A DNA stretch of 64,000 nt from Brevibacillus panacihumi W25 (GTDB taxonomy: Bacteria; Bacillota; Bacilli; Brevibacillales; Brevibacillaceae): the NCBI RefSeq assembly GCF_000503775.1, contig NZ_KI629782.1, forward strand, positions 1,031,540-1,095,539. Reading direction: 5' to 3'. Positions 1 to 64,000 of the stretch are shown in pieces (positions within the stretch are counted from its first letter, which is position 1; each line of letters opens with the position of its first letter). Both the position numbers and the translations under genes were made by a program. The notes below the pieces were generated by a model that was not told the origin of the DNA, ran no database searches, and saw only the letters and a program-made list of their open reading frames with translations.

Positions 1-515
1 CCTATCGCCTATGGGACGGTCTTCAGGTGCTGCTCATGGACGATATGACTGCAAGAAAACCCTTTCCAGAGCAAATCCAGCACAATAAATTCGACATCGT
101 TCAACACTTGGGGCTTCTCTATCATGTACGCGACCCGCTCTACACCCTTTCCCAATGCAGAAGCGTCATCAAAACCGGCGGTCATCTTCTGTTGGAGACA
201 GCAGCTGTTCTCGACTCGGATGAATCCATGATGGTTTTGAACGGCACCCCGGGAAAGATGAACCGCATCTATCAGGATGATACGACTTGGTGGCTCCCTA
301 CTCTGCCGTGCTTACTGGAAATGCTGGAGAACACCTTGTTTCAACCGCTTCCCCATACGATTCGCACGGTATCCTCGGGCAGATTTAACGGTTATCATGC
401 CGGGAGGATCAGCTTGTTGGCAGAAGCGATACCTCCCAGCAAAATCGATCCGGCAGCCCGCGCCGAAATCTTGCGGACGTTTCGAAATCCGGGACTGGTA
501 CCTGAGCATCTGTAA
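1..515 (+). CDS. SAM-dependent methyltransferase, C-terminal part (cut by window edge)
   Basis: The reading frame is open to the first base, so the gene begins outside the window and the GTG at 27 is not its start. The visible part has the late half of a class I methyltransferase fold: a FDIVQHLGLLYHV segment (motif IV/V region, typical of the DUF1698/CmoB-like type) and a KTGGHLLLET strand (post-motif). The SAM-binding GxGxG loop must lie upstream. A terminator follows and a glycosyltransferase comes next on the same strand, so a role in modifying a surface glycan is plausible but inferred. The substrate is unknown. Confidence 0.75.
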   Translation, partial: YRLWDGLQVLLMDDMTARKPFPEQIQHNKFDIVQHLGLLYHVRDPLYTLSQCRSVIKTGGHLLLETAAVLDSDESMMVLNGTPGKMNRIYQDDTTWWLPTLPCLLEMLENTLFQPLPHTIRTVSSGRFNGYHAGRISLLAEAIPPSKIDPAARAEILRTFRNPGLVPEHL

Positions 516-524
516 TTCCCTTCC

Positions 525-563
525 TGGCATCCAGTCGGCGAACAATCGGCTGGATGCCTTTGG
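525..563 (+). terminator. Rho-independent terminator after the methyltransferase
   Basis: A 9-bp perfect stem (GGCATCCAG at 527-535 with its complement at 550-558) is followed by a short T-rich stretch. It lies 10 bases after the stop codon. Confidence 0.65.
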
Positions 564-688
564 ATATATGGAAAAACCTTGAGGAAATAAGAAAGCTACC
601 CTAAAACAAAATGCTTCCCTTGTACATACACTGCGGGAGAGAAGTGTGGGTTTGGAAAGATCCGCCTTTCGAGCAAGGGAGGGATATT

Positions 689-1873
689 GTGTCACATTCA
701 CCATTGCCTCTGGTCACCATTATTACGCCTTCCTACAATCAGGGGAAGTTCATTCGGGAGACCATCGACAGCGTCTTGCAGCAAGATTACCGACATATTG
801 AACACATCGTCGTCGACGGTGGTTCTACAGATAACACCATTGCGATCCTGCAAAGCTATGCGCAAAGCGACGGGCGTTTTCGCTTTATCTCCGAACCTGA
901 CCGCGGTCAGTCACATGCCATCAATAAAGGATTGGCCATGGCACGGGGGGAAATCATCGGCTGGCTCAATTCAGATGATACGTACCTGCCAGGAGCGATC
1001 CGGAAAGCCGTGCATGCCCTCCTCTCCCATCCGGAGTGGGGAATGATGCACGGACACTGCCATGTCGCCAATGAGACCAATCAGATCACGAGCAGCTTTC
1101 CCACCGAACCAGCAGATGCCCAAAAGCTGTACCATACCTGCTGTATCTGTCAGCCTGCTGCCTTTATTCGCAAAAATGTCTTTGAGCAAATGAACGGTGT
1201 CGATGAAAGTCTGCATTTTTGCATGGACTATGAATTATGGATGCGTGTCGCCAAACAGCATATCATCGGGTATATCCCGGAATTTGTCGCAACCGCCAGA
1301 CTTCACAGCAACTGCAAATCCGCGACACAGTGGCAATCGACCGGGATTCCCGAGGTGTTGAAATCATTGGCCAAACACTACGGCAGCATTCCGTACGGCT
1401 GGGTTACCTACGCTTCCCAATATCAAGGGCCGGGCGCTTTTACCTTGATCAACAAGTTGAAAGACGCCGCTCATAACCAGCCAAGAGTCATCCATACCAA
1501 CCGTTCCATTGACATGTGGACTCCTCCGATCTTTCGCATCCAGATCGCTTCCGATGCACACGCCCCCGCCCATCTGGTGATCGTCAAGGGAAGACTTCCC
1601 GCACCTGCCTTTCAAAATCAGAAGCCTATGACTCTGACAGCATTAATCAATGGGCAGCCTTACAAATCGTTTCCGATCACCCAGACCAGCTTCCAGCTGG
1701 AGATCCCGCTCGATCCCTCGAGGACGAGCAATCTGGTGGACATTGCAACTTCTCAAATCATTTCTCCTGTCTCTTTGCGGCTGGGTTTCCTTCAGGCGGC
1801 AGGCTTCATCGCAGAAGAAATCCTTCCGCTCTCCCGCGAAGAAGCCATTGTTTTTCGGACCTTTGCCCACTAG
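689..1873 (+). CDS. Family 2 glycosyltransferase
   Basis: A GT-A fold glycosyltransferase is predicted to transfer a sugar from a nucleotide-sugar donor. The N-terminus has the family 2 start (VTIITPSYNQG), then VVDGGSTDNT and, after ISEPDRGQSHAINKG, the acidic metal-binding NSDD (about residue 97). The last 150 residues lack GT motifs and look like a separate beta-rich domain. I chose GTG 689 because GGGAGGG lies 5 bases upstream. The frame also opens at ATG 611, but that has no ribosome binding site. There is no predicted signal peptide, so it is probably cytoplasmic. The acceptor is unknown. Confidence 0.85.
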   Translation: MSHSPLPLVTIITPSYNQGKFIRETIDSVLQQDYRHIEHIVVDGGSTDNTIAILQSYAQSDGRFRFISEPDRGQSHAINKGLAMARGEIIGWLNSDDTYLPGAIRKAVHALLSHPEWGMMHGHCHVANETNQITSSFPTEPADAQKLYHTCCICQPAAFIRKNVFEQMNGVDESLHFCMDYELWMRVAKQHIIGYIPEFVATARLHSNCKSATQWQSTGIPEVLKSLAKHYGSIPYGWVTYASQYQGPGAFTLINKLKDAAHNQPRVIHTNRSIDMWTPPIFRIQIASDAHAPAHLVIVKGRLPAPAFQNQKPMTLTALINGQPYKSFPITQTSFQLEIPLDPSRTSNLVDIATSQIISPVSLRLGFLQAAGFIAEEILPLSREEAIVFRTFAH

Positions 1874-1927
1874 TCTGTCGGCCGGCAATGGGTTGCCATC
1901 CAAGTGAGCGTCCGTGAAAGAGCATGA

Positions 1928-2275
1928 TCATCCAAAATACATCTTTGTCTCGATCACGGCCGCCGCTCCGGCTATAGCAAGCACAAGCAACAACGGATAG
2001 GTTATGGGGACATACGTATAAAGGAGCAAAATGACCGCTGCCACCCAGACGCCGACACACCAATGACAAGCAAGCAGACTGCCGATCCAGCGCCGCAATC
2101 CGGTCCCCTTGTATTCCACATTTCGGACCAGCTGTCCTGATGGATCCGAATCATAGGTAACAGATAGAAACGGCTTGCGGATGAACGCTGTAATTTCATC
2201 AAACACAATCAAATGCGTAAGCCTGAAGCTCGCCAGCACAAGAATCACCAAATCCAAAAACGAAATGCCAAACAT
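1928..2275 (-). CDS. DUF1360 membrane protein (YjcA-like)
   Basis: A small membrane protein of 115 residues with hydrophobic stretches near residues 5-20, 75-95 and 95-110. It shows the DUF1360 hallmarks: a FRLTHLIVFDEI segment near the N-terminus and CHWCVGVW before the second membrane segment. In Bacillus, family members such as YjcA are sporulation-linked. The biochemical role is unknown. It is convergent with the glycosyltransferase and is probably transcribed alone. The start at 2275 has a purine-rich AAAGGGATGGAG upstream. Confidence 0.8.
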   Translation of the reverse strand: MFGISFLDLVILVLASFRLTHLIVFDEITAFIRKPFLSVTYDSDPSGQLVRNVEYKGTGLRRWIGSLLACHWCVGVWVAAVILLLYTYVPITYPLLLVLAIAGAAAVIETKMYFG

Positions 2276-2372
2276 TTGGACTCCATCCCTTTCCAGGATT
2301 TTCTCCTTGTTATGTCAACTTTGGGTCTAGTAACATTGAAAGGCGACAAAAACCAGCGGAAGGTGTGATGAC

Positions 2373-3521
2373 ATGAGGCACAACCTAACGAAGATGGCAA
2401 CCATCCTTTCCCTGTCCGTCTCGCTTGCCGTTATCGGACAACCTGTATTCGCCAAAACCTCTTTTACCCCATTGAAATCTGGGATGAAAGGTCAGACAGT
2501 ACAGGAAGTTGAAAAAATGCTGAAGGCATTGAATTTTGATTACAAATTGAAAGTGGACAAGCTGTACAACAAATACACAGCTCTAAATGTTAAAAAATTC
2601 CAAAAATCAGTGAAGCTGAAACAAACCGGAACCGTCAATAAGCTTACGTATGACAAGCTGAAAAAAGCCTATGCAAACAAGCAAAAGGCGAGTAACAATG
2701 ACGTTTCCGACAGCCAAAAAGACAAAGAGACACAGACACCCAATTCGGAAAATAAGCAGCCGGAAAGCACTAAGCCCGACACCCATTTTTCTGACACGCT
2801 CAAATTGGGTTCATCCGGGAAAGAAGTAAAAGCTTTGCAGGAGGATTTGAAACAGCTGGGATACAACGTGACAGTCAGCGGCAACTACGATGCTTCCACC
2901 CGCCTGGCCGTGATGATTTTCCAATCGCGACATTCGTTGGGCCTGACAGGTGAAGCAGACAGCAAGCTCATTGCGGCAATTTCCAAACAAGCACAAGAGA
3001 AGCCAAGCCAGTCTGGAGAGCAGTCCAAACCAACAACTCCAAGCAAGCCAACATTGCCTTCGACTCCTGCTGCACCCGATCAGTCCAATCAAACCGGAAA
3101 TTCAAATCCCTCTGCAGAAGTGCCGCTTCCAGCTGGCCTGACATCAGAGGAGAAGGAAATGGTTCAGCTGGTCAATCAAGAGCGTGCCAGCCGAGGACTT
3201 CAACCGCTGCAAGTAGACATGAACATCGTCAAGACAGCCCGGGTCAAAGCACAGGACATGGTAAACAATGGCTATTTCAGCCACACTTCTCCAACCTATG
3301 GCTCCCCGTTCCAGATGATGGACACGTTCGGCATCAACTATCGCGCTGCGGCGGAAAATATCGCCCAGAACCGTAGCGTATCTGCCGCCCACGCATCGTT
3401 CATGGGTTCCTCTGGACATAAGGCCAACATCCTGAACGCAACCTACACACACGTGGGGATTGCAGTCGTAGATGGCGGACCTCATGGAAAAACCTTCGTG
3501 CAGATGTTCGTAAAATATTAA
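2373..3521 (+). CDS. Secreted protein with two peptidoglycan-binding domains and a CAP/SCP domain
   Basis: A 382-residue exported protein. Signal peptide at 1-27 (hydrophobic core SLSVSLAVIG, cleavage near VFA-KT). Residues about 33-85 and 142-190 are PG_binding_1 repeats (LKSGMKGQTVQEVEKML and LKLGSSGKEVKALQEDL). A Ser/Thr/Pro/Gln-rich linker follows at 195-250. Residues 255-382 are a CAP domain with LVNQERASRGLQPL, the HTSP motif and HKANIL. This architecture (YkwD-like) places it in the cell wall or spore cortex. The enzymatic role of bacterial CAP domains is unsettled. AAGGTG precedes the ATG, and a strong terminator follows the stop. Confidence 0.9.
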   Translation: MRHNLTKMATILSLSVSLAVIGQPVFAKTSFTPLKSGMKGQTVQEVEKMLKALNFDYKLKVDKLYNKYTALNVKKFQKSVKLKQTGTVNKLTYDKLKKAYANKQKASNNDVSDSQKDKETQTPNSENKQPESTKPDTHFSDTLKLGSSGKEVKALQEDLKQLGYNVTVSGNYDASTRLAVMIFQSRHSLGLTGEADSKLIAAISKQAQEKPSQSGEQSKPTTPSKPTLPSTPAAPDQSNQTGNSNPSAEVPLPAGLTSEEKEMVQLVNQERASRGLQPLQVDMNIVKTARVKAQDMVNNGYFSHTSPTYGSPFQMMDTFGINYRAAAENIAQNRSVSAAHASFMGSSGHKANILNATYTHVGIAVVDGGPHGKTFVQMFVKY

Positions 3522-3528
3522 GCCTTGC

Positions 3529-3567
3529 TCAAACCCACCCCTTCTCCCGAAGGCGGTGGGTTTTCTT
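3529..3567. terminator. Bidirectional terminator between convergent genes
   Basis: AAACCCACC at 3531-3539 pairs perfectly with GGTGGGTTT at 3555-3563, with a T-run on each strand. It serves the CAP gene on the plus strand and the gene ending at 3567 on the minus strand. Confidence 0.85.
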
Positions 3568-4883
3568 TAGAATGATACAGCAATCCGGTTGTTTGCCGGA
3601 AAATGCAGTTGTTGGTCGTTCACCATAACGATCCCTTCCACGGTAATGGTGGTTCGCTCCTCCTGTTGAAAAAAGGAGATCTGGAAATTTTGAAATGCCT
3701 CGCTCATCTTCGGCGGGATGATCATCGGCTGAATCGGAGCAATCCAATATTCTCCACGCTCCTTCGCTTGTTCGAACCAGTCATCCTCCATGTACTTCCA
3801 CCCTTTGGCCCCACCCTGTCCTTGGACACCGAGAGTCTCTACCATGTTCGGCGGCAGGATTTGCCCGCCTAGCTTGATACCCTCGATCGGGTTGACTCGC
3901 AAGCAGACTACCGGGTTGTACAAAGCTTCAGTTCCTGTATTTTTTACGATCAGGCTTCCGATCAACAGATAGGGACGGTTCTCTGTCTCATGGTGCATCA
4001 ACGTGTAGTCAAAATAAACTTCTGCCTCTATGCGCTGTTCTGTCGCAATGGGTGTAGGCATTTTTACTTCCGTCGGCAATATCGGCCTCTCGATTATCTG
4101 CTTCTCTTCTTTTTCCTCCTGGTGCACCTCCGCTACGGCCTCGACTAGTGCAGGCTGATGTACCTGTTGCTCCTGTTGCTCCTTTTGATCCTTAGTCTCC
4201 CATTCCTCCAGCTTCTGCACTTGACCGAAGAATGTCTGCAGGAGGTGTGGCAGCAGATACGAGATCGGACTGATTCCCTGACCCTCATGGACGTCGCGAA
4301 GAATCCCCGAGACAAGAGAGATCGCGATTTGCTCTGCCAGCTTGCTTCTCTTTGCTCCCTCAAGTCCCGAGGGAACATGCCACTGGATCGGTAAAAGAAC
4401 TGACGTCTTCGCCCGCTTGCTGATGCGTATCTGGCAAGGAATGCCACTCTCTTTCATCTCGTGGAACACATGATGCAGCAGCCTTCTTCTTCGCTCATCG
4501 TCCCCTTGGAAGAGAATCAGACGCGATTCATCTAGGGAAGGCAGCTCCTTAGCCGAAAAACGCAAAGCGGCATCACTGTCGCCCGACGATTCATCCCCTC
4601 TCTCCAGCAGGACTGGCTTGGCACCAACATCACGGAGAAAGGATGCAGTACGAGAAAGCACTTCGTATTCCAGACCTGTGTCATCATCCATACCACCCGC
4701 TATCAACATAAAAACCTTTCCTTTTAAACCTGATCCCAGATCAACCCGCTTGGCTTCCGGGTCCCACTGAAGCTGAAAGCCTTGTTCCTGGCAGAACAGG
4801 CGCAGAGCGGGCAATGCCGAATAGGGGATGGCTTCTCTGCGCTGTCCATCATAATACACCTCGACATCCATGATCCTCTTCAC
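3567..4883 (-). CDS. Unrecognised protein with degenerate amidase-like N-terminal region; probable mother-cell gene
   Basis: 438 residues, no signal peptide. Residues about 52-100 (KVFMLIAGGMDDDTGLEYEV...LRDVGAKPVLLER) follow the pattern of an Amidase_3 (N-acetylmuramoyl-L-alanine amidase) start. The zinc-binding histidine of the usual GHGG is absent, so I infer a non-catalytic relative. Residues 225-275 are low-complexity Gln/Glu-rich. Residues 285-438 form a beta-rich C-terminal domain. Upstream is a sequence matching the SigK consensus (separate entry), which suggests expression in the mother cell and a spore coat or envelope role. It is divergent from the glycosyltransferase at 4990. No family assignment is certain. 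Confidence 0.8.
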   Translation of the reverse strand: MKRIMDVEVYYDGQRREAIPYSALPALRLFCQEQGFQLQWDPEAKRVDLGSGLKGKVFMLIAGGMDDDTGLEYEVLSRTASFLRDVGAKPVLLERGDESSGDSDAALRFSAKELPSLDESRLILFQGDDERRRRLLHHVFHEMKESGIPCQIRISKRAKTSVLLPIQWHVPSGLEGAKRSKLAEQIAISLVSGILRDVHEGQGISPISYLLPHLLQTFFGQVQKLEEWETKDQKEQQEQQVHQPALVEAVAEVHQEEKEEKQIIERPILPTEVKMPTPIATEQRIEAEVYFDYTLMHHETENRPYLLIGSLIVKNTGTEALYNPVVCLRVNPIEGIKLGGQILPPNMVETLGVQGQGGAKGWKYMEDDWFEQAKERGEYWIAPIQPMIIPPKMSEAFQNFQISFFQQEERTTITVEGIVMVNDQQLHFPANNRIAVSF

Positions 4884-4909
4884 TCCTTCTCACCTACACA
4901 TACCCGGTC

Positions 4910-4937
4910 TATTGTATGAATGCCCTGCCCTGGGGGT
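4910..4937 (-). promoter_or_regulatory. SigK-type promoter for the gene at 3567-4883
   Basis: On the minus strand, CATACAATA (4910-4918) fits the SigK -10 consensus CATANNNTA exactly. AC at 4936-4937 lies 17 bases upstream, the known SigK spacing. The start codon is 26 bases downstream. This is a match to consensus only. Confidence 0.6.
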
Positions 4938-4958
4938 GTGCCTTCAATCAGGCTTTTG

Positions 4959-4967
4959 CATACCCTA
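4959..4967 (+). promoter_or_regulatory. SigK-like -10 element before the glycosyltransferase
   Basis: CATACCCTA fits the SigK -10 consensus CATANNNTA, but no AC stands at the expected -35 distance. It overlaps the region just before the ribosome binding site at 4971-4979, so any transcript would have a very short leader. Confidence 0.3.
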
Positions 4968-4989
4968 GCAAAGGAGAGGAGTGATCAAC

Positions 4990-5874
4990 TTGTCCATAGA
5001 AAAACTACCATTGGTCTCGGTCATCATTCCGGCCAAAAATGAGGGAAAAAATGTACGCACGACATTGGCATCCCTGTATGAATGCAAGACGCGCTACCCG
5101 TTGGAAATCATTGTGGTAGACGACGGCTCCAGTGACAAATGTTGTGATTTTTTAAAGACCGAGCAGCAAGCCCTGCCTGTCAGACTCATTTCCACTCCCG
5201 GGATTGGAGCCGCTCCGGCACGCAACCTAGGTGCTGAACAGGCACATGGAGATTATCTGATCTTTTGTGATGCGCATCTGACCTTCGAGCCTTACTGGAT
5301 CGACCGCTTGCTGGAGTTGATCCTTTCCCGAACAGCAGATGCAGTAGCCCCAGCGATCGGCTCCATCAGCGAACCTCATAAAGTAGGCTATGGTCAAAAG
5401 CTGGATGAGCGCCTGGGAGTCGTGTGGAACCCCCAACCCTACCGTCCCTCCCCAGTCGCCATCCTGCCCGGCGGCTGTTTTGTCATTCCCAAATCTGTCT
5501 TCATGGACATTGGCGGGTTCGATCGCGGCTTTCAAGTGTGGGGCTACGAAGACATTGAAATTTCCATCAAGCTTTGGCTGTTCGGTTATCGCTGCTTTGT
5601 CCATCCCAACGTCAAAATCCTTCATCTCTTCCGTCAGGCGCACCCGTACACGGTAACCCATACACACGTGTACTACAACATGCTGCGTATGGCGTACAGC
5701 CACTTCAAAGAGGAAAGAATTGCCGCCTGCAAAAAGCTGATCATTCATGCCAATGCCGATGAAGTAGAGCAGGACGTAATAAAATATGGTGCGGCCGCCC
5801 AACGCGTCCGCTATTTCGCCCGACGAAAACATGACGACGACTGGTGGACCCGGGAATTCAGAATTCCTTTTTAA
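4990..5874 (+). CDS. Family 2 glycosyltransferase, probable spore-envelope locus
   Basis: GT-A fold enzyme with N-terminal VSVIIPAKNEGKNVRTTLASL, VVDDGSSD, and the GAAPARNLGAEQAHGDYLIFCDAH segment containing the metal-binding DAH in place of DxD. It continues with a galactosyltransferase-like LPGGCFVIPKSVFMDIGGFDRGFQVWGYEDIEIS region (acceptor/catalytic ED). I chose TTG 4990 because AAGGAGAGG ends 10 bases before it; the GTG at 4981 abuts that site. The gene stands between two coat-like genes, so glycosylation of a spore-surface protein or polymer is a reasonable inference. The downstream gene follows after 139 bases. Confidence 0.85.
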   Translation: MSIEKLPLVSVIIPAKNEGKNVRTTLASLYECKTRYPLEIIVVDDGSSDKCCDFLKTEQQALPVRLISTPGIGAAPARNLGAEQAHGDYLIFCDAHLTFEPYWIDRLLELILSRTADAVAPAIGSISEPHKVGYGQKLDERLGVVWNPQPYRPSPVAILPGGCFVIPKSVFMDIGGFDRGFQVWGYEDIEISIKLWLFGYRCFVHPNVKILHLFRQAHPYTVTHTHVYYNMLRMAYSHFKEERIAACKKLIIHANADEVEQDVIKYGAAAQRVRYFARRKHDDDWWTREFRIPF

Positions 5875-6013
5875 GCGTTTGGATTTGAAGAGCGGGCCTG
5901 TTACCCTTGTACAATCGCCTGAAAATAGGCAAATGATGACAAGCAAAAACGAGGCCTCCTCCATAGAATGTAAATGCAAATGCAAATCCAATAGGAAAGG
6001 AAGGGTCCATCTG

Positions 6014-7258
6014 GTGAACAACATCAAGCCCATCATGGGTCGCCAAGTGCCTACACCGACGCCTACCGCTCCTCCGCCAATCCCCAACAACCTAGCTGAA
6101 GAGTGTATCCGCGTCCAAAAGGTGTACGACTGGGTCGTCAGCGCCAATCAGTATCGCAACAAGATTCCACTTCCAACCGACTGTCAGGCATTGGTAGATG
6201 CAGCGATTGCTGCAGGTCAAGACATCACCGTGCAATGCATTGAGCCCACAGGCAACTTCACATGTCGTGTTGCCAGCATTCGCCGTGAGAACATTGTAGT
6301 GGGTGGAGTTTCCGTTCGTGTAGGGGTGGTACGGTTCATATTTGGTGGAACCGCGATCATTCGGATCTTCGCAGACGGGGTATTGCTGTGCGACTTCCCT
6401 ACAACCGTTCAATTTGATCAAGAGGTCGTACTCTGCCTGCCTGAACCTCTCGATGAAGACAATATCGTTTGCAGAATCGCTGCTCTGGAATGCATCCCGA
6501 CTGGTACTGTTTTGTTGGGTGGCATGGTTGAGCTAAACGTCATCTTCTGTCTCGATGTTCAGGTCGAAGCCGAGGTCAAATTGGAAGTACTGGCAAAATT
6601 CTGCTCGCCACGTCCAAACGACATTCCGGTTCCATCGCCTACACCATCGTTCCGTTGCCCTCCTTTTGCCTTCCCGCCGCAATGCCCGCCGATCTTCCCG
6701 CGGCCTAACTGCGATTGCCAGGCAACTGTCAATACACTGATTCCAGGAGTTGGGGTAAGCCTTGGTCTGCCGCCTGCTGCTATCGTAGAGATCGGTACCG
6801 TGCAGTTGATTGCCGATATTTGCCCGAGCTGCAACCCTGGCGGCAGCACCTTCACCTTCAACTTCTTCGATACTCCTGGTCCGACTCCGCTCCCGGATGT
6901 CTTACCAGGCGATCAAAGCTTCAACTTCTCCCCTACTACGATCAGCTCTCCTACTTGCATCACTGTCCTTCCTGGGCTTATTCCAGGTATCGCACTGCCA
7001 ACCATCGCAATCGGCATGATCGTGACAGGTACAGGGGTACAGACATTTACTGCTACAGGCACAACACAGACACTCAACTACACCTTGGTCTTGGCGGAAA
7101 CAGGTCTGGGACTGCCAGACGTCATTCTCTTCCTGTTGACCGATCCTCTGGGAGTCGTTTCCTTCGCAGCAGCGATCACCATCGTTCCAGATGCACAACT
7201 GCTGGTTCAAGACTGCATTACCTTCCCAGATGTTCTGGTAGGACCGACAATCCCCTAA
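6014..7258 (+). CDS. Cysteine-containing beta-rich protein, spore-coat-like
   Basis: 414 residues from GTG 6014, chosen because GGAAAGGAAGGG lies 8 bases upstream and the codons before it are unusual (ATA, AGG). An earlier ATG at 5933 would add a Cys/Lys-rich tail (ECKCKCKS). Residues 8-25 are Pro/Thr-rich. Residues 25-200 include CIRVQKVYDWVV and regularly spaced cysteines, resembling SPOCS/DUF3794-type sporulation proteins. Residues 200-235 are Pro-rich, and the rest is hydrophobic, Gly/Thr-rich and beta-like. Location beside SigK-type promoters supports a coat or exosporium structural role. The family assignment is tentative. Confidence 0.7.
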   Translation: MNNIKPIMGRQVPTPTPTAPPPIPNNLAEECIRVQKVYDWVVSANQYRNKIPLPTDCQALVDAAIAAGQDITVQCIEPTGNFTCRVASIRRENIVVGGVSVRVGVVRFIFGGTAIIRIFADGVLLCDFPTTVQFDQEVVLCLPEPLDEDNIVCRIAALECIPTGTVLLGGMVELNVIFCLDVQVEAEVKLEVLAKFCSPRPNDIPVPSPTPSFRCPPFAFPPQCPPIFPRPNCDCQATVNTLIPGVGVSLGLPPAAIVEIGTVQLIADICPSCNPGGSTFTFNFFDTPGPTPLPDVLPGDQSFNFSPTTISSPTCITVLPGLIPGIALPTIAIGMIVTGTGVQTFTATGTTQTLNYTLVLAETGLGLPDVILFLLTDPLGVVSFAAAITIVPDAQLLVQDCITFPDVLVGPTIP

Positions 7259-7280
7259 TTCTTCATCCACGCTTGAACTC

Positions 7281-7313
7281 GGAGAGAAGCCTCAATTGCT
7301 TCTCTCTTTTTTT
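7281..7313 (+). terminator. Rho-independent terminator
   Basis: GAGAGAAGC (7282-7290) pairs with GCTTCTCTC (7298-7306), followed by a run of seven T. It closes the coat-like gene transcript. Confidence 0.9.
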
Positions 7314-7402
7314 GTTCAGAAAAGCTTTCACCTAACTTGCACCCGTACGCGCCTGCCGACATATGTCTATAGGGGAAACTGGATACCGGAGGGAGGGATA
7401 GA

Positions 7403-8491
7403 ATGCCTATCAAGAAGAAGTCCACCAAGCGCTCGCCCGAAAAAGAGAAGATCATTTTGCTCAAAAGACAGGCGAGCTACTACGAAGAAATCGCTCTCCA
7501 GTATAGCCATGAATTGAAAGAACTCCAGCAACAGCACCAGCAGTGGGAAGAAAGAGAAAAGGAATATCAGCAACAACTCAAGGAAATACGCCAAACCCTA
7601 GCCAACTATCAGGAGCTGGAAGCCGACTGGCGCGACAAGCTCGCAGGTGGCACGCAGCAAATTCGCGATTTGGAAACCAAAATACAGCAGCAAGCCAAGA
7701 TCTTACATCAAAAAGAAGGCACCATTGCCCACTACAAGGAAAAAGTAGAGAAGCTGAATAAGTCCGATATTCTGGTCAAGGTACGGGAATATGAACAGGC
7801 TTTGGAGGAGAAGCAAAAAATCATTGAGGACTATCAGGAGAAGGAACGAGAGTGGGAGAAACAGCTTGAACAAGCGAAGCTCACTCGGAAACAAGAAATC
7901 GCCCGACAAGAGGCTGAAGCAGCGCAGAAAATTCAACTCCTGGAGCAGGAACTGGCAGAAGCCGTCGCCTCCCACACAGCCGTTCAAGAGGCCTTGAGCA
8001 AACAATTGGATGAAAAGGATTCATTGATTTCCAAACTGCAGGAACAAGATACCACCCGACAAGAGGCTGAAGTCGAGCAGAAAATCCAACTCCTGGAACA
8101 GGAACTGGCGGAAGCCGTCGCCTCCCACACAGCCGCTCAAGAGGCCTTGAGCAAGCAATTGGAAGAGAAGGATTCATTGATTTCCAAACTGCAGCTCCAA
8201 GAAAGCAACTTGATGAAAACCATTGAGTCCTTGAAAAATATGCATGCACAGTGGCAGGAAAAGGAGAAAAAATACAAGGAGTCCATCCAGGAGTTTACGG
8301 CAAAAGAAGCTCGGTCCCCCAAAACGGGAATACCGATCCAACAAACCGCCCATACTTCAGCAAAATCAATTCCAGCAACTTCAACTCCATCGACCTCAAT
8401 CCAAATGCCTACACAGTCCCATGCCACATATTTGAAACCACATCAAACACCGCATACTCACCCCATCAATCCTTTTAAGCCGACTGAGTAG
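7403..8491 (+). CDS. Long coiled-coil protein with an internal tandem repeat
   Basis: 362 residues, no signal peptide or membrane segment. From residue about 20 to 300 it is almost pure heptad-type coiled coil rich in Glu, Gln, Lys and Leu. Residues 167-217 and 218-266 are near-identical 51-residue copies containing QLLEQELAEAVASHTA. The last 60 residues are Ser/Thr/Pro/His-rich and probably disordered. The start has GGAGGGAGGG six bases upstream. It sits between the coat-like gene and the small cysteine protein on the same strand, so a structural role in spore assembly is possible. No homologue is recognised. Confidence 0.75.
   Translation: MPIKKKSTKRSPEKEKIILLKRQASYYEEIALQYSHELKELQQQHQQWEEREKEYQQQLKEIRQTLANYQELEADWRDKLAGGTQQIRDLETKIQQQAKILHQKEGTIAHYKEKVEKLNKSDILVKVREYEQALEEKQKIIEDYQEKEREWEKQLEQAKLTRKQEIARQEAEAAQKIQLLEQELAEAVASHTAVQEALSKQLDEKDSLISKLQEQDTTRQEAEVEQKIQLLEQELAEAVASHTAAQEALSKQLEEKDSLISKLQLQESNLMKTIESLKNMHAQWQEKEKKYKESIQEFTAKEARSPKTGIPIQQTAHTSAKSIPATSTPSTSIQMPTQSHATYLKPHQTPHTHPINPFKPTE
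7901..8200 (+). repeat. Tandem 153-bp coding repeat
   Basis: Copy 1 (7901-8053) and copy 2 (8054-8200) are aligned with an exact 153-base offset (51 codons). They differ at scattered, mostly silent positions, so this is an in-frame duplication inside the coiled-coil gene. Confidence 0.9.
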
Positions 8492-8609
8492 CCGTAATCG
8501 ATGGACTCCCCCACTTTCCCCTTCCTTTCCCCTCAATGTGCAACTGCCGTTCCAACCTGAGGTTGCTCGGCATAAACCATTATTAGTCTTAGCGAAAGGA
8601 AGGGATTGG

Positions 8610-8789
8610 ATGACACCCGAACAATATCGCGAGCTGTATCGCCAAAGGCAGGCTCGCCCAGTCAGGAACCATGCATCCGGCCAGCAACGCATACAGACAC
8701 CCTTGCCCAATTCTGGACCGACAAATACCGTCAGAAGTGTGGCTACACCCAAAACAGGCGGTTGTTGTGGCAGGAAACGCTCACAGTAA
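8610..8789 (+). CDS. Small basic protein with C-terminal GGCCG motif
   Basis: 59 residues from ATG 8610, which has GAAAGGAAGGG just upstream. The frame opens earlier at 8538 but without a ribosome binding site. The protein is Arg/Gln-rich, has no membrane segment, and ends with TGGCCGRKRSQ, a double cysteine flanked by glycines. It stops 8 bases before the JAMM peptidase start, so the two are probably translated together. The function is unknown. The cysteine pair could bind metal or form a cross-link. Confidence 0.65.
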   Translation: MTPEQYRELYRQRQARPVRNHASGQQRIQTPLPNSGPTNTVRSVATPKTGGCCGRKRSQ

Positions 8790-8796
8790 CAGCAAA

Positions 8797-9213
8797 ATGG
8801 TCTATCCTATTCCAGCCCTCTTCGCTTCCCATAGGGTATGGAAGGAAATGTTGATTCACTGCCTCGAAGAGCGTCCGTATGAGGCATGCGGACTTTTGTC
8901 GGGACGCATGGGAAGGGTCGAAACGATCTGGCGAATGGTAAATGTCGATCGGAGTCCAGTATCCTTCTACATGGACCCTGAGCAAATCAGAACGGTTTTT
9001 CAGGCCATTCAAGAGAGAGGGGAGCAATTGGCGGGAGTATACCACTCCCACCCAACTGCTCCCCCCATTCCATCTAAAGAAGATATCGCCTACGCTACCT
9101 ATCCTGAAGCTGCGTATCTGATTGTCTCCCTCGCCAATAAACAGCCTACCGTCGGCAGTTACCGGATAATCGACCAAAGAGCCATACCGATTCCAGTCAC
9201 TTTTTTTGCATGA
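8797..9213 (+). CDS. JAMM/M67-family metallopeptidase
   Basis: 138 residues with a complete JAMM motif: Glu29 in YEACGLLSG, and His83-Ser-His85 followed by ten residues and Asp96 (HSHPTAPPIPSKED). Family members are zinc isopeptidases or peptidases that cut near the C-terminus of small carrier proteins (Mec+ type) or ubiquitin-like proteins. I chose the ATG at 8797, directly after the preceding stop; the frame is open further upstream but overlaps the small gene. The neighbouring GGCCG protein is a candidate partner by position only. Confidence 0.85.
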   Translation: MVYPIPALFASHRVWKEMLIHCLEERPYEACGLLSGRMGRVETIWRMVNVDRSPVSFYMDPEQIRTVFQAIQERGEQLAGVYHSHPTAPPIPSKEDIAYATYPEAAYLIVSLANKQPTVGSYRIIDQRAIPIPVTFFA

Positions 9214-9250
9214 AAGAGGCGAGACGGTCTGCCTCTTTCATTTTTTTATT
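9211..9250. terminator. Bidirectional terminator between the JAMM gene and the fix operon
   Basis: TGAAAGAGGC (9211-9220) pairs perfectly with GCCTCTTTCA (9231-9240), followed by seven T on the plus strand. The upstream A-rich side is weak for the minus direction. Confidence 0.8.
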
Positions 9251-9399
9251 TTCTCCACAAGATGGACAGGCTCCCAACTCACAAATGTATCCTCCCAGAA
9301 GATCAGAAAGCGACCCTCTTCCACACGAACCACGACCCCTCGCGCCCCGTCACGTACATAGACGACGGAATCCCCTTCTTCGATCATCGCGGCTGCCAT
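9238..9399 (-). CDS. Small protein following fixX
   Basis: 53 residues (or 49 from the second Met at 9387). It is beta-rich, with GDSVVYVRDGARGVVVRVEEGRFLI resembling small SH3-like DUF2187-type proteins. It begins 4 bases after the fixX stop in a shifted frame and ends inside the terminator stem, so it is probably the last gene of the fix operon. No function is known. The frame is open far upstream inside fixX, but those residues are a shadow. Confidence 0.5.
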   Translation of the reverse strand: MAAAMIEEGDSVVYVRDGARGVVVRVEEGRFLIFWEDTFVSWEPVHLVEKIKK

Positions 9400-9403
9400 T
9401 AAA

Positions 9404-9700
9404 TCAAGCGAGCCTGAAGATGATGCCGTGCCCGCCCTTGGGATACTCCCACTTGATGTTTTCGTAGGGACAACCGATGCGGCAGCTTCCACATTCGTGA
9501 CATCCTTCATATCCCACATGCATCCGCACCTCTTCCCATTTATAGACTTCCGCGGGACAAAAAATCGTACACAACTTGTCTGGACAACGCGTCGCGCAGA
9601 TATCGGCATCCAGCACGTGCAGGTGCGACTGCGTGTCGGCCTTGAACCTCACCAGATATTGCTTTTCCTCGATCGATTGGCCTTTGGGCAGGTCAGCCAT
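9404..9700 (-). CDS. fixX: Ferredoxin-like protein FixX
   Basis: 98 residues. The C-terminal half holds a ferredoxin arrangement, GCHECGSCRIGCP (C-x2-C-x2-C-x3-C), with further cysteines in CATRCPDKLCTIFCP, consistent with iron-sulfur cluster binding. In the family it works with FixC to pass electrons from the FixAB flavoprotein to quinone. The start ATG overlaps the fixC stop (TGATG), indicating translational coupling. It is the fourth gene of fixA-fixB-fixC-fixX. Confidence 0.9.
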   Translation of the reverse strand: MADLPKGQSIEEKQYLVRFKADTQSHLHVLDADICATRCPDKLCTIFCPAEVYKWEEVRMHVGYEGCHECGSCRIGCPYENIKWEYPKGGHGIIFRLA

Positions 9701-10995
9701 CACTTCATCACCCTCCATGCATTCATCAGATCGCGAGCCATCCGCCATTTTTCCTTGGGAGTCCCGATGTCACGCCAGATTTTTTTCTGCTTCTCCCACT
9801 TGGAGGTTCCGTCTACTGTAAACATCTGGCTTGCCGCTCTGTTCATCATGGGAATATACTGCTCGAAATACTGCGGGAATTTTTCAAAATGATGCGTGGC
9901 ATCCTTGTACTTTTTCAAATCCTGGCCGACAAAGCTGTCCAACAGCTTCACCCGATACATGTCGAGCATTTTCTCGGAAAAATCGCCTGCTTCCCTCGCT
10001 TGCAAAATGGTCTCGGCTGCCATGACACCGGATGCCATCGCCATGTTGGAGCCTTCCCGGTGGATGGCATTGACGAGCTGGGCGGCATCCCCCACCACGA
10101 TCACCCCGTTGCCCACCACCTTGGGCATGGACTTGTAGCCGCCCTCCGGGATGAGATGCGCTAGGTATTCCTGCTGCTCGCTGCCCTGGATATAGGGTCG
10201 CAGCATCGGATGATTTTTTACATAATCCAACAGCTCATACGGCTTGATCTTGTGCTTGATCAGACCGGAGAGCATCGCTCCGACTCCGATGTTGAGACTG
10301 TCTTTATTGGTATAGAGCCACGCTGTTCCGAGGATTCCCTTGGTGGAATCGCCGAAGATCTCGAACGTGCAGCCCTGATCTCCCTCCAGGCTGAAGCGGT
10401 CCTCGATGATTTTCCGATCCAGCTTGAGGACTTCCATGACCGCCAGCGCGACCTCGTCGGGACGGAATTCCTTGTGGAAGCCAAGTGATTTCGCCAGCAA
10501 GGAGTTGACCCCATCCGCCAACACCACTACGTCGGCATAGACGTCGCCATCCGGCCGATCTGTACGGATGCCAACCACCTTGCCGTCCTCGACGATGCAC
10601 TCCAGTGCCACCGTCTCGTTAAGCAGCAAAGCTCCTTCCTTCACAGCCTTGTCTGCAAACCACTGGTCGAACTTCGCACGCAGCACGGTGAAATTGTTGT
10701 ACGGCTCCTGCGCCCACTCCAATCCTTTGTAGCTGAAAGTCAGGGCAGAGGATTTATCCAGCATCATGAATCGCTGCTCCACGATCGGTCTTTCCAAAGG
10801 TGCTTCCTTGTAAAATTCGGGGATGATATCCTCCATCGTCTTGCGGTAAAGGACACCGCCCATCACGTTTTTCGAGCCGGGATACTCCCCGCGCTCCATC
10901 AACAGAACATTCGCCCCCGCTTTTGCCAGCGTATAGGCGCATGCGGTTCCCGCCGGACCTGCTCCCACGACGATAACGTCAAATTTTTCCGCCAT
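9700..10995 (-). CDS. fixC: FAD-dependent ETF:quinone oxidoreductase-type protein FixC
   Basis: 431 residues, close to the usual length. The N-terminal Rossmann FAD site is VIVVGAGPAGTACAYTLAKAGANVLLMERG. A second FAD motif is VIVVGDAAQLVNAIHREGSNMAMASG near residue 300. Unlike the mitochondrial ETF-QO it has no own 4Fe-4S domain; FixX supplies it as a separate gene. It overlaps the end of fixB by 17 bases. It is expected at the membrane face, reducing menaquinone with electrons from FixAB. Confidence 0.93.
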   Translation of the reverse strand: MAEKFDVIVVGAGPAGTACAYTLAKAGANVLLMERGEYPGSKNVMGGVLYRKTMEDIIPEFYKEAPLERPIVEQRFMMLDKSSALTFSYKGLEWAQEPYNNFTVLRAKFDQWFADKAVKEGALLLNETVALECIVEDGKVVGIRTDRPDGDVYADVVVLADGVNSLLAKSLGFHKEFRPDEVALAVMEVLKLDRKIIEDRFSLEGDQGCTFEIFGDSTKGILGTAWLYTNKDSLNIGVGAMLSGLIKHKIKPYELLDYVKNHPMLRPYIQGSEQQEYLAHLIPEGGYKSMPKVVGNGVIVVGDAAQLVNAIHREGSNMAMASGVMAAETILQAREAGDFSEKMLDMYRVKLLDSFVGQDLKKYKDATHHFEKFPQYFEQYIPMMNRAASQMFTVDGTSKWEKQKKIWRDIGTPKEKWRMARDLMNAWRVMK

Positions 10996-12010
10996 ATTGA
11001 ACCTCCTTGTCCGGCATCTTCTGGAACGCTTCCATCAGTATCGGGACGATCTCAAACGCATCTCCTACGATGCCGTAGTGGCTGGATTGAAAAATGGGAG
11101 CTTCCGGGTCTTTGTTGATCGCGATAATCAATCCCGCGTTCTGCATGCCGACGATGTGCTGGATCGCTCCCGAGATGCCGATGGCAAAATAGACCTTTGG
11201 CGTCACGGTCACTCCCGTCTGACCCACCTGGTGCTGATGATCGATCCAGCCCGCTTCCACTGCATCGCGACTGGCCCCGACTGTTGCCCCGATCTTCTCG
11301 GCAAAACGGTGGATCAGCTCGAAGCCCTCTCTGCTCCCCAGACCTTTTCCTCCCGCTACGATCACATCTGCCTCATCCAGGCGCACCTTCTCCTTCGTTT
11401 CACGCACGATCTCCAGAACCTTCGTTCGGATGTCTTCTTCGCGCAGCTCAATCGTTTCCCGGATGATTTGCCCGGTTCGATTTGGATCGGGTGGCAGCGC
11501 TTTCATGACCTTCGGACGTACAGTTGCCATCTGCGGACGATGCTTTTTGCACAGGATGGTCGCCATGATATTGCCGCCAAAAGCAGGACGGCTCGCTTCC
11601 AAAAGTCCGGTCTCCGCATTCACGTCGAGCATGGTCGTATCCGCCGTAAGACCAGTCTGCAAGTCAGTCGCGACCGCACTGGCCAGGTCTTTTCCGGTGG
11701 AGGTGGCACCGTAGAGGATAATTTCCGGCTTGTGCTTCTCTACGCATTCCAGCACCGCGCGCATGTAAGACTCCGTGCGATAATCGCGAAAGATCTCTTC
11801 GTCGTAGAGATAGACCTCGTCAGCCCCGTAGGGAAAAACCATTTCGGCGAGTGAAGCCACCCCCTCCCCGATGAGAAGGCCAGCCAGGGGCACACCGCGC
11901 TTGTCGGCCATCTGCCGGCCGGCGCCCAGCAATTCGAGCGAGACGGGAGCGATCTGTCCGTCTTTCACTTCCAAAAAGACCCATATGCCACTGTATTCCT
12001 CCAGATTCAT
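10979..12010 (-). CDS. fixB: Electron transfer flavoprotein alpha subunit FixB
   Basis: 343 residues. The N-terminal ETF domain is followed by the FAD-binding C-terminal domain with GGKGLGSREGFELIHRFAEKIGATVGASRDAVEAGW, QVGQTGVTVTPKVYFAIGISGAIQH and INKDPEAPIFQSSHYGIVGD. It pairs with FixA and overlaps its stop by 4 bases. Linkage to fixC and fixX places it in the Fix group of ETFs, known for flavin-based electron bifurcation, unlike the second ETF pair at 51362-53109, which lies with beta-oxidation genes. Confidence 0.93.
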   Translation of the reverse strand: MNLEEYSGIWVFLEVKDGQIAPVSLELLGAGRQMADKRGVPLAGLLIGEGVASLAEMVFPYGADEVYLYDEEIFRDYRTESYMRAVLECVEKHKPEIILYGATSTGKDLASAVATDLQTGLTADTTMLDVNAETGLLEASRPAFGGNIMATILCKKHRPQMATVRPKVMKALPPDPNRTGQIIRETIELREEDIRTKVLEIVRETKEKVRLDEADVIVAGGKGLGSREGFELIHRFAEKIGATVGASRDAVEAGWIDHQHQVGQTGVTVTPKVYFAIGISGAIQHIVGMQNAGLIIAINKDPEAPIFQSSHYGIVGDAFEIVPILMEAFQKMPDKEVQYGGKI

Positions 12011-12837
12011 ACCTGCTCCTCCTTCACCCGGAACAACCCTTGCTTCTCCTGCAAGATCTCCATCAGTCGGGATACTTGCTCCTGTGCTGTTCCTTCCAGT
12101 CTCTCTCCGCCTTTTGGCTTTTCAGGCGGCCACACCTTCGCCACGATAGTCGGAGACCCTTTCAGCCCCAGCAAAGTGCGGTCGATCTCGCCCAGATCAT
12201 TGACAGCCCAGATGACGGGTTGGTAGCGAGCGGCGCGGAGCATGTTCGGCAACGGCGAATAGGGAACCTCGTTGATCTCCTTTTCTACAGAAAACAGGCA
12301 TGGGAGGGTGGAACGAATCACTTCGTAGCCATCCTCCAGCTTGCGGTGGACGATGACGTACCCTTCGCTCTGATTTACCTCGACCACTTTATTGACATTG
12401 GTCAACGGTGGAATGTCGAGGCGCCGGGCAATCCCTGGACCTACCTGACCCGTGTCTCCGTCAATCGTCATTTTGCCGCAGATCACAAGATCTACCGGCT
12501 TGATCTCGCTGATTTTTTCGATCGCCTTGGTCAAGGCATAGCTCGTCGCTAACGTGTCTGCACCAGCAAAGGCACGATCCGTGATCAGATACCCCTCATC
12601 CGCTCCGATCTCGACGCATTTGCGAATCGCCTTGACGGCTGGGGGGGGGCCCATCGTCACGACCGAGACCACTCCCCCGTATCGTTGCTTCAAACGAACC
12701 GCTTCCTCGACGGCATGCGCATCATACGGATTGAGAATGGCTGGGGCACTGGAACGGTCCATCGTATTCGTCTTCGGGTTCATTTTGATGATCTTGGTGT
12801 CCGGCACCTGTTTGATACAGGCGACTATGTGCAACAT
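12007..12837 (-). CDS. fixA: Electron transfer flavoprotein beta subunit FixA
   Basis: 276 residues, slightly longer than housekeeping EtfB. It has the beta-subunit pattern: CIKQVPDT near the start, NPYDAHAVEEAVRLK, VVTMGPP, and the AMP/FAD-binding loop GKMTIDGDTGQVGPGIARRL. It is the first gene of the operon, with GAGGAGGGAAAGGG before the ATG. A run of nine C (coding strand) at 12641-12649 encodes the prolines of MGPPP and is a possible slippage site. Confidence 0.93.
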   Translation of the reverse strand: MLHIVACIKQVPDTKIIKMNPKTNTMDRSSAPAILNPYDAHAVEEAVRLKQRYGGVVSVVTMGPPPAVKAIRKCVEIGADEGYLITDRAFAGADTLATSYALTKAIEKISEIKPVDLVICGKMTIDGDTGQVGPGIARRLDIPPLTNVNKVVEVNQSEGYVIVHRKLEDGYEVIRSTLPCLFSVEKEINEVPYSPLPNMLRAARYQPVIWAVNDLGEIDRTLLGLKGSPTIVAKVWPPEKPKGGERLEGTAQEQVSRLMEILQEKQGLFRVKEEQV

Positions 12838-12968
12838 CCCTTTCCCTCCTCGCTACCAAGCACCTATTCGGGCTGATTCCAGCATCTATACATTGCTATA
12901 ACCTATTGCTGACAACCCTTGCTTAGACCAAAACTATCAGCTCTATCACGAGGAGACGGCTTTTTCAC

Positions 12969-13056
12969 AACAAAACGGTCATGACCGTTTTGTTTGACCG
13001 CAAGCGGTCACATCCACGTTTATGAAAAACGTCGAGACGTTTTTCACAGAAAAAAA
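12969..13056 (-). repeat. Triple-palindrome repeat, copy A
   Basis: Three adjacent inverted repeats: a 26-bp perfect palindrome at 12969-12994 (centre GGTCATGACC), TGACCGC-AA-GCGGTCA at 12995-13010, and a stem of TGAAAAACGTC with its complement at 13023-13046. Apart from two substitutions and one A it is identical to copy B at 54784-54870. On the minus strand the repeat begins with the T-tract of the cysK terminator. Confidence 0.9.
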
Positions 13057-13078
13057 GCCTGTCCGCGGACAGGCTTTT
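13050..13078 (-). terminator. cysK terminator
   Basis: The minus strand reads AAGCCTGTCC-GC-GGACAGGCTT (13055-13076), followed by seven T that also form the first bases of repeat copy A. Confidence 0.9.
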
Positions 13079-13099
13079 CCTGATGGTAGGGATGATAGG

Positions 13100-14014
13100 T
13101 CAAAATAGCCCCATGCTGAGATAACGTTCTCCGGTATCGGGAGCGATGCAGACGACGCGTTTGCCCGCACCCAGGCGCTTGGCAACCTGAATGGCCGCGA
13201 ACACCGATGCACCCGAGGATGGCCCCACTAGGATGCCTTCCATCGACGCCAGGTTTCGCATCGTTTGCAGTGCTTCCTCATCCGCAATCTGCACGATCTC
13301 GTCGTAAATGCTCGTGTTGAGAATAGACGGCACAAAACCGGGACTGGTCCCGACCAGCTTGTGCGGACCGGGCTTTCCGCCGGACAAGACTGGTGAGCCT
13401 TTTGGTTCCACGACCGTGATCTGCAGATCGGGAAGCTGTTCGCGCAAGGTCTCGCCCGTGCCCGTAATCGTGCCCCCGGTCCCCGCCGTAGCGACGAAAG
13501 CATCCAGCCTGCCTTCCATCTGCTCGAATATCTCCTTCGCTGTCGTGATGCGATGAATATCCGGGTTGGCCGGGTTCTCGAACTGCTGGGGTATAAAGCT
13601 GTTTGGAATCTCCTTTTGCAGCTCTATAGCCTTGGCGATCGCACCCGGCATCCGCAATTCGCTCGGCGTCAGCACTACCTCGGCCCCATACGCCCTCAAC
13701 AGATTAATGCGCTCTTTTGACATATTGTCCGGCATGACGAGTATCGCCCGGTACCCCTTGGCTGCCGCGTTCATCGCCAGACCGATCCCGGTGTTGCCGC
13801 TTGTCGGCTCAATAATGGTGTCCCCAGGCTTGATCAGACCTGCCTCTTCCGCTGTATGGATCAGATTGAACGCGGCCCGATCCTTGACGCTGCCGGACGG
13901 ATTGAACTTCTCCAGCTTCACGAATACCTCGGCTGCTTCTCTGGGAACCAATCGGCGCAATCGGACGATAGGAGTCCTGCCAATCAGTTCGGTTATATTT
14001 TGATACACACTCAT
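13100..14014 (-). CDS. cysK: Cysteine synthase A (O-acetylserine sulfhydrylase)
   Basis: 304 residues, normal for the family. This PLP enzyme makes cysteine from O-acetylserine and sulfide. It has the PLP lysine Lys44 in NPSGSVKDRAA, the substrate loop SGNTG, the phosphate loop GTGGTITG and C-terminal GPSSGA. It could in principle be a CysM-type enzyme, but motif spacing fits CysK. It stands alone on the minus strand with GAGGAGGAACC before the start and a strong terminator. I found no T-box-like leader in the 80 bases upstream. Confidence 0.93.
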   Translation of the reverse strand: MSVYQNITELIGRTPIVRLRRLVPREAAEVFVKLEKFNPSGSVKDRAAFNLIHTAEEAGLIKPGDTIIEPTSGNTGIGLAMNAAAKGYRAILVMPDNMSKERINLLRAYGAEVVLTPSELRMPGAIAKAIELQKEIPNSFIPQQFENPANPDIHRITTAKEIFEQMEGRLDAFVATAGTGGTITGTGETLREQLPDLQITVVEPKGSPVLSGGKPGPHKLVGTSPGFVPSILNTSIYDEIVQIADEEALQTMRNLASMEGILVGPSSGASVFAAIQVAKRLGAGKRVVCIAPDTGERYLSMGLF

Positions 14015-14095
14015 CGTATGGTTCCTCCTCAGTCAGTAAAGACGAGCATAATACACAGTATTTCTATAAGAATAATATAAATGCAAACAAATGAA

Positions 14096-14127
14096 AACCT
14101 CCACGTTTCATCCGAAACATGGAGGTT
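14096..14127 (-). terminator. Terminator of the coiled-coil membrane protein gene
   Basis: AACCTCCACGTTTC (14096-14109) pairs with GAAACATGGAGGTT (14114-14127) with one mismatch. A short T-rich stretch follows on the minus strand. Confidence 0.75.
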
Positions 14128-14138
14128 GATTGGTTTTC

Positions 14139-15167
14139 CTAAAACTGGTATTTCATTTTTGCCTGTTGGAGCATTGCTGTGGCATTTCCGTACAGGGCTT
14201 CGATATCCTGCTTCGTTTTTGCCACGGTCTGTTCTCCCGCAGCCAATCGCTCTTTCGCCTGGGCGATCGCGGTGGCAACCGTCTCTTTTACCTTCTTGTA
14301 CTCTTCCTCCTGGCTCTTGGCATCTGGCAATTGGCTGATCACCTGCTCCCAGATTTTGTCCAGTTCCGCCACATCCGATTCCAGAATTTCCGTCAGGTTG
14401 ACCATCCCTGTCTTTTTGCGGTCGATGTTTTCCTGAATCGTACCAGCCCCGTCCCGAATCACCTTCATGCTGTCCACAGTTGCTTGCATGACCTCAAATT
14501 CCATGCGATTCATGCTCGTCTGCTCCGCGTACATCCGTACCTCTTCCAGCAGGCTCTGCATGTGTGCGAGCTGATTTTCGGCAACACTGGTCTCATCGGA
14601 AAACTGCGTCGCATCGAGATATTCGCTATTTTCCTGCAAATCCGCCTTGAGCCGTTTGAACTTGTCCCCCGCCTCCGCGATTCTGACGCGCTCTTCCTCA
14701 ATAGCCTGTTCTTTTTTCTTCTGCTCGGCTTGCTGCTGGACCCGCTCCTCCAGAGCTTTTCGCTTGGACTCGAAGCCTGCCGGGTCGCTCGCTTGCCATT
14801 TCGAATCGGCCGCAAGCCCTTCCGTCACAGGATCGTGCAGGATCAGCTCTTCTTTTGTAACCGAAGCGCTCCACTTCTTTTCCCCGTCTTGCTGCAGGGT
14901 GAGCTGATGCTCGTCCACAGTCGCCTTGTACGCATCCTCCCTGGTTTTCAAGACCGGAATGCCCTTCTCTGTCACGACTCGCCATTCCGTAATCTCTACG
15001 CCGATCTCCTCTGCCTGCGTCACTTTGGCGTACAGCAGCAGGTTCTCTTCCTCATAAAGGTATCCCTCTGCCAGGGCGGTGGCACCGAATAGACGGAACC
15101 CGGCGAAGCCCAGTCCCGCCACGACAACCAGTACGAGCAAAAGGATCACTAGATTTCTCTTTTTCAT
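14139..15167 (-). CDS. Exported or membrane-anchored coiled-coil protein
   Basis: 342 residues. Residues 1-30 are a lysine start plus a long hydrophobic segment (LVILLLVLVVVAGLGFAGF), a signal anchor or signal peptide. Residues 33-130 are a beta-like domain; 135-330 are mostly Glu/Lys/Gln-rich coiled coil. It is not recognised as a known family. It ends in a terminator, and the acetyltransferase upstream finishes 16 bases before it on the same strand, so the two may form an operon. Confidence 0.75.
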   Translation of the reverse strand: MKKRNLVILLLVLVVVAGLGFAGFRLFGATALAEGYLYEEENLLLYAKVTQAEEIGVEITEWRVVTEKGIPVLKTREDAYKATVDEHQLTLQQDGEKKWSASVTKEELILHDPVTEGLAADSKWQASDPAGFESKRKALEERVQQQAEQKKKEQAIEEERVRIAEAGDKFKRLKADLQENSEYLDATQFSDETSVAENQLAHMQSLLEEVRMYAEQTSMNRMEFEVMQATVDSMKVIRDGAGTIQENIDRKKTGMVNLTEILESDVAELDKIWEQVISQLPDAKSQEEEYKKVKETVATAIAQAKERLAAGEQTVAKTKQDIEALYGNATAMLQQAKMKYQF

Positions 15168-15183
15168 CTGAAGCCCCCATCTC

Positions 15184-15708
15184 TTACAACGCGATCCAAT
15201 ATCGTTTGACGATGTTCCCGTCTTCCTCTACAAAACTTTCATCTGCCATGCCGCCATTTTTTAGAATCGTCCGCTCGGATGCCAGATTGGTCGCATCACA
15301 AACCACCAGCGCTTTTTCGATCCCCAGTTCTTTTGCTTTTTGCAGGGATAAAGCCAGTATCTGCGTAGCGTAGCCCTTGCGTCTTTCCGATGGACGGATC
15401 CCATAGCCGATATGTCCGCCAGTCTGCAGCAAAGGCACCGTAAGCTGATGCCTGATGTTGACGGCCCCCACGATCTTCTTATCCTCTGTAATCAACCAGT
15501 ATGTAGACGCGGGAACCCATCCCTCGGGCAGGTTTTCCCCTGACTCCTCCGCGTGCAGTTCTTCTACCATCGCTGAAAAATCTGATGGATCTTTGCTGAT
15601 CACCCATGGCACCATCTGCTCGCCGCTTTGTTTCCATTCCTGATAGAAAGCCAGGTATTCATCCTTCACGTCTACAGTCGGCTTGATTAACGAGACACTT
15701 TCTCCCAT
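15184..15708 (-). CDS. GNAT-family N-acetyltransferase
   Basis: 174 residues. It has the acetyl-CoA binding signature GYGIRPSERRKGYATQILALSLQKAKELG (R/Q-x-x-G-x-G/A) and a C-terminal NLASERTILKNGG segment typical of RimJ/RimL-like GNATs. The start at 15708 has AGGAGGGGGAAA directly upstream; a GTG at 15723 lies before that site and is unlikely. The substrate is unknown. It is probably co-transcribed with the membrane coiled-coil gene downstream. Confidence 0.85.
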   Translation of the reverse strand: MGESVSLIKPTVDVKDEYLAFYQEWKQSGEQMVPWVISKDPSDFSAMVEELHAEESGENLPEGWVPASTYWLITEDKKIVGAVNIRHQLTVPLLQTGGHIGYGIRPSERRKGYATQILALSLQKAKELGIEKALVVCDATNLASERTILKNGGMADESFVEEDGNIVKRYWIAL

Positions 15709-15839
15709 TTTCCCCCTCCTCACTCTCTATCCTCGCGTATTTCATTATACGAAAAATACCGATCTTTTCCATAAGTCGCATTGCCTGTTCACGCTCTAGA
15801 AAAGATATGGTAATATTCGGAAAAGGGAGGCGTTCCTTC

Positions 15840-16001
15840 ATGGAGCTTATGACAAGTGTTATGCTTGCGGTCTTTCTGTTGATCTGGGCAGGAGCGGATG
15901 TCCTCTTTGCCTCCAATAGCAGATTCAAATCGCGCCTGCTGCTTTTTCTCACGCTGCTGATCATCAGCGGATCGATTTATTGGATTCTCACTTTGTTCTA
16001 G
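15840..16001 (+). CDS. Small two-helix membrane protein
   Basis: 53 residues from ATG 15840, which follows AAAGGGAGG. Two hydrophobic segments (about 5-20 and 29-50) are separated by a short basic loop (NSRFKSR). No family is recognised. It is divergent from the acetyltransferase and lies 80 bases before the DUF2935 gene. Confidence 0.65.
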   Translation: MELMTSVMLAVFLLIWAGADVLFASNSRFKSRLLLFLTLLIISGSIYWILTLF

Positions 16002-16029
16002 CTCTCTGCTTTCCTCGCATCGTCCATTC

Positions 16030-16057
16030 ACCGATATGGGCTGCTGCACATAGACTG
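16030..16057 (+). promoter_or_regulatory. SigK-like promoter before the DUF2935 gene
   Basis: AC at 16030-16031, then 17 bases, then CATAGACTG (16049-16057), which fits CATANNNTA except for the last base. The start codon is 26 bases downstream. Confidence 0.35.
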
Positions 16058-16082
16058 TGGACGTATGCAAGGAGGGAATCCG

Positions 16083-16892
16083 ATGAAAATCAGCACAAAA
16101 GATCAGCAGTTGTTTGAACATCGTTTTTGGCTGCAAATCCTGGGGGATCATTCCCGGTTTATTTTTCAGTCGTTAGCTCCTGATGAATGCACAGAGATCG
16201 AACAAGCGAATCATTTTATCCACTCGTTCGATACGCTGCTCGATTATGCGCGGCAGGATCTGCAGGAAGAAGAAGTCACTGCACTCACGCAACAAGCAAG
16301 CGAGCTGACAGAGCGCTTGCGGGAGTTTAAGCTTCACTTGTTGCAGCGGCAATTGGTTGGAAAAATCTCCTTTTCCCTGCCGCCCACCTTCGTGAACCAC
16401 ATGGTGAATGAACTGGAGGAGTACCAGCGAATTTTGCACGCCTTCCTGACTGGCCACCCGATCCCCTGTGAACACCCTGTCCATTACCATCTGCTTTGGC
16501 TCTCAGATGCAGCAGGGCATGCCGCCTCGATTACCTCATTGCTGGACATGGTAGAAAAAGACGTGCAGCACAAAAGCGAGCATTTCACCAAGAAATTTGA
16601 GGATTTCTATCAAAAGGCAGTCGAGTTGGCAGGATACCTGCGAACCAATCTGCAAGATTTCCCGGCTCTGCATCGCTTCAATCATCAAGCTGAAATGGAA
16701 ATCAAACTGTTTCAGGTATTTTTGCACGAGCTGCAAGAAATGCGCATGCACAATGCGGTCTTGGGTGTCCTTTCTCCACTCATGGCCGATCATATGTCCC
16801 GTGAGGAGTGCTACTACCTGATGAAGCTCTCCGAAGTGTCCGATGTGAAGGCACCTGATTGTTACCCGACCAGACCCCGGATTGAATCTTGA
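16083..16892 (+). CDS. DUF2935 protein
   Basis: 269 residues from ATG 16083, preceded by AAGGAGGGAATCC. It contains two related four-helix-like halves. The first starts with EHRFWLQILGDHSRFIFQSL and the second with HYHLLWLSDAAGHAASI; conserved Glu and His recur (DHMSREECYYLMKL). DUF2935 proteins are ferritin-like in pattern and possibly metal binding, found in spore formers; their role is not established. A paralogue lies at 33852-34643 inside the gerE element. Confidence 0.85.
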   Translation: MKISTKDQQLFEHRFWLQILGDHSRFIFQSLAPDECTEIEQANHFIHSFDTLLDYARQDLQEEEVTALTQQASELTERLREFKLHLLQRQLVGKISFSLPPTFVNHMVNELEEYQRILHAFLTGHPIPCEHPVHYHLLWLSDAAGHAASITSLLDMVEKDVQHKSEHFTKKFEDFYQKAVELAGYLRTNLQDFPALHRFNHQAEMEIKLFQVFLHELQEMRMHNAVLGVLSPLMADHMSREECYYLMKLSEVSDVKAPDCYPTRPRIES

Positions 16893-16971
16893 AAAAGGTG
16901 GGGCGTTGGCCGTTGCCGTAAAGCCGAATGCCCCTCCACCAAGCGTCACAGGACCGTTTTCTCCTGCTTTT

Positions 16972-17433
16972 TTACGATTTCGTCGAGCGATCTTTCCACA
17001 GCGTCATCGGATTTGTGTCTTCTTCTCCGAGAGGCATGTGCTTTATTGCTAGAGAGCGCGCTGACCGCTCTTTCTTCAAGTCCTCGTAGATTGCCTTGGA
17101 CTTGCCGAGGCCCACTTCCCCTGCATCCTCGACCGACAAGCAGTAATACACATCATCAATCCCCACAAAATGCATGGCAGCAAAACACATCGGGCATGGT
17201 TCGCCGCTCGCGTACATCGTAAATCCGGACAAGCTGTTGGTCTGCAGCTGGTCCTGCGCACGCCGAATCGCCAAAAGCTCTGCATGACCGCTGACATCAT
17301 GCTTTTGATGGAGTTCGTTTACGCCCTCCGCTATGATTGTATTGTCCTTCACAAGTACGGCGCCAAACGGCTGTCCGCCATTGTCTACATTTTCGATTGC
17401 CAGCTCTACCGCTCGCTTCATGAATTTGTCCAT
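16972..17433 (-). CDS. guaD: Guanine deaminase-like nucleoside/base deaminase
   Basis: 153 residues. CDA-fold zinc deaminase with His50-Ala-Glu52 (SGHAELLAI) and Cys80-x-x-Cys83 (EPCPMC), the metal ligands and proton shuttle. Length and the C-terminal segment resemble Bacillus GuaD, which converts guanine to xanthine. A tRNA adenosine deaminase (TadA) is the main alternative, but the FAAMHFVGIDDVYYCLS region fits guanine deaminases better. It is transcribed alone. Confidence 0.8.
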   Translation of the reverse strand: MDKFMKRAVELAIENVDNGGQPFGAVLVKDNTIIAEGVNELHQKHDVSGHAELLAIRRAQDQLQTNSLSGFTMYASGEPCPMCFAAMHFVGIDDVYYCLSVEDAGEVGLGKSKAIYEDLKKERSARSLAIKHMPLGEEDTNPMTLWKDRSTKS

Positions 17434-17558
17434 ACATCAAACCCTCCTTGCTATCTCCATTCTGTTTTTCTAAGTTCTATCATACTATACTCGGAAGAAG
17501 AAAGTCCCCGTTTCGTCAGCGTTATACGATTCCCTATCAAAGACAAGAGGTGTTCACG

Positions 17559-18604
17559 ATGGAGGAGCTTGCCAACAACGTTCGGCTGCGAGATATAACA
17601 GAAGAGGACCTTGTATTGTTCTTTGAACAGCAGCTAGACCCGACCGCCAATCACATGGCTGCTTTTACAGCCAAGGACCCGCAAGACCGCGAAACCTATT
17701 TCAGCAACTGGACCAAACGGTTAGGCGATACGAGCATCCACAAGCAGACCATTCTTTTTCAAGAGTCAGTAGCAGGACACCTATCGAGCTTTGAATTCCT
17801 TGGGCTGCCCACCGTCGGCTATTGGCTTGGGAAAGAGTTCTGGGGAAAAGGAATCGCCACCCGTGCACTCTCCCTATTTGTAAAACAACTGCCGACTCGC
17901 CCGCTCTATGCCCGAGTGGCAAAAGACAATATCGGCTCGACCCGCGTGCTGCAAAAATGCGGATTCGAAATTGTTGGCGAAGACAAGGGCTTTTCCCATT
18001 TCCGCGATGAGGAGGTGGAAGAATTTATCCTGGTCTTAAAAGAGACTCCCACAATCCCTTCACCTGCAGGTTTCGTAACAGCAGTCAGCCGAAGCGCCAC
18101 CCATTCCTTCAGCAAGCAAAACCAGTCCTCTATCCAATTGCTTGATGGGCTGGGAGTAGAGGGAGACGCGCATCTTGGGGAGACTGTGAAGCATCGTTCG
18201 CGTGTAGCACAGAATCCAAACCAGCCGAACCTGCGGCAAGTCCATCTCATTCATGCCGAGCTGCATGAGGAATTGCAAAGCGCAGGCTTTGACGTCTCAA
18301 GCGGACAAATGGGCGAGAATATCACTACCCGTGGCATCCCTCTGCTGGAATTGCCGACTGGCACACGCCTTCATCTAGGAGATTCGCCGTAGTCGAACTG
18401 ACTGGCTTTCGCAATCCCTGCCAACAATTAAACCAGTTCCAGCCAGGCCTGATGGACGCTGTCCTGGATCGCGACCCGGACGGCAACCTCATCCGCAAAG
18501 CCGGCGTCATGGGAATTGTGACAGCCTCCGGTGAGGTAAAGCCCGGTGATCCGATCCGGGTCGAATACCCGCCCCTCCCGCACCGTCCGCTTGAGCGAGT
18601 CTGA
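17559..18604 (+). pseudogene. GNAT acetyltransferase fused to a MOSC domain, frameshifted
   Basis: The frame from ATG 17559 (AAGAGGTG upstream) gives a GNAT domain (residues 1-165, with YWLGKEFWGKGIATRALSLF) followed by a MOSC domain (GLGVEGDAHLGETVKHRS, GENITTRGI). It stops at 18390-18392 just after HLGD. The rest of the MOSC domain (VVELTGFRNPCQQLN, then VMGIVTASGEVKPGDPIRV) continues without a break in another frame from about 18386 to 18604. One missing base at about 18384 explains this. MOSC domains carry sulfur for cofactor or metal handling. The gene is either a recent pseudogene or contains a sequencing error. Confidence 0.8.
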
Positions 18605-18692
18605 ATGAATCCCCGGATGTAACGAGACAGGATGAAACTGCGTAATACTCATTGAAAGAATGACTATTACAGAAAGGATCTGGATTTTCATC

Positions 18693-18782
18693 ATGTCTTT
18701 GACGTTTATTTTGGGATTAGGTGTCGTTGTCGCACTGGTAGCCATCACTGCGGTCGCGTTGATTCTGTATACAGGTAGATAA
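18693..18782 (+). CDS. Single-helix membrane peptide
   Basis: 29 codons: a start Met, an almost entirely hydrophobic segment (LGLGVVVALVAITAVALILY) and a TGR end. AAAGGA lies 13 bases upstream and a clear terminator follows, which supports a real small gene. The function is unknown. Confidence 0.45.
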   Translation: MSLTFILGLGVVVALVAITAVALILYTGR

Positions 18783-18807
18783 TCAAAGGGGCATTGCCCT
18801 CTTGCCG

Positions 18808-18842
18808 AAAAGACGATTGCATCTTGCTTTCGTCTTTTTGCT
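18808..18842 (+). terminator. Rho-independent terminator
   Basis: AAAAGACG (18808-18815) pairs with CGTCTTTT (18831-18838), followed by T. It lies 26 bases after the small membrane peptide. Confidence 0.7.
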
Positions 18843-18938
18843 TTGATGAAACTCCTACCAATTGACCATACTATTTCCAACCGCCAAGAGTCCGATCGTG
18901 TATCGGGATACTTTCAAGCGATTGGAGCGAATGCCTCG

Positions 18939-19298
18939 ATGATTTCCTTTATGCTGACAGCCAGGCGATTGGTCCAGGGGCTTTTACATGCATTCAAAGA
19001 CAAGAACTTCCAGGTCATTTTTCTGATTACCCTCATCTTGCTGCTATCTGGAACGATCTTTTATTCCTCAGAAGAAGGTCTTCCGATCCTGGATTCTCTT
19101 TATTTTAGTGTTACAACGCTAACCACGGTCGGACATTCTGGTTTTGTTCCCCAGACTGCCCTAGGGAAGGTATTTACGATCTTCTACATTTTCGCGGGTA
19201 CGGGGCTTACCTTCGGCGTCGTGACGCGCATCGCGTACGGCATCTTCTCCAATAAATCATCGGACGATCAAACAGAAAAAAACGGTGGGAACCCTTAA
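18939..19298 (+). CDS. Two-helix potassium-channel-like protein
   Basis: 119 residues from ATG 18939 (GGAG 11 bases upstream). The frame is open from 18843 but that start overlaps a terminator. One transmembrane segment (VIFLITLILLLSGTIFY), a re-entrant pore loop SLYFSVTTLTTVGHSGFVP and a second segment (VFTIFYIFAGTGLTFGVV) form the classic 2-TM pore (Ion_trans_2). The selectivity filter reads TTVGHSG rather than TVGYG. There is no ligand-binding RCK domain, so it resembles a minimal channel. Confidence 0.8.
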   Translation: MISFMLTARRLVQGLLHAFKDKNFQVIFLITLILLLSGTIFYSSEEGLPILDSLYFSVTTLTTVGHSGFVPQTALGKVFTIFYIFAGTGLTFGVVTRIAYGIFSNKSSDDQTEKNGGNP

Positions 19299-19307
19299 GT
19301 CCCACCG
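19276..19307 (-). terminator. Terminator of the solute-binding protein gene
   Basis: CGGTGGGA (19283-19290) pairs with TCCCACCG (19300-19307). The minus strand then has seven T (19276-19282). Confidence 0.85.
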
Positions 19308-19331
19308 CGATTTCATCTGGTCTGGCGAATT

Positions 19332-20576
19332 CTATTCCGCCTTACCTACAAATACAGATCTATCTTTCCCTTTTTCGTATTTATAGATAAATACATCGGC
19401 AAACGTGTTATCGCCTTTGTCATCAAAAGTAACCTTCGTGAATAATCCCTGGAAGTCTTTTGTCTTATGAACAGCTTCCAAAACTTGTTCACGAGTTGGC
19501 TTCTTGCCACCATTTGCTCTAATGGCTTCCTCCACACCGTTCAAGAGGACATTCATTGCATCATAACCGTAAACAGAAAACGCCTCTAACGGTTTATTCG
19601 TTGCCTTTTTGTATTCCTCTCCCCACTTTTTCCCTTCTTCGGTTTGTGTCACGTCACCGGCCACAGAAGTAAAGATGATTCCGTCGACAGCATCACCGGC
19701 TATCTTGATCATATCTGAGTTGTCGAATCCATCTCCGCCCATAAAGTAGCCTTTATACCCTTTGTCCCGAGCTTGCTTACTGATAATGCCACCTTCAGGG
19801 TACATGCCGCCGAAGAAAATCAAGTCTGGGTTTTTGGAGATGATCTGAGTGATGACAGCGGAATAATCCTTTTCACCAGCCGTTATCCCTTCATAGCCCA
19901 AAACCGTTACACCGTCTTTTTCAAACTGCATTTTTACCTGATCAGCCAAACCTTGACCGTATGCTGTTTTATCATGCATGACAAAAACTTGTTTGACATT
20001 TAGTGAATTTTTCGCATACATCGCTGCTTTAGGGCCTTGCGAGTCGTCACGCGCGCATATGCGGTGGACGGTCTTCTTGCCTTCTTCTGTCAGTTTTACG
20101 CCCGTATTTGCCGGTGATACCATGACAAGATTGCCCTCTTCATACTTTACGGAAGACGGGATGGCAACCCCTGTATTCAAGTGACCGACTACACCCAGCA
20201 CATCAGGATTGGAGATCAGCATCTCCGCGTTGGAAACCCCGATTTTCGGATCTGCTTGGTCATCCTGGGGTAACAATTGCAGATCGAAGCCCATTTTTTT
20301 AAACTCTTCTTGTTTCAGTTTCAGCGCATACTCGGCTCCGCTCTTAATAGAATCACCTTGCGCCGACTGGCTGCCGGAAAGAGGGCTCTGTGTTGCAATG
20401 AGTATTTTGCCTCCATCTCCAGCAGCACTGTTTCCTTCGCTCGTGGAGCCTTGCGTACCGGAAGTTGCCCCACCGCTTGCATTGCTTCCCGTACTGTTAG
20501 AGCCGGCACATCCTGCGAGTGCGATACTTGCTACCAACACTGATAACAAAAAGCTGCGTTGAACCCGTCTCTTCAT
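19332..20576 (-). CDS. Branched-chain amino acid-type ABC transporter substrate-binding lipoprotein
   Basis: 414 residues. Lipoprotein signal: basic MKRRVQR, hydrophobic core, lipobox LAGC with the lipidated Cys at residue 23, followed by a Gly/Ser/Asn linker. The remainder is a Peripla_BP_6 (LivJ/LivK) fold, with IGVSNAEMLISNPDVLGVVGHLNTG and a C-terminal VTFDDKGDN. It sits outside the membrane and delivers amino acids or related ligands to a permease. No permease or ATPase genes are adjacent, so it is an orphan here. Confidence 0.9.
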   Translation of the reverse strand: MKRRVQRSFLLSVLVASIALAGCAGSNSTGSNASGGATSGTQGSTSEGNSAAGDGGKILIATQSPLSGSQSAQGDSIKSGAEYALKLKQEEFKKMGFDLQLLPQDDQADPKIGVSNAEMLISNPDVLGVVGHLNTGVAIPSSVKYEEGNLVMVSPANTGVKLTEEGKKTVHRICARDDSQGPKAAMYAKNSLNVKQVFVMHDKTAYGQGLADQVKMQFEKDGVTVLGYEGITAGEKDYSAVITQIISKNPDLIFFGGMYPEGGIISKQARDKGYKGYFMGGDGFDNSDMIKIAGDAVDGIIFTSVAGDVTQTEEGKKWGEEYKKATNKPLEAFSVYGYDAMNVLLNGVEEAIRANGGKKPTREQVLEAVHKTKDFQGLFTKVTFDDKGDNTFADVFIYKYEKGKDRSVFVGKAE

Positions 20577-20745
20577 TTGAATGAATCCCCCTTATACTAC
20601 TATTTTCTTCAGCCGCGCTCCTAATCGTTTTCAATTCGATATATGTACCGGAAGTATATTAAGAACGAGATGCTGATAGTCATTATTTTAGAATAAATCA
20701 GAAAATTTACAATAATAATTTTATCGAACCTCCGACTATGTAAAA

Positions 20746-20787
20746 TGGGACCATGATAACGCCAATGCTGGCGACTCTCATGGTCCC
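20746..20787 (-). terminator. Terminator of the aldo/keto reductase operon
   Basis: GGGACCATGA near 20747-20756 pairs with TCATGGTCCC at 20778-20787, with an inner GCCA/TGGC pairing. A T-containing stretch follows on the minus strand. Confidence 0.65.
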
Positions 20788-20823
20788 ACTGGAGCTACGC
20801 CTGCTCCACAGTGATTATCAATA

Positions 20824-21666
20824 TCAAAAGTCGAAGTTATCAGGGTCTGGGCCTACTCGCAGATTTTCGTTCATGGCATCGATGAGCTGCATGTCTTCTG
20901 CTGTCAGCTCAAAGTCAAAGATATCGGCATTCTCCTTGATCCGCTGCTCCTTGGTAGACTTCGGAATGGTCACAACACCATGCTGCAGGTCCCAGCGCAG
21001 AATTACCTGGGCGATCGATTTATGATGACGATCGGCGATTTCTTTCAATACCGGGTGATCCAATAATTGTCCCTGCATCAGTGGCGACCACGCCTCTACT
21101 TGAATCCCCTGCTCCTTGCAAAAAGCACGAAGCTCCGTTTGAGTGAGGCGCGGATGAAATTCCACCTGATTGATCATGGGCTTGATTTCAGCTTCCTGCA
21201 TCAGGTCTTGCAGATGATGGATCTGGAAGTTGCTCACACCGATTGCCTTGATTCGCCCTTCCTTGTAAAGCTGCTCCAGTGCGCGCCACGCTTCCTTGTA
21301 TTTACCGGCAACAGGCCAGTGAATCAGATATAAATCCAAGTACTCCAAGCCTAGCTTTTTCAGACTGAGCTCAAATGCTTTGCGTGTCGATTCGTACCCC
21401 AAATCGGCATTCCATACTTTCGAGGTAACGAACAGCTCCTCTCTTTTGATTCCCGCTTCTTTCAGTCCTTGCCGGATTCCCTCGCCCACACCCTCTTCGT
21501 TTCCGTAAATCGCAGCTGTGTCTATGCTTCTATAGCCATGTCTGATCGCTGTCTGGACAGCATTGACCAGCTCAGGTCCTTCCTCCACTTTAAATACGCC
21601 TAAGCCAAACCAGGGCATTTTCACTCCGTTGCTCAATGTGGTTGTAGCTTGTAAATGAGTTGTCAT
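20824..21666 (-). CDS. Aldo/keto reductase
   Basis: 280 residues, TIM-barrel NADPH oxidoreductase. The catalytic tetrad is Asp49 and Tyr54 (SIDTAAIYGNE), Lys83 (VTSKVWN) and His116 (YLIHWPV); the NADP-binding end has TIPKSTKEQRIKENADIFDF. It is closest in pattern to Bacillus YvgN/YtbE-type glyoxal or diketo-gluconate reductases. Its start overlaps the stop of the MFS gene by 4 bases, so it is the second gene of a two-gene operon divergent from an HxlR regulator, suggesting a response to a toxic carbonyl or quinone compound. Confidence 0.9.
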   Translation of the reverse strand: MTTHLQATTTLSNGVKMPWFGLGVFKVEEGPELVNAVQTAIRHGYRSIDTAAIYGNEEGVGEGIRQGLKEAGIKREELFVTSKVWNADLGYESTRKAFELSLKKLGLEYLDLYLIHWPVAGKYKEAWRALEQLYKEGRIKAIGVSNFQIHHLQDLMQEAEIKPMINQVEFHPRLTQTELRAFCKEQGIQVEAWSPLMQGQLLDHPVLKEIADRHHKSIAQVILRWDLQHGVVTIPKSTKEQRIKENADIFDFELTAEDMQLIDAMNENLRVGPDPDNFDF

Positions 21667-22880
21667 GATACTTGTACCTCCTGTTTTTCTACATGTGTGT
21701 GTATAGATGTTCTACGCTCCAGCACCTGAATCCACCCTGTCAGTATAACCGCTCCTGTCACCATGAATCCTCCAATCCATGTCGTATGGATCAGCCCGAT
21801 GGAATTCGTAACGACTCCACCCAAATACGCACCGATGGCAATCCCAGCGTTAAAGGCGGCGATGTTGATGGCAGACGCCACATCCTTCGCGCTTGGTACG
21901 TAACGTTCAGCCAATATCACGACATATACCTGCAAACCTGGCACATTCATGAATGCCATCAGCCCCATGAACAGAATCGTGATCAGGCCAGCCATCGAAA
22001 ATGGTGCCGTAAAGTATAGGACAAATAGGACAAGAGCTTGAACGATGAACATGCGAAATAATGCAGACAGCGGATTTTTATTCGCGATCTTCCCTCCCAG
22101 CATATTACCAATCGCAATCGCGATACCGTAACCAAGCAGGATGACAGCGATCTGTCCACCAGAAAAACCAGTGATCGTTTCAAGGATTGGGGACAAATAA
22201 GTAAAGACGACAAACGTCCCGCCATATCCCAAAGCCGTAATCAAAAACATCAAAAGCAGACGGCCGTTCGTCACCAGCTTCATTTGATCCCGAAGCGTGG
22301 TGCGTACTCCTTTTTGCAAATTAGCTGGTATGAGGATGCTGTTGGCAAAAAAGGCGATAAGACCGATGACCGCGATTGCGACGAAAGCAAACCGCCAGCC
22401 TACCTGTTGCCCCAAATACGTTCCGAGTGGCACCCCAGTGACCGTGGCTACTGTAAGGCCTGTAAACATCAAGGAAATGGCGCTTGCCCGGCGATTTTCA
22501 GGCACCAGATCCGCTGCGATGGTCGAACCGATCGACATGAATATCCCATGCGCTAAGGCTGAGACAATCCGTCCTACGAGCAAGACTCCGATGCTCGTCG
22601 CGGCAGCTGCGATACTATTGCCCACGATGAAAATGATCATGATCCACAGCAGCAGCCGTTTGCGCGGTACCCCTGAGGTAACAGCCGTAAGGACAGGTGC
22701 GCCAAACGTAACACCCAACGCATATAACGTAACGGTCAGAGCTGCAGTCGTGACCGGAATCTGCAAGTCTTGCGCGATCAGCGGCAGCAGACCCACGCTG
22801 ATAAATTCTGTCGTTCCAATAGCGAAGGCACTGACTGCCAATGCGAGCAAGGCAAGTGTGCTTCGGTTTTTCTCTTTCAC
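21663..22880 (-). CDS. MFS efflux transporter (DHA1/AraJ-like)
   Basis: 405 residues with about 12 hydrophobic segments. The N-terminal ALAVSAFAIGTTEFISVGLLPLIA is typical of the AraJ/YdhP/chloramphenicol-resistance branch of the drug:H+ antiporters; GRIVSALAHGIFMSIG and GVPLGTYLGQQVGWRFAFV are the loop 4-5 region. It is first in an operon with the aldo/keto reductase. The intergenic region toward the divergent HxlR gene carries two operator-like palindromes. Confidence 0.9.
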   Translation of the reverse strand: MKEKNRSTLALLALAVSAFAIGTTEFISVGLLPLIAQDLQIPVTTAALTVTLYALGVTFGAPVLTAVTSGVPRKRLLLWIMIIFIVGNSIAAAATSIGVLLVGRIVSALAHGIFMSIGSTIAADLVPENRRASAISLMFTGLTVATVTGVPLGTYLGQQVGWRFAFVAIAVIGLIAFFANSILIPANLQKGVRTTLRDQMKLVTNGRLLLMFLITALGYGGTFVVFTYLSPILETITGFSGGQIAVILLGYGIAIAIGNMLGGKIANKNPLSALFRMFIVQALVLFVLYFTAPFSMAGLITILFMGLMAFMNVPGLQVYVVILAERYVPSAKDVASAINIAAFNAGIAIGAYLGGVVTNSIGLIHTTWIGGFMVTGAVILTGWIQVLERRTSIHTHVEKQEVQVS

Positions 22881-22963
22881 GAGGTATCTCCTTCCTTTTG
22901 ATCGATAAATTTTTGTTGATTACCAGCTGGCATATGCTATTATGAATGCTATAAGCGGCAATG

Positions 22964-23018
22964 AAAAGTACGTACTTTTAAGTGACATAGATACCAAAAA
23001 GTAATATAGGTACTTTTT
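22964..23018. promoter_or_regulatory. Paired palindromic operator between MFS and HxlR genes
   Basis: AAAAGTACGTACTTTT (22964-22979) is a perfect palindrome. AAAAAGTA and TACTTTTT flank 22996-23018 as a second one. The right half plus its flank is repeated (GTACTTTTAAGTGACATAG, then a close copy at 23010), 38 bases apart. Position between divergent genes suggests binding of the HxlR product to control both directions. Confidence 0.6.
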
Positions 23019-23045
23019 AGTGCCTATAGAAAGCGAGTGAGAATC

Positions 23046-23432
23046 ATGCAAAAAAAGAAATACAATATCTCGGTAGAGGCTACCTTGGAAGTGATCGGCG
23101 GAAAGTGGAAGTGCGTCATCCTCTGCCATCTTACACACGGGGAAAAACGAACAAGTGAACTGAAGCGCCTGATGCCAGGCATTACACAAAAAATGCTGAC
23201 CCAGCAGCTCCGCGAATTAGAGGATGACGGCATTATAAACCGGATTGTCTATGAGCAGGTTCCTCCCAAAGTGGTCTACGAACTGAGCGAGTATGGCTGG
23301 AGTTTGAAAGGGATTTTAGATACGCTGTGCGCGTGGGGTGAAAAACATATTATCCGCGTATACGGCGATACCGAAGGCATGCTGGAAGACAGTATTTTAA
23401 ATAAGAAGGCGACTGAAACTGTCAAATCATAA
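23046..23432 (+). CDS. HxlR-family transcriptional regulator
   Basis: 128 residues from ATG 23046 (a GTG at 23037 is the alternative). Winged helix of the HxlR type: VEATLEVIGGKWKCVILCHL, KRTSELKRLMPGITQKMLTQQLRELEDDGIINR and VVYELSEYG. One cysteine (Cys27) sits in the first helix, in the region where redox- or aldehyde-sensing HxlR members carry theirs. It is divergent from the MFS/aldo-keto operon, which it probably represses or activates. Confidence 0.9.
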   Translation: MQKKKYNISVEATLEVIGGKWKCVILCHLTHGEKRTSELKRLMPGITQKMLTQQLRELEDDGIINRIVYEQVPPKVVYELSEYGWSLKGILDTLCAWGEKHIIRVYGDTEGMLEDSILNKKATETVKS

Positions 23433-23496
23433 GCGGATCGCAACGAAGAAGGAGCGCAGGAACGAATAGGTAAGCGGCGAAAGGAGAGTCATACGT

Positions 23497-24501
23497 ATGA
23501 AATCAGACCGTATAAAATTCCCCGCGGGATTTTGGGCTGGATTACAACGAGTAGGGATTGACCCATACGACGTAGCTCGCAAAGCGCGCCTACCGCTCAC
23601 CATTCTCGCAGAATCAGCTGTAGTCACCACTGCCCAATATTATAAAATCTGGCAAGCATACTCTGATCTCATTGGCGACACTGCTATCGGAATCATCAAG
23701 CTTGCAACCGCTTTTGAAACGACACAATACCCACCGACCGTTTTAGCGACCTACCATGCTCGTGACTATCGCGACGCTCTGAATCGAATGGCACGGTACA
23801 AGCGACTGTGCCCTCCGGAAAGCTTGCATATCGTAGAGGAGGGCGAGCGCTGTACAATCGAATTGGAGTGGATGCGCAACGAACAACAACCCGTACCACC
23901 CGTTTTGGTTGGAATCACGCTAGCCTTTCTTCTAGAGCTTGGACGACGCGGCACGGGCAAACCTATATCTGCATGGACCGTTGAATTTTCCCACACCATG
24001 GGGAATGTAGCTGCCCTTGAAACGTATTTCGGGTGTCCCATACAGATTGGTGCCAATGCCAACCGATTAACCCTGCATCGAAGCGATCTGGACCGCCCCT
24101 TTCTTTCATATAACCAAGAATTATTGGAGATCCTGACTCCCGTATTGGACCGATCATTGGAGGAACAGGGAAGCCGGTCCATTGCTGAGATGGTCAAGTG
24201 GATATTGAAGCGAAGTCTACCCGGAGGCAGCCTTGATATTCGAGCTGTTGCGAGAGAGCTTGGTATGAGCGATCGTACCTTGCAGCGTCGTCTTACTGAT
24301 GAAAGCACAACGTTCAAGAAACTGTTAACACGGGCTCGACATGAAAAAGCCCGAGAATGCTTGGCCGACCCTACGCTCGATATTAAAGAAGTGGCTTTCT
24401 TACTTGGCTATGAAGATCAAAACTCGTTTTACCGGGCCTTTCGCATGTGGGAAGGCGATACACCTTCCAATTGGCGTTTCGAATATGTAGAGTCAAACTA
24501 G
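23497..24501 (+). CDS. AraC-family transcriptional regulator
   Basis: 334 residues. The N-terminal half matches the Arabinose_bd/OruR-type ligand domain. The C-terminal HTH_18 domain (residues about 240-330) contains AVARELGMSDRTLQRRL and IKEVAFLLGYEDQNSFYRAFRMWEG, the two helix-turn-helix units. The gene starts 64 bases after the HxlR stop on the same strand, with AAAGGAGAG upstream. The target is unknown; the short-chain dehydrogenase downstream is a candidate. Confidence 0.9.
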   Translation: MKSDRIKFPAGFWAGLQRVGIDPYDVARKARLPLTILAESAVVTTAQYYKIWQAYSDLIGDTAIGIIKLATAFETTQYPPTVLATYHARDYRDALNRMARYKRLCPPESLHIVEEGERCTIELEWMRNEQQPVPPVLVGITLAFLLELGRRGTGKPISAWTVEFSHTMGNVAALETYFGCPIQIGANANRLTLHRSDLDRPFLSYNQELLEILTPVLDRSLEEQGSRSIAEMVKWILKRSLPGGSLDIRAVARELGMSDRTLQRRLTDESTTFKKLLTRARHEKARECLADPTLDIKEVAFLLGYEDQNSFYRAFRMWEGDTPSNWRFEYVESN

Positions 24502-24711
24502 CGTCATAGATCCCCTAACCAACCCGGTTTCAAGAATGTCTTGCATTTTTCGCGTTTCCATATTTGGCGGGCTAAGCAAGAAATCTGGCGTTGCACGCTA
24601 GTTACCGAACGATCCAGACATAGTACGATAATCTCTATCCGGAGCACGAGGATGTTCCAAGAACAACTTCTAGTCAGCTTGCGATGAATGACAACAAAGG
24701 AGACAAGTGTT

Positions 24712-25503
24712 ATGGATATGGGATTAAGGAATAAAACGGCTTTGGTAACTGGATCGACGAAAGGTATAGGGAAAGCAATTGCCATTGAGCTTGCAAAAGA
24801 AGGCGTCAATGTCCTTGTCAATGGACGGAATGACGAAGAGGTAGAACGAATCGTAAAAGAATTGAAGTCGGAATTTCCGGCTACTTCTCCTCAGAATGCT
24901 GCAGGTGATCTTGTGGACAGGCAGCAAAGAGAAGCTATATTTGAAAAATATCCTCACGTAGATATTCTCGTCAACAATATGGGCATTTATGAAATCATGT
25001 CCTATGAGGACGTTGACGATGAAGTATGGGAAACATACTTCCGAACCAATGTCCTTGCCGCTAACGGATTATCTAAATTTTATTTGCCTAAGATGTTGAA
25101 GAGCAATTTTGGACGAATCATCTTTATCGCAAGTGAGGAAGCGATTATGCCTTCAGGACAAATGCCTCAGTATTGCATGACAAAATCGATGCTATTGTCA
25201 CTGTCTAAAAGCCTGTCGAAACTAACGGTAGGAACAGAAGTCACATCCAATACCATCATGCCAGGACCAACGCTTTCCGAAAATGTATATCAAATCATTG
25301 ATCGCCTGTTTCCTGCTGATATGTCCTTTTCGGATAAGGAGCATCAATTTATGGCTGCAAACCTGCCCCAATCCGAATTACAGCGGTTTATCAGGCCTTC
25401 TGAAATAGGCAGGCTTGTTGCATTCCTATCCAGCCCTTATGCGACCGCATTTAAAGGCTCACCAATCCGTATGGACGGAGGCATGGTCCCGACCATTTTT
25501 TAA
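24712..25503 (+). CDS. Short-chain dehydrogenase/reductase
   Basis: 263 residues from ATG 24712, with AAGGAGACAAG upstream. Rossmann fold with cofactor motif TGSTKGIG, NNMG in place of NNAG, catalytic Ser in FIASEEA, and Tyr-x3-Lys in YCMTKS. The C-terminus is RMDGGMVPTIF. A SDR of unknown substrate. It stands after the AraC regulator (210-base gap without other recognisable features) and ends in a strong terminator. Confidence 0.9.
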   Translation: MDMGLRNKTALVTGSTKGIGKAIAIELAKEGVNVLVNGRNDEEVERIVKELKSEFPATSPQNAAGDLVDRQQREAIFEKYPHVDILVNNMGIYEIMSYEDVDDEVWETYFRTNVLAANGLSKFYLPKMLKSNFGRIIFIASEEAIMPSGQMPQYCMTKSMLLSLSKSLSKLTVGTEVTSNTIMPGPTLSENVYQIIDRLFPADMSFSDKEHQFMAANLPQSELQRFIRPSEIGRLVAFLSSPYATAFKGSPIRMDGGMVPTIF

Positions 25504-25516
25504 TAACTAAAGTAAC

Positions 25517-25562
25517 AAGAAAAGGATTGAGCTCTGTCCCATGCAGAGTTCAATCCTTTTTA
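25517..25562. terminator. Terminator between convergent dehydrogenase genes
   Basis: AAAAGGATTGA pairs with TCAATCCTTTT, with inner CTCTG/CAGAG pairing; T-runs on both strands. It serves the SDR genes ending at 25503 and 25571. Confidence 0.9.
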
Positions 25563-25570
25563 CATTCCAA

Positions 25571-26296
25571 TTATATCGAAAGACCACCATCGACAGGAAT
25601 GACGGCACCATTGATATAGCTGGAATCATCGCTTGCCAGAAATAAATATGTATTCGCAATATCCCTTGGTGTTCCCAGTCGCTGGAGAGCTACTTTCTCC
25701 TTCATGCCTTGTAGTACGCTCTCCGGCATTTTCTCTGTCATAGGGGTCATGATAAAGCCTGGAGCAACAGCATTCACCTGTATGCCCTTCCTTCCAAGCT
25801 CTTTTGCCCACGTTTGTGTCATGGCGATCACCGCTGCTTTCGAAGCTGCATAATTGGTTTGCCCGAAATTCCCCATTCTCCCGACGATGCTGCTGGTGTT
25901 GATGATTCGACCAGAGCCTTGCTTTATCATGTGAGGTACCACCGCTTGTGTACAATGAAAGACACCGGTTTGGTTAATGGAAATCACTCGGTCCCACTGT
26001 TCCTGCGTCATTTTCACAAGTGTGGAGTCCATTGTGATTCCTGCATTATTAATCAAAACATCTATTTTTCCATATCGGTTGATCACTTCACTAACCATTT
26101 CATCCACTTGATCACGTTTGGACACGTCAACCGCTAGTCCAAAACCATTCACCTCTTTTGCTACTTCCTCCGCCGACTGCTGATGATAATCGACGACAAC
26201 AACATGTGCTCCTTCGCTTGCAAATAACAAACTCGCTTCTTTTCCTAATCCCCCTGCTCCTCCCGTTATGATGACAACCTTCCCATCGAGTTTCAT
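25571..26296 (-). CDS. Short-chain dehydrogenase, FabG/acetoacetyl-CoA reductase-like
   Basis: 241 residues from ATG 26296 (GAGGAGTG six bases upstream; a GTG at 26305 lies inside that site). Motifs: TGGAGGLG, LINNAGI, catalytic Ser in NTSSIVG, YAASKAA, and C-terminal DGGLSI. Patterns such as MTQEQWDRVISINQTGVFHCTQAV fit FabG/PhbB-like 3-oxoacyl reductases. No fatty acid synthesis or PHB genes are adjacent. The IS200/IS605 element ends about 65 bases upstream and may have separated it from its native promoter. Confidence 0.88.
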   Translation of the reverse strand: MKLDGKVVIITGGAGGLGKEASLLFASEGAHVVVVDYHQQSAEEVAKEVNGFGLAVDVSKRDQVDEMVSEVINRYGKIDVLINNAGITMDSTLVKMTQEQWDRVISINQTGVFHCTQAVVPHMIKQGSGRIINTSSIVGRMGNFGQTNYAASKAAVIAMTQTWAKELGRKGIQVNAVAPGFIMTPMTEKMPESVLQGMKEKVALQRLGTPRDIANTYLFLASDDSSYINGAVIPVDGGLSI

Positions 26297-26361
26297 GAAC
26301 GACACTCCTCGTCACATATTCGTATCCATCTTCATGAGCTGTAGTCAACACCATTTCGTCA

Positions 26362-26474
26362 ATTGAACCTCTCATGGCTAAAGCCACGAGATTCTTGGGT
26401 AGTCCGTTCTACTGAACAGAATTAGTACATGATGTACCACCAAGCTATCCCCGCAGTTCCTGCGGTTACTGCGA
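26362..26474 (-). ncRNA. Possible omega RNA (right-end guide RNA of TnpB)
   Basis: TnpB nucleases use an RNA made from the 3' end of tnpB and the right end of the element, ending at the terminal hairpin. Here the 110 bases after the tnpB stop contain a CCGCAG/CTGCGG stem near 26452-26464 and the end hairpin at 26371-26390. The guide would begin at the flanking host DNA just beyond about 26362. Inferred from family knowledge only. Confidence 0.4.
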
Positions 26475-27578
26475 TTATACAGATAGTAGTCTTTTGCCTT
26501 CGGCAAGAATATTCAAACTTGCGTTCACATCCCTATCCCATTCGCTATGACAAGAAGGACATTTCCACTGTCGCAAATTAAGATTTTTAACTTCTTTGTT
26601 TTGGTATCCACAACACGAACAGAGCTGAGAGGAAGCGAATGTTTTGCCTACAGCAATGACAGTACGCCCATACCACTTTGCTTTATACGCAAGCATCGTT
26701 CTGAATTGATACCAAGACACTTCGCTAATCGCTTTGGCGAGTTTGTGGTTCTTCATCATATTCGATACTTGCAAATCTTCAATCGCAATGATGTCGTGGT
26801 TTTTGACAATATGCGTTGAAATTTTTTGCAAGTAGTCTATTCGGGCATTTGTGATACGCTCATGGATTGTGGCAACCTTCATTCGCTGTTTATTCCAGTT
26901 TGAAGAACCTTTCACACGTCTGGAAAGGGTGCGTTGTGCACAAATGAGTTTTTGTTCCATATTCCGTAGGAATTTCGGATTCTCAAATACTTCTCCATTT
27001 GAGAGAATCGCAAAATCTTTAAGTCCGACATCTATTCCAACTTCGCTGTTTGTTTTTGGTAATGGTTGCACGTCTGTTTCTACTAACAACGAAACAAAGT
27101 ATTTGCCAGAAGGATTGCGTCTAATCGTAGCATGTAAAATACGCCCTTCTGCTTCTCTTGATTTCGCAAAACGAACAAGTCCAAGTTTAGGGAGTTTGAT
27201 CTTATTTCCTTCAATCGCAATATTTCCATTTGTGTGTTTCGTTGTGTACGACTGAACTTTATTCCTTTTTGACTTGAAACGTGGTGCATCATTCTGCTTC
27301 TTGAAGAATCGTGAATAGGCGTCTGCGAGGTTCTTTACTGATGATTGAATAGCGATGCTATCTACTTCTTTTAGCCAAGGGAATTCTTTTTTCAGATTCG
27401 GCAGTTCGGAAGAACATACTCCGTATGATAATCCTTTACCTGTTTTTTTGTATGTTTCGTTCCACTTTGCCAAGAAGTGGTTGAACACAAATCGACTGCA
27501 ACCGATCGTTTTAGCAATGAATACTTCCTGCTCTTTGGTTGGATAGATACGGAATTTGTATGCTTTATTTACGAACAT
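26475..27578 (-). CDS. tnpB: TnpB RNA-guided nuclease of IS200/IS605 element
   Basis: 367 residues, full length. RuvC active site: Asp183 ([10 protein letters not shown]), Glu267 (IAIEDL) and Asp350 (DRDVNAS). The zinc finger is Cys320/Cys323 and Cys340/Cys343 (CSCCG...CPSC). The N-terminal helix-turn-helix OrfB domain begins [11 protein letters not shown]. All catalytic residues are present, so the protein should be active although its partner transposase is broken. It starts within the end of the tnpA remnant. Confidence 0.95.
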
Positions 27579-27934
27579 CGCTTTTCACCTCACTTTCTGA
27601 TTTTGGATGTATTGAGGATTCCAAAGATTCCCTCCCCATAGCTTCTTTTTTAGCTTGGGGGAACTCTTTAAATAGCAATCTTGCCGAAACACCCTTTAAT
27701 GCTTTGATAATATTTGGAATGGAATGTTGCGGATTACAATCAATGAGGAGATGAACATGGTCACAATCACTTTCCATTTCTGAGATCGTGAAACCGTTAT
27801 CTGTAGCAATTAAGTATTTCCTTTCGTTTTTTATCGATATCACCAAGCAACACTTTATGGCGATATTTCACACACCATACAATATGGTATTGGATAGAGC
27901 ACACATATCCTCTACCATGTTTGACATCTGCCAT
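27565..27934 (-). pseudogene. tnpA: IS200-type TnpA transposase, frameshifted and internally deleted
   Basis: The gene starts at 27934 (AGGTGG upstream) with MADVKHGRGYV and the HxVWCVKYR strand, then shifts frame near 27827. The HUH-nuclease motif continues in a second frame as SDCDHVHLLIDC and KALKGVSARLLF. A second shift near 27660 moves the LWGGNLWNP segment to a third frame, where about 20 codons are missing before YIQNQK. That segment still holds the Tyr-x3-Gln pattern of the catalytic tyrosine. At least two frameshifts and one deletion make it non-functional. Confidence 0.85.
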
Positions 27935-28123
27935 GTTATCCACCTCAATCTCAGGATAACAGATGCAAGATGTTTTTCAAGAAATTACCACTAGATATCA
28001 GTACCTTTTGTTAATCTTTACGTTAACATATATCGGACAATTGACGTGTCAAAAGACATGACTTGTCCGAAGCCGGATTCATCTCATGACTGAAGTCACG
28101 AGTGTTCTCGGCTAATTCATAAA

Positions 28124-28164
28124 ACAAAAAACCCTCCCTTCCGACCAAGGGAAGAAAAGGGAGG
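28124..28164 (-). terminator. gerE terminator
   Basis: CCTCCCTT (28133-28140) pairs with AAGGGAGG (28157-28164); the minus strand then reads G followed by TTTTTT. It lies 16 bases after the gerE stop, so the 3' end of gerE is intact. Confidence 0.85.
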
Positions 28165-28179
28165 CTGGGTGGACAGGGC

Positions 28180-28401
28180 TCAAATCTCTAGTTCACCAAG
28201 TCGAACCAGTTCGACTACTGCTTGAGATCGACCTTTGACCCCTAATTTTTGCATGACATTGCTGATGTGATTGCGTACAGTCTTTTCACTGATGACGAGT
28301 TGTCCGGCAATCTCTTTGGTTGTCTTATCCTGGACCAAGAGTTCAAACACTTCTCTTTCTCGATTTGTTAACAACGGCTTGGTTTGGTCGCTACCCTTCA
28401 A
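28180..28401 (-). CDS. gerE: GerE, LuxR-type mother-cell sporulation regulator, cut off from its promoter and ribosome binding site
   Basis: 73 residues, the size of Bacillus GerE (74). It is a bare LuxR-type HTH with REREVFELLVQDKTTKEIA, ISEKTVRNHISNVMQKL and GVKGRSQAVVELV, matching GerE almost residue for residue from memory. GerE acts last in the mother cell, adjusting SigK-dependent coat genes. The only start is TTG 28401; upstream in frame is a stop, with no ATG and no Shine-Dalgarno sequence. The start codon lies inside the 14-bp junction repeat. The missing promoter and Shine-Dalgarno are at 35973-36050. As drawn, gerE should be silent until the intervening DNA is removed. Confidence 0.92.
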   Translation of the reverse strand: MKGSDQTKPLLTNREREVFELLVQDKTTKEIAGQLVISEKTVRNHISNVMQKLGVKGRSQAVVELVRLGELEI

Positions 28402-28402
28402 T
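28389..28402 (-). repeat. Junction repeat (attL side) of the gerE-intervening element
   Basis: CGCTACCCTTCAAT, identical to 35950-35963. It covers the first gerE codons (TTG AAG GGT AGC G on the minus strand). Just inside the element it is followed by AGTG, completing CAATAGTG. Confidence 0.85.
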
Positions 28403-28657
28403 AGTGAATTTGTGTTTTATCTATATTTATTTCGTTTCATCTACGATACCCGGAAACCATTATCATTACTAGGCTAGTCCTGCTTTGATGGCTTTTATAA
28501 AAATTGCTGTTAATTTTATTTTATCGGGTTTTTAACATCAAAATTAACAGCAAATCTTAGCCTAATGGCAGAAGTTTAATCACTCCACAAATCGACTGTT
28601 TAAGCATATCCCAAAGAGCTTGCGGCTTTTTGGAGCTAGAGCAAGCTAGAAGCAGGA

Positions 28658-28858
28658 CTACGCATCCTGCTTCTTACCATAAAACCATTCAAGAAAACTT
28701 TTTTTCGGTATCTTAATTCTACGACCTACGCGCACCACATGGAACTGCCCAGAGTTGGCAAGATCATAAGCCTGTACTTGACCGATTCCCAGGAACTGTT
28801 GAATGTGCTTGACCTCCAGGACTTCCGGCAAGTCATCACTTCTCAGTTCGTTCGTCAC
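28658..28858 (-). CDS. Excisionase-family DNA-binding protein
   Basis: 66 residues from GTG 28858, chosen because AGGGAGAGG lies 8 bases upstream; the frame also opens at ATG 28906. Winged-helix HTH_17 pattern: LEVKHIQQFLGIGQVQAYDLANSGQ then VVRVGRRIKIPKKSFLEWF. Such small proteins bend DNA at att sites and drive integrases toward excision. It lies close to the attL side, the usual place. A hairpin GAAGCAGGA/TCCTGCTTC follows the stop. A shortened paralogue is at 31304-31507. Confidence 0.85.
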   Translation of the reverse strand: MTNELRSDDLPEVLEVKHIQQFLGIGQVQAYDLANSGQFHVVRVGRRIKIPKKSFLEWFYGKKQDA

Positions 28859-29316
28859 ATTGATCACCTCTCCCTTTATTGATATTTCGTATTCTGCAAG
28901 TCCCATTACTTTAGGACATCTGACTTCACAACTTGAATGTCCAAATCAAGCGCCAGCTAATAAAATGCCTTCAGATTGTCTGTTTCTCTCCATCAGTCCA
29001 GCCGTACCGTCTCCCGGCTATGGCCTTTTTTTGCCGTATAGGACGCCTTCCAACTCGGAGAGATGCTTCTTGGAGTCGCCATCGCAGACGAGTGAGCCCT
29101 CTTCGATGACTGTTAGTGATACAAAGTTCAACGGGATGGGATACGCAGTTGCATATTTTTCGCCGCACCTTGTCCATGAAGTCGCTCATGCTCCCTTTAC
29201 TAATCGCTGGTTTCAAGGCTTATACCCTTTCAGCTTCTCAAGAAAAAAGTTATTTACATATTTTACCTTAAATGATAATTTATTGTTATAACTTTTGTGA
29301 GGAGGTGATCGACCCT
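28859..29316. other. Stretch without a confident gene
   Basis: On the minus strand 29026-29200 reads as a decayed coding region: one frame starts MSDFMDKVRRKICNC, and a second frame gives a compositionally normal tail ending GVLYGKKRP before 29026. No single frame has both a start with a ribosome binding site and a full length. The right end holds the promoter of the secreted peptide. Confidence 0.4.
29253..29281 (+). promoter_or_regulatory. Vegetative-type promoter of the secreted peptide gene
   Basis: TTTACA (29253-29258), 17 bases, then TAATTT (29276-29281), each close to the SigA boxes. The start codon is 35 bases further on. Confidence 0.5.
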
Positions 29317-29436
29317 ATGAAAAAGTTTCTTGCTGTTGTTTTTTCTGTAGCAATGGTTATGTCTGTAACGGCTGGAGCTACAGCTGCTGAAACACAAGGG
29401 TGTTATGCACAACGTGTTTGCCAAGAAATTTATTAA
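29317..29436 (+). CDS. Tiny secreted peptide with two cysteines
   Basis: 39 residues. Lys-Lys start, hydrophobic core (FLAVVFSVAMVMSVTAG) and an Ala-x-Ala site (ATAA-ETQ) predict a signal peptide that leaves about 15 residues: ETQGCYAQRVCQEIY. The two cysteines are five residues apart and could form a disulfide loop. GAGGAGGTGATC precedes the ATG, a promoter lies upstream and a terminator downstream, so it is a complete independent gene. The size resembles Phr-type signalling peptides or small bacteriocins, but no receptor or immunity gene is recognised nearby. Confidence 0.75.
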   Translation: MKKFLAVVFSVAMVMSVTAGATAAETQGCYAQRVCQEIY

Positions 29437-29470
29437 TTGAACTTGTATAGATTCATTACTGGAGTGGAGC

Positions 29471-29497
29471 TTAAGGGTACTTGATGTACCCTTTTCT
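29471..29497 (+). terminator. Terminator of the secreted peptide gene
   Basis: AAGGGTAC (29473-29480) pairs with GTACCCTT (29486-29493), followed by TTCT. Confidence 0.8.
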
Positions 29498-29770
29498 ATC
29501 GTTCGCTTCCTCCTCATCAAAAATCTCTCTTTTGTTAAATCGCCAATATTGAGCTTAAGATTACTTTGGCTTCATCATAACAAGAAAGCAACCTTTAAAG
29601 CTCTGCTAACGATTTGGCAAGACAGTAACGATGAACTGAGTTCTCATGCTCTGAAACTGCTCACCGTAGGCCGATACAGTTAACATATCGTGTGATGTGT
29701 GAATAATTGTTCTAACCGACCTTTTAACTGGCAATAATGCTATTGAAGGTTAAGGAGGTCAGTAAAAAAC
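29498..29770. other. Stretch without a confident gene
   Basis: A 44-codon frame from TTG near 29551 to about 29684 (ending LTVGRYS) has no ribosome binding site and is not convincing. The last 20 bases contain the AAGGAGGT site of the DUF2243 gene. Confidence 0.4.
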
Positions 29771-30187
29771 GTGAAGACAGCAGATATTGGAGCATTTTTA
29801 TTTGGTGTAGGTATTATCGGGATGCTAGATGGAATCGTTTTTCACCAAATTCTGCAGTGGCATAGTGTGAATATGCACACAGATCGATTTCACCAAATCA
29901 TGAGTGACGGGCTTTTTCATTTATTCGTAACTCTCGTCATATTTGTGTCAGGCATCTTGTTATGGAAAGGTAACCCCAAGGAACCATCAATTAGTTTTTG
30001 GGGCAGTTTCTTATTAGGTGCTGGAGCATTTAATCTTGTTGAGGGTATAGTTAACCATCACTTATTACAGGCTCATCATGTTAAACCAGGACCCAACCAA
30101 TTTCTGTATGACATTTCTTATGATATTTTCGCTCTGCTGCTTTTAACTATTGGTTGGATACTGCTGCGCCGGAGAAACGACGCTTAA
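29771..30187 (+). CDS. DUF2243 membrane protein
   Basis: 138 residues, four predicted transmembrane segments. It has the DUF2243 pattern GMLDGIVFHQILQWH near residue 17-31 and a second GxxNLVEGIVNHHLLQAHHV half at about 84-103; the repeated histidines could bind a metal or haem. The role is unknown. It starts with GTG, with AAGGAGGT 11 bases upstream. It is cargo of the gerE element. Confidence 0.85.
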   Translation: MKTADIGAFLFGVGIIGMLDGIVFHQILQWHSVNMHTDRFHQIMSDGLFHLFVTLVIFVSGILLWKGNPKEPSISFWGSFLLGAGAFNLVEGIVNHHLLQAHHVKPGPNQFLYDISYDIFALLLLTIGWILLRRRNDA

Positions 30188-30273
30188 ATCAATTATCGAT
30201 CAAATCGACGTCCATATTTAATTTGCTGTAATCGTTGCAACCAAGACGCTCTGCTTTGCATGGTTGCCGTAGA

Positions 30274-30468
30274 TCAAACTTCATCAGACAACCTCTTCTC
30301 TTTCGCGATCTCCTGGAGCGCGTGCCAGGTCTCCCGTTTCGCACTTTCCATCAACTCAAGCAGTTCGCGTGGTGTGGATCCGAAATCATCGACGAACATC
30401 GTCATGATGCCAGCCAACATCTGGTGATGCATGTTACCCGCATCGAATACCGTCTTTTTCTTTTCCAT
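30274..30468 (-). CDS. Small unrecognised protein
   Basis: 64 residues, soluble, mostly helical (STPRELLELMESAKRETWHALQEIAKEKR). GGGAGGGAACGGGG precedes the ATG. It follows the 30484 gene by 15 bases on the same strand, so the two are probably co-transcribed. Similar small proteins occur in phage and mobile regions. No function can be given. Confidence 0.6.
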   Translation of the reverse strand: MEKKKTVFDAGNMHHQMLAGIMTMFVDDFGSTPRELLELMESAKRETWHALQEIAKEKRLSDEV

Positions 30469-30483
30469 CCCCGTTCCCTCCCC

Positions 30484-30705
30484 TTATTCCACGCAATCAT
30501 TACAGATGCCGCCTTCCTCCATCGGCATTAGCTCTGTTTCCTGCTTACAGAACGTGCATGGCCCCATGAAGTTGCACCCGTCCGATAGCGTCTGCAATGC
30601 CGCCGTGACAATGGCAAGCTCTTTCGCTTCCTCCAGGTGAGCATTTCCAACCTTACCGTCTGGAGTTACCCCTTTGAAAGAGTAGCCGCCGTCATGTCTG
30701 TGCAA
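30484..30705 (-). CDS. Small zinc-ribbon-like protein, N-terminus uncertain
   Basis: 73 residues from TTG 30705. The C-terminus has CTFC and ICNDC, two Cys pairs that suggest a zinc ribbon. The frame is open back to about 30835 and encodes plausible protein (NPIENVADAIQIADTIFGEEW) but has no ATG or GTG. A GTG with a good AGGAGAGAG site at 30812 is in a neighbouring frame that stops after 19 codons. A one-base change in the A-run near 30785 would join them into a 108-residue gene. Confidence 0.55.
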   Translation of the reverse strand: MHRHDGGYSFKGVTPDGKVGNAHLEEAKELAIVTAALQTLSDGCNFMGPCTFCKQETELMPMEEGGICNDCVE

Positions 30706-30995
30706 CGTCCATTCTTCACCGAAGATCGTATCTGCTATTTGGATGGCATCAGCTACGTTTTCGATAGGATTCCAATTGCGCTCGGTTTTTCCGTTGCTGC
30801 CTTCCCTCCCACCCTCTCTCCTGAATAACTATATGTGGTAAATTAATTTCGGCATAATGAGTTATAGCATCTTCGCCGTGCCATCAGGATCTCGCCCCTT
30901 TTCTTATCTCCCTGAGCATTTTGTACGGTAACGAGAGACAACATTATTGATTAAAACGCGTCAAACAAATATCAACTTATTCGAGGTGAATACCG

Positions 30996-31268
30996 ATGTG
31001 GATTAAGCTATCTGCTGTCGCCTTGAACATCCTCCTCGGGATCGCAGGAGTCTATGTTCTACTATTTGTCATAATGACTGGTGGTGCACTTGATGGTAGC
31101 CGGTCTCCAAGTACTAGTCCCTTAGGGTATTTGGTCATCCTGATTTACTTATTAATATGTTTGGGAACCAATTTTCTTTTTGCCCGAAAGTCCTCAAGTA
31201 TCTGGAGGTATTGCCTAACAAGTGTTTCCGTGTGGCTCGTTTCATTTTTCATTACCATTCTTTTATAG
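30996..31268 (+). CDS. Small membrane protein
   Basis: 90 residues with three hydrophobic segments (5-27, 45-63, 70-90). TTCGAGGTG lies upstream of the ATG. No family is recognised. Cargo of the gerE element. Confidence 0.6.
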   Translation: MWIKLSAVALNILLGIAGVYVLLFVIMTGGALDGSRSPSTSPLGYLVILIYLLICLGTNFLFARKSSSIWRYCLTSVSVWLVSFFITILL

Positions 31269-31303
31269 GGGGGATTATCCGGAGTTTCACATCAAAATTA
31301 TCA

Positions 31304-31507
31304 TCAGACATAAAAATAAAGCAGGATCGCCCTACTCCTGCTTTGGATCGAAATTGCCCTCAAGCCAATGAGTCTTCCCACTCTGACAACATGAGATTGC
31401 CCCGAATTCACCAGCTCATATGCCTGAACGCGGCCAATGTTCAAATACTTCTGGATATGCTGCACCTCCAGTACTTCAGTAAGATCGACCTTGCTGAAAA
31501 TTCCCAT
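31304..31507 (-). CDS. Second excisionase-like protein, C-terminus altered
   Basis: 67 residues from ATG 31507 (GAGGGGAGGATGCAGG upstream). TEVLEVQHIQKYLNIGRVQAYELVNSG and VVRVGR match the excisionase at 28658 closely. After VGRLI the sequence departs (GLRAISIQSRS...) and loses the wing residues IKIPKKSFLEWF, as after a deletion or frameshift. The same AAAGCAGGA/TCCTGCTTT hairpin follows as after the first copy. It is probably a decaying duplicate with an intact recognition helix. Confidence 0.7.
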   Translation of the reverse strand: MGIFSKVDLTEVLEVQHIQKYLNIGRVQAYELVNSGQSHVVRVGRLIGLRAISIQSRSRAILLYFYV

Positions 31508-31722
31508 CCTGCATCCTCCCCTCCATACCATATGTTTACATGCAATTCCGGCTGTCTCATTCCTCCTAATTCTCTCTGGATCTCTCGTTCTTCATATGCA
31601 GGACAATAATACAGTCTAGAGCTGTGACGGTCGGTCAATAAATATGGACCGTCCTTTCTTATTTGTTGCAAATTGCCTAGATTTGGTATATTTAGGCTAT
31701 GTCCGAAAAAGGGGTATTCTCC

Positions 31723-32055
31723 GTGAAGCGAGATTTGTTGTTATTGCCGATCTATTTGATCCCATTTGTTTATTTGAAACTCCTGTGGGAATCTAGCGGT
31801 TATCCGTATGGGGACCTTATTTTACTCTCGCTGTTTTCAATCCTTGTCTTTTTACACAAAACCTTTCTCTTTTTACTCGTTGGCCATTTGCTTTCCTACA
31901 TAAGCTCTGAAAGTTTCTTCTCCGTCTTTGGCCTAGAAGAGTTTGGGTATTTTCAACCATTCAGAGTATGGGAAATGACGAGTCTGACCCATAGCTTTGT
32001 ATCTCCTGTCATTCTGATGTTGTATTTTGTTTTTCACCTCAAGAAATTCTTTTGA
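31723..32055 (+). CDS. Hydrophobic membrane protein
   Basis: 110 residues from GTG 31723, which has AAAAAGGGG 8 bases upstream (ATG 31699 has no such site). About three membrane segments: 4-22, 31-60 and a C-terminal one ending FVFHLKKFF. No family is recognised. A second membrane gene follows 41 bases later. Confidence 0.6.
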   Translation: MKRDLLLLPIYLIPFVYLKLLWESSGYPYGDLILLSLFSILVFLHKTFLFLLVGHLLSYISSESFFSVFGLEEFGYFQPFRVWEMTSLTHSFVSPVILMLYFVFHLKKFF

Positions 32056-32096
32056 CGTCAGGAACTACATGAAATAGCCGAAAGGATGTGCTTTCT

Positions 32097-32324
32097 TTGT
32101 CTCGTCGTTTGACTGGATTCGGTTTTTGTTTCTGTGCAACGCTATTATTTGCAGCCTATTACTTGGGGGCTGCGATCTTACACTCCGGACAAGGCTATGA
32201 TGACGTCGTATTTCAATGGTTTATCAGGGATACGTTCGCTTGGCTGCTCCCGATCCTTGGTTGTATTTTTCTCGTGACTGGTATCGGATACCTGGTCATG
32301 GCCGAATCACGGGGGGACGAGTAA
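32097..32324 (+). CDS. Small two-helix membrane protein
   Basis: 75 residues from TTG 32097 (AAAGGA 10 bases upstream; GTG 32088 is too close to that site). Two membrane segments at about 7-26 and 46-68. Follows the 31723 gene in the same direction, probably one transcript. Confidence 0.55.
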   Translation: MSRRLTGFGFCFCATLLFAAYYLGAAILHSGQGYDDVVFQWFIRDTFAWLLPILGCIFLVTGIGYLVMAESRGDE

Positions 32325-32380
32325 AACTTACCCTCACTCCGTAGCGTCTGCGCCTCCTTCTGGACAGTGTAGCCATAAAC

Positions 32381-32402
32381 AAAAACCGCCCGCGGGCGGT
32401 TC
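32381..32402 (-). terminator. Integrase terminator
   Basis: AACCGCCCG pairs with CGGGCGGTT (32384-32401) and five further T follow on the minus strand. Confidence 0.8.
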
Positions 32403-32415
32403 AATTGTTTGGACC

Positions 32416-33582
32416 TTATACTCGGTGGTCGGGATTCTCCGTATCATCGCATTGTACTTCTCTCGTTTTCTTCATCAGTCTATCGAGGCCGATAGCTGCG
32501 TCCTCCTGCATATTTGGCATCAGGTGCCCGTATGTGTCCATGGTGATCGAAACGGATGAGTGACCGAGCCGCTCGGAGATGACCTTGATGTGCACCCCTT
32601 GCTTGATCAACAGGCTGGCATGTGTATGGCGCAGATCATGAAAGGTGATCTTCGGCGCACCCGTCTTTTTCAAAAAGCTGGTCCATACCTTTTGTATCGT
32701 TCTCTGCGTAACAGGGCCGCCGAACTGGGTGCATACGACCAAGCCATGGTCCTCGTAGGCAGAACCGAGCGCTGCCCGTTCCATCATGATCAGCTTGTGA
32801 TGGTCCTGTAATACCTCTATCGTTTCAGGTGACAAGGCGACAGAGCGCATACTCTGTTTCGTTTTGCCCCCCTGCTTGATCTCTCCATGACGATTCACCG
32901 TCTGCTGGATGGTGAGAGTACGCTTTTCAAAATCAATATCCGACCAGCGAAGCCCCAGGATCTCCCCTTGCCGCATCCCCGTCATGACAGCCAGGTAAAT
33001 CGCAATCCAGTACCGGCTAGCCTGCTTGGTCTGCTCAAGAAACACACTTACATAAGCCGGGTCCCAAACAACAAGCTCCCTGCGTCTGGATACCTGGGGC
33101 TTCTCCACCTTATTTGCCGCATTCTTTGTAATCAGCTCCTTCGTCTCGGCAGCATTCAAAGCGGCGTTGACAACGGAAAAGATTCGCTTCACTGTTCCGG
33201 CTGCCAGTCCCTTATCGTGTAAGGAATTCAGGAACATCTCGATATCATGAGCCGTAAGCTTGGCAAGCGGAATATGGCCTAATACAGGAATGATGTGCGT
33301 CCTTAGATAGGAGTCGTACAATTCCAGGGTTTGTTCCCCCAGATTACGCTTTGTTTTTATCCAGTCCTGGAGATAGTCCCGGAAAAGCATCCTGCTCGGC
33401 TCTACGTATTGACCTTTCCTGCTGGCAGCCTGAGCCTCTACCATCGCCCTCTCCGCTTCCCTCTTCGTCTTGAAGCCTCGCTTGGTAATCCTCTTTCTCA
33501 CACCATTCTTGATCTCGCCCGTATAGAACTGGTACCACCATTTCTTGTCCCCCCTCGCCTTTTCATTCTTAAAGACCGGCAT
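32416..33582 (-). CDS. Tyrosine site-specific integrase
   Basis: 388 residues, full length for the Tn916/phage-type integrases. Residues 1-60 form an arm-site binding domain (Arg/Lys-rich), 65-155 a SAM-like core-binding domain, 175-375 the catalytic domain. The catalytic set is visible: Arg in MTGMRQGEILGLRW, the Lys in the beta-hairpin before, His-x-x-Arg in HDLRHTHASLL, His in RLGHSS and Tyr in MDTYGHL. Ribosome binding site GGAGGGGG. It is the only intact recombinase here and the candidate for excising the gerE element. A SigE-like promoter lies 140 bases upstream. Confidence 0.93.
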   Translation of the reverse strand: MPVFKNEKARGDKKWWYQFYTGEIKNGVRKRITKRGFKTKREAERAMVEAQAASRKGQYVEPSRMLFRDYLQDWIKTKRNLGEQTLELYDSYLRTHIIPVLGHIPLAKLTAHDIEMFLNSLHDKGLAAGTVKRIFSVVNAALNAAETKELITKNAANKVEKPQVSRRRELVVWDPAYVSVFLEQTKQASRYWIAIYLAVMTGMRQGEILGLRWSDIDFEKRTLTIQQTVNRHGEIKQGGKTKQSMRSVALSPETIEVLQDHHKLIMMERAALGSAYEDHGLVVCTQFGGPVTQRTIQKVWTSFLKKTGAPKITFHDLRHTHASLLIKQGVHIKVISERLGHSSVSITMDTYGHLMPNMQEDAAIGLDRLMKKTREVQCDDTENPDHRV

Positions 33583-33720
33583 CTGCGTTCACCCCCTCCG
33601 TTACATCCAATGACGAATGACGATAAATTAGCATCAAAACACAAAATGTTTTTATATAACGGGCTTCTTTTCAAAAATTGGGCTTGTTTTGTTAGTCTTT
33701 TTTGGGCAAACGCCCATTCC

Positions 33721-33747
33721 AATGTATGGGCAAACGCATAGGTATAC
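33721..33747 (-). promoter_or_regulatory. SigE-like promoter upstream of the integrase
   Basis: On the minus strand CATACATT (33721-33728) fits the SigE -10 consensus, and GTATACC (33741-33747) gives the central ATA of the -35, 12 bases away. The -35 match is partial. If real, the integrase would be made in the mother cell, as is the skin recombinase. Confidence 0.4.
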
Positions 33748-33851
33748 ATCAAGTTCTAATAACAGGAGATCGCCTTCATACTAAACTCTTAAAATATAGA
33801 TCTGCCTGCTAATTACTCTGTTCCCCTAAAACACTCATTTGGAGGTACCGT

Positions 33852-34643
33852 ATGGCAGATGAATTCGTTGAAAGGTCACTAGACGAAATTCGTTTTTGGT
33901 CGCGTATCATGAAGGAACACTCGCTTTTTCTGAAATTAGGTTTTACCTGTGAAGACACTCAATTAATCCAGGAAGCGGACCGTTTTTACAGCATTTTTGA
34001 GAATATTGAAAACCGGGCACTTGCCTTTACTCCAGATGTTGATCCCCGAGTAATCTACGATTTTAACAATGTAGTTCACACTGCCACTTGTCATATTTGG
34101 GCATTCAAGCGAAAAGTACTTGGATTAATCATTCAATGCAAAATCCTCGGTAGCAACTTCCCTTTGTTGGTGGATCATGTAAGTCGGGAAGCGGCTTATT
34201 TCATGAATCGACTGAAACAATTGAATACAGGAACCCTTGATCCATTGCCGGATGCCGTCATAAATGAAAATGTGTTCTTCCTGAAGATTATGGCTGACCA
34301 TGCAAAATTCATAAATCACTTGCTAGATCCGTCTGAGAGAAAGTTAGTTGAGCAAGCGCGAGATTTTAGCCATGACTTTGATCAACTCCTCTTTCAAGCT
34401 ATTGATCTTGACTCTATGCGTCCACAATCACAAACCCAGCCCCTCCTCGATCAATTTGTTGATCAAAATCGTGTATCAGTACGCCAATTACGAGATTTTA
34501 AGAAAACTGCACGTGATCTAATTGAAGCATGTCGGATTAAGAGTATTATCCCTCCATTACTTGCTGACCACGTCTTTAGAGAAGCCTCTCATTTCCTTGA
34601 AATACTCGACGCCTTTGATGCAGCTCTGTCACATTCCAAGTAA
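33852..34643 (+). CDS. DUF2935 protein (second copy)
   Basis: 263 residues. Like the gene at 16083 it has two helical halves, IRFWSRIMKEHSLFLKLGF and NVFFLKIMADHAKFINHLL, each followed by VDHVSREAAYFMNRL or ADHVFREASHFLEIL. These Glu and His positions are the likely metal ligands of this ferritin-like family, whose role is not known. GGAGGTACC precedes the ATG and a terminator follows. It is cargo of the gerE element, and its base composition is more AT-rich than the chromosomal copy. Confidence 0.85.
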   Translation: MADEFVERSLDEIRFWSRIMKEHSLFLKLGFTCEDTQLIQEADRFYSIFENIENRALAFTPDVDPRVIYDFNNVVHTATCHIWAFKRKVLGLIIQCKILGSNFPLLVDHVSREAAYFMNRLKQLNTGTLDPLPDAVINENVFFLKIMADHAKFINHLLDPSERKLVEQARDFSHDFDQLLFQAIDLDSMRPQSQTQPLLDQFVDQNRVSVRQLRDFKKTARDLIEACRIKSIIPPLLADHVFREASHFLEILDAFDAALSHSK

Positions 34644-34650
34644 CTCAAAT

Positions 34651-34675
34651 ATCCCCTTTTAGGGGGATTTTTTTA
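34651..34675 (+). terminator. Terminator of the DUF2935 gene
   Basis: ATCCCC (34651-34656) pairs with GGGGAT (34663-34668), then seven T. Confidence 0.8.
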
Positions 34676-34809
34676 TGCTCAGGTATTTCAGCGTGTGCTG
34701 TGTTAATCGTTCCACCTTGAACAGTTTCACATTCATGACTCAAGAATGCAGACAAACACCCATTTTGCAGGTTCTCCATATCTGTCATATTCACCCTAAG
34801 GAAGAAAAT

Positions 34810-34818
34810 CATATCCTA
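34810..34818 (+). promoter_or_regulatory. SigK-like -10 before the element's glycosyltransferase
   Basis: CATATCCTA fits CATANNNTA. An AC lies 15 bases upstream, one short of the usual 16-17. The gene starts 76 bases downstream. Confidence 0.3.
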
Positions 34819-34894
34819 TCTGGAAAGTCTGACACTCTGGCCGACCTGTTCAGTCACATTTGCTTAAAGTGCTTAACGAAAAGGAGTTGAGAAG

Positions 34895-35686
34895 TTGACG
34901 ATCAAAATTGATGTCCTAATCCCAGCTATTGAGAAAGACCTTGGCACTCTCCCTTATGTCATTGACAGTATCCGTAAGCAAGTGAAGCATCCGGTCGGTA
35001 AGATCATGCTTGTATCGCCACCAAGCAAGCGAATACAAGCCCTTTGCCGGCGTAAAAACTGCACCTTCATCAATGAAAGACGCGTCCTTCCTATTTCAAA
35101 AAAAGACATTCGCTACCAAACCAAACGCACCAATCGCTCAGGCTGGCTGCTCCAACAATTGTTGAAGCTGGCGGGTGGAAACTTGACCAAGCATCGGTAT
35201 TATCTTGTGATTGACGCCGACACCGTCCTCATCCGCCCTCATGTCTTTCTCGTCAAAGGGAAAACCGTTTTTTACTGCCGTAACTGGAGTCGTCCCGAGT
35301 ATTTTCGCACCTATAAGAAATTACTGGGGACCAAGCCAACCGCCTCGCGCTCTTTCGTTGCCCACTATATGCTGTTCGACAAAGCGAAGCTATCCCGACT
35401 GAAGCGTAAAATTGAAGCCAGGCATAAGACTCGGTGGTACTGGGCAATTATCAAAAAGACCAACAAACAGAGTTATGCCGGCTTTTCCGAGTTCGAAACA
35501 TACGGTAACTTCGTGAAAGCTCACTACCCCGGTCATCTAGTTGTAAGAAGTTCCCTTAACAAAAGCTCCTCTTCAACACCAGCATCCCTTACTCGTAAAC
35601 GAATCATCAGACTGGCCCAGAAATACAGGTCCATTTCCTTTCATAAACGCCGCTGGTATATCCGAAAGAGGGGCGTGAGAAAATGA
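34895..35686 (+). CDS. DUF6492-type glycosyltransferase
   Basis: 263 residues from TTG 34895, with AAAGGAG 8 bases upstream. It begins IDVLIPAIEKDLGTLPYVIDSIRKQV and has the nucleotide-sugar/metal motif YLVIDADTVLI, the pattern of DUF6492 putative glycosyltransferases. The C-terminal third is very Arg/Lys-rich. The acceptor is unknown. It is the last complete gene of the gerE element, and a SigK-like -10 upstream hints at mother-cell expression. Confidence 0.75.
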   Translation: MTIKIDVLIPAIEKDLGTLPYVIDSIRKQVKHPVGKIMLVSPPSKRIQALCRRKNCTFINERRVLPISKKDIRYQTKRTNRSGWLLQQLLKLAGGNLTKHRYYLVIDADTVLIRPHVFLVKGKTVFYCRNWSRPEYFRTYKKLLGTKPTASRSFVAHYMLFDKAKLSRLKRKIEARHKTRWYWAIIKKTNKQSYAGFSEFETYGNFVKAHYPGHLVVRSSLNKSSSSTPASLTRKRIIRLAQKYRSISFHKRRWYIRKRGVRK

Positions 35687-35847
35687 AGTACCTTTTGGAT
35701 CTCCCTTTGTGTGACAGGACCTCCAAAATGCCTGCACACGACCAAGTCTTACTTTTCATAGGCAAGACCAAGCGCCACCAATCCCCGCCTCGGATCCTCT
35801 TTCTCCATTTTTTACCGTCCCCACCTTCTCATTCTTATTAACGGCAT
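35687..35847 (-). pseudogene. Remnant of a second integrase gene
   Basis: On the minus strand an ATG at 35847 with AGGAGGCG upstream starts a broken copy of the integrase N-terminus (compare KNEKARGDKKW at 33582), frameshifted after MPL. It is joined directly to a piece of the catalytic domain, LGLAYEK-stop-DLVVCRHFGGPVTQREIQKV. That piece matches LGSAYEDHGLVVCTQFGGPVTQRTIQKV in the intact integrase. About 700 bases between the two pieces are gone. It lies next to attR, the normal integrase position. Confidence 0.8.
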
Positions 35848-35898
35848 ATGTACTCGCCTCCTAAAAACATCAAATTAGCATCAAAATAGGAATACGAT

Positions 35899-35943
35899 AT
35901 AAAAAAGTGGCACAAATCCTTGTTTTATAAGGATTTGTACCAC
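35899..35943 (-). terminator. Terminator just inside the gerE element
   Basis: GTGGCACAAATCCTT (35907-35921) pairs with AAGGATTTGTACCAC (35929-35943) with one mismatch; the minus strand then has six T. A transcript from the stranded gerE promoter would end here, after encoding only a 30-codon stub (35870-35962). Confidence 0.75.
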
Positions 35944-35949
35944 TATTGG

Positions 35950-35963
35950 CGCTACCCTTCAAT
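35950..35963 (-). repeat. Junction repeat (attR side) of the gerE-intervening element
   Basis: CGCTACCCTTCAAT, identical to 28389-28402. Inside the element it is preceded by CACTATTGG; outside it continues CGTG toward the gerE Shine-Dalgarno. Confidence 0.85.
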
Positions 35964-35972
35964 CGTGCCACC

Positions 35973-36050
35973 CCTCCTTGTGGGCTCTACAGGAACAAGG
36001 TTGAGGGATTACAGAGTCACCTTATCCTATGATGGGGGGTGGGTGATGGT
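35973..36050 (-). promoter_or_regulatory. gerE: Stranded gerE promoter and ribosome binding site
   Basis: Minus strand: AC (36049-36050), 17 bases, CATAGGATA (36023-36031), an exact SigK promoter match. AAGGAGG follows at 35973-35979, 10 bases before the TTG that begins the junction repeat copy. This is the expected 5' region of gerE, which SigK transcribes in Bacillus. It is separated from the coding region by the element. Confidence 0.8.
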
Positions 36051-36258
36051 GCCGGAATTTCAAGTATTTTAGGCTTTTGCCATACATCCTATTCGAAAAA
36101 TGGGCAATGGGTTCCACACGTTTGTGAATGGATGTCAGCGATTTGCCTGCCATTACTCCCGAAGAAGCGCGAAAGTCGCTTTGATCCTGAAATAACTCGC
36201 GTCATCTTCGGGTTCGTCCTGACGTCGCCGCCTCAAAAGAGGATCCTCCCGATTCTTC

Positions 36259-37182
36259 CTAGATAAAAGGCGTCCGGTTGTAGCTTTGCTCAAACTGATC
36301 GCGCAGTCCTTTGGCGAGCAAGGTAAAGGCTCCAACCGCTACGACAAAAGCGATCAACGGAGACAAAAAGATCCAGATCGCGTTGCCGTAAACAAAGGAG
36401 CGATACGAACCGAGAAGCCCTGCCCATTCATTCGTAATCGACTTGTAGATGACAGGATCAGTGGTCATATAGGTGCCCCCCACGAACAGATCAAACATGC
36501 CGAGCAGGCCCATGAGCGTCATGATGGCGATGATTTCGGTAACCAGAATGATGATGATTTGCTCTTTTAACTGCGGCAAAATATGGCGGAAAATAATTTG
36601 TTCGCGCCCTGCACCCAGGGAGGTGGCTGCCAGCACGTACTGGGTTTCCTTGATCTGTTCCGTTTTCTGGCGGATCGATGCCGTCACGCTTGGCGTACCC
36701 AAAATGGCGACAACGCCAATAAACAAGGCGACCAGACTCGCTGTGGGCAGTTCGGAGTTGATCGTCACCCCAGCCAGTAAAAAATAGACGGGAATGAAGA
36801 TCGGCATGTAGCTCCAAGCGTTTTCAACCGAAAGCCACCATGTCTGCGTTTTCTCCTGGATGCCGATGTAGAGGCCCATGATGGTTCCGATGAAGACGCG
36901 AATGAAGGCGATTGCCAATGTGACGAACACTGTATACGGCGCTCCATGAAGCAACAGCGTGAGCAAGTCATAGCCCCATTTGTCCGTTCCGAGCGGATGC
37001 TCTGCGGATGGAGGCAGCGGCGGATACGTGATGACGGTCTTGCCATTTACAACCGTACTGCTTAACTTTTCCTGGAAATCGAGTTCATAGGGAGCCAGGT
37101 AGGGACCCGTAATGCCCAGAAGCAGCAGAAGAGTGACCAGCACACATCCGGTCCACAACGGCCAATTAAATCGTTTTTGCAT
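36259..37182 (-). CDS. ABC transporter permease, OppC/DppC-like
   Basis: 307 residues. N-terminal membrane segment (LWTGCVLVTLLLLLGITGPYLAPY), then HPLGTDKWGYDLLTLLLHGAPYTV, typical of the OppC/DppC/NikC branch. The permease signature (EAA-like loop) is LAATSLGAGREQIIFRHILPQL. It forms the membrane channel of a peptide or nickel importer with the 37202 gene, whose stop lies 20 bases upstream. No ATPase or binding-protein gene is adjacent. Confidence 0.88.
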   Translation of the reverse strand: MQKRFNWPLWTGCVLVTLLLLLGITGPYLAPYELDFQEKLSSTVVNGKTVITYPPLPPSAEHPLGTDKWGYDLLTLLLHGAPYTVFVTLAIAFIRVFIGTIMGLYIGIQEKTQTWWLSVENAWSYMPIFIPVYFLLAGVTINSELPTASLVALFIGVVAILGTPSVTASIRQKTEQIKETQYVLAATSLGAGREQIIFRHILPQLKEQIIIILVTEIIAIMTLMGLLGMFDLFVGGTYMTTDPVIYKSITNEWAGLLGSYRSFVYGNAIWIFLSPLIAFVVAVGAFTLLAKGLRDQFEQSYNRTPFI

Positions 37183-37201
37183 AGTAGAACCTCACTCTTG
37201 C

Positions 37202-38065
37202 CTATTTATAGACGAGTATTCGCTCAAACAGGTACAGAATCGCCCGGATCAACAGATACACCAGGATAGAAAGAAGAATAATGCCCATAAGACCCATGAC
37301 AGCTGCATTGAACTGATACTCTGCGCTTTTGCTGAAAATGAATCGCGTCAGCCCCACCACATTGAGCAAATATTCCACCACAAACAGGTTCGCTACCGTG
37401 ATCGCGATGGTCTTTTTCAAATCAGCCAGCAAAAACGGTTTGATGTTTTTGTATACGTGATGGGTCAGGACATGCCAGATGCCCATCCCTTTTGCCAATG
37501 CCGTCTTGATGTAATCCTCGCCGCCGATCTGCACGTATTTCAGACTGATCACTTTTAAAAGAAAAATGGTCGGTCCTATGGAGAGCAGGACGATGGGAAA
37601 CCACTTGTTCGCCGCATCGCTCGTCGGAGACAACGTGATGATCCGAATGCTTGTCAGCTTGTAAAAGCTTACTGCCGCCAGGATTGAAAGAAAAATCAGA
37701 ATAAAGTCCGGAATCGTAGACACCAGGTCGAGCAGACGCTGAAACTTGCGCACAATCCAGAAGCGCTGCAGAAACAGGCCGAAAAGCAGCCCTGCCAAGA
37801 CCGCAATCACGACGCTGGAGAAGAGCAGCTCAAACGTGCTGATCGCAAACGGGATAATATCCTCCGCGATGCTTCGCTCATAATCGCCCAAATAGTAGGT
37901 GCCAAGCGAACCGCCTGCAATCTGCTGGACCAAATAAATGGCGCGGGTGACGACTTCTTCCGGGGCAAATACGACTTCTTCCTTTACCGTCGTCAACATC
38001 AAGGGCCCGCCACAGATCACGATAACGAGCAAGAATATTCCTATTATTTGCTTCACATATGTCAA
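37202..38065 (-). CDS. ABC transporter permease, OppB/DppB-like
   Basis: 287 residues from TTG 38065 (AAGGGGG 9 bases upstream; GTG 38092 lacks a site). First membrane segment is QIIGIFLLVIVICGGPLML. The EAA-like loop is IKTALAKGMGIWHVLTHHVYKNIKPFLL, and six membrane segments are likely. First gene of a two-permease unit with the OppC-like gene. Substrate unknown. Confidence 0.85.
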   Translation of the reverse strand: MTYVKQIIGIFLLVIVICGGPLMLTTVKEEVVFAPEEVVTRAIYLVQQIAGGSLGTYYLGDYERSIAEDIIPFAISTFELLFSSVVIAVLAGLLFGLFLQRFWIVRKFQRLLDLVSTIPDFILIFLSILAAVSFYKLTSIRIITLSPTSDAANKWFPIVLLSIGPTIFLLKVISLKYVQIGGEDYIKTALAKGMGIWHVLTHHVYKNIKPFLLADLKKTIAITVANLFVVEYLLNVVGLTRFIFSKSAEYQFNAAVMGLMGIILLSILVYLLIRAILYLFERILVYK

Positions 38066-38186
38066 GCCTGCATACCCCCTTGCTCTTCCCACAATACACT
38101 ATCTAAAAAAAATCATCTAGGCAGGCAAAAATATTTTATCTTTCTTTATTTTTTGAATACAATATCCCCCCTCATTGCTTCCGACG

Positions 38187-38218
38187 CAAAAAGGAGTTCC
38201 AGACTCGGAACCCTTTTC
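38187..38218 (-). terminator. cheX terminator
   Basis: An AAAAGGAGTTCC / GGAACCCTTTT hairpin with one mismatch; T-run on the minus strand. Confidence 0.65.
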
Positions 38219-38243
38219 ACGTACGTATGACCCCATCCATGGA

Positions 38244-38702
38244 TTATTTGATTACAACCAGCTGAATTTCCATTTTCCCCATGTCCTGCAACTCCAAGGG
38301 AGCGGTCAGTGCAGTCCCGGTCATTTGTTGCAGATCCTGGTGCACCAGGAAATACGGCGGAGTAATGTCGATCACAATGCCTTGATTGGACAAGATCGTG
38401 CTCGCATTCCCCGAGATCATGTTGCCCAGCTCGGAGATTGCGCTTTTCCCCATCTCATCCATCTCCTGAATCGGAAAACCACCCATCATGGCAGACACAA
38501 TCCGCAAGGCCAGATCATCCTGAATTCCGAAAAAAACATCTCCTTCTAATTGTCCGGTCATCCCGATGCGCAGCCAAGTATGTCCTTCCCGGTACGTCCA
38601 TTGCTTAAGCTCCAGTTCTCCACGGGAAATCTCTACTTGGCATACTTGCTGGATGACGAATGACGCCGAATCCAAAAAAGGATGTAAGTATTGCACACTC
38701 AT
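38244..38702 (-). CDS. cheX: CheX-like CheY-P phosphatase
   Basis: 152 residues, CheX/CheC/FliY fold. The signature is Glu91-x-x-Asn94 in SAISELGNMISGNAS, the residues that position water to dephosphorylate CheY-P. CheX members carry a single such motif. Ends in DMGKMEIQLVVI. It is not in a chemotaxis operon here; the gene stands alone between a hypothetical gene and the permeases. Confidence 0.85.
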   Translation of the reverse strand: MSVQYLHPFLDSASFVIQQVCQVEISRGELELKQWTYREGHTWLRIGMTGQLEGDVFFGIQDDLALRIVSAMMGGFPIQEMDEMGKSAISELGNMISGNASTILSNQGIVIDITPPYFLVHQDLQQMTGTALTAPLELQDMGKMEIQLVVIK

Positions 38703-38747
38703 TAAGTCCTCTTCCTTTCCCGGGAAATCCGTTCTTTTTACCTAATC

Positions 38748-39173
38748 TTAAAGATGATCTCTCCCGGATTCAATAGTTCTCTGCAAATGATTAGGTCTTT
38801 GGGTCCGTATGCAAGGAATTCCGGGAAACCATTCCTCTACTTCGACCACCGATCGATACGTATAAATCCGGCTGCATTTCCGCAGGTCCAACACCTCGAC
38901 ACCGACTTCATGGCTGCTCAGCTGCCACATTGGCAACGGCAGCCTTTCGAAGGCAAAAACCGTATCTCCAAACACATAACACTCCCGAATACAACGTTCC
39001 TCCGGGTAGCCCTCGTCTGCTTCCAGCAAGTGGATAGGCTCAATGCCAAACTGCTGAATTAAATGGATACGATCCAAGAGCTGCTCTTGCCCTTTTTGAC
39101 TGACCGTACGACGCGGGGAAAGCAGCGGATACTCCCTCTTCACATATTCCCAATTAATGCCGTGAAAAAACAT
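38748..39173 (-). CDS. Unrecognised soluble protein
   Basis: 141 residues with no signal peptide or membrane segment. Features are an aromatic-rich start (MFFHGINWEYVKREYP) and an acidic middle (EADEGYPEERC). It lies 45 bases upstream of cheX on the same strand, so it may be co-transcribed. No family is recognised. Confidence 0.6.
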   Translation of the reverse strand: MFFHGINWEYVKREYPLLSPRRTVSQKGQEQLLDRIHLIQQFGIEPIHLLEADEGYPEERCIRECYVFGDTVFAFERLPLPMWQLSSHEVGVEVLDLRKCSRIYTYRSVVEVEEWFPGIPCIRTQRPNHLQRTIESGRDHL

Positions 39174-39220
39174 GTTTTTTCCTCCCAGTTGTGGTTGCCG
39201 CCATCCAAAGCATCTATGGA

Positions 39221-39269
39221 AAAAAGCCCAGGTGCAGCGATTTTTTCATCACTGCAGCGGGCTTTCTTT
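39221..39269. terminator. Terminator of the S8 peptidase gene
   Basis: AAAGCCC ... GGGCTTT with inner CTGCA pairing, flanked by A-run and T-run. Confidence 0.7.
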
Positions 39270-39282
39270 GTTTCACGCCTGC

Positions 39283-42200
39283 TTATTTTTTCTTGCCGAC
39301 AATAATCATCTCCGCCTGTGTTTCCCGTCCCAACGCATCTCTGGCGATGACCGACAGCTTTTGCTTGCCTTCCTCGATCTGATCGAGCATCAGACGAAAT
39401 TCCCCGCGATCGTTAATATCCGCCATCATCCGTCTGTCCCGGTACACCATCTGCAATTGGATCGGGACGGAACCTACAACCCTTCCTTCAATCGGTAGAG
39501 TCTCTCCCTCTTCCGCTTCAATCTGCTTATGCGCTAGGTCCAAGGTTGGGGCTGGCGTTTGCCGCGCCTGGTAAGTATAGCGCTGTTCACCGTGATTCAA
39601 AACGACCGAGCCCACATTGGCATCCACGTAGCCGTAAATCACCAGTTCACTTCGATTCCCCGCTCCGTCCTTGCCTTCGAGCAGAATGCGATTTTCTCCG
39701 TGCTTCAGTGACAGCGTATGGGTAAGCTGCTTCTGCACCGGCCTCTCCAATTGATCTTCTTCAAAGCTTGCGATGATCTGACCGTTTACGCTGATTTGTC
39801 CCTTGTACGTCTGATCGCGATAGAGGAAACGTATGGGGACGATCATCCGCTTCGTTCCCGCATCGAATACCATTTCCTCACTGCCAGTATTCATGAACTG
39901 CAAAACAGGAGGTGTGGTATCCATGATGACCCGTTGCACAAACTGCCTTGTGTTGCCATACAGGTCCTGGGCGCTGTAGCTGACGTAATTCAACCCTTCC
40001 GTCAAACGCAGGATCGTCTGAAAAGCACCGTCCGCATCAACTTTGACCGGTTGTTTATTAATCGTCAGCTTGACTCTGTCCAGCATATCTTCGCCCGTCA
40101 CTTTGCCGCTTATGGCCAATTCCGGTTGATTGGTGATCTTCATATATTGGAACAGGTCATTGGGAAACTCAACGAAAGGCGGCGTCGTATCGCTTCTTCC
40201 ATTGATGTGCGCCATCCCCATATTCCCGGCATAATCGAACGCTACGACCGTCATCTTTTTATCCGGTTGATTCACGATTGTGCTGGTCACGCTGGGCGCA
40301 TAGGGACCGCCCACCTTCTTCCCGTTTACGTAAAGCAGGTATCCCTGAATATCCTTGTCTTTGCTGCTCCAGTGAAGGCGGTTGCCGGAGATCGATGCTG
40401 TGACGGCTGGCGGTTTCGTATCCACACGCACTGGCAGCGTCAACGTCTGCCAATTTGTATGTCGCCCGTCAATCTTCGCCTTGATCACGAATTGGTACTG
40501 TCCATCCGGAACTTTTTCATAGGTGCCTTTTTCCACCGAATACGCGCGTCCATCCCAGCCCCACTCTTCCCGCTCCGTAAAATAATACGGGGTGCCAAGC
40601 TTAGATTGATCGTATTTGCTTACCTTTTCATCCTGGACCAGGGAGCGGATCACCTTGCCTGACGCGTCCGCCACCTCGACCGATACCTGGCGCGCATTTC
40701 GCAAAAAGGTGATGGAGGGTCCAGCTACATCGTAATGACCGTCTCCATTGGGGGAAAAAGCGATCCTGTCCGGGTCGATCTTTGCAGAGCCATCCTCCGT
40801 AACACCAGACACCCCCAGGTAATCGCGGTATTTCCACTTGTCATTTCCCTTGTCATGGTACCAAGTGGTTTTGACGCCTGTACGCTTTTCCTGGCTTTCT
40901 TCCTTCCACATCGGTTCGTCCATGATCCGCGGCGCATCCCATTTGCCAAAGAACCCGATATAAGGCACGCGCAAATCCGGCAGCTCCTTGTCTGTGGAAG
41001 CAAATAGAACAAACCCCTCGGCAAACTGATTCAACTCGGCCTCTTTCGGGATTTGCAGCGTCACTTTGACCTCTTCCCTCTTCCCGGGGGCGACGGTGAC
41101 CTCCTGCTTGGAGAAATTAAGCTTCGCGCCTTCCAGCCGGGCCTCCCGCAACAGATTGAGACCATCCTTCCTGCGATCTGTCAGGACGCCGAACTCATCC
41201 TTGATTTGATAGGTGAGCGGCTTGTTTCCAAAGCGATTGTCCACGAACAGGGAAAAAGTCGTCATCTCCCCGATCTCCCCCAAAGATACGCCCGCCTTCC
41301 CTTTCTGATCCACGACGATCACTGGCGTGCGAATTGCTTTGGCTACTTGCATCAGTCCTGCCCCTTGCACCCGCGGCGTATATGGCAATTTTTCCGACTG
41401 CTTGCCAGCCGAGGCAGCCACATCCTGCTGCGGATCAAGGATTGGCTGGGCCGTATTCATCGCAGCAGCCTTCAGGGTTTCGACGAGCTGCCTGCCTTGC
41501 AGCTTCCGTCCTTGCTTTTCGTAGGCTTGCTTCATCAAAGCCATTCCACCTGCTACATGAGGTGTCGCCATCGAAGTTCCGCTTTTTACGGCGTAATCGG
41601 CATCGCGCACGGTCGAGAGAATTCCCCCGCCCGGCGCAGATATTTCCGGCTTGAACTGCAAATCCGGCGTCGGCCCCCAGGATGAAAAGGCGGAAATCGT
41701 GCCGCCATCCGGGTAAGGCATCGGATTTTGCGCGTATTCGCCGTCGAAGGTCAGCGTTACCTTCTTCCCTTTTTTCAGAGCCTGTGCCAGCTTGTCGCCC
41801 ATCTGCTTGAGAATGGCAACAGCAGGTATGACCTTGAGATGCTCTGCACTGATAATGATCGGACCTGGTTCGTTATTGTAGATCACGGCACCGGCTGCGC
41901 CTGCCTCTTTTGCCAGCCGAAGTTTCTCGTCAAAGGTAATGTCTCCCCGCTCCAGCAACACGACTTTATCCTTGACGCTTACGTTGTAATCTTCCTTTTT
42001 GCCTTTGCCCATGTAGACCAGTTCATACGGCTTTACCAGGGTGGTGACAGGATTCATCGCAGCTCCATTGCCGGCCTGTCCGTGCAGATAGACGATGCGA
42101 TCCATTCCTGATACCCCGTCGACGCGAAAACTGTGTCCCGCCAATGTCGTAGCGTTGACCGAAGCGACGGAAAAGGCATCAGGTGACAGACCAGGAGACC

Positions 42201-43050
42201 CGATCATCGCCACGTCCGGATTTTGCGCCCGCACCTTGTTACTGCCAAAATAAGCGTCATTGCCTGCGGCTGCCACGACGATGACCCCATTATCTACAGC
42301 CTTTTTGATTGCGTATTGCTCCGTATTGCCCTCGTCTACATATCCGGCAGATGAGCCCAGACTCAGATTAATCACATCTGCCTTTTTCGTGACGGAATCA
42401 TTGATGGCGTACTGGATCGACTCACTGAGACCCGGCACTTCTCCCTGGTAATTGGAGAACACTTTTTGACTCATCAATTGGGCTTCTGGTGCGACTCCCG
42501 TCATTTTGCCATTTGCTGCGATAATTCCCGCCACATGTGCGCCGTGCTGCGATTCTCCCACATCTACGGTCGTCTGGTTGCGATCTGCCCAGTTAAAGCC
42601 TGGTATTACTTTTTTGCTTGATCCAGATTTTTGTTGCGCCAGCCGCTTGTCCTTCGGGGCTGGAAAATCAGGATGCTGCGGATTGATCCCGGTGTCAATG
42701 ACCGAGACCAGCATGCCTTCTCCCCTCACGCCAGCCTCCTGCCATGCCTTGGTTGCTTCAATCATATCCAGGGTCGATGTGGATGACTGGTTCATCTTTT
42801 CGCCCAGTATTCGATCATTCGTATGAAGCCATTCATCTGCTTTGGCCGGATGCCATTCCCTCTTTCTGGACGCAGATGCATCTGTTGCTTTATGTAGGAA
42901 TGGGCTTTCAGAAACGAGGATGTCGCGTATCACCTGCTGTTGAAATCCAGACATTTCTCCGGGAGTAGCCGCTTTCGTCTGCCACGTACCTGCGGCTGTT
43001 GTCGGAAGCAAAGTCAACGCCACTCCTATGCTGATCCACTTCTTTTTCAT
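39283..43050 (-). CDS. Large secreted subtilisin-like (S8) serine protease
   Basis: 1255 residues. Signal peptide 1-27 (ISIGVALTLLPTTAAG), propeptide to about 95. The S8 catalytic triad is Asp119 (VSVIDTGIN), His169 (QHGAHVAGIIA), Ser493 (GTSMATPHVAG), with oxyanion Asn264 (AAGND). A PA insert domain occupies about 330-440. After 600 there are several beta-sandwich domains of Fn3/bacterial Ig type (repeated DTTPP segments near 985, 1070). This is the Vpr/C5a-peptidase-like architecture for nutrient or surface-protein degradation outside the cell. There is no LPXTG or SLH anchor, so it is released or loosely wall-bound. Confidence 0.92.
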   Translation of the reverse strand: MKKKWISIGVALTLLPTTAAGTWQTKAATPGEMSGFQQQVIRDILVSESPFLHKATDASASRKREWHPAKADEWLHTNDRILGEKMNQSSTSTLDMIEATKAWQEAGVRGEGMLVSVIDTGINPQHPDFPAPKDKRLAQQKSGSSKKVIPGFNWADRNQTTVDVGESQHGAHVAGIIAANGKMTGVAPEAQLMSQKVFSNYQGEVPGLSESIQYAINDSVTKKADVINLSLGSSAGYVDEGNTEQYAIKKAVDNGVIVVAAAGNDAYFGSNKVRAQNPDVAMIGSPGLSPDAFSVASVNATTLAGHSFRVDGVSGMDRIVYLHGQAGNGAAMNPVTTLVKPYELVYMGKGKKEDYNVSVKDKVVLLERGDITFDEKLRLAKEAGAAGAVIYNNEPGPIIISAEHLKVIPAVAILKQMGDKLAQALKKGKKVTLTFDGEYAQNPMPYPDGGTISAFSSWGPTPDLQFKPEISAPGGGILSTVRDADYAVKSGTSMATPHVAGGMALMKQAYEKQGRKLQGRQLVETLKAAAMNTAQPILDPQQDVAASAGKQSEKLPYTPRVQGAGLMQVAKAIRTPVIVVDQKGKAGVSLGEIGEMTTFSLFVDNRFGNKPLTYQIKDEFGVLTDRRKDGLNLLREARLEGAKLNFSKQEVTVAPGKREEVKVTLQIPKEAELNQFAEGFVLFASTDKELPDLRVPYIGFFGKWDAPRIMDEPMWKEESQEKRTGVKTTWYHDKGNDKWKYRDYLGVSGVTEDGSAKIDPDRIAFSPNGDGHYDVAGPSITFLRNARQVSVEVADASGKVIRSLVQDEKVSKYDQSKLGTPYYFTEREEWGWDGRAYSVEKGTYEKVPDGQYQFVIKAKIDGRHTNWQTLTLPVRVDTKPPAVTASISGNRLHWSSKDKDIQGYLLYVNGKKVGGPYAPSVTSTIVNQPDKKMTVVAFDYAGNMGMAHINGRSDTTPPFVEFPNDLFQYMKITNQPELAISGKVTGEDMLDRVKLTINKQPVKVDADGAFQTILRLTEGLNYVSYSAQDLYGNTRQFVQRVIMDTTPPVLQFMNTGSEEMVFDAGTKRMIVPIRFLYRDQTYKGQISVNGQIIASFEEDQLERPVQKQLTHTLSLKHGENRILLEGKDGAGNRSELVIYGYVDANVGSVVLNHGEQRYTYQARQTPAPTLDLAHKQIEAEEGETLPIEGRVVGSVPIQLQMVYRDRRMMADINDRGEFRLMLDQIEEGKQKLSVIARDALGRETQAEMIIVGKKK

Positions 43051-43114
43051 CGTTTGCCTCCTTTAGGAAAAGGTTCCCTTACCACAGTTTTCACAGGGAG
43101 GCTTCCAGCTATGC

Positions 43115-43153
43115 AAAAAAGCGTGCATCTGACAGAGCAGATACACGCTTTTT
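43115..43153 (-). terminator. sdhCAB terminator
   Basis: GCGTGCATCTG (43121-43131) pairs with CAGATACACGC (43138-43148) with one G-T pair; T-run on the minus strand. Confidence 0.85.
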
Positions 43154-43169
43154 GCGATCAGGCAAAGGC

Positions 43170-43919
43170 TTACGAGAAGAAGAATTTCTTCAAGCCATGC
43201 TTGATGGTTTCTTTATTCATATGTGCGATGGAAGTGGTAAGTGGAATTCCTTTCGGACAAGCTTGTACGCAGTTTTGCGAGTTCCCGCAATCCGCGATAC
43301 CGCCATCGTCCATCAACGCTTCCAGACGCTCATGCTTGTTCATCATTCCGGTTGGATGCTGGTTGAACAGGCGAACCTGGGAGATGGCAAAAGGACCGAT
43401 GAAGTCCGATTTGCTGTTGACATTCGGGCAAGCCTCCAGGCAAACACCGCAGGTCATGCATTTGGACAGTTCGTATGCCCATTGACGCTCAACCTCTGGC
43501 ATACGTGGTCCTGGACCCAGGTCATGCGTTCCATCGATTGGAACCCACGCTTTTACGCGTTTCAGCGCATCGAACATGCGGCTGCGGTCAATCGACAGGT
43601 CGCGCTGTACAGGGAAGGTGCTCATTGGTTCGAGACGGATCGGCTGTTCCAGCTTGTCGATCAGGGCAGAGCACGCTTGACGCGGCTTGCCGTTAATCAC
43701 CATCGAGCAGGCACCGCAGACTTCTTCCAAGCAGTTGGATTCCCAGTTGACCGGTGCCGTTTTTTGTCCTTGGGCATTTACAGGATTGCGTTGAATTTCC
43801 ATCAGCGCCCCGATCACGTTCATGTTCGGACGGTAAGGAATTTTGAATTCTTCCTTGTACGGAGTGCTGTCAGGGCTGTCCTGGCGAGTAATAATCAGGT
43901 GAATCAACTTTTCGGCCAT
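43170..43919 (-). CDS. sdhB: Succinate dehydrogenase iron-sulfur subunit
   Basis: 249 residues. N-terminal plant-type ferredoxin domain with NCLEEVCGACSMVINGKPRQAC (2Fe-2S) and C-terminal CMTCGVCLEACPN plus CVQACPKGIP for the 4Fe-4S and 3Fe-4S clusters. It links the flavin of SdhA to menaquinone at the membrane anchor. Last gene of sdhCAB. Confidence 0.96.
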   Translation of the reverse strand: MAEKLIHLIITRQDSPDSTPYKEEFKIPYRPNMNVIGALMEIQRNPVNAQGQKTAPVNWESNCLEEVCGACSMVINGKPRQACSALIDKLEQPIRLEPMSTFPVQRDLSIDRSRMFDALKRVKAWVPIDGTHDLGPGPRMPEVERQWAYELSKCMTCGVCLEACPNVNSKSDFIGPFAISQVRLFNQHPTGMMNKHERLEALMDDGGIADCGNSQNCVQACPKGIPLTTSIAHMNKETIKHGLKKFFFS

Positions 43920-43937
43920 GATCAGTTTCCTCCTCTC

Positions 43938-45695
43938 TTAGTGCTTCTTGTCGGACGTATAGTCACGTTTACGCGGCGGAATCAGCGAAACATCGATGTC
44001 CTCGTAGTAGATCTCCGGAGCCGTAGTTTCCGGATTGAATTTTGCCATGGTTGTTTTCATGAAGCGCTCGTCATCGCGCTCAGGGAATTCAGGCTTGTAG
44101 TGAGCACCGCGGCTCTCATCGCGCATCAGGGCACCAATGGTGATCGCGCGTGCCAGCACCAGCATGTTCCACAGATGACGTGTGAAGGAAGCGCCGGAGT
44201 TGCTCCATTTGCTTGTATCGTTAATGTTGATGTTCTTGTAGCGATCCATCAGTTCAACGATTTTCTCGTCGGTCTTCTTCAGACGGTCATTGTAACGCAC
44301 GACGGTTACGTTGTCCGTCATCCACTCACCCAGCTCCTTGTGGATCAGGTAAGCATTCTCTGTTCCATCCATTTTCAGGATGTTTTCGTATTTCTCTTGC
44401 TCTTTCTTCGTAAAGCCGTCGTAAAGCGTAGAGGAGAGATCATCCGAGGATTGATTCAGTCCATTCATATACTCAATCGCTTTTGGACCTGCTACCATAC
44501 CGCCGTAGATCGCGGAGAGCAAAGAGTTTGCACCCAGACGGTTCGCACCATGCTGCGAGTAATCGCACTCACCGGCAGCGAACAAGCCAGGGATGTTGGT
44601 CATTTGATTGTAGTCTACCCACATACCGCCCATGGAATAGTGAACAGCCGGGAAGATTTTCATTGGAACCTTGCGTGGGTCATCACCGACGAATTTCTCG
44701 TAGATCTCGATAATACCGCCCAGCTTGACATCCAATTCTTTCGGATCTTTGTGGGAGAGGTCGAGATATACCATGTTCTCGCCGTTGATACCCAGCTTCA
44801 TGTCTACGCAGACGTGGAAAATCTCACGTGTTGCGATGTCACGCGGAACCAGGTTTCCGTACGCCGGATATTTTTCCTCCAGGAAGTACCAAGGCTTACC
44901 GTCTTTGTACGTCCAGATGCGTCCGCCTTCACCGCGAGCAGATTCGGACATGAGACGCAGCTTGTCGTCGCCAGGAATCGCTGTTGGGTGAATCTGAATC
45001 ATCTCGCCATTGGCGTAGACGACACCTTGTTGGTACGCGATCGAAGCCGCTGTACCGGTGTTGATGATCGAGTTCGTCGATTTACCGAAGATAATCCCAG
45101 GACCGCCCGTTGCCAAGATAACAGCATCTGCACGGAAGGATTGAACTTCACCGGAACGCAGGTTTTGAGCTGTAATCCCACGACAGGTTCCGGAGTCATC
45201 CAACACAGCACCGAGGAAATCCCAATATTCGTACTTGGTGACCAAACCTTCTGCTTCATAGCGGCGGACTTGCTCGTCCAATGCATAAAGCAATTGCTGT
45301 CCAGTCGTCGCACCTGCGAACGCAGTGCGGTGATGCTTCGTACCGCCGAAACGACGGAAGTCCAGCAGTCCCTCAGGAGTACGGTTAAACATAACACCCA
45401 TCCGGTCCAGCATGTAAATGATCCCTGGAGCCGCATCCGCCATTGCTTTTACTGGCGGTTGGTTCGCCAGGAAGTCGCCGCCGTACACGGTGTCATCGAA
45501 GTGCTCCCAAGTGGAATCGCCTTCCCCTTTGGTATTCACCGCACCGTTGATACCGCCTTGGGCACAAACGGAGTGGGAACGTTTTACCGGAACCAGAGAG
45601 AACAGTTGGACGGGAACACCTTTTTCTGCTGCCTTGATGGTAGCCATCAAGCCGGCCAAACCACCACCGACAATGATCAGTTTACCTTTTGCCAT
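43938..45695 (-). CDS. sdhA: Succinate dehydrogenase flavoprotein subunit
   Basis: 585 residues. FAD site IIVGGGLAGLMATIKAAEKG, the FAD-linking histidine region RSHSVCAQGGINGAVN, active-site segment GGRIWTYKDG, and HYSMGGMWVDY, GECDYSQHGANRLGANSLLSA. It oxidises succinate to fumarate in the TCA cycle on the cytoplasmic face. Second gene of the operon, 19 bases upstream of sdhB. Confidence 0.97.
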   Translation of the reverse strand: MAKGKLIIVGGGLAGLMATIKAAEKGVPVQLFSLVPVKRSHSVCAQGGINGAVNTKGEGDSTWEHFDDTVYGGDFLANQPPVKAMADAAPGIIYMLDRMGVMFNRTPEGLLDFRRFGGTKHHRTAFAGATTGQQLLYALDEQVRRYEAEGLVTKYEYWDFLGAVLDDSGTCRGITAQNLRSGEVQSFRADAVILATGGPGIIFGKSTNSIINTGTAASIAYQQGVVYANGEMIQIHPTAIPGDDKLRLMSESARGEGGRIWTYKDGKPWYFLEEKYPAYGNLVPRDIATREIFHVCVDMKLGINGENMVYLDLSHKDPKELDVKLGGIIEIYEKFVGDDPRKVPMKIFPAVHYSMGGMWVDYNQMTNIPGLFAAGECDYSQHGANRLGANSLLSAIYGGMVAGPKAIEYMNGLNQSSDDLSSTLYDGFTKKEQEKYENILKMDGTENAYLIHKELGEWMTDNVTVVRYNDRLKKTDEKIVELMDRYKNININDTSKWSNSGASFTRHLWNMLVLARAITIGALMRDESRGAHYKPEFPERDDERFMKTTMAKFNPETTAPEIYYEDIDVSLIPPRKRDYTSDKKH

Positions 45696-45713
45696 GACTT
45701 TGTCCCCCTATCC

Positions 45714-46325
45714 CTATACAATAAACGCCGACATAGCGCGCAAGCCAATGAACGTTACAATTACGAATACTGCCATTGTAAAATATGTTGCAATGCGTTG
45801 GGAACGAGGCCCAACTGTGATTCCCCAGTGAACGAGGAACGACCAGATTCCGTTGGAGAAGTGGAAGGTCGTACTGATAATCCCGATCGCATAAAATACG
45901 ACCATGACAGGATTGCTAAGTATGTTGGCCATCATGTCAAAATTGACTTCAGCGCCCATCGCTTTTGGGATGCGTGTTTCCCAGACGTGCCAAACAATAA
46001 AGATAAGCGTAATGATACCTGTCAAACGCTGCCAGAGGAACAATTGGTTCCGGAGATAGCCGAAGTTCCCTACATTTTGTTTCGCTTGGAAGGCGATGTA
46101 GAGACCGTAGACCGCGTGAAACAGGATCGGGATGTAGATAAAGACAAATTCAACTACCAGCAAGAATGGTACGTTTTCAATCAGACCCGCAGCCGTGTTG
46201 AAAGCTTCCGGTCCGCGCGTTGCTTGATAGTTTGCCGTCAGGTGGAACAGCAAGAACAGCCCGATTGGAAACAAACCTAAGAGAGAGTGAAGCCTGTGAC
46301 TGAGAAAGCTATGGCCTTTCGCCAT
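45714..46325 (-). CDS. sdhC: Succinate dehydrogenase cytochrome b558 subunit
   Basis: 203 residues with five hydrophobic segments. Conserved histidines fall in SHRLHSLLGLFPIGLFLLFHL, FHAVYGLYI, VWHVWE and FHFSNGIWSFLVHWG, the bis-haem and quinone-site ligands of the Bacillus-type single anchor subunit. First gene of sdhCAB, transcribed from the SigA promoter at 46498-46526 with a 170-base leader. Confidence 0.95.
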   Translation of the reverse strand: MAKGHSFLSHRLHSLLGLFPIGLFLLFHLTANYQATRGPEAFNTAAGLIENVPFLLVVEFVFIYIPILFHAVYGLYIAFQAKQNVGNFGYLRNQLFLWQRLTGIITLIFIVWHVWETRIPKAMGAEVNFDMMANILSNPVMVVFYAIGIISTTFHFSNGIWSFLVHWGITVGPRSQRIATYFTMAVFVIVTFIGLRAMSAFIV

Positions 46326-46497
46326 ACAATGGTCCCCCTTTCAATGTATCTAACCTTCTTTTACTCGATCTTTCCCCCTATCCTAACCCATTGACTTCTC
46401 CATTAGACATGACGGGACGTCCGTCACATCCTTTGTCTGGAAAAGACAAAATGTGTCGGAATACGGAAAAAAGATTGGCAAAACATTGACCAAAACA

Positions 46498-46526
46498 ATT
46501 GTACTCCTGTCGTGAAGGAGCGTCAA
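46498..46526 (-). promoter_or_regulatory. SigA-type promoter of sdhCAB
   Basis: Minus strand TTGACG (46521-46526), 17 bases, TACAAT (46498-46503). The remainder of 46326-46650 shows no gene. Confidence 0.65.
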
Positions 46527-46650
46527 GATAATGAATAGACTAAATCCATTGATAGAATAAACGAAACTGAACCCGATATTTTTCCTCTACCAAAATGGCA
46601 TGTCCGCTCCCCTTCCATCATAGTCTATTAGGGACAGGAGGGGAAGTAGA

Positions 46651-47097
46651 GTGAAAGTGACCGATCAATTGAGTGCCTTGCTGCCGACAGCATCGATCGC
46701 CTATGCGGAACGGATGAATATGCCCTATCTCGGCTACCATCTATTGCGCGAGACGCTGACCCAGACCCTGCTGGGAGAAAGCGAAAGCCCGATCCTTTAT
46801 TGGGTCGGAAAGAATATGGGACGAAAGATACCGATTCAATCTGCCAATGGCATTATTCTGCCTTTTATCCGGTTGGGCCTAGGACAGCTCGACCTGTTGA
46901 AGGAATCCGAGCAACACCTCCATTATTCCCTCTCACACACCATCTATCCCTATATGTCTCAAGAGCGCCTCAGCCGTACCCTTTCCCTGGAATGCGGCGT
47001 CATAGCGGGAGCGATAGAAGAATGGCAAGGCAAAGAAACCCTTGTGCAGATGGAGCTCGGACAGAAAGGAAGCGTACAGATCCACGTCAGCTTCTGA
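46651..47097 (+). CDS. yslB: DUF2507 protein, YslB-like
   Basis: 148 residues, soluble V4R-like fold family. Pattern YLGYHLLRETLTQTLLGESESPILYWVGKNMGRK is typical of DUF2507, and its place between lysC and sdhC is the same as yslB in Bacillus. The function is unknown. GGACAGGAGGGG precedes the GTG start. Confidence 0.85.
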   Translation: MKVTDQLSALLPTASIAYAERMNMPYLGYHLLRETLTQTLLGESESPILYWVGKNMGRKIPIQSANGIILPFIRLGLGQLDLLKESEQHLHYSLSHTIYPYMSQERLSRTLSLECGVIAGAIEEWQGKETLVQMELGQKGSVQIHVSF

Positions 47098-47102
47098 CCG
47101 TG

Positions 47103-47138
47103 AAAGCCCCCCTCTCCCGATGCGAAGAGGGGGGCTGC
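47103..47138. terminator. Terminator between yslB and lysC
   Basis: AAAGCCCCCCTCT pairs with the AGAGGGGGGCT that follows; serves converging transcripts. Confidence 0.75.
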
Positions 47139-47151
47139 CCGCTATGATCAT

Positions 47152-48393
47152 CTACGAACCGTGTACCACGGCAGTCTCCGCCACGTCAAGACCGTAAGCC
47201 GTATGCAGGCTGCGAACCGCGAGCTCTGTCAAATCTGCCGGGATGACGCAGGATACCTTGATATCGGAGGTCGACACCATTTTGATAGTAATCTGCTCCT
47301 CAGCCAGCACGCGGAACATCTCCGCAGCGACACCCGGATTGTTCACCATGCCGGATCCTACGATGGATACTTTGCTCAAGCCTTCTTCGTAGTCCACTTT
47401 TTCAAAGCCAAGTTCCGCCTGATTTTTCGCCAAGGTATCCAAGGCATGCTTCAGGTCTCCTGCTGCCACCGTGAAAGAAATATTCGTCACATCGGAATCG
47501 TAGGAGCTTTGGATGATGATGTCTACATTTACCCGATGATCCGCCAGTGTATTGAACAGTCGGGACAGGGTTCCGACCTTTGCTGCCATGCCGACCACGG
47601 TAATCTTGGCCACCTCGTCATCATGAGCGACGCCGCTTACTACTCTACCTGTTTCCATATCGGGAACCTCCTCTACATAGGTGCCTTCTTCTGCGGTAAA
47701 ACTGGAGCGAACCACCAGCTTCACCTTGTATTTCTTGGCTGCCTCTACAGATCGCGGGTGAAGGACACCGGCACCGAGATTGGCCAACTCCAGCATCTCG
47801 TCATAGGAGATGCGATCCAGCTTGCTTGCTGCCGGAACCACGCGCGGGTCTGCGGTATACACGCCTGCGACATCGGTGAAAATCTCGCATTTGTCGGCCT
47901 GCAGGCTTGCCGCCAAGGCCACGGCAGACGTATCGGATCCGCCACGTCCCAAAGTGGTGATCTCTCCTGTGTCGCTGATGCCCTGGAATCCGGCCACGAT
48001 CACGACGCGTCCGCGGTCCAGCTCCGCGCGAATCCGGGTTGGATCGATCTCTTTGATTCGTGCCCGGCCATGAATCGATTCGGTCGTAATTCCTGCCTGC
48101 CAGCCAGTCAGGGAAATCGCGTCATACCCCTTTTGGTGCAAGGCCATTGACAATAAAGCGATGGACACCTGCTCCCCCGTGGTCAGCAGCATATCCATCT
48201 CCCGTTCAGACGGGTAAGGCGTAATTTCTTTCGCCATGTCGATCAGCACGTCCGTCGATTTTCCCATCGCGGACAAAATGATCACCATGTCGTGACCCGC
48301 TTCCTTGTTTGCGATAATCCGATCAGCTACTCGCAAAATTCGCTCAATAGTTCCTACGGAAGTACCTCCGTATTTCTGCACGATCAATCCCAT
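47152..48393 (-). CDS. lysC: Aspartokinase (lysine-sensitive type)
   Basis: 413 residues. Kinase domain starts VQKYGGTSVGTIERI; FQGISDTGEITTLGRGGSDTSAVALAA binds aspartate and ATP. Two ACT domains follow from about 260 (VGMAAKVGTLSRLFNTLADHRVNVDII and VSIVGSGMVNNPGVAAEMFRVL). It makes aspartyl phosphate, the first step to lysine, diaminopimelate, threonine and methionine. In Bacillus the beta subunit arises from an internal start in the same gene. A lysine riboswitch precedes it, which marks the lysine-controlled isozyme. Confidence 0.96.
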   Translation of the reverse strand: MGLIVQKYGGTSVGTIERILRVADRIIANKEAGHDMVIILSAMGKSTDVLIDMAKEITPYPSEREMDMLLTTGEQVSIALLSMALHQKGYDAISLTGWQAGITTESIHGRARIKEIDPTRIRAELDRGRVVIVAGFQGISDTGEITTLGRGGSDTSAVALAASLQADKCEIFTDVAGVYTADPRVVPAASKLDRISYDEMLELANLGAGVLHPRSVEAAKKYKVKLVVRSSFTAEEGTYVEEVPDMETGRVVSGVAHDDEVAKITVVGMAAKVGTLSRLFNTLADHRVNVDIIIQSSYDSDVTNISFTVAAGDLKHALDTLAKNQAELGFEKVDYEEGLSKVSIVGSGMVNNPGVAAEMFRVLAEEQITIKMVSTSDIKVSCVIPADLTELAVRSLHTAYGLDVAETAVVHGS

Positions 48394-48480
48394 GGCACTT
48401 CTCTCCTATTCCTATTCTCATATCCACACGTTTTTTCTCTATGTTTGGTTTCTCTTTTTCTTTATGTTTTCCAGATAAAC

Positions 48481-48829
48481 AAAAAAGACACCGACGAGGA
48501 ATTTCACCTGTCGCTGTCTATGGTTTCGACATACCGGCTCCCCCTTCCCAATACACGCGGACAGACTGCAAGAGATGATCGGAAAAACCAGTCATCACTC
48601 ACACTGTCACACCGTGAGATAGCTCTCCATCCAGCAACTGGCCATTGCCTGGATGACAGTCCTGCGCTTGTTCAACGCAAGCCCAGCATGAAAAGCACGG
48701 GTCGCTCTTCACACTTCGGCGAATTCCCCTTTTCCTGCCCTTCATAGATACCCGATCTCTGGGAGGTACTCATGGTTTTCGCGCCTCTACCTCACTCCTT
48801 TGGGGAAGTGAGGTCAACTATTCTGTTTG
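48481..48829 (-). promoter_or_regulatory. Lysine riboswitch (L box) with terminator
   Basis: The minus-strand leader has the conserved L-box segments GTGAGGTAGAGGCGCG, a downstream GAGTACC, GGGGAATTCGCCGAAGTG, and several long helices. The leader ends in a terminator, GACAGCGACAGG ... CCTCGTCGGTGTC followed by TTTTTT (48481-48518), 90 bases before lysC. Lysine binding should favour the terminator. Confidence 0.88.
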
Positions 48830-48835
48830 AATGGC

Positions 48836-48864
48836 ATTATAACATGCTGCCTGGCAGGGATCAA
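48836..48864 (-). promoter_or_regulatory. SigA promoter of lysC
   Basis: Minus strand TTGATC (48859-48864), 17 bases, TATAAT (48836-48841). It lies immediately before the riboswitch and overlaps the end of nothing else. Confidence 0.8.
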
Positions 48865-48890
48865 TGGCTTTTTCCTTTTTGCTCGTTCGA

Positions 48891-50672
48891 TCAGGTTTCC
48901 AGCTTGCGCAGATGCGCGATGATCTCGCGGGCCAGCTTGTCGCCGATTCCCAGCTGGCGGAAATCCTCGACACTTGCCTCCCGCATTTTTTTCAGCGAGC
49001 CGAAATGAGTAAACAGCAGCTTTCTTCGTTTTTCCCCGATCCCAGGGATTTCATCGAGCTGGGAGGACAGCATCGTCTTGGACCGCGACTGCCGATGAAA
49101 CGTGATCGCAAACCTGTGCACTTCGTCCTGGATGCGCTGCAGCAAGTAAAATTCATAGCTGTCGCGTCTCAACTCCACCGCTTCTGGCGGATCGCCGTAC
49201 ATCAGCTGCGCGGTACGGTGTTTGTCGTCCTTCGCCAAGCCGCAAACCGGGATGTACAAGCCCAGCTCGTTTTCCAGCACATCCATGGCTGCACTGATCT
49301 GTCCCTTGCCTCCGTCGATCACGATAAGATCGGGCATCTCCTGATTTTCTTTCAGCAGGCGGGAATAGCGACGGCGGATGACCTCCCGCATCGAGCCGTA
49401 ATCATCAGGACCTTCGACGCTTTTGATCTTGAATTTGCGGTACTCTTTTTTGTCGGGACGTCCATTCGTAAAGACGATCATGGCAGAGACCGGCTCAGTA
49501 CCTTGAATGTTAGAGTTGTCGAACGCTTCGATTCGGTGCGGGGTTTTGATTCCGAGAATATGCCCCAGATTATGCACCGCCTGGACGGTCCGCGCGTCGT
49601 CTTTGGACATCAGGGCGAATTTCTCTTGCAGCGCAATTCGTGCATTTTCATTCGCCATCTGCACCAGTTCCCGCTTCTTGCCGCGTTTCGGCGCATGGAC
49701 CTTGATTCCGAGCCACTGGGCGAGCAATTCGGGATCGCTTTCCTCGGGCAGCAGAATCTCCTTGGGCAGCGCGTTTTGCTTGTCATAGTAAAATTGGCCC
49801 ACATAGGACATAAAGTCTTCCGCTTCCTCCCCATAGTAAGGAAAAGACGTCGTTTGCCGCTCGATCATTTTGCCCTGGCGCATGTAAAAAATCTGAATGC
49901 ACATCCAGCCCTTGTCGACCGCGAAGCCTATAATGTCCCGGTCCACTGTGTCGGCCATGGTCACCTTCTGTTTCTCCATCACGGCTTCGATGCTTTTGAT
50001 CTGGTCGCGGTATTCCTTCGCCCGCTCAAACTCCATATTCTCTGCCGCCTGATTCATCTTGGCCGTCAATTCCTGCTTCATCGCTTCATGGCCGCCGTCG
50101 AGAAAACGGGCGATTTCCTCCACGATCCGCTGATTTTCCTCTTCGGCCACATCGTACACGCAGGGAGCCAGACATTGGCCCAGATGGTAATACAGACAGA
50201 CCTGCTTCGGCATCGTTTTGCATTTGCGCAGTGGATACAAACGGTCCAGCAGCTTCTTCACTTCTCCTGCGTCGCCAGCGTTGGGGTAGGGACCAAAGTA
50301 TCGGGCCTTGTCCTTCAACACCTTGCGCGTGATCTCCAGTCGCGGCTCTTTTTCATTGGTAATTTTAATGTAGGGATACGTCTTGTCGTCGCGAAGCATC
50401 ACATTGTAGCGCGGATTGTGCTGCTTGATCAGGTTGCACTCCAGAACCAAGGCCTCAATCGCAGACGATACGACGATATATTCAAAATCAGTAATTTCAC
50501 TGACCAAAAGCTGTGTTTTCCCATTATGGCTTCCGGTAAAGTAGGAGCGAACGCGGTTTTTCAACACCTTCGCCTTTCCTACGTAGATAATTTCACCGGC
50601 AGCGTTTTTCATCAGGTAGCAGCCCGGTTTTTCAGGCAATACACCCAACTTGTCTTTCAAGGAGCGATTCAC
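48891..50672 (-). CDS. uvrC: Excinuclease ABC subunit C
   Basis: 593 residues from GTG 50672 (AGGAGGGGGGCAGCC upstream). GIY-YIG domain ([26 protein letters not shown]) makes the 3' cut; a UVR motif lies near 200 ([24 protein letters not shown]); an RNase H-like domain with [20 protein letters not shown] makes the 5' cut; two HhH motifs end the protein ([20 protein letters not shown]). It cuts damaged DNA in nucleotide excision repair with UvrAB. Confidence 0.96.
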
Positions 50673-50727
50673 GGCTGCCCCCCTCCTTTCGCAACTTTCC
50701 ACCCCCCATCGTAACACGTTTGGGCAA

Positions 50728-50764
50728 AGAAAAACAGCATTTGCCTTTCTCAAGCAAATGCTGT
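50728..50764 (-). terminator. trxA terminator
   Basis: ACAGCATTTGC (50734-50744) pairs perfectly with GCAAATGCTGT (50754-50764); T-run on the minus strand. Confidence 0.9.
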
Positions 50765-50795
50765 CCGTTCGATACATTTCCGTCTATGTGGCGGC

Positions 50796-51110
50796 TTACA
50801 GATGTTTGCCTACTGTTGCCATCAATGCTTCTTTCGGTTGGAACCCGATGATTTTGTCTACCGGTTGACCGTCTTTGAACACGATCAATGTCGGAATGGA
50901 CATGACGCCAAAACGGCCTGCAGACTCAGGATTGTCGTCGACGTTTACTTTTACGATTTTCAGTTGGGAGCCCACTTCACCATCGATTTGCTCCAGGACA
51001 GGCGCGATCATTTTGCAAGGGCCGCACCAAGGTGCCCAAAAGTCAACCAGGACGGTGCCTTGCCCTACTTCCTGGGTAAAGTTTTGATCAGATGCATTTA
51101 CAATTGCCAT
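50796..51110 (-). CDS. trxA: Thioredoxin
   Basis: 104 residues, standard size. Active site Trp28-Cys29-Gly-Pro-Cys32 in [16 protein letters not shown], and the cis-proline in [12 protein letters not shown]. It reduces protein disulfides in the cytoplasm. Own terminator; GGAGGTAAC before the ATG. Order etfA-trxA-uvrC is as in Bacillus. Confidence 0.97.
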
Positions 51111-51310
51111 GAGTGTTACCTCCTTGATCTCTTACTTCTGGAAAAAGTATCTTACTGAGAATCAGTATATCATCCCTGCGGCGATATGACCATCACGCCA
51201 GACACTTTCCGCACTCAAGGATAGTTTGTCCTGCATACCCTTCCTTACCCTTTGTTTCTTGTCAGGAAATCGTTTCTTTTGTGAAGCCCTCTTGCCCTCC
51301 GAGCACGGGG

Positions 51311-51349
51311 ACAAAAAAACGTCCTGGAATCACTTAGTCCAGGACGTTT
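51311..51349 (-). terminator. etfA terminator
   Basis: AAACGTCCTGGA (51317-51328) pairs perfectly with TCCAGGACGTTT (51338-51349); T-run on the minus strand. Confidence 0.9.
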
Positions 51350-51361
51350 CGCAAGCTTTGA

Positions 51362-52321
51362 TTAGACAAGAACCTTTTTAAATTCAGCAGTCAGCAATGG
51401 CACGACTTCGAACAAATCTCCGACGATGCCGTAATCAGCGATCTGGAAGATTGGGGCTTCAGGATCTTTATTAATCGCCACGATCACTTTGGAGCTGGAC
51501 ATGCCAGCCAAATGCTGAATCGCGCCAGAGATGCCGCAAGCGATGTACAGATCAGGCGTTACGACTTTACCAGTCTGGCCGATCTGCAGGGAGTAATCGC
51601 AATAATCGGCGTCGCACGCTCCGCGGGACGCACCGACAGCAGCACCCAGGACGTCGGCCAGCTCTTGCAAGGTCTGGAACCCTTCTGCGCTCTTGACTCC
51701 GCGTCCACCGGATACGATTACTTTCGCTTCAGAAAGATCTACTTTCCCGCTGGTTTTGCGGACGACCTCTTTTACAATGGTGCGCAGGTCTTTGATCTCC
51801 AGATCTACAGGCACCACTGTCGCCGACTTCGATTCGTCTGCCGCACCTGCCGCGATATTGTTTGGACGAATGGTGACGAACAGCTTTCCATCGACGAACT
51901 TGCGCTTTTGAAATGCCTTCCCGGCATAGATCGGGCGGATGAAAACAGGTCCAGCCTCGATCCCTGTCACGTCAGATACCAGACCGTATCCCAGACGGGC
52001 TGCCACGCGCGGCGCCACGTCGCGACCAATCGCTGTATGGCCCAATACGACTGCATCTGGCGCAGCCAACTCGATCAATTGTGTCACAGCCTGTGTATAA
52101 GCATCAGGCGTGTACTGTGCCAATGCCTCATGCTCAGCCGCATAGACCATTGCAGCCCCATGATGGCCCAAAGTCGCAGCATGAGCCGCCGCATTTGCAC
52201 CGAAAACGCCTGCTACCACTTCGCCCCCGTCAGCAATCAATTGCGCTGCTCCCAAGGCTTCCAGCGATACGTTGCGTAGTTGTCCGTCACGCACTTCTGC
52301 CAATACAAGTACCTTTTTCAT
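51362..52321 (-). CDS. etfA: Electron transfer flavoprotein alpha subunit
   Basis: 319 residues. C-terminal FAD domain with SGGRGVKSAEGFQTLQELADVLGAAVGASRGACDADY, QIGQTGKVVTPDLYIACGISGAIQHLAG and INKDPEAPIFQIADYGIVGDLF. With EtfB it collects electrons from acyl-CoA dehydrogenases. It is 20 bases after etfB and closes the fatty-acid operon. It is distinct in sequence from FixB. Confidence 0.95.
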   Translation of the reverse strand: MKKVLVLAEVRDGQLRNVSLEALGAAQLIADGGEVVAGVFGANAAAHAATLGHHGAAMVYAAEHEALAQYTPDAYTQAVTQLIELAAPDAVVLGHTAIGRDVAPRVAARLGYGLVSDVTGIEAGPVFIRPIYAGKAFQKRKFVDGKLFVTIRPNNIAAGAADESKSATVVPVDLEIKDLRTIVKEVVRKTSGKVDLSEAKVIVSGGRGVKSAEGFQTLQELADVLGAAVGASRGACDADYCDYSLQIGQTGKVVTPDLYIACGISGAIQHLAGMSSSKVIVAINKDPEAPIFQIADYGIVGDLFEVVPLLTAEFKKVLV

Positions 52322-52341
52322 GGAAATCCTCTCCCTCTCTC

Positions 52342-53109
52342 TTAGATCACTTTCGCTTCGTTGCGCAACAGTTGCACCAATTCTGACGCTTGGGCAGACA
52401 GATCACCAGACAAAATGCGTCCAGCCCCTTTTGTTGGCGGCAAAAATTGATCCACGATCTCAGTCTTTGCCGCTACCTCATCGGCAGACAGACCCAGATC
52501 ATCAGCAGAGAGACGCTCCAAAGGCTTTTTCTTCGCCTTCATAATCCCAGGAAGGGAAGGATAGCGCGGTTCGTTCAATCCTTGCTGGGCAGTGATCAAA
52601 ACAGGCAGACTGGTTTCAACAACCTCCAGGTCCCCCTCCACGTCACGCTCGACGCGAACTTGGCTTCCGTTAACTTCCAGCTTCACTGCAGTGGAGACGT
52701 GATTGATGCCCAGCTCTTCAGCCAGTCGCGGCCCGCCTTGACCAGCTCCCGTATCGACAGCCATCTGACCGCCCAGGATAATGTCAAAGCCGACTTTCTT
52801 CGCTACGGCTGCCAGGACTTTAGCCGTCGTGAATTCATCACCGAAAAGAGATTCGTCATCCACCAGCACAGCCTTGTCTGCGCCCATGGCCAACGCGGTG
52901 CGAATGGCGCTTTCCGCGCGATCCGGTCCGACGCTGACGACTGTTACCTCGCCGCCATGCTCTTCCTTCAGCTTGATGGCTTCCTCAACGGCATATTCAT
53001 CATAGGGATTTATGATAAATTCCACACCATCTTCCGAAATGTTTCCGCCTTGAATTACGATTTTCTCTTCTGTGTCAAACGTTTGCTTCAACACAACCAA
53101 AATGTTCAT
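52342..53109 (-). CDS. etfB: Electron transfer flavoprotein beta subunit
   Basis: 255 residues. LVVLKQTFDTEEKI start, NPYDEYAVEEAIKLKEE, and the AMP-binding loop GGQMAVDTGAGQGGPRLAEELG. Third gene in the order fadR - enoyl-CoA hydratase - etfB - etfA, 82 bases after the hydratase. Confidence 0.95.
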   Translation of the reverse strand: MNILVVLKQTFDTEEKIVIQGGNISEDGVEFIINPYDEYAVEEAIKLKEEHGGEVTVVSVGPDRAESAIRTALAMGADKAVLVDDESLFGDEFTTAKVLAAVAKKVGFDIILGGQMAVDTGAGQGGPRLAEELGINHVSTAVKLEVNGSQVRVERDVEGDLEVVETSLPVLITAQQGLNEPRYPSLPGIMKAKKKPLERLSADDLGLSADEVAAKTEIVDQFLPPTKGAGRILSGDLSAQASELVQLLRNEAKVI

Positions 53110-53191
53110 GAGGACCCCTCCTTAGTCGAAATGCTACCGCGAAATAGCTGATGAGGCAAACCATTTCTTTCCTTCTCTCTATCGTCGTTCG

Positions 53192-53965
53192 TCAACGGTC
53201 AGAAAATTGCGGCTTGCGTTTTTCTATAAAAGCAGCTACGCCTTCCCGGACGTCTTCCGTAGCAAATGCTTCACCGAACAGCTTGGCTTCTCTCTCCATG
53301 CCTTCTTCGGCAGAGAGCGTGCCAGCAGCGTGGATTGCCTCCAAAGCCAGCTTGACGGTCACAGCGCTCTTGTTCACGATGACTGTTGCCAGTTTTTTCG
53401 CTTCCTCCAACAATTGCTCGACCGGGTAGACGGCTTCCGCCAATCCGATGCGATGCGCCTCTACTCCATCGATCATTTCGGATGTGAGGATCATCTGCGT
53501 CGCCCGACCTTTGCCTACCAGACGAGGCAAACGCTGAGTCCCGCCGTAGCCAGGGATCAGTCCAAGATTCAGTTCCGGCAGGCCGAGCCTTGCTTCCACC
53601 GCAGCCAAACGGATGTGGCAAGCCATCGCCAGTTCCAGACCGCCGCCCAGGCAAGGGCCGTTAATCGCAGCAATGATGGGCTTTGGAAAGGTTTCCATTC
53701 GGGTAAACAAATCTTGTCCCAGTTTGGAAGCTGCTTTCGCATCCTCCGCATCCATCTGCGTAAATTCTTTAATATCTGCGCCCGCAATGAAAAACCTGCC
53801 TTCTCCCGTCAGGACAACCGCCTTGATGGCAGGATCCGCTTCCCACTGCCCCAACAGCTCCTGCAGCTCCTCCAGCACCTTTCTGCTTAATGCATTGGCT
53901 GGGGGATTGTTGATCGTAACGATCGCAATGCGGTCTTCCACCTGTACATTCCAATGTGCAGTCAT
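53192..53965 (-). CDS. fadB: Enoyl-CoA hydratase
   Basis: 257 residues, crotonase fold. Oxyanion-hole segments FFIAGADIKEF and AAINGPCLGGGLELAMACHIRLAA, and the catalytic pair of glutamates in LGLPELNLGLIPGYGGTQRLPRLVG. It hydrates trans-2-enoyl-CoA in beta-oxidation. In Bacillus the same position holds fadB (ysiB). Confidence 0.93.
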   Translation of the reverse strand: MTAHWNVQVEDRIAIVTINNPPANALSRKVLEELQELLGQWEADPAIKAVVLTGEGRFFIAGADIKEFTQMDAEDAKAASKLGQDLFTRMETFPKPIIAAINGPCLGGGLELAMACHIRLAAVEARLGLPELNLGLIPGYGGTQRLPRLVGKGRATQMILTSEMIDGVEAHRIGLAEAVYPVEQLLEEAKKLATVIVNKSAVTVKLALEAIHAAGTLSAEEGMEREAKLFGEAFATEDVREGVAAFIEKRKPQFSDR

Positions 53966-54076
53966 CTCTCACCCTCCACTCTATCAAAAATGAAGGAACA
54001 ACCATCCTCCGAACGGTCGCTCAGTTTTGCACTTTTATTGTAGCAAAGGTACGTATGCAACAAAAGCTTTTCTTTC

Positions 54077-54664
54077 CTATTTCCCCATCAAACCGTGCAG
54101 GAAGAGATTATGAATGGGGTGAACATAGGAGACAAGATCGTACTTGCACTGTTTCATGACCCAAGCTGTCGTCACTTCGTCCAGCGTGCCGAAAATCATT
54201 TTTCGCGCCAAGCGCACATCGAGATCAGGACGGAACATCCCAGACTCCATCCCCTCGCGAATGACCTCGTCAATCAGCGAAAAATACTGCTTCATGACGT
54301 TCCCGATGCCCTCGCTGATTATCGGATTGGATTGGCGGAGTTCAATTTGTGTCACCATCGCCAATTCATGATCCTGGGAAAGCTGGCTGAAATGCGCATG
54401 AACGAGAACAAATAGCTTCTGCTCCGCCGACGTCGCTTCCGAGATGCGTGCTCTGCATGTTTCGATAAAATTCCCCATCTTTTCGTTAAACAAGGAGATA
54501 AGAATATCATCTTTGTTTTCGAAGTAGAGGTAGATCGTACCGTCCGCCACCTTCGCTTCTTTGGCTATTTTGGAAACCTGGGCATTGTGGTAGCCCTGCC
54601 TGGCGATGACGCGAACTGCAGCATCGATAATGGCCTGATACTTTTCCCCCGTTTTTTTTGCCAT
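54077..54664 (-). CDS. fadR: TetR-family fatty acid regulator FadR
   Basis: 195 residues from ATG 54664 (GGAGGTACAT upstream). TetR HTH: AIIDAAVRVIARQGYHNAQVSKIAKEAKVADGTIYLYFENKDDIL. The C-terminal half is a ligand domain for long-chain acyl-CoA in Bacillus FadR (YsiA), which it matches in context. Its own promoter region holds a FadR-type operator at 54701-54718, so it is probably autoregulated. Confidence 0.92.
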   Translation of the reverse strand: MAKKTGEKYQAIIDAAVRVIARQGYHNAQVSKIAKEAKVADGTIYLYFENKDDILISLFNEKMGNFIETCRARISEATSAEQKLFVLVHAHFSQLSQDHELAMVTQIELRQSNPIISEGIGNVMKQYFSLIDEVIREGMESGMFRPDLDVRLARKMIFGTLDEVTTAWVMKQCKYDLVSYVHPIHNLFLHGLMGK

Positions 54665-54700
54665 ATGTACCTCCACGTTTTACTCGCAGCGATGATAGAA

Positions 54701-54718
54701 TGAATGACTATTCATTCA
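54701..54718. promoter_or_regulatory. FadR operator
   Basis: TGAATGACTATTCATTCA matches the known FadR box of Bacillus (TGAATGA...TCATTCA) with both half sites complete. Confidence 0.85.
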
Positions 54719-54783
54719 CAATCATAAGTGTAGTATACTTCCTGCTTGGCGTCAATCCTGAGCGGTCGGTCATTTTTTACAAA

Positions 54784-54870
54784 AACAAAACGGTCATGAC
54801 CGTTTTGTTTGACCGCAAGCGGTCACATTCACTTTTATGAAAAACGTCGAGACGTTTTTCACAGAAAAAA
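54784..54870 (-). repeat. Triple-palindrome repeat, copy B
   Basis: Same three inverted repeats in the same order and orientation as copy A (12969-13056); two substitutions (at 54829 and 54833) and one fewer A. On the minus strand it begins with the T-tract of the acyl-CoA ligase terminator. Confidence 0.9.
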
Positions 54871-54897
54871 GACCGTTATCCTGTGAGGGAACGGTCC
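54865..54897 (-). terminator. Terminator of the acyl-CoA ligase gene
   Basis: GACCGTT (54871-54877) pairs with AACGGTC (54890-54896); six T on the minus strand, shared with repeat copy B. Confidence 0.75.
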
Positions 54898-54908
54898 TGT
54901 CAATCCTT

Positions 54909-56609
54909 TTAACTGGTTTTGATCTGCTCCTGAGCTTCTCTTTGCTTTTTGTCCTCTTCCTGAAGCTGGCGTCTCAGCACTTTACCCACCATCGTCTTCG
55001 GCAATTCACTGCGGAATTCGTACAGACGCGGAATCTTGTAGGCAGCCAGCTTTTCTCTGCAATGCTTCTCCAATTCTTCTTCGCTGGCTTCCATCCCCTG
55101 CTTCAAGACGACAAAGGCCTTGACGGTCTCTCCGCGATACGGGTCTGGCACACCGATGACCGCAGCTTCCTGAACAGCGGGATGCTCGAACAGAACCTCC
55201 TCCACTTCACGCGGATAGATGTTGAAACCTCCAGCGATGATCATGTCCTTTTTTCGATCTACAATATAAAAATACCCGTCTTCGTCCATGTATCCCATAT
55301 CGCCAGTCAGAAGCCAGCCATCCTTGAGGACCGCAGCCGTATCTTCCGGGCGATTCCAGTACCCGACCATGACCTGCGGACCTTTGACAGCAAGCTCGCC
55401 GATCTGGCCAGTAGGCAGCTCTTCACCCGTGCTGGGGTCGAGAACGCGGCTGTCCGTATCCGGCCAGGGCAATCCGATGCTGCCTGTGATACTTCTGCCC
55501 CAGATGGGATTGGAGTGAGTAACCGGAGAGGCTTCGGTCAATCCATACCCCTCTACCAGCTTGCCGCCGGTCAACTCCTCGAAGCGATTTTTCACTTCAA
55601 CCGGCAAAGGAGCCGAACCGCTTACACATGCTTCAATAGAGGACAGATCGTATTTTTGCAGATCGGGATGATTGATCAGTCCGATGTACATAGTAGGTGC
55701 TCCGGGGAACAGCGTCGGTTTGGTCTTGCTGATCAACTCCAGCATCTGCTTGACGTCAAATTTAGGTACGAGAATGATTTCTGCTGCGATGGAAATGCCT
55801 TTGTTCATGACCGTCGTCATGCCGTAGACATGAAAAAGCGGCAATGCGCCAAGAATGCGGTCTCTTCCCATCTTTAGCTTGTATAAAACAGCTTTGCATT
55901 GCACGGCATTGGCGATCAGGTTGGCATGTGTCAACATCACGCCTTTGGCGACGCCTGTTGTGCCCCCGGTGTATTGCAGCAAGGCGATGTCATGCTCGGG
56001 ATCTACCTCGATCTTCACCGGACTGTTAGCGCTTTCTTTTACTATGGAAAGAAAAGGCTCAACATCGCTGCCGTATGTGACTTGCGGATTGTGCCCGTCT
56101 TTTTTTTGCACCAGCGGATACAGCATTCTTTTGAAAAAAGGAAGATAATCGCCGATGCTGGTAATGATGAGTCTTTTCAGTGGGGTCGATGAACGAACGG
56201 AAGTGACGCGTTTGTACAGCAGATCCAGTGTGATGATCGTCTCTGCCCCGGAGTCGTTCAATTGATGAATGAGCTCCCGCTCCGTATAGAGGGGATTGGT
56301 CATCACGACGGTCGCGCCAGCAAACAGGGCACCATAATAGCAGATCACCGTTTGCGGCACATTGGGCAGCATAATGGCGACGCGATCGCCTTTTTTCACG
56401 CCACGCTTGATCAGTCCGTTGGCAAACTGGTACGACAAATCCAACAGCTCACGATACGTAATCCGCTTTCCCATAAAATAAATAGCATTGTTATCGGGAT
56501 ATGTAGCTGCTGACTGCTCCAGAAAATGCGTCAATGAAACACGGGGGTATTCCAATGACGGGGCAGTTTCGGGTGGGTAACTGGCAATCCAAGGCTTGGC
56601 ATTTGACAT
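54909..56609 (-). CDS. lcfA: Long-chain fatty acid-CoA ligase
   Basis: 566 residues. Adenylate-forming enzyme: P-loop LLQYTGGTTGVAKGVMLTHANL, A5 EGYGLTEASPV, A7 LLTGDMGYMDEDGYFYIVDRKKDMI, A10 PKTMVGKVLRR. It activates fatty acids for beta-oxidation at the membrane. In Bacillus lcfA heads the same gene row and is repressed by FadR. I saw no clear FadR box in its own 190-base upstream region, only partial ACTCATTC at 56680. Confidence 0.95.
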   Translation of the reverse strand: MSNAKPWIASYPPETAPSLEYPRVSLTHFLEQSAATYPDNNAIYFMGKRITYRELLDLSYQFANGLIKRGVKKGDRVAIMLPNVPQTVICYYGALFAGATVVMTNPLYTERELIHQLNDSGAETIITLDLLYKRVTSVRSSTPLKRLIITSIGDYLPFFKRMLYPLVQKKDGHNPQVTYGSDVEPFLSIVKESANSPVKIEVDPEHDIALLQYTGGTTGVAKGVMLTHANLIANAVQCKAVLYKLKMGRDRILGALPLFHVYGMTTVMNKGISIAAEIILVPKFDVKQMLELISKTKPTLFPGAPTMYIGLINHPDLQKYDLSSIEACVSGSAPLPVEVKNRFEELTGGKLVEGYGLTEASPVTHSNPIWGRSITGSIGLPWPDTDSRVLDPSTGEELPTGQIGELAVKGPQVMVGYWNRPEDTAAVLKDGWLLTGDMGYMDEDGYFYIVDRKKDMIIAGGFNIYPREVEEVLFEHPAVQEAAVIGVPDPYRGETVKAFVVLKQGMEASEEELEKHCREKLAAYKIPRLYEFRSELPKTMVGKVLRRQLQEEDKKQREAQEQIKTS

Positions 56610-56799
56610 GGGTTATCCCTCCATCGCGTAATGGCCTTGCCGTCCCGTATGCTCAGCATTCATAACCTCTTCCTAGTACTCATTCTATTCGAAAGATAGT
56701 TAATTTTCCAACAAAATGTTTCGATATGGAAATTTTTTTCTGAAATGTAAAGGAGGGACGCGGCCCAATCTCGCCCCCCTTCCTACTTTATCTTATGTA

Positions 56800-57792
56800 T
56801 CAAGGCGATAAAACCTGCCTGATTTGCTGCTGAACCCGCTCTCTCTCGGCCGACGGGACTAAATGGTACCAGCCCAGTACACCGTTGTGCCAGATTCTCT
56901 CATCTCTCCCGATCAGGGTATCCGTCTTGAGCAGATTGTCTTTCGGATCTGAAAAGGAAAAAAGCAGCGAGGCGATCTCGCCCTCGGTCAAATCCATTTT
57001 GACGTGTTCGCCCATGATGGAAAGCAAGCTGTGCATTTTGGGCAATACCTCGGGAGAAGTCCCCTTCGAGACCAACGCTTCCATAATCTCCTGCTGCCGT
57101 TCAATCCGTTGGTAGTCGCTATCCTCTTTGCCAAGGTCGCTTTTGCGGTAACGGGCGTAATCCAGTGCCTGCTCTCCCGTAAGTGTCTGCAAACCGGGCT
57201 GCAAATCGATGAAGGTATCATCGCTGGGGTCACTGTATTTCATCCGTTTTTTCACATCGATTGCGACACCTCCCAGCTCATCGACCACCTTGCGAAAGCC
57301 TTCGAAATCTACCGTCACATACCGCGAGATCTCGATGCCCAGGAATTGCTCCAGGGATTGCTTGACCAGCTTGGGACCTCCGAAGGCCATTGCGTGGTTC
57401 ACTTTGTCATACCCGCGTCCTGGGATGCTCAGGTAGCTGTCGCGCGGAATCGAGATCAGATAGGCGGATTGCTTGGCTGGGTGGATAGCTGCCAGCATGA
57501 TGGTATCCGAGCGGGCAGCCTCGCCGTCTCTGCTGTCAATTCCCAAAATCAGGGCGACGAACGGCTTCATCGGGGTAGTGGCAGAACCCAGGGAGCGAGG
57601 CGGTGATGGTTCCGGATTGGCTTGAGCTGAATCTTGAACCTGTCCGTCTATCGGCATGTACCATTTTTCGGCGAGCTGCCTGTACTCCATCACTGTATAC
57701 GCGACAGCTGCCAGCATGAGAAGAATACACCAGGATACCAGATGAAAGGCGATTTGTTTTCCATACCGTTTGAAAAAGGATTGATTGAACAT
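56800..57792 (-). CDS. LytR-CpsA-Psr (LCP) family protein
   Basis: 330 residues from ATG 57792 (GGAGGTCACGCGCA upstream). One N-terminal membrane helix (FHLVSWCILLMLAAVAYTV), then the LCP domain: LILGIDSRDGEAARSDTIMLA, SIPRDSYLSIPG, DKVNHAMAFGG, DYARYRKSD-DxxRxxRQQ. LCP enzymes attach wall polymers such as teichoic or teichuronic acid to peptidoglycan. The gene is monocistronic. Confidence 0.93.
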   Translation of the reverse strand: MFNQSFFKRYGKQIAFHLVSWCILLMLAAVAYTVMEYRQLAEKWYMPIDGQVQDSAQANPEPSPPRSLGSATTPMKPFVALILGIDSRDGEAARSDTIMLAAIHPAKQSAYLISIPRDSYLSIPGRGYDKVNHAMAFGGPKLVKQSLEQFLGIEISRYVTVDFEGFRKVVDELGGVAIDVKKRMKYSDPSDDTFIDLQPGLQTLTGEQALDYARYRKSDLGKEDSDYQRIERQQEIMEALVSKGTSPEVLPKMHSLLSIMGEHVKMDLTEGEIASLLFSFSDPKDNLLKTDTLIGRDERIWHNGVLGWYHLVPSAERERVQQQIRQVLSP

Positions 57793-57812
57793 TGCGCGTG
57801 ACCTCCCCCGTA

Positions 57813-57852
57813 AAAGCAAGTCCCTGTCACGCAGCAGCTTGGACAGGGACTT
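57813..57852 (-). terminator. Thiolase terminator
   Basis: AAGTCCCTGTC (57818-57828) pairs perfectly with GACAGGGACTT (57842-57852). A short T-rich tract follows on the minus strand. Confidence 0.75.
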
Positions 57853-57896
57853 GTTTCCAGTTTTAACGGAAGAGATCTGGTTTAAACCTGCTCGAT

Positions 57897-59072
57897 TCAG
57901 GGACGTTCTACGATCAGGGCCATGCCCATGCCGCCGCCTACACAGAGGGCAGCGAGCCCGCGCTTCACCTGGCGCCGCTTCATCTCATGCAGCAGTGTCA
58001 CGACAATGCGGCAGCCCGTCGAGCCGACAGGATGGCCGAGTGCGATGCCGCTGCCATTTACATTCGTGATCTCGCGCGGCAACCCGAGAAGTTTTTCCAC
58101 AGCCAGATACTGTGCCGCGAACGCTTCATTCACCTCGATCAAGTCGATGTCTCCCAGCGTGAGGCCGGCTTTTGCCAGCGCCTTATGAACAGCTGGTACT
58201 GGACCGTAGCCCATCAGGTCTGGCTCTACACCTGCCACAGCCCAGGAGAGGATGGTTCCGAGCGGTTCGATGCCCAGATCCTTCGCTTTGTTCTCCTTCA
58301 TCAGCAGGGCAGCGGAAGCGCCGTCATTTAGACCTGAGGCATTTCCCGGCGTTACGGTGCCGTTTTCCCGGAAACCAGGCCGCAGCTTGGCCAAGCTCTC
58401 CATCGTGACTCCCCGTCTAGGATGCTCGTCGGTGGTGACCAGAAGGCTTTCCCCTCTCTTTTTCACAGAAACAGGGATGATTTCTTCGGCAAAAATACCG
58501 CTGTCGATGGCATGTATTGCATTTTGCTGGCTCCGCAGGGCAATTTCGTCTTGCTCCTCGCGGGTAATGCCATAGCGGTCTGCCAGTCTCTCCGCTGTTT
58601 CACCCATCAAGATCTGGTGGTGCGGATCCGTGAGCAGCTCCCACATCGCATCTGTCATTTCGCCATGCGTAAGCCTTTTGCCCCAGCGAGCGTTTTTCAA
58701 GACGTACGGAGCATTGCTCATGCTTTCCACGCCGCCTGCCAGCACGATTTCATGGTCGCCCAGGAGGATCTGTGATGCACCGCTGACAATAGCCTGCATT
58801 CCGGATGCACATTGGCGTTGGACCGTAAAACCGGTGACCTCATGGCCCAGACCTGCATCGATCGCCACGACCCGGGCGATGTTGGGTTCATCGGTGCGCT
58901 GAATGCAGTTGCCCAATATGATTTCCTCTACCTGTCTTCCTTCCAGTCCAGCCCTCTCCAACACGCCTTGCACTGCTGTTTGCGCCAAGCCTCGTGCACT
59001 TACATCCTTTAACACCCCGCCAAACGTACCGATTGGTGTACGTCCGGCAGCCGCGATGACGACTCGCTCCAT
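57897..59072 (-). CDS. Acetyl-CoA acetyltransferase (thiolase)
   Basis: 391 residues from ATG 59072 (GAAGGAG upstream). Nucleophile Cys88 in [11 protein letters not shown], His in [10 protein letters not shown] and second Cys in LCVGGGMG. It either condenses two acetyl-CoA or cleaves 3-ketoacyl-CoA. The biosynthetic type (AtoB/PhaA-like) fits the length and [12 protein letters not shown] start; with lcfA, fadB and etf nearby it may serve degradation. Confidence 0.92.
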
Positions 59073-59117
59073 TCCGCTTCCCACTCCTTCGTTTTTTCCT
59101 ATTTTACCATCTATTGG

Positions 59118-60059
59118 TTACCGTTGTGGGGACATATTGGCAGAGGCTTTCATCAGAATCGTTACCCACTCCTCGCTGCGCCGCTCCCCCAAGGCCTCAA
59201 AGCCAGCTTCTTCGTATGCGGACAGGACCATCTCGCGGTTCCACTCTACGATGCCAGACAAAAGTACATGTCCATTCTGGGCGATCCGCTCTGTTACGAC
59301 CGGCAGCATGGCTACATCTTCCTCTCCCCCGATGTTGAGCAGGATCAAGTCTGCTTGTTCAGGCAAATTTTCGCGTACAGCCTCCTCGAGGGCATCACCG
59401 ATGAGGATCTTCAGGGCTTTGTCCGGCACTTGATTATTTGCGGTATTCACCTCGATCTGGTACTCGCTTTGCGGGTTAATATCGATGGCGTAGATGGGTT
59501 GACTTGCTCCATTGACGGCACAGTATAAAGAAAGGATGCCTGAGCCCGCACCAATGTCGAGTACGACCTTGTCTGCGACCGGGATCTCCTGAAGGAAAAG
59601 CAAAATATCCTGGGTAGTGCCATGGTAGCCAGTCCCAAAAGCAGCTCCAGGATCGATCCATAGTATATTCCGGGCTTCCTTCAACAGATCCGGATCCGTC
59701 CAGGTCGGGGCGATCCACCATTCTCCCACTTGCACTTCACGAAATGCCTCTTTCCAGGAATCATTCTCTTCCGCTACCTGTTCTACCTCCCGGATGAAAA
59801 CGGCACCAGACCAGCGTTCAAGGTATGCCCGCAAGAGCTGCAGATGCGCCTCCTCCTGATGCTGCATCGGCTCGAACACGTAGACGGTGACGGCATCTAC
59901 GCTATTTTTCGCAAAGTCATAGCCGTTCTCGGTGGTCAGCACCTCAAATGGCGGCTCCGACCAGCCGAATGTGTAGGGACTGTCCAATAATTCCGCAACA
60001 AAGACGTCCTCGATTTCCTGGTTAACCTGCAAGGTGTATTTCAACCACTTTTGCTCCAC
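59118..60059 (-). CDS. PrmA-like ribosomal protein L11 methyltransferase
   Basis: 313 residues from GTG 60059 (AAAAGGAGAAG upstream). N-terminal domain of the L11-binding type, then PGAAFGTGYHGTTQDILLFL, the SAM site VLDIGAGSGILSLYCAVNGA and LILLNIGGEEDV in place of the usual NI(L/A). PrmA trimethylates L11. The housekeeping prmA is normally beside dnaJ, so this may be a paralogue acting on another protein. Confidence 0.75.
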   Translation of the reverse strand: MEQKWLKYTLQVNQEIEDVFVAELLDSPYTFGWSEPPFEVLTTENGYDFAKNSVDAVTVYVFEPMQHQEEAHLQLLRAYLERWSGAVFIREVEQVAEENDSWKEAFREVQVGEWWIAPTWTDPDLLKEARNILWIDPGAAFGTGYHGTTQDILLFLQEIPVADKVVLDIGAGSGILSLYCAVNGASQPIYAIDINPQSEYQIEVNTANNQVPDKALKILIGDALEEAVRENLPEQADLILLNIGGEEDVAMLPVVTERIAQNGHVLLSGIVEWNREMVLSAYEEAGFEALGERRSEEWVTILMKASANMSPQR

Positions 60060-60182
60060 TTTCCTCTTCTCCTTTTCTTCGTTTCCGGTACTCTTCCTCG
60101 CATGTTCACAACTGAACATAGCGGGATCATAGGCTGCATGGTATGATACTAGAATGGATCAGTTACCGCAGGGAGGTTGCTC

Positions 60183-60299
60183 ATGTTTGACGAATTCTTT
60201 TATCGGCGGCGCAAAAACAAAGGGATGTTGATCCTGATGATCATCTTCGCCATCCTTGGCGTTGGCATGCTTGCCATGGGTATTCTCTTTTTGCGCTAG
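60183..60299 (+). CDS. Small single-helix membrane protein
   Basis: 38 residues: MFDEFFYRRRKNKG then a hydrophobic helix LILMIIFAILGVGMLAMGILFL ended by Arg. GGGAGG lies 6 bases before the ATG. The basic segment before the helix suggests a cytoplasmic N-terminus. No known family; it stands just upstream of csaB. Confidence 0.7.
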   Translation: MFDEFFYRRRKNKGMLILMIIFAILGVGMLAMGILFLR

Positions 60300-60386
60300 G
60301 GGGTTGCTTTACTTCCCATTGTTTACTCGATTATACTTGAGAATGTGTTTTTCCTGTACGTTTGATATAGAAAGAAGGTTCACTCC

Positions 60387-61490
60387 ATGTCGCGAATTCT
60401 CATCTCCGGGTACTATGGCTTCAACAATGCCGGAGACGATGTGGTCCTATACGGCATCATCAGCTCGCTTGTGCGGGAACAACCGAATATCTCCCTGGCT
60501 GTGCTCTCCAACACGCCAGAGCGTACCGCCGAGCTGTTTGGGATCGAGGCGTATGATCGCTGGAGTCTGGGTACGATTATCCGTGAGTTGAAGCGAAGCG
60601 ACATGTTGGTCATGGGCGGAGGAACCCTGATGCAGGACGTGACCAGTCCCCGCAGTGTTCTCTACTATTTGGGGATTGTCATGATTGCCAAGCTCCTCGG
60701 CAAGCCTGTCGTCTTTTACGCCCAAGGGTTCGGACCGATCCTGAAGTCGCTGAGCCGCTCCATGATCAAGCGGGTCGTCAATCGCGTCGATATCATCACC
60801 GTGCGCGATCACGAATCGGGTGAAGACTTCAAGGCTTGCGGCGTTATACGAGCCCCGATCCATGTCACCGCAGACCCGGCTTTGACTATCTCAGCGGATG
60901 ACATATCGGACGAGCGTGGCAAAGCTCTCTTGGCAGGCATGTTTGCTGATGCCACGAAGCCGCTTGTCGCCATTTCGGTACGTGACTGGAAACAGGAGCA
61001 GCATTTTAAACAAAGCATGGCAAAGGCCGCAGACTGGTTCATCGAGCAGGGCTGGAATGTATTGTTCCTCCCGATGCACGTCCCCAGCGATCTGGCTCCT
61101 TCCAGACAAATCATGGATCAGATGACGCAGCAGGGTGCCCGGCTTCTCGATGTTCCCGTCACGTTTCACGATATCATGTCCGTATTGAAGCAATGTGACT
61201 ACGTCGTCGGCATGCGTCTGCATTCGCTCATTTTGGCTTGCATGCTGCGCATCCCTTTTACCGGAATATCCTACGATCCCAAAATCGATCGTTTTGTCGA
61301 AAGAGCTGGCATGCCCAACGCCGGCCATATTACGAAATTGGAAGCCAACTCGTTGCTCACCCTTTTGGCGGAACGGCTGAAGATGCTCGACCAAGAACGG
61401 GAGACGATCACACGTCAAGCGCTTCTGTTGGAGCAAGAAGCTGCGAAGAGCAGCGAGCTGGTCTTGAAGGCTCTGCACCGAAAACAATAA
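60387..61490 (+). CDS. csaB: Polysaccharide pyruvyl transferase CsaB
   Basis: 367 residues. PS_pyruv_trans domain: ILISGYYGFNNAGDDVVLYGII start, SDMLVMGGGTLMQDVTS, and VVGMRLHSLILACMLRIPFTGISYDPKI. CsaB adds pyruvyl groups to the secondary wall polymer that SLH-domain proteins and the S-layer bind. This fits a bacterium with an S-layer. The methyltransferase starts 36 bases downstream, so they probably share a transcript. Confidence 0.95.
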   Translation: MSRILISGYYGFNNAGDDVVLYGIISSLVREQPNISLAVLSNTPERTAELFGIEAYDRWSLGTIIRELKRSDMLVMGGGTLMQDVTSPRSVLYYLGIVMIAKLLGKPVVFYAQGFGPILKSLSRSMIKRVVNRVDIITVRDHESGEDFKACGVIRAPIHVTADPALTISADDISDERGKALLAGMFADATKPLVAISVRDWKQEQHFKQSMAKAADWFIEQGWNVLFLPMHVPSDLAPSRQIMDQMTQQGARLLDVPVTFHDIMSVLKQCDYVVGMRLHSLILACMLRIPFTGISYDPKIDRFVERAGMPNAGHITKLEANSLLTLLAERLKMLDQERETITRQALLLEQEAAKSSELVLKALHRKQ

Positions 61491-61525
61491 TGATGATCTT
61501 AACAGGAAGGAAGGTAGTCTGGAAC

Positions 61526-62377
61526 ATGTCCGTATCCTCTCAAATGTTGCTCGGTTTGAACCGACTCTTTCCCCTGCCCGTTCATCCCTTTAACCTGGCG
61601 AACGAAGGGCAGATGAGCTACACCGAATGGCAGTTTCAAAAAGGGGACCAGACGATTCAATTTTTCCTCCCCTATCACTCTCAAGAGCAGATGTTCACAG
61701 GCAAGACGGTTTTGGACATCGGCTGTGGCGGTGGCGGCAAGACCTGCTATTACGCCACGTTCAAGCCCGAAAAAATGATTGGCATCGATATCGTCCCCCA
61801 TTATGCCGTGGAGGGGAATGAGTTTGCCAAGCAGAAAGGTTTGGCGGATGTCGTATCCTTTATGACGGGCGACGCGGCGAATATGTCTTTTGCCGACAAT
61901 ACGTTTGACACGATCATCATGAACGACGCGATGGAACATGTTGGCGAGCCGGAGAAAACGCTGGCGGAGTGTTTTCGCGTGCTAAAGCCAGGCGGGCATC
62001 TCTACATTAATTTTCCGCCTTACTATCACCCGTATGGGGCTCATTTGTCTGATGCCATCGGAATTCCCTGGGTGCATGCGCTCTTCTCCGAGCAAGCCCT
62101 GATCCGAGCATACAAAGAGCTGGTTCGCGATCTGCCGGACGGCGCTGACCGCCTCTCTTTTCGCTTCAGTACAGGACCGGATGGACGGGAGACGATCTCT
62201 TACATCAATCAGATGACGATCAAACGCTTCCGGAGAATTCAGCAGGGAGTCACCCAGCCAGCCGTCTACGAGCGGGAAATTCCATTGCGAAATCAGTTAA
62301 AACCGCTGGCCAAGCTGCCCGGGCTGCGCGAATTTTTCGTCAAGATGGTGGTCTGTGTCTATCGCAAGGAAGCTTGA
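61526..62377 (+). CDS. SAM-dependent methyltransferase
   Basis: 283 residues from ATG 61526 (AGGAAGGAAGG upstream). Class I fold: VLDIGCGGGGKTCYYATFKPEKMIGIDI (motif I), TGDAANMSFADNTFDTIIMNDAMEHV (Methyltransf_11), VLKPGGHLYINFPPYY. It follows csaB, so methylation of a wall polymer sugar or lipid is possible. Substrate unknown. A strong terminator follows. Confidence 0.88.
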   Translation: MSVSSQMLLGLNRLFPLPVHPFNLANEGQMSYTEWQFQKGDQTIQFFLPYHSQEQMFTGKTVLDIGCGGGGKTCYYATFKPEKMIGIDIVPHYAVEGNEFAKQKGLADVVSFMTGDAANMSFADNTFDTIIMNDAMEHVGEPEKTLAECFRVLKPGGHLYINFPPYYHPYGAHLSDAIGIPWVHALFSEQALIRAYKELVRDLPDGADRLSFRFSTGPDGRETISYINQMTIKRFRRIQQGVTQPAVYEREIPLRNQLKPLAKLPGLREFFVKMVVCVYRKEA

Positions 62378-62396
62378 TGTTTGCAGTAAATAAAAC

Positions 62397-62441
62397 AAGG
62401 GTGCCCAATCGTAGATTCGCTACGTAGGGCACCTTTTTTTA
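62397..62441 (+). terminator. Terminator after the csaB-methyltransferase pair
   Basis: AGGGTGCCC pairs with GGGCACCT, with inner TCGTAG/CTACG pairing, then seven T. Confidence 0.88.
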
Positions 62442-62604
62442 GGGGGAATGACAACTATGGCGATTCTCTCATGACAGGCTCAGCGGATTTTTGTTGGTGG
62501 TCATCGGGCTGCGGTGGTGGGGAGGAAACCAGCTAATATTTTGTCAAGAGTATCCTTATTATTTTCTTTGAAGTTGTGCTATATTGTTGAAAAGCATGCA
62601 AAAT

Positions 62605-62626
62605 AACCTCTCTAAAGGGAGAGGTT
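62605..62626. other. Hairpin at the 3' flank of the IS110 element
   Basis: AACCTCTC (62605-62612) pairs with GAGAGGTT (62619-62626). Either a terminator remnant or part of the element end. The stretch 62442-62604 shows no gene. Confidence 0.5.
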
Positions 62627-62629
62627 ATG

Positions 62630-64000
62630 GAAATTCATTCCATTACGCTGACTGAAAGTCAGCCTTATAAGGTTCGCTTCTCGTTAAAATGCAGTATATC
62701 CAGCGGATTAGCTTATTCACACAAGCAATCACAACCTGTTTGTGGGGCTTTCCTTCCCCCTTTTTCACGTCATAATACTCACGTAATCGCTGATTTACTG
62801 AGCTTTGTAAGAGACACCCCTTTCGTCTTCTTACTCCGCATTGTACAGCTTGGTACAGCGCTCTTCGCAAGCGTTTGGAACCCCGTTTGGTAATTCGGTT
62901 TGTGCTTGCTGTGAACTTTCCGGAGGATGTGACACTTGGGTCAACCCCAGCGAATGCGACCAATTTCTTTGCGTGGTCAAACCGTTCGATTTCCCCAATT
63001 TCGGCCAGGATTGTGGCAGCAATCTTGTTTCCCACGCCGGGAATCGAACGGAGTAGATCATATTCTTTTTTTTCTTCAGCCAGGGCATCTATTTGTTTTT
63101 CAAGCTTGGATAGATGCTCCTGGTATTGAAGTAGCAACGTGATGAACATACGTAAACTAAGCACATAACTCTCATGGACCCCTTCTTGAAAGGGGCTTTT
63201 TTCTGCCGCTGCCATCATATCTATTGCCTTTTCCTTTGCCCACTTCGGTGACCGTCCACGAACAAGCTTTGTGTTCATACACTCCGCTAGCTTGTCCACT
63301 CCTGCCGTTTTTACCGCCCCTGGTGTTGAATACATTTCCAACACTCCCAATGATACCGTTGAATACAAATCCCCAAACACACCTTCATACGTGGGAAAGA
63401 CCTGGTCTAGGACAGCCCGAAATTGCAATTTTGTCTGAACATACATATCCGTCATTGCCTCATGTTGTCTCGTGAGATGACGTAAATGAAGCCAGTGCGT
63501 TTCCTGCTTTTGGTACGGTTCAAACTCCTCTTTGTAATAAAGTTCTCCTAAATGAACCGCGTCCAATTTATCGGTCTTCACTTTTCTTAGGTGCGTTTTC
63601 TTAGCCCGCTGGGCTAATAAGGGATTAAGGATATACAGGTCATAATTTTTCTCCTCTGCCCACTCTACAATGGGAAGGTGGTAGTGACCTGTAGCCTCAA
63701 GAATAATTGCTGGACGACAACCGCTGTCCTTTTCTACTTCCTTTAGCCTTCCATGAAGCCATTCCAAATCTGTTATGGTATGCGAAAAACGAAATCCTTT
63801 TCCGTATAATTTGTTCCGATCCAGAAAGATCTGTGCTTGGCTTTCTCCTTTTGCCACATCGATTCCTACAACTGGATTCACGTTCTTCCTTCCCCTCACT
63901 TCTTTTACCGGCAGCCCCTTTAGCACTTGTATGCCATAGCTTCGCATGTGATACGGGATCTTGTCCCAACCAGCCCAAACATAGTTGTACAAGTAGGGGG
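62630..64000 (-). mobile_element. IS110-family insertion sequence, partly beyond the window
   Basis: The transposase gene is complete, but the left non-coding end of the element runs out of the window. IS110 elements have no clear terminal repeats, so ends are estimated. In this family the non-coding end before the transposase encodes the bridge RNA; 63882-64000 would hold part of it. Confidence 0.7.
62643..63881 (-). CDS. IS110-family DEDD transposase
   Basis: 412 residues from GTG 63881 (GGGGAAGGAAG upstream), matching the usual NPVVGIDVAKGESQ start. N-terminal RuvC-like DEDD domain (first Asp in GIDVAK, Glu in ILEATGHYH, KTDKLDAVHLG). C-terminal Transposase_20 domain has LRSIPGVGNKIAATILAEIGEIERF, FAGVDPSVTSSGKF and ITKRGSKRLRRALYQAV, with its serine. 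It appears intact and could be active with its bridge RNA. Confidence 0.93.
   Translation of the reverse strand: MNPVVGIDVAKGESQAQIFLDRNKLYGKGFRFSHTITDLEWLHGRLKEVEKDSGCRPAIILEATGHYHLPIVEWAEEKNYDLYILNPLLAQRAKKTHLRKVKTDKLDAVHLGELYYKEEFEPYQKQETHWLHLRHLTRQHEAMTDMYVQTKLQFRAVLDQVFPTYEGVFGDLYSTVSLGVLEMYSTPGAVKTAGVDKLAECMNTKLVRGRSPKWAKEKAIDMMAAAEKSPFQEGVHESYVLSLRMFITLLLQYQEHLSKLEKQIDALAEEKKEYDLLRSIPGVGNKIAATILAEIGEIERFDHAKKLVAFAGVDPSVTSSGKFTASTNRITKRGSKRLRRALYQAVQCGVRRRKGCLLQSSVNQRLREYYDVKKGEGKPHKQVVIACVNKLIRWIYCILTRSEPYKADFQSA

Follow-up and report, generated by a model that had tools for sequence, protein, structure and literature searches.

A phage-derived element separates gerE from its promoter and Shine-Dalgarno sequence in Brevibacillus panacihumi W25 and is predicted to leave in the sporulating mother cell

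We wondered how Brevibacillus panacihumi W25 might express gerE when 7,561 bp separate the gene from its own Shine-Dalgarno (SD) sequence and SigK-type promoter. The gene lies in the window that we analysed (the whole stretch of 64,000 nucleotides), and the best relative of its product among solved structures is GerE itself (1FSE, E 1.7e-33). Its coding region (28180-28401, minus strand) starts with TTG and is preceded by nothing SD-like, and the frame upstream of the TTG stays open for five codons and no more. Past a 14-bp repeat, on the same strand, lie the stranded SD sequence AAGGAGG (35973-35979) and a stranded promoter of the SigK type, ACC-16-CATAGGATA (36023-36050). The first-pass annotation had described this layout, and the SD-less TTG as well as the displaced AAGGAGG were found in the sequence as it said. 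Its "exact" SigK promoter is better called a match to the consensus than a mapped start, and as for the TTG, which it pointed out, every one of the 25 gerE rows compared within the genus begins with this codon (24 genomes, the window's included; 20 rows were chosen by a TTG-containing pattern, which was present in 20 of 20 loci tried). The start codon is therefore no sign of damage. A search of the W25 genome for the second intact gerE that the annotation had wanted excluded returned none, the runner-up (E 5e-14 compared with 4e-41) lying inside a 250-aa frame. An interrupted, single-copy mother-cell sporulation gene is what this genome has.

The intervening element (28403-35963; GC 0.443 versus 0.498 for the window) is bounded by a 14-bp direct repeat, CGCTACCCTTCAAT on the plus strand, at 28389-28402 and 35950-35963, with 17 of 18 nucleotides identical when the comparison is extended to 18 nt. 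Read on the minus strand as attachment cores, the gene-side copy (ATTGAAGGGTAGCG, 28389-28402) is preceded by a phage-type ACT and the promoter-side copy (35950-35963) by a host-type ACG. Arm-type sites stand at both ends, TTTTGATGTTAA on the left (28529-28551) and TTTTGATGCTAATTTGATG on the right (35868-35886), both given for the minus strand; the left motif also flanks attP on both sides in B. massiliensis (L085). Just within the promoter-side core a terminator-like hairpin on the minus strand (35903-35947; -23.4 kcal/mol, z -7.6) faces transcription from the gerE promoter. Taking out 28403-35963 by recombination between the end repeats would place AAGGAGG 10 bases before the TTG, as the annotation had calculated, and yield gerE as it is found in relatives. 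The predicted rejoined start matched uninterrupted gerE at 78-79 of 80 nt in 22 of 22 loci of the genus and at 75-79 of 80 nt in 5 of 5 loci of other genera, whereas the 60 nt upstream at present, with the element in place, match these 27 loci at 15-17 positions only. The 27 were drawn from 30 gerE loci; the split ones (L001, from W25 itself, L016 and L020) were kept out, and G003 does not belong to the 22. Through the core, the predicted circle joint can be aligned with the uncut attP of a B. massiliensis phage contig. A repeat-bounded, integrase-bearing element splits gerE from its signals, and this observation of the first-pass annotation is confirmed; the product predicted for its removal is the normal gerE of relatives.

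What does the element carry? Nearest to gerE, xis1 (28658-28906, minus strand) encodes an intact excisionase-like HTH_17 protein, 93% identical over residues 11-82 to the attP-side protein of the B. massiliensis phage contig; its HTH_17 domain and position make it a candidate directionality factor. It had no relative among solved structures up to E 1. There follow a DUF2243 membrane protein, cargo of an accreted left segment (29771-30187, plus strand), a small phage-family protein, phrog_11210 (30274-30468, minus), a small ORF without family match (30484-30705, minus) and xis2 (31304-31531, minus), a second excisionase-like gene copy, which differs at its C-terminus from its counterpart in B. 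panacihumi JCM 15085 and reads as broken. An ORF that is 91% identical in B. panacihumi (31699-32055, plus) precedes the tyrosine integrase gene (32416-33582, minus; PF00589), whose product has arm-binding, SAM-like and catalytic domains. Towards the promoter side lie two further cargo genes, DUF2935 (33852-34643, plus; dN/dS 0.031) and DUF6492 (34895-35686, plus; dN/dS 0.080), the latter with a SigK-type promoter candidate common to B. panacihumi (34793-34818, plus), and a remnant of a second integrase gene that adjoins the promoter-side end (35689-35837, minus). Scans of 14 element ORFs with Pfam and PHROGs, and of 7 with NCBIfam, recognised no gene for phage structure or packaging. The same 14 ORFs held no recognised conjugation, replication or capsid-hijack gene such as an ICE or a phage satellite would have. 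PHROGs named no further element ORF, NCBIfam had no name for Xis or the cargo, Pfam matched one 78-aa element ORF only below its curated cut-offs, and a literature search for DUF2935 in relation to spores listed a single, unrelated paper. The integrase, one xis, the cores and the arms are kept, a set as in the attP of a temperate phage with a tyrosine integrase.

The integrase is intact and under purifying selection. R204, H315, R318, H341 and Y351, which we take to be the catalytic residues, are invariant across the three aligned integrases (the window's included). Between the window and B. panacihumi, int has a dN of 0.044 and a dS of 0.352 (ratio 0.126), and since the dS of the host gene oppC is similar (0.302), the element must date from about the time of the species split, with int maintained ever since. 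Of 2000 neutral simulation runs at 0.15 substitutions per site, 0.25% left int without a stop; of 2000 at 0.30, none did. The intactness of gerE is weak evidence by comparison because the gene is short; it stayed stop-free in 29% of runs at 0.15 substitutions per site.

We consider it probable, at roughly 80%, that its own integrase excises this phage-derived element in the mother cell during sporulation, so that gerE would be reunited with its SD sequence and promoter. The tyrosine integrase, likely aided by Xis1, would recombine the ends through the 14-bp core and so bring the SigK-type promoter, the SD sequence and gerE together to turn gerE on. Until then the hairpin within the promoter-side core may halt transcription from the gerE promoter. 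The spore would retain the element, as its loss would be confined to the mother cell, which lyses. The timing suggested here is drawn from a SigE-type promoter candidate upstream of int, TGTATACC-11-CCATACATTG (33721-33747, minus strand; 0.31 matches of the pattern expected by chance within the element), from which int would be transcribed in the mother cell. Its spacing was compared with a legend in PMC517825. The site is present in both domesticated forms, those of the window and B. panacihumi, and was not found in the phage forms, where its region is absent. Transcription of int from the gerE promoter is unlikely in the window because the strong hairpin and oppositely oriented cargo intervene; in B. 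centrosporus, where int begins about 270 bp past the core and the hairpin between is only weak, the gerE promoter could possibly drive it.

Could the element instead be a defective prophage that leaves occasionally or upon DNA damage, unlinked to sporulation, so that gerE is off in most cells? We regard this as possible, though with a small share of the probability. The integrase family is of phage type and is found in fuller phages, the SPbeta directionality factor has stress-inducible as well as mother-cell promoters (PMC6957869, in the text available), and no strict promoter match precedes xis1, where a loose SigK-type match lies about 400 bp upstream (6 matches of this pattern expected by chance). 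Yet int has kept its open frame ever since the species separated, with no structural phage gene recognised in the element, and the SigE-type site stands before int in two domesticated forms and is missing, with its region, from the phage forms. That the insertion severed gerE permanently, leaving spores without GerE or no spores, is improbable: the broken xis2 and the substitution F36V, absent from the 24 of 24 other gerE rows compared, would agree with decay, but the frame is open, the protein is 98.6% identical to that of B. panacihumi, int is intact in two split species, and two of three displaced copies elsewhere decayed after becoming redundant.

Expression of gerE in place, from a promoter within the element, is very unlikely. 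Between the gene-side core and the left arm, some 125 bp of non-coding DNA would offer room for such a promoter, but this stretch contains no SigK- or SigE-type match, and the TTG lacks both an SD sequence and, beyond five codons, an open frame upstream. We give next to no weight to an assembly error or chimaeric contig; the W25 assembly does consist of 11 contigs, but B. panacihumi JCM 15085, assembled independently, has the orthologous layout on a single contig (90-92% identity in the three longest matching blocks).

The relatives suggest where the element came from. The first-pass annotation had proposed looking at relatives without it, and these have an uninterrupted gerE layout unlike the window's: SD sequence and gerE start are joined in 23 of 26 genomes of the genus (W25 included) and apart in three, W25, B. 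panacihumi and B. centrosporus. Four of 39 genomes of the family have this integrase (E <= 1e-120, W25 included); three of them are split at the gerE start and the fourth has an uncut attP with the same core, its own gerE start being intact. B. panacihumi has an orthologous remnant at the same gerE site, with one base missing from its promoter-side core, which might slow recombination. B. centrosporus NRRL NRS 664 has a fuller prophage at that site, on two contigs (L038 and L079), with an integrase 81% identical to the window's on the promoter side and, on the gerE side, genes for terminase, portal and major head protein. The phage contig of B. massiliensis phR (L085) has tail genes, the uncut attP and an xis1-like gene beside it; a free circular phage is not proven because the contig ends do not overlap. 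Both phage forms share with the window an integrase (81-84% identical), the core and the arm motif, whereas neither their head and packaging genes nor their tail genes have recognised counterparts in the window's element.

Six genomes provide a small natural experiment on displaced gerE. Where an SD-less gerE stands behind a promoter-linked copy, G002 has it truncated and G018 frameshifted, and in G012 it is whole and nearly identical; in the genomes that have no promoter-linked gerE it is whole in three of three. The comparison is one of three genomes with three, with one redundant copy whole. Duplication is a more likely source of the second copies than a gerE brought in by the element, since in G012 int starts in the middle of its frame at the point where the duplicated gerE and some 95 bp of 3' flank end, and int-like sequence also lies 3' of the first gerE in G018. 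A search for an int remnant in G002 found none.

Developmental excision by a tyrosine-type recombinase is known from cyanobacterial heterocysts, where elements such as the one in nifD, with XisA, are removed in a terminal cell. The recombinase class is shared with the window's element, but phylum, gene and development are others. Closer at hand is gin, the gerE-intervening element of B. cereus ATCC10987 and the B. cereus element to which the first-pass annotation referred. As described in the available text of PMC5595907, gin measures 28.6 kb, is inserted at gerE codons 47-49 and carries the serine recombinase GirC with GirX. Both elements interrupt gerE, have short end repeats and combine a recombinase with a directionality factor, a candidate one here, and excision restores gerE; in mid-sporulation this was shown for gin (same text), while it is inferred for the window's element. 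The latter is 7.56 kb long, has a tyrosine integrase and HTH_17 Xis-like proteins, sits between SD sequence and start codon and, unlike gin as far as that text goes, has a traceable phage source. Homology with gin was rejected because recombinase class and insertion site (start codon versus codons 47-49) differ. Where gin has the serine recombinases GirA, GirB and GirC, the element's integrase is PF00589, and none of the five PF07508 matches of the W25 genome lies in the window. A prophage in gerE is as such not new, since B. glycinifermentans has one whose integrase is 52% identical to GirC (PMC5595907, same portion). In the other sporulation elements, skin in sigK (B. subtilis, C. difficile), SPbeta in spsM, vfbin in spoVFB and yin in yabG, a phage-like element likewise interrupts a mother-cell gene and leaves it during sporulation, as we predict here (PMC6957869, PMC5595907 and PMC10747680, in the parts accessible). 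According to the same sources skin, SPbeta, vfbin and gin use serine recombinases and yin a protein with resolvase and recombinase domains, and skin, SPbeta, vfbin and yin split the coding frame, whereas the window's gerE keeps an undivided frame and is severed from its expression signals only. A split single-copy mother-cell gene, gene-restoring end repeats, an intact recombinase and a candidate directionality factor are shared with the skin/gin kind, of which the gerE switch appears to be a variant with a different recombinase class and a different site. The "skin-like" of the first-pass annotation holds as an analogy and fails as to class, its interpretation as a whole being supported.

The W25 sigK is split too, by a 59-kb element with a serine recombinase, and GerE would therefore need two excisions, a first that makes SigK and a second that reconnects gerE, to be read by SigK, through two unrelated recombinases. 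Both SigK and then GerE are predicted to be made only after both elements are removed. As far as our searches show, the gerE step would be the first sporulation switch with a tyrosine recombinase in the literature searched, and the first to unplug promoter and SD sequence instead of splitting the frame. The genus and its kin would preserve the whole path, from a phage with uncut attP to a prophage in gerE, a stripped switch and escaped hosts that regained a promoter-linked gerE and have a broken int. Taken jointly, this double lock, its novelty and the preserved path seem to us somewhat better than an even bet. Spore formers carry DNA switches in mother-cell genes repeatedly, and W25 suggests that such switches do not depend on serine recombinases and that cutting away just the promoter and ribosome-binding site of a regulator is enough to lock it. 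In this one group a single 14-bp site occurs in graded natural states (no element, fuller prophage, stripped switch, element bypassed through a second gerE), which makes it testable whether the element is a selfish rider or a useful timer. As 15 of the 26 genomes of the genus have sigK in pieces, Brevibacillus looks like rich ground for programmed DNA loss in bacteria.

Beyond these genomes the integrase was sought in phage collections. Among 3,612 matches in 50,697 phage records the best-ranked has 32% identity and none reaches 60%; IMG/VR gave 8 loci at only 23-30% identity and no exact match to the attP core with its flank, and its sole contig matching the gerE start pattern was set aside, being split at the gin-type site and not at the start. 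A wider search, in which 8,000 candidates were scored, found 1,236 integrase relatives; at least 21 of the 120 listed are at least 70% identical, and the nine of these 21 with an organism name are all Brevibacillus.

The gerE frame (28180-28401, minus strand) starts with a TTG that lies inside ATTGAAGGGTAGCG, and no Shine-Dalgarno sequence (SD) was found before this TTG on that strand of the window. Comparison of the window sequence with itself showed that the 14 bases of the gerE-side core are repeated at 35950-35963, and upstream of this copy lie AAGGAGGGGTGGCACG and a SigK-type promoter, on the minus strand as well. The product of the frame is GerE (best solved relative GerE 1FSE, E 1.7e-33), a genome search found no further GerE in the strain's own genome, and gerE starts with TTG in all 25 gerE rows compared within the genus. 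The first-pass annotation had predicted which gene excision of the intervening element (28403-35963) would yield. When the window flanks were joined in a script, the joint was identical in 78-79 of 80 nt to the gerE start of 22/22 uninterrupted loci compared from the same genus, so the predicted product proved to be the normal gerE of the genus. The joint likewise matched uninterrupted loci of other genera (75-79/80 nt in 5/5), whereas only 15-17 of the present 60 nt upstream of gerE match uninterrupted loci. Promoter-side and gene-side gerE patterns were both present in 26/26 genus genomes including our own; they were joined in 23 and apart in three, with a gap of 7,561 bp in the window's strain, a gap of 5,056 bp in B. 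panacihumi JCM 15085, and a location on separate contigs in B. centrosporus NRRL NRS 664. The element is real and well bounded, and excision that rejoins gerE with its signals is the best reading of it. Just downstream of gerE we also observed a transposase-like TnpB frame (26475-27578) and a TnpA-like one (27565-27846), both on the minus strand and of the IS200/IS605 type by eye.

The element encodes a tyrosine integrase (int, 32416-33582, minus strand) with arm-binding, SAM-like and catalytic domains. The residues that we take to be catalytic are invariant in the three sequences aligned. Two excisionase-like genes lie on the same strand: xis1 (28658-28906) codes for an HTH_17 domain, and xis2 (31304-31531), whose C-terminus diverges from the B. 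panacihumi JCM 15085 copy, reads as a broken gene. Arm motifs TTTTGATGYTAA are found at both ends. Next to the promoter-side core, within the element, is a U-run hairpin (-23.4 kcal/mol, z -7.6) that faces the gerE promoter; its counterpart is -20.7 (z -4.2) in B. panacihumi JCM 15085 and weak in B. centrosporus (z -0.7). This putative stop would keep the SigK-type promoter from transcribing into the element. Upstream of xis2 (~31620-31655, minus strand), a palindromic GACGGTC...GACCGACCGTCA that looks like a repressor operator is conserved in B. panacihumi JCM 15085.

An uncut phage attachment site (attP) was found in B. massiliensis phR, on a 60,477-bp contig whose phage genes include one for a tail sheath. 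Its integrase and Xis are 84% and 93% identical to those of the window and flank the attP, one on each side, in the order Xis, arm, ATTGAAGGGTAGCG, hairpin-like repeat, arm, integrase. The gerE start of this genome is uninterrupted. The ends of the contig showed none of the overlap that would mark it as a free circle. The predicted circle joint of the window agrees with this attP in 88/106 columns, aligned through the core. At all three split sites ACTATTG, the phage type, stands on the gene side and ACGATTG, the host type, on the promoter side, a distribution that an exchange within the core would be expected to leave.

We compared the element with its relatives. Positions 31272-35963 are collinear with the B. 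panacihumi JCM 15085 element, and the three longest blocks are 90-92% identical. The remaining 28403-31271 are extra and carry their own Xis, arm and core; this segment and the remnant of a second integrase gene (35689-35837) give the element the appearance of related phages accreted at a single site. Between the two strains, dS of int and of the cargo genes DUF2935 and DUF6492 (0.28-0.35) resembles that of oppC, a flanking host gene (0.30), so that the core element probably dates from about the time of the species split; dS is lower for the ORF at 31699 (0.157) and for gerE (0.063). Over that period the dN/dS of int is 0.126. With 0.15 substitutions per site, 0.25% of 2000 neutral simulation runs left int stop-free; with 0.30, none of 2000 did. 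B. centrosporus has a fuller prophage with terminase, portal and major head genes at the same gerE site, probably a separate integration since its integrase is only 72% identical to ours in DNA. Among the 120 matches listed in a protein search, 21 integrases were at least 70% identical, and 9/9 with an organism name were from Brevibacillus. At the B. centrosporus locus (L038, 6547-7883) oppC and gerE point towards each other, an arrangement seen neither in the window nor in B. panacihumi JCM 15085; with respect to oppC, the block of gerE and prophage seems to have been inverted.

Three surveyed genomes (G002, G012 and G018) carry an SD-less gerE 3.1, 5.7 and 10.6 kb downstream of a normal gerE with SD. 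The two copies in G012 share gerE and ~95 bp of 3' flank with one difference, after which the first copy runs into int in mid-frame, and these int remains carry stops. In G018, too, the first gerE is followed by int-like sequence (by eye); no int remnant was found in G002. We read this as hosts that regained a promoter-linked gerE by duplication, breaking the element. G002 has a truncated second copy, G018 a frameshifted one and G012 a whole one; in these small numbers, one of three redundant copies is whole, compared with 3/3 displaced gerE genes in species lacking a promoter-linked copy. Two of the SD-less copies bear the phage type (ACTATTG), and that of G012 bears the host type. Elsewhere, G015 has a decayed gerE duplicate that retains its SD, located 1.2 kb downstream from the intact copy (L081 2198-2391).

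How does the element relate to known ones? In B. cereus, gin splits gerE at codons 47-49 and uses the serine recombinase GirC, and gerE of B. glycinifermentans holds a prophage with a GirC-like integrase (PMC5595907, the latter in its Discussion). In the consulted parts of three papers, serine recombinases are the ones named for skin, SPbeta, vfbin, gin and yin (PMC6957869, PMC5595907, PMC10747680). In searches over listings and passages of open-licence papers we found neither a tyrosine-recombinase element in any sporulation gene nor an element at the gerE start or in Brevibacillus gerE, though both may exist in print. By analogy, the window's element would work like gin and skin, but it differs from gin and is not gin: new here are the other recombinase class, the other way of breaking the gene and the visible path from phage to switch. 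The gin-type site is used in this group too, as the GerE match stops at residues 48-50 in G003 (L041/L083), G027 (L042) and G055 (L045) and at residue 49 in an IMG/VR contig (L115); in G053 (L044) it runs to the contig end. In G003 the 3' part of gerE follows after 38 kb, and a serine recombinase stands 0.7 kb ahead of it.

We also considered when excision might occur. Upstream of int lies a SigE-type promoter candidate, TGTATACC-11-CCATACATTG (33721-33747, minus strand), judged by what we take to be the SigE consensus letters. The pattern used has 0.31 chance matches expected in the element. The candidate is also present in B. panacihumi JCM 15085, and the region holding it was not found in the phage forms. 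Its spacing fits the 12 +/- 1 stated for SigE promoters in a legend (PMC517825). A SigK-type match precedes the DUF6492 gene in both strains (1.06 expected), and xis1 has only a loose one ~400 bp upstream (6 expected of that pattern). With such matches and chance expectations, mother-cell timing of excision is only a reasoned guess.

Finally, sigK of the window's own genome (G000) is in two parts on the same strand, separated by 59 kb: residues 3-69 are at C1:862387-862584 and residues 61-227 at C1:802622-803122, and a serine recombinase (C1:803868-804215) lies next to the 3' half. The genome that holds the gerE element therefore also has one of the skin type, at C1:802622-862584 outside the window. 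Since gerE has a SigK-type promoter, this strain would need both excisions to make GerE. Both genes are also split in B. centrosporus and G003, and sigK is whole in B. panacihumi JCM 15085. A SigK match above the curated cut-off was obtained in 11/26 genus genomes; the remaining 15 have a fragmented sigK, with the break around residue 60-72 or around 98-121. In G011 sigK is seemingly split in three, suggestive of two elements within one gene; the two pieces in G009 are on opposite strands.
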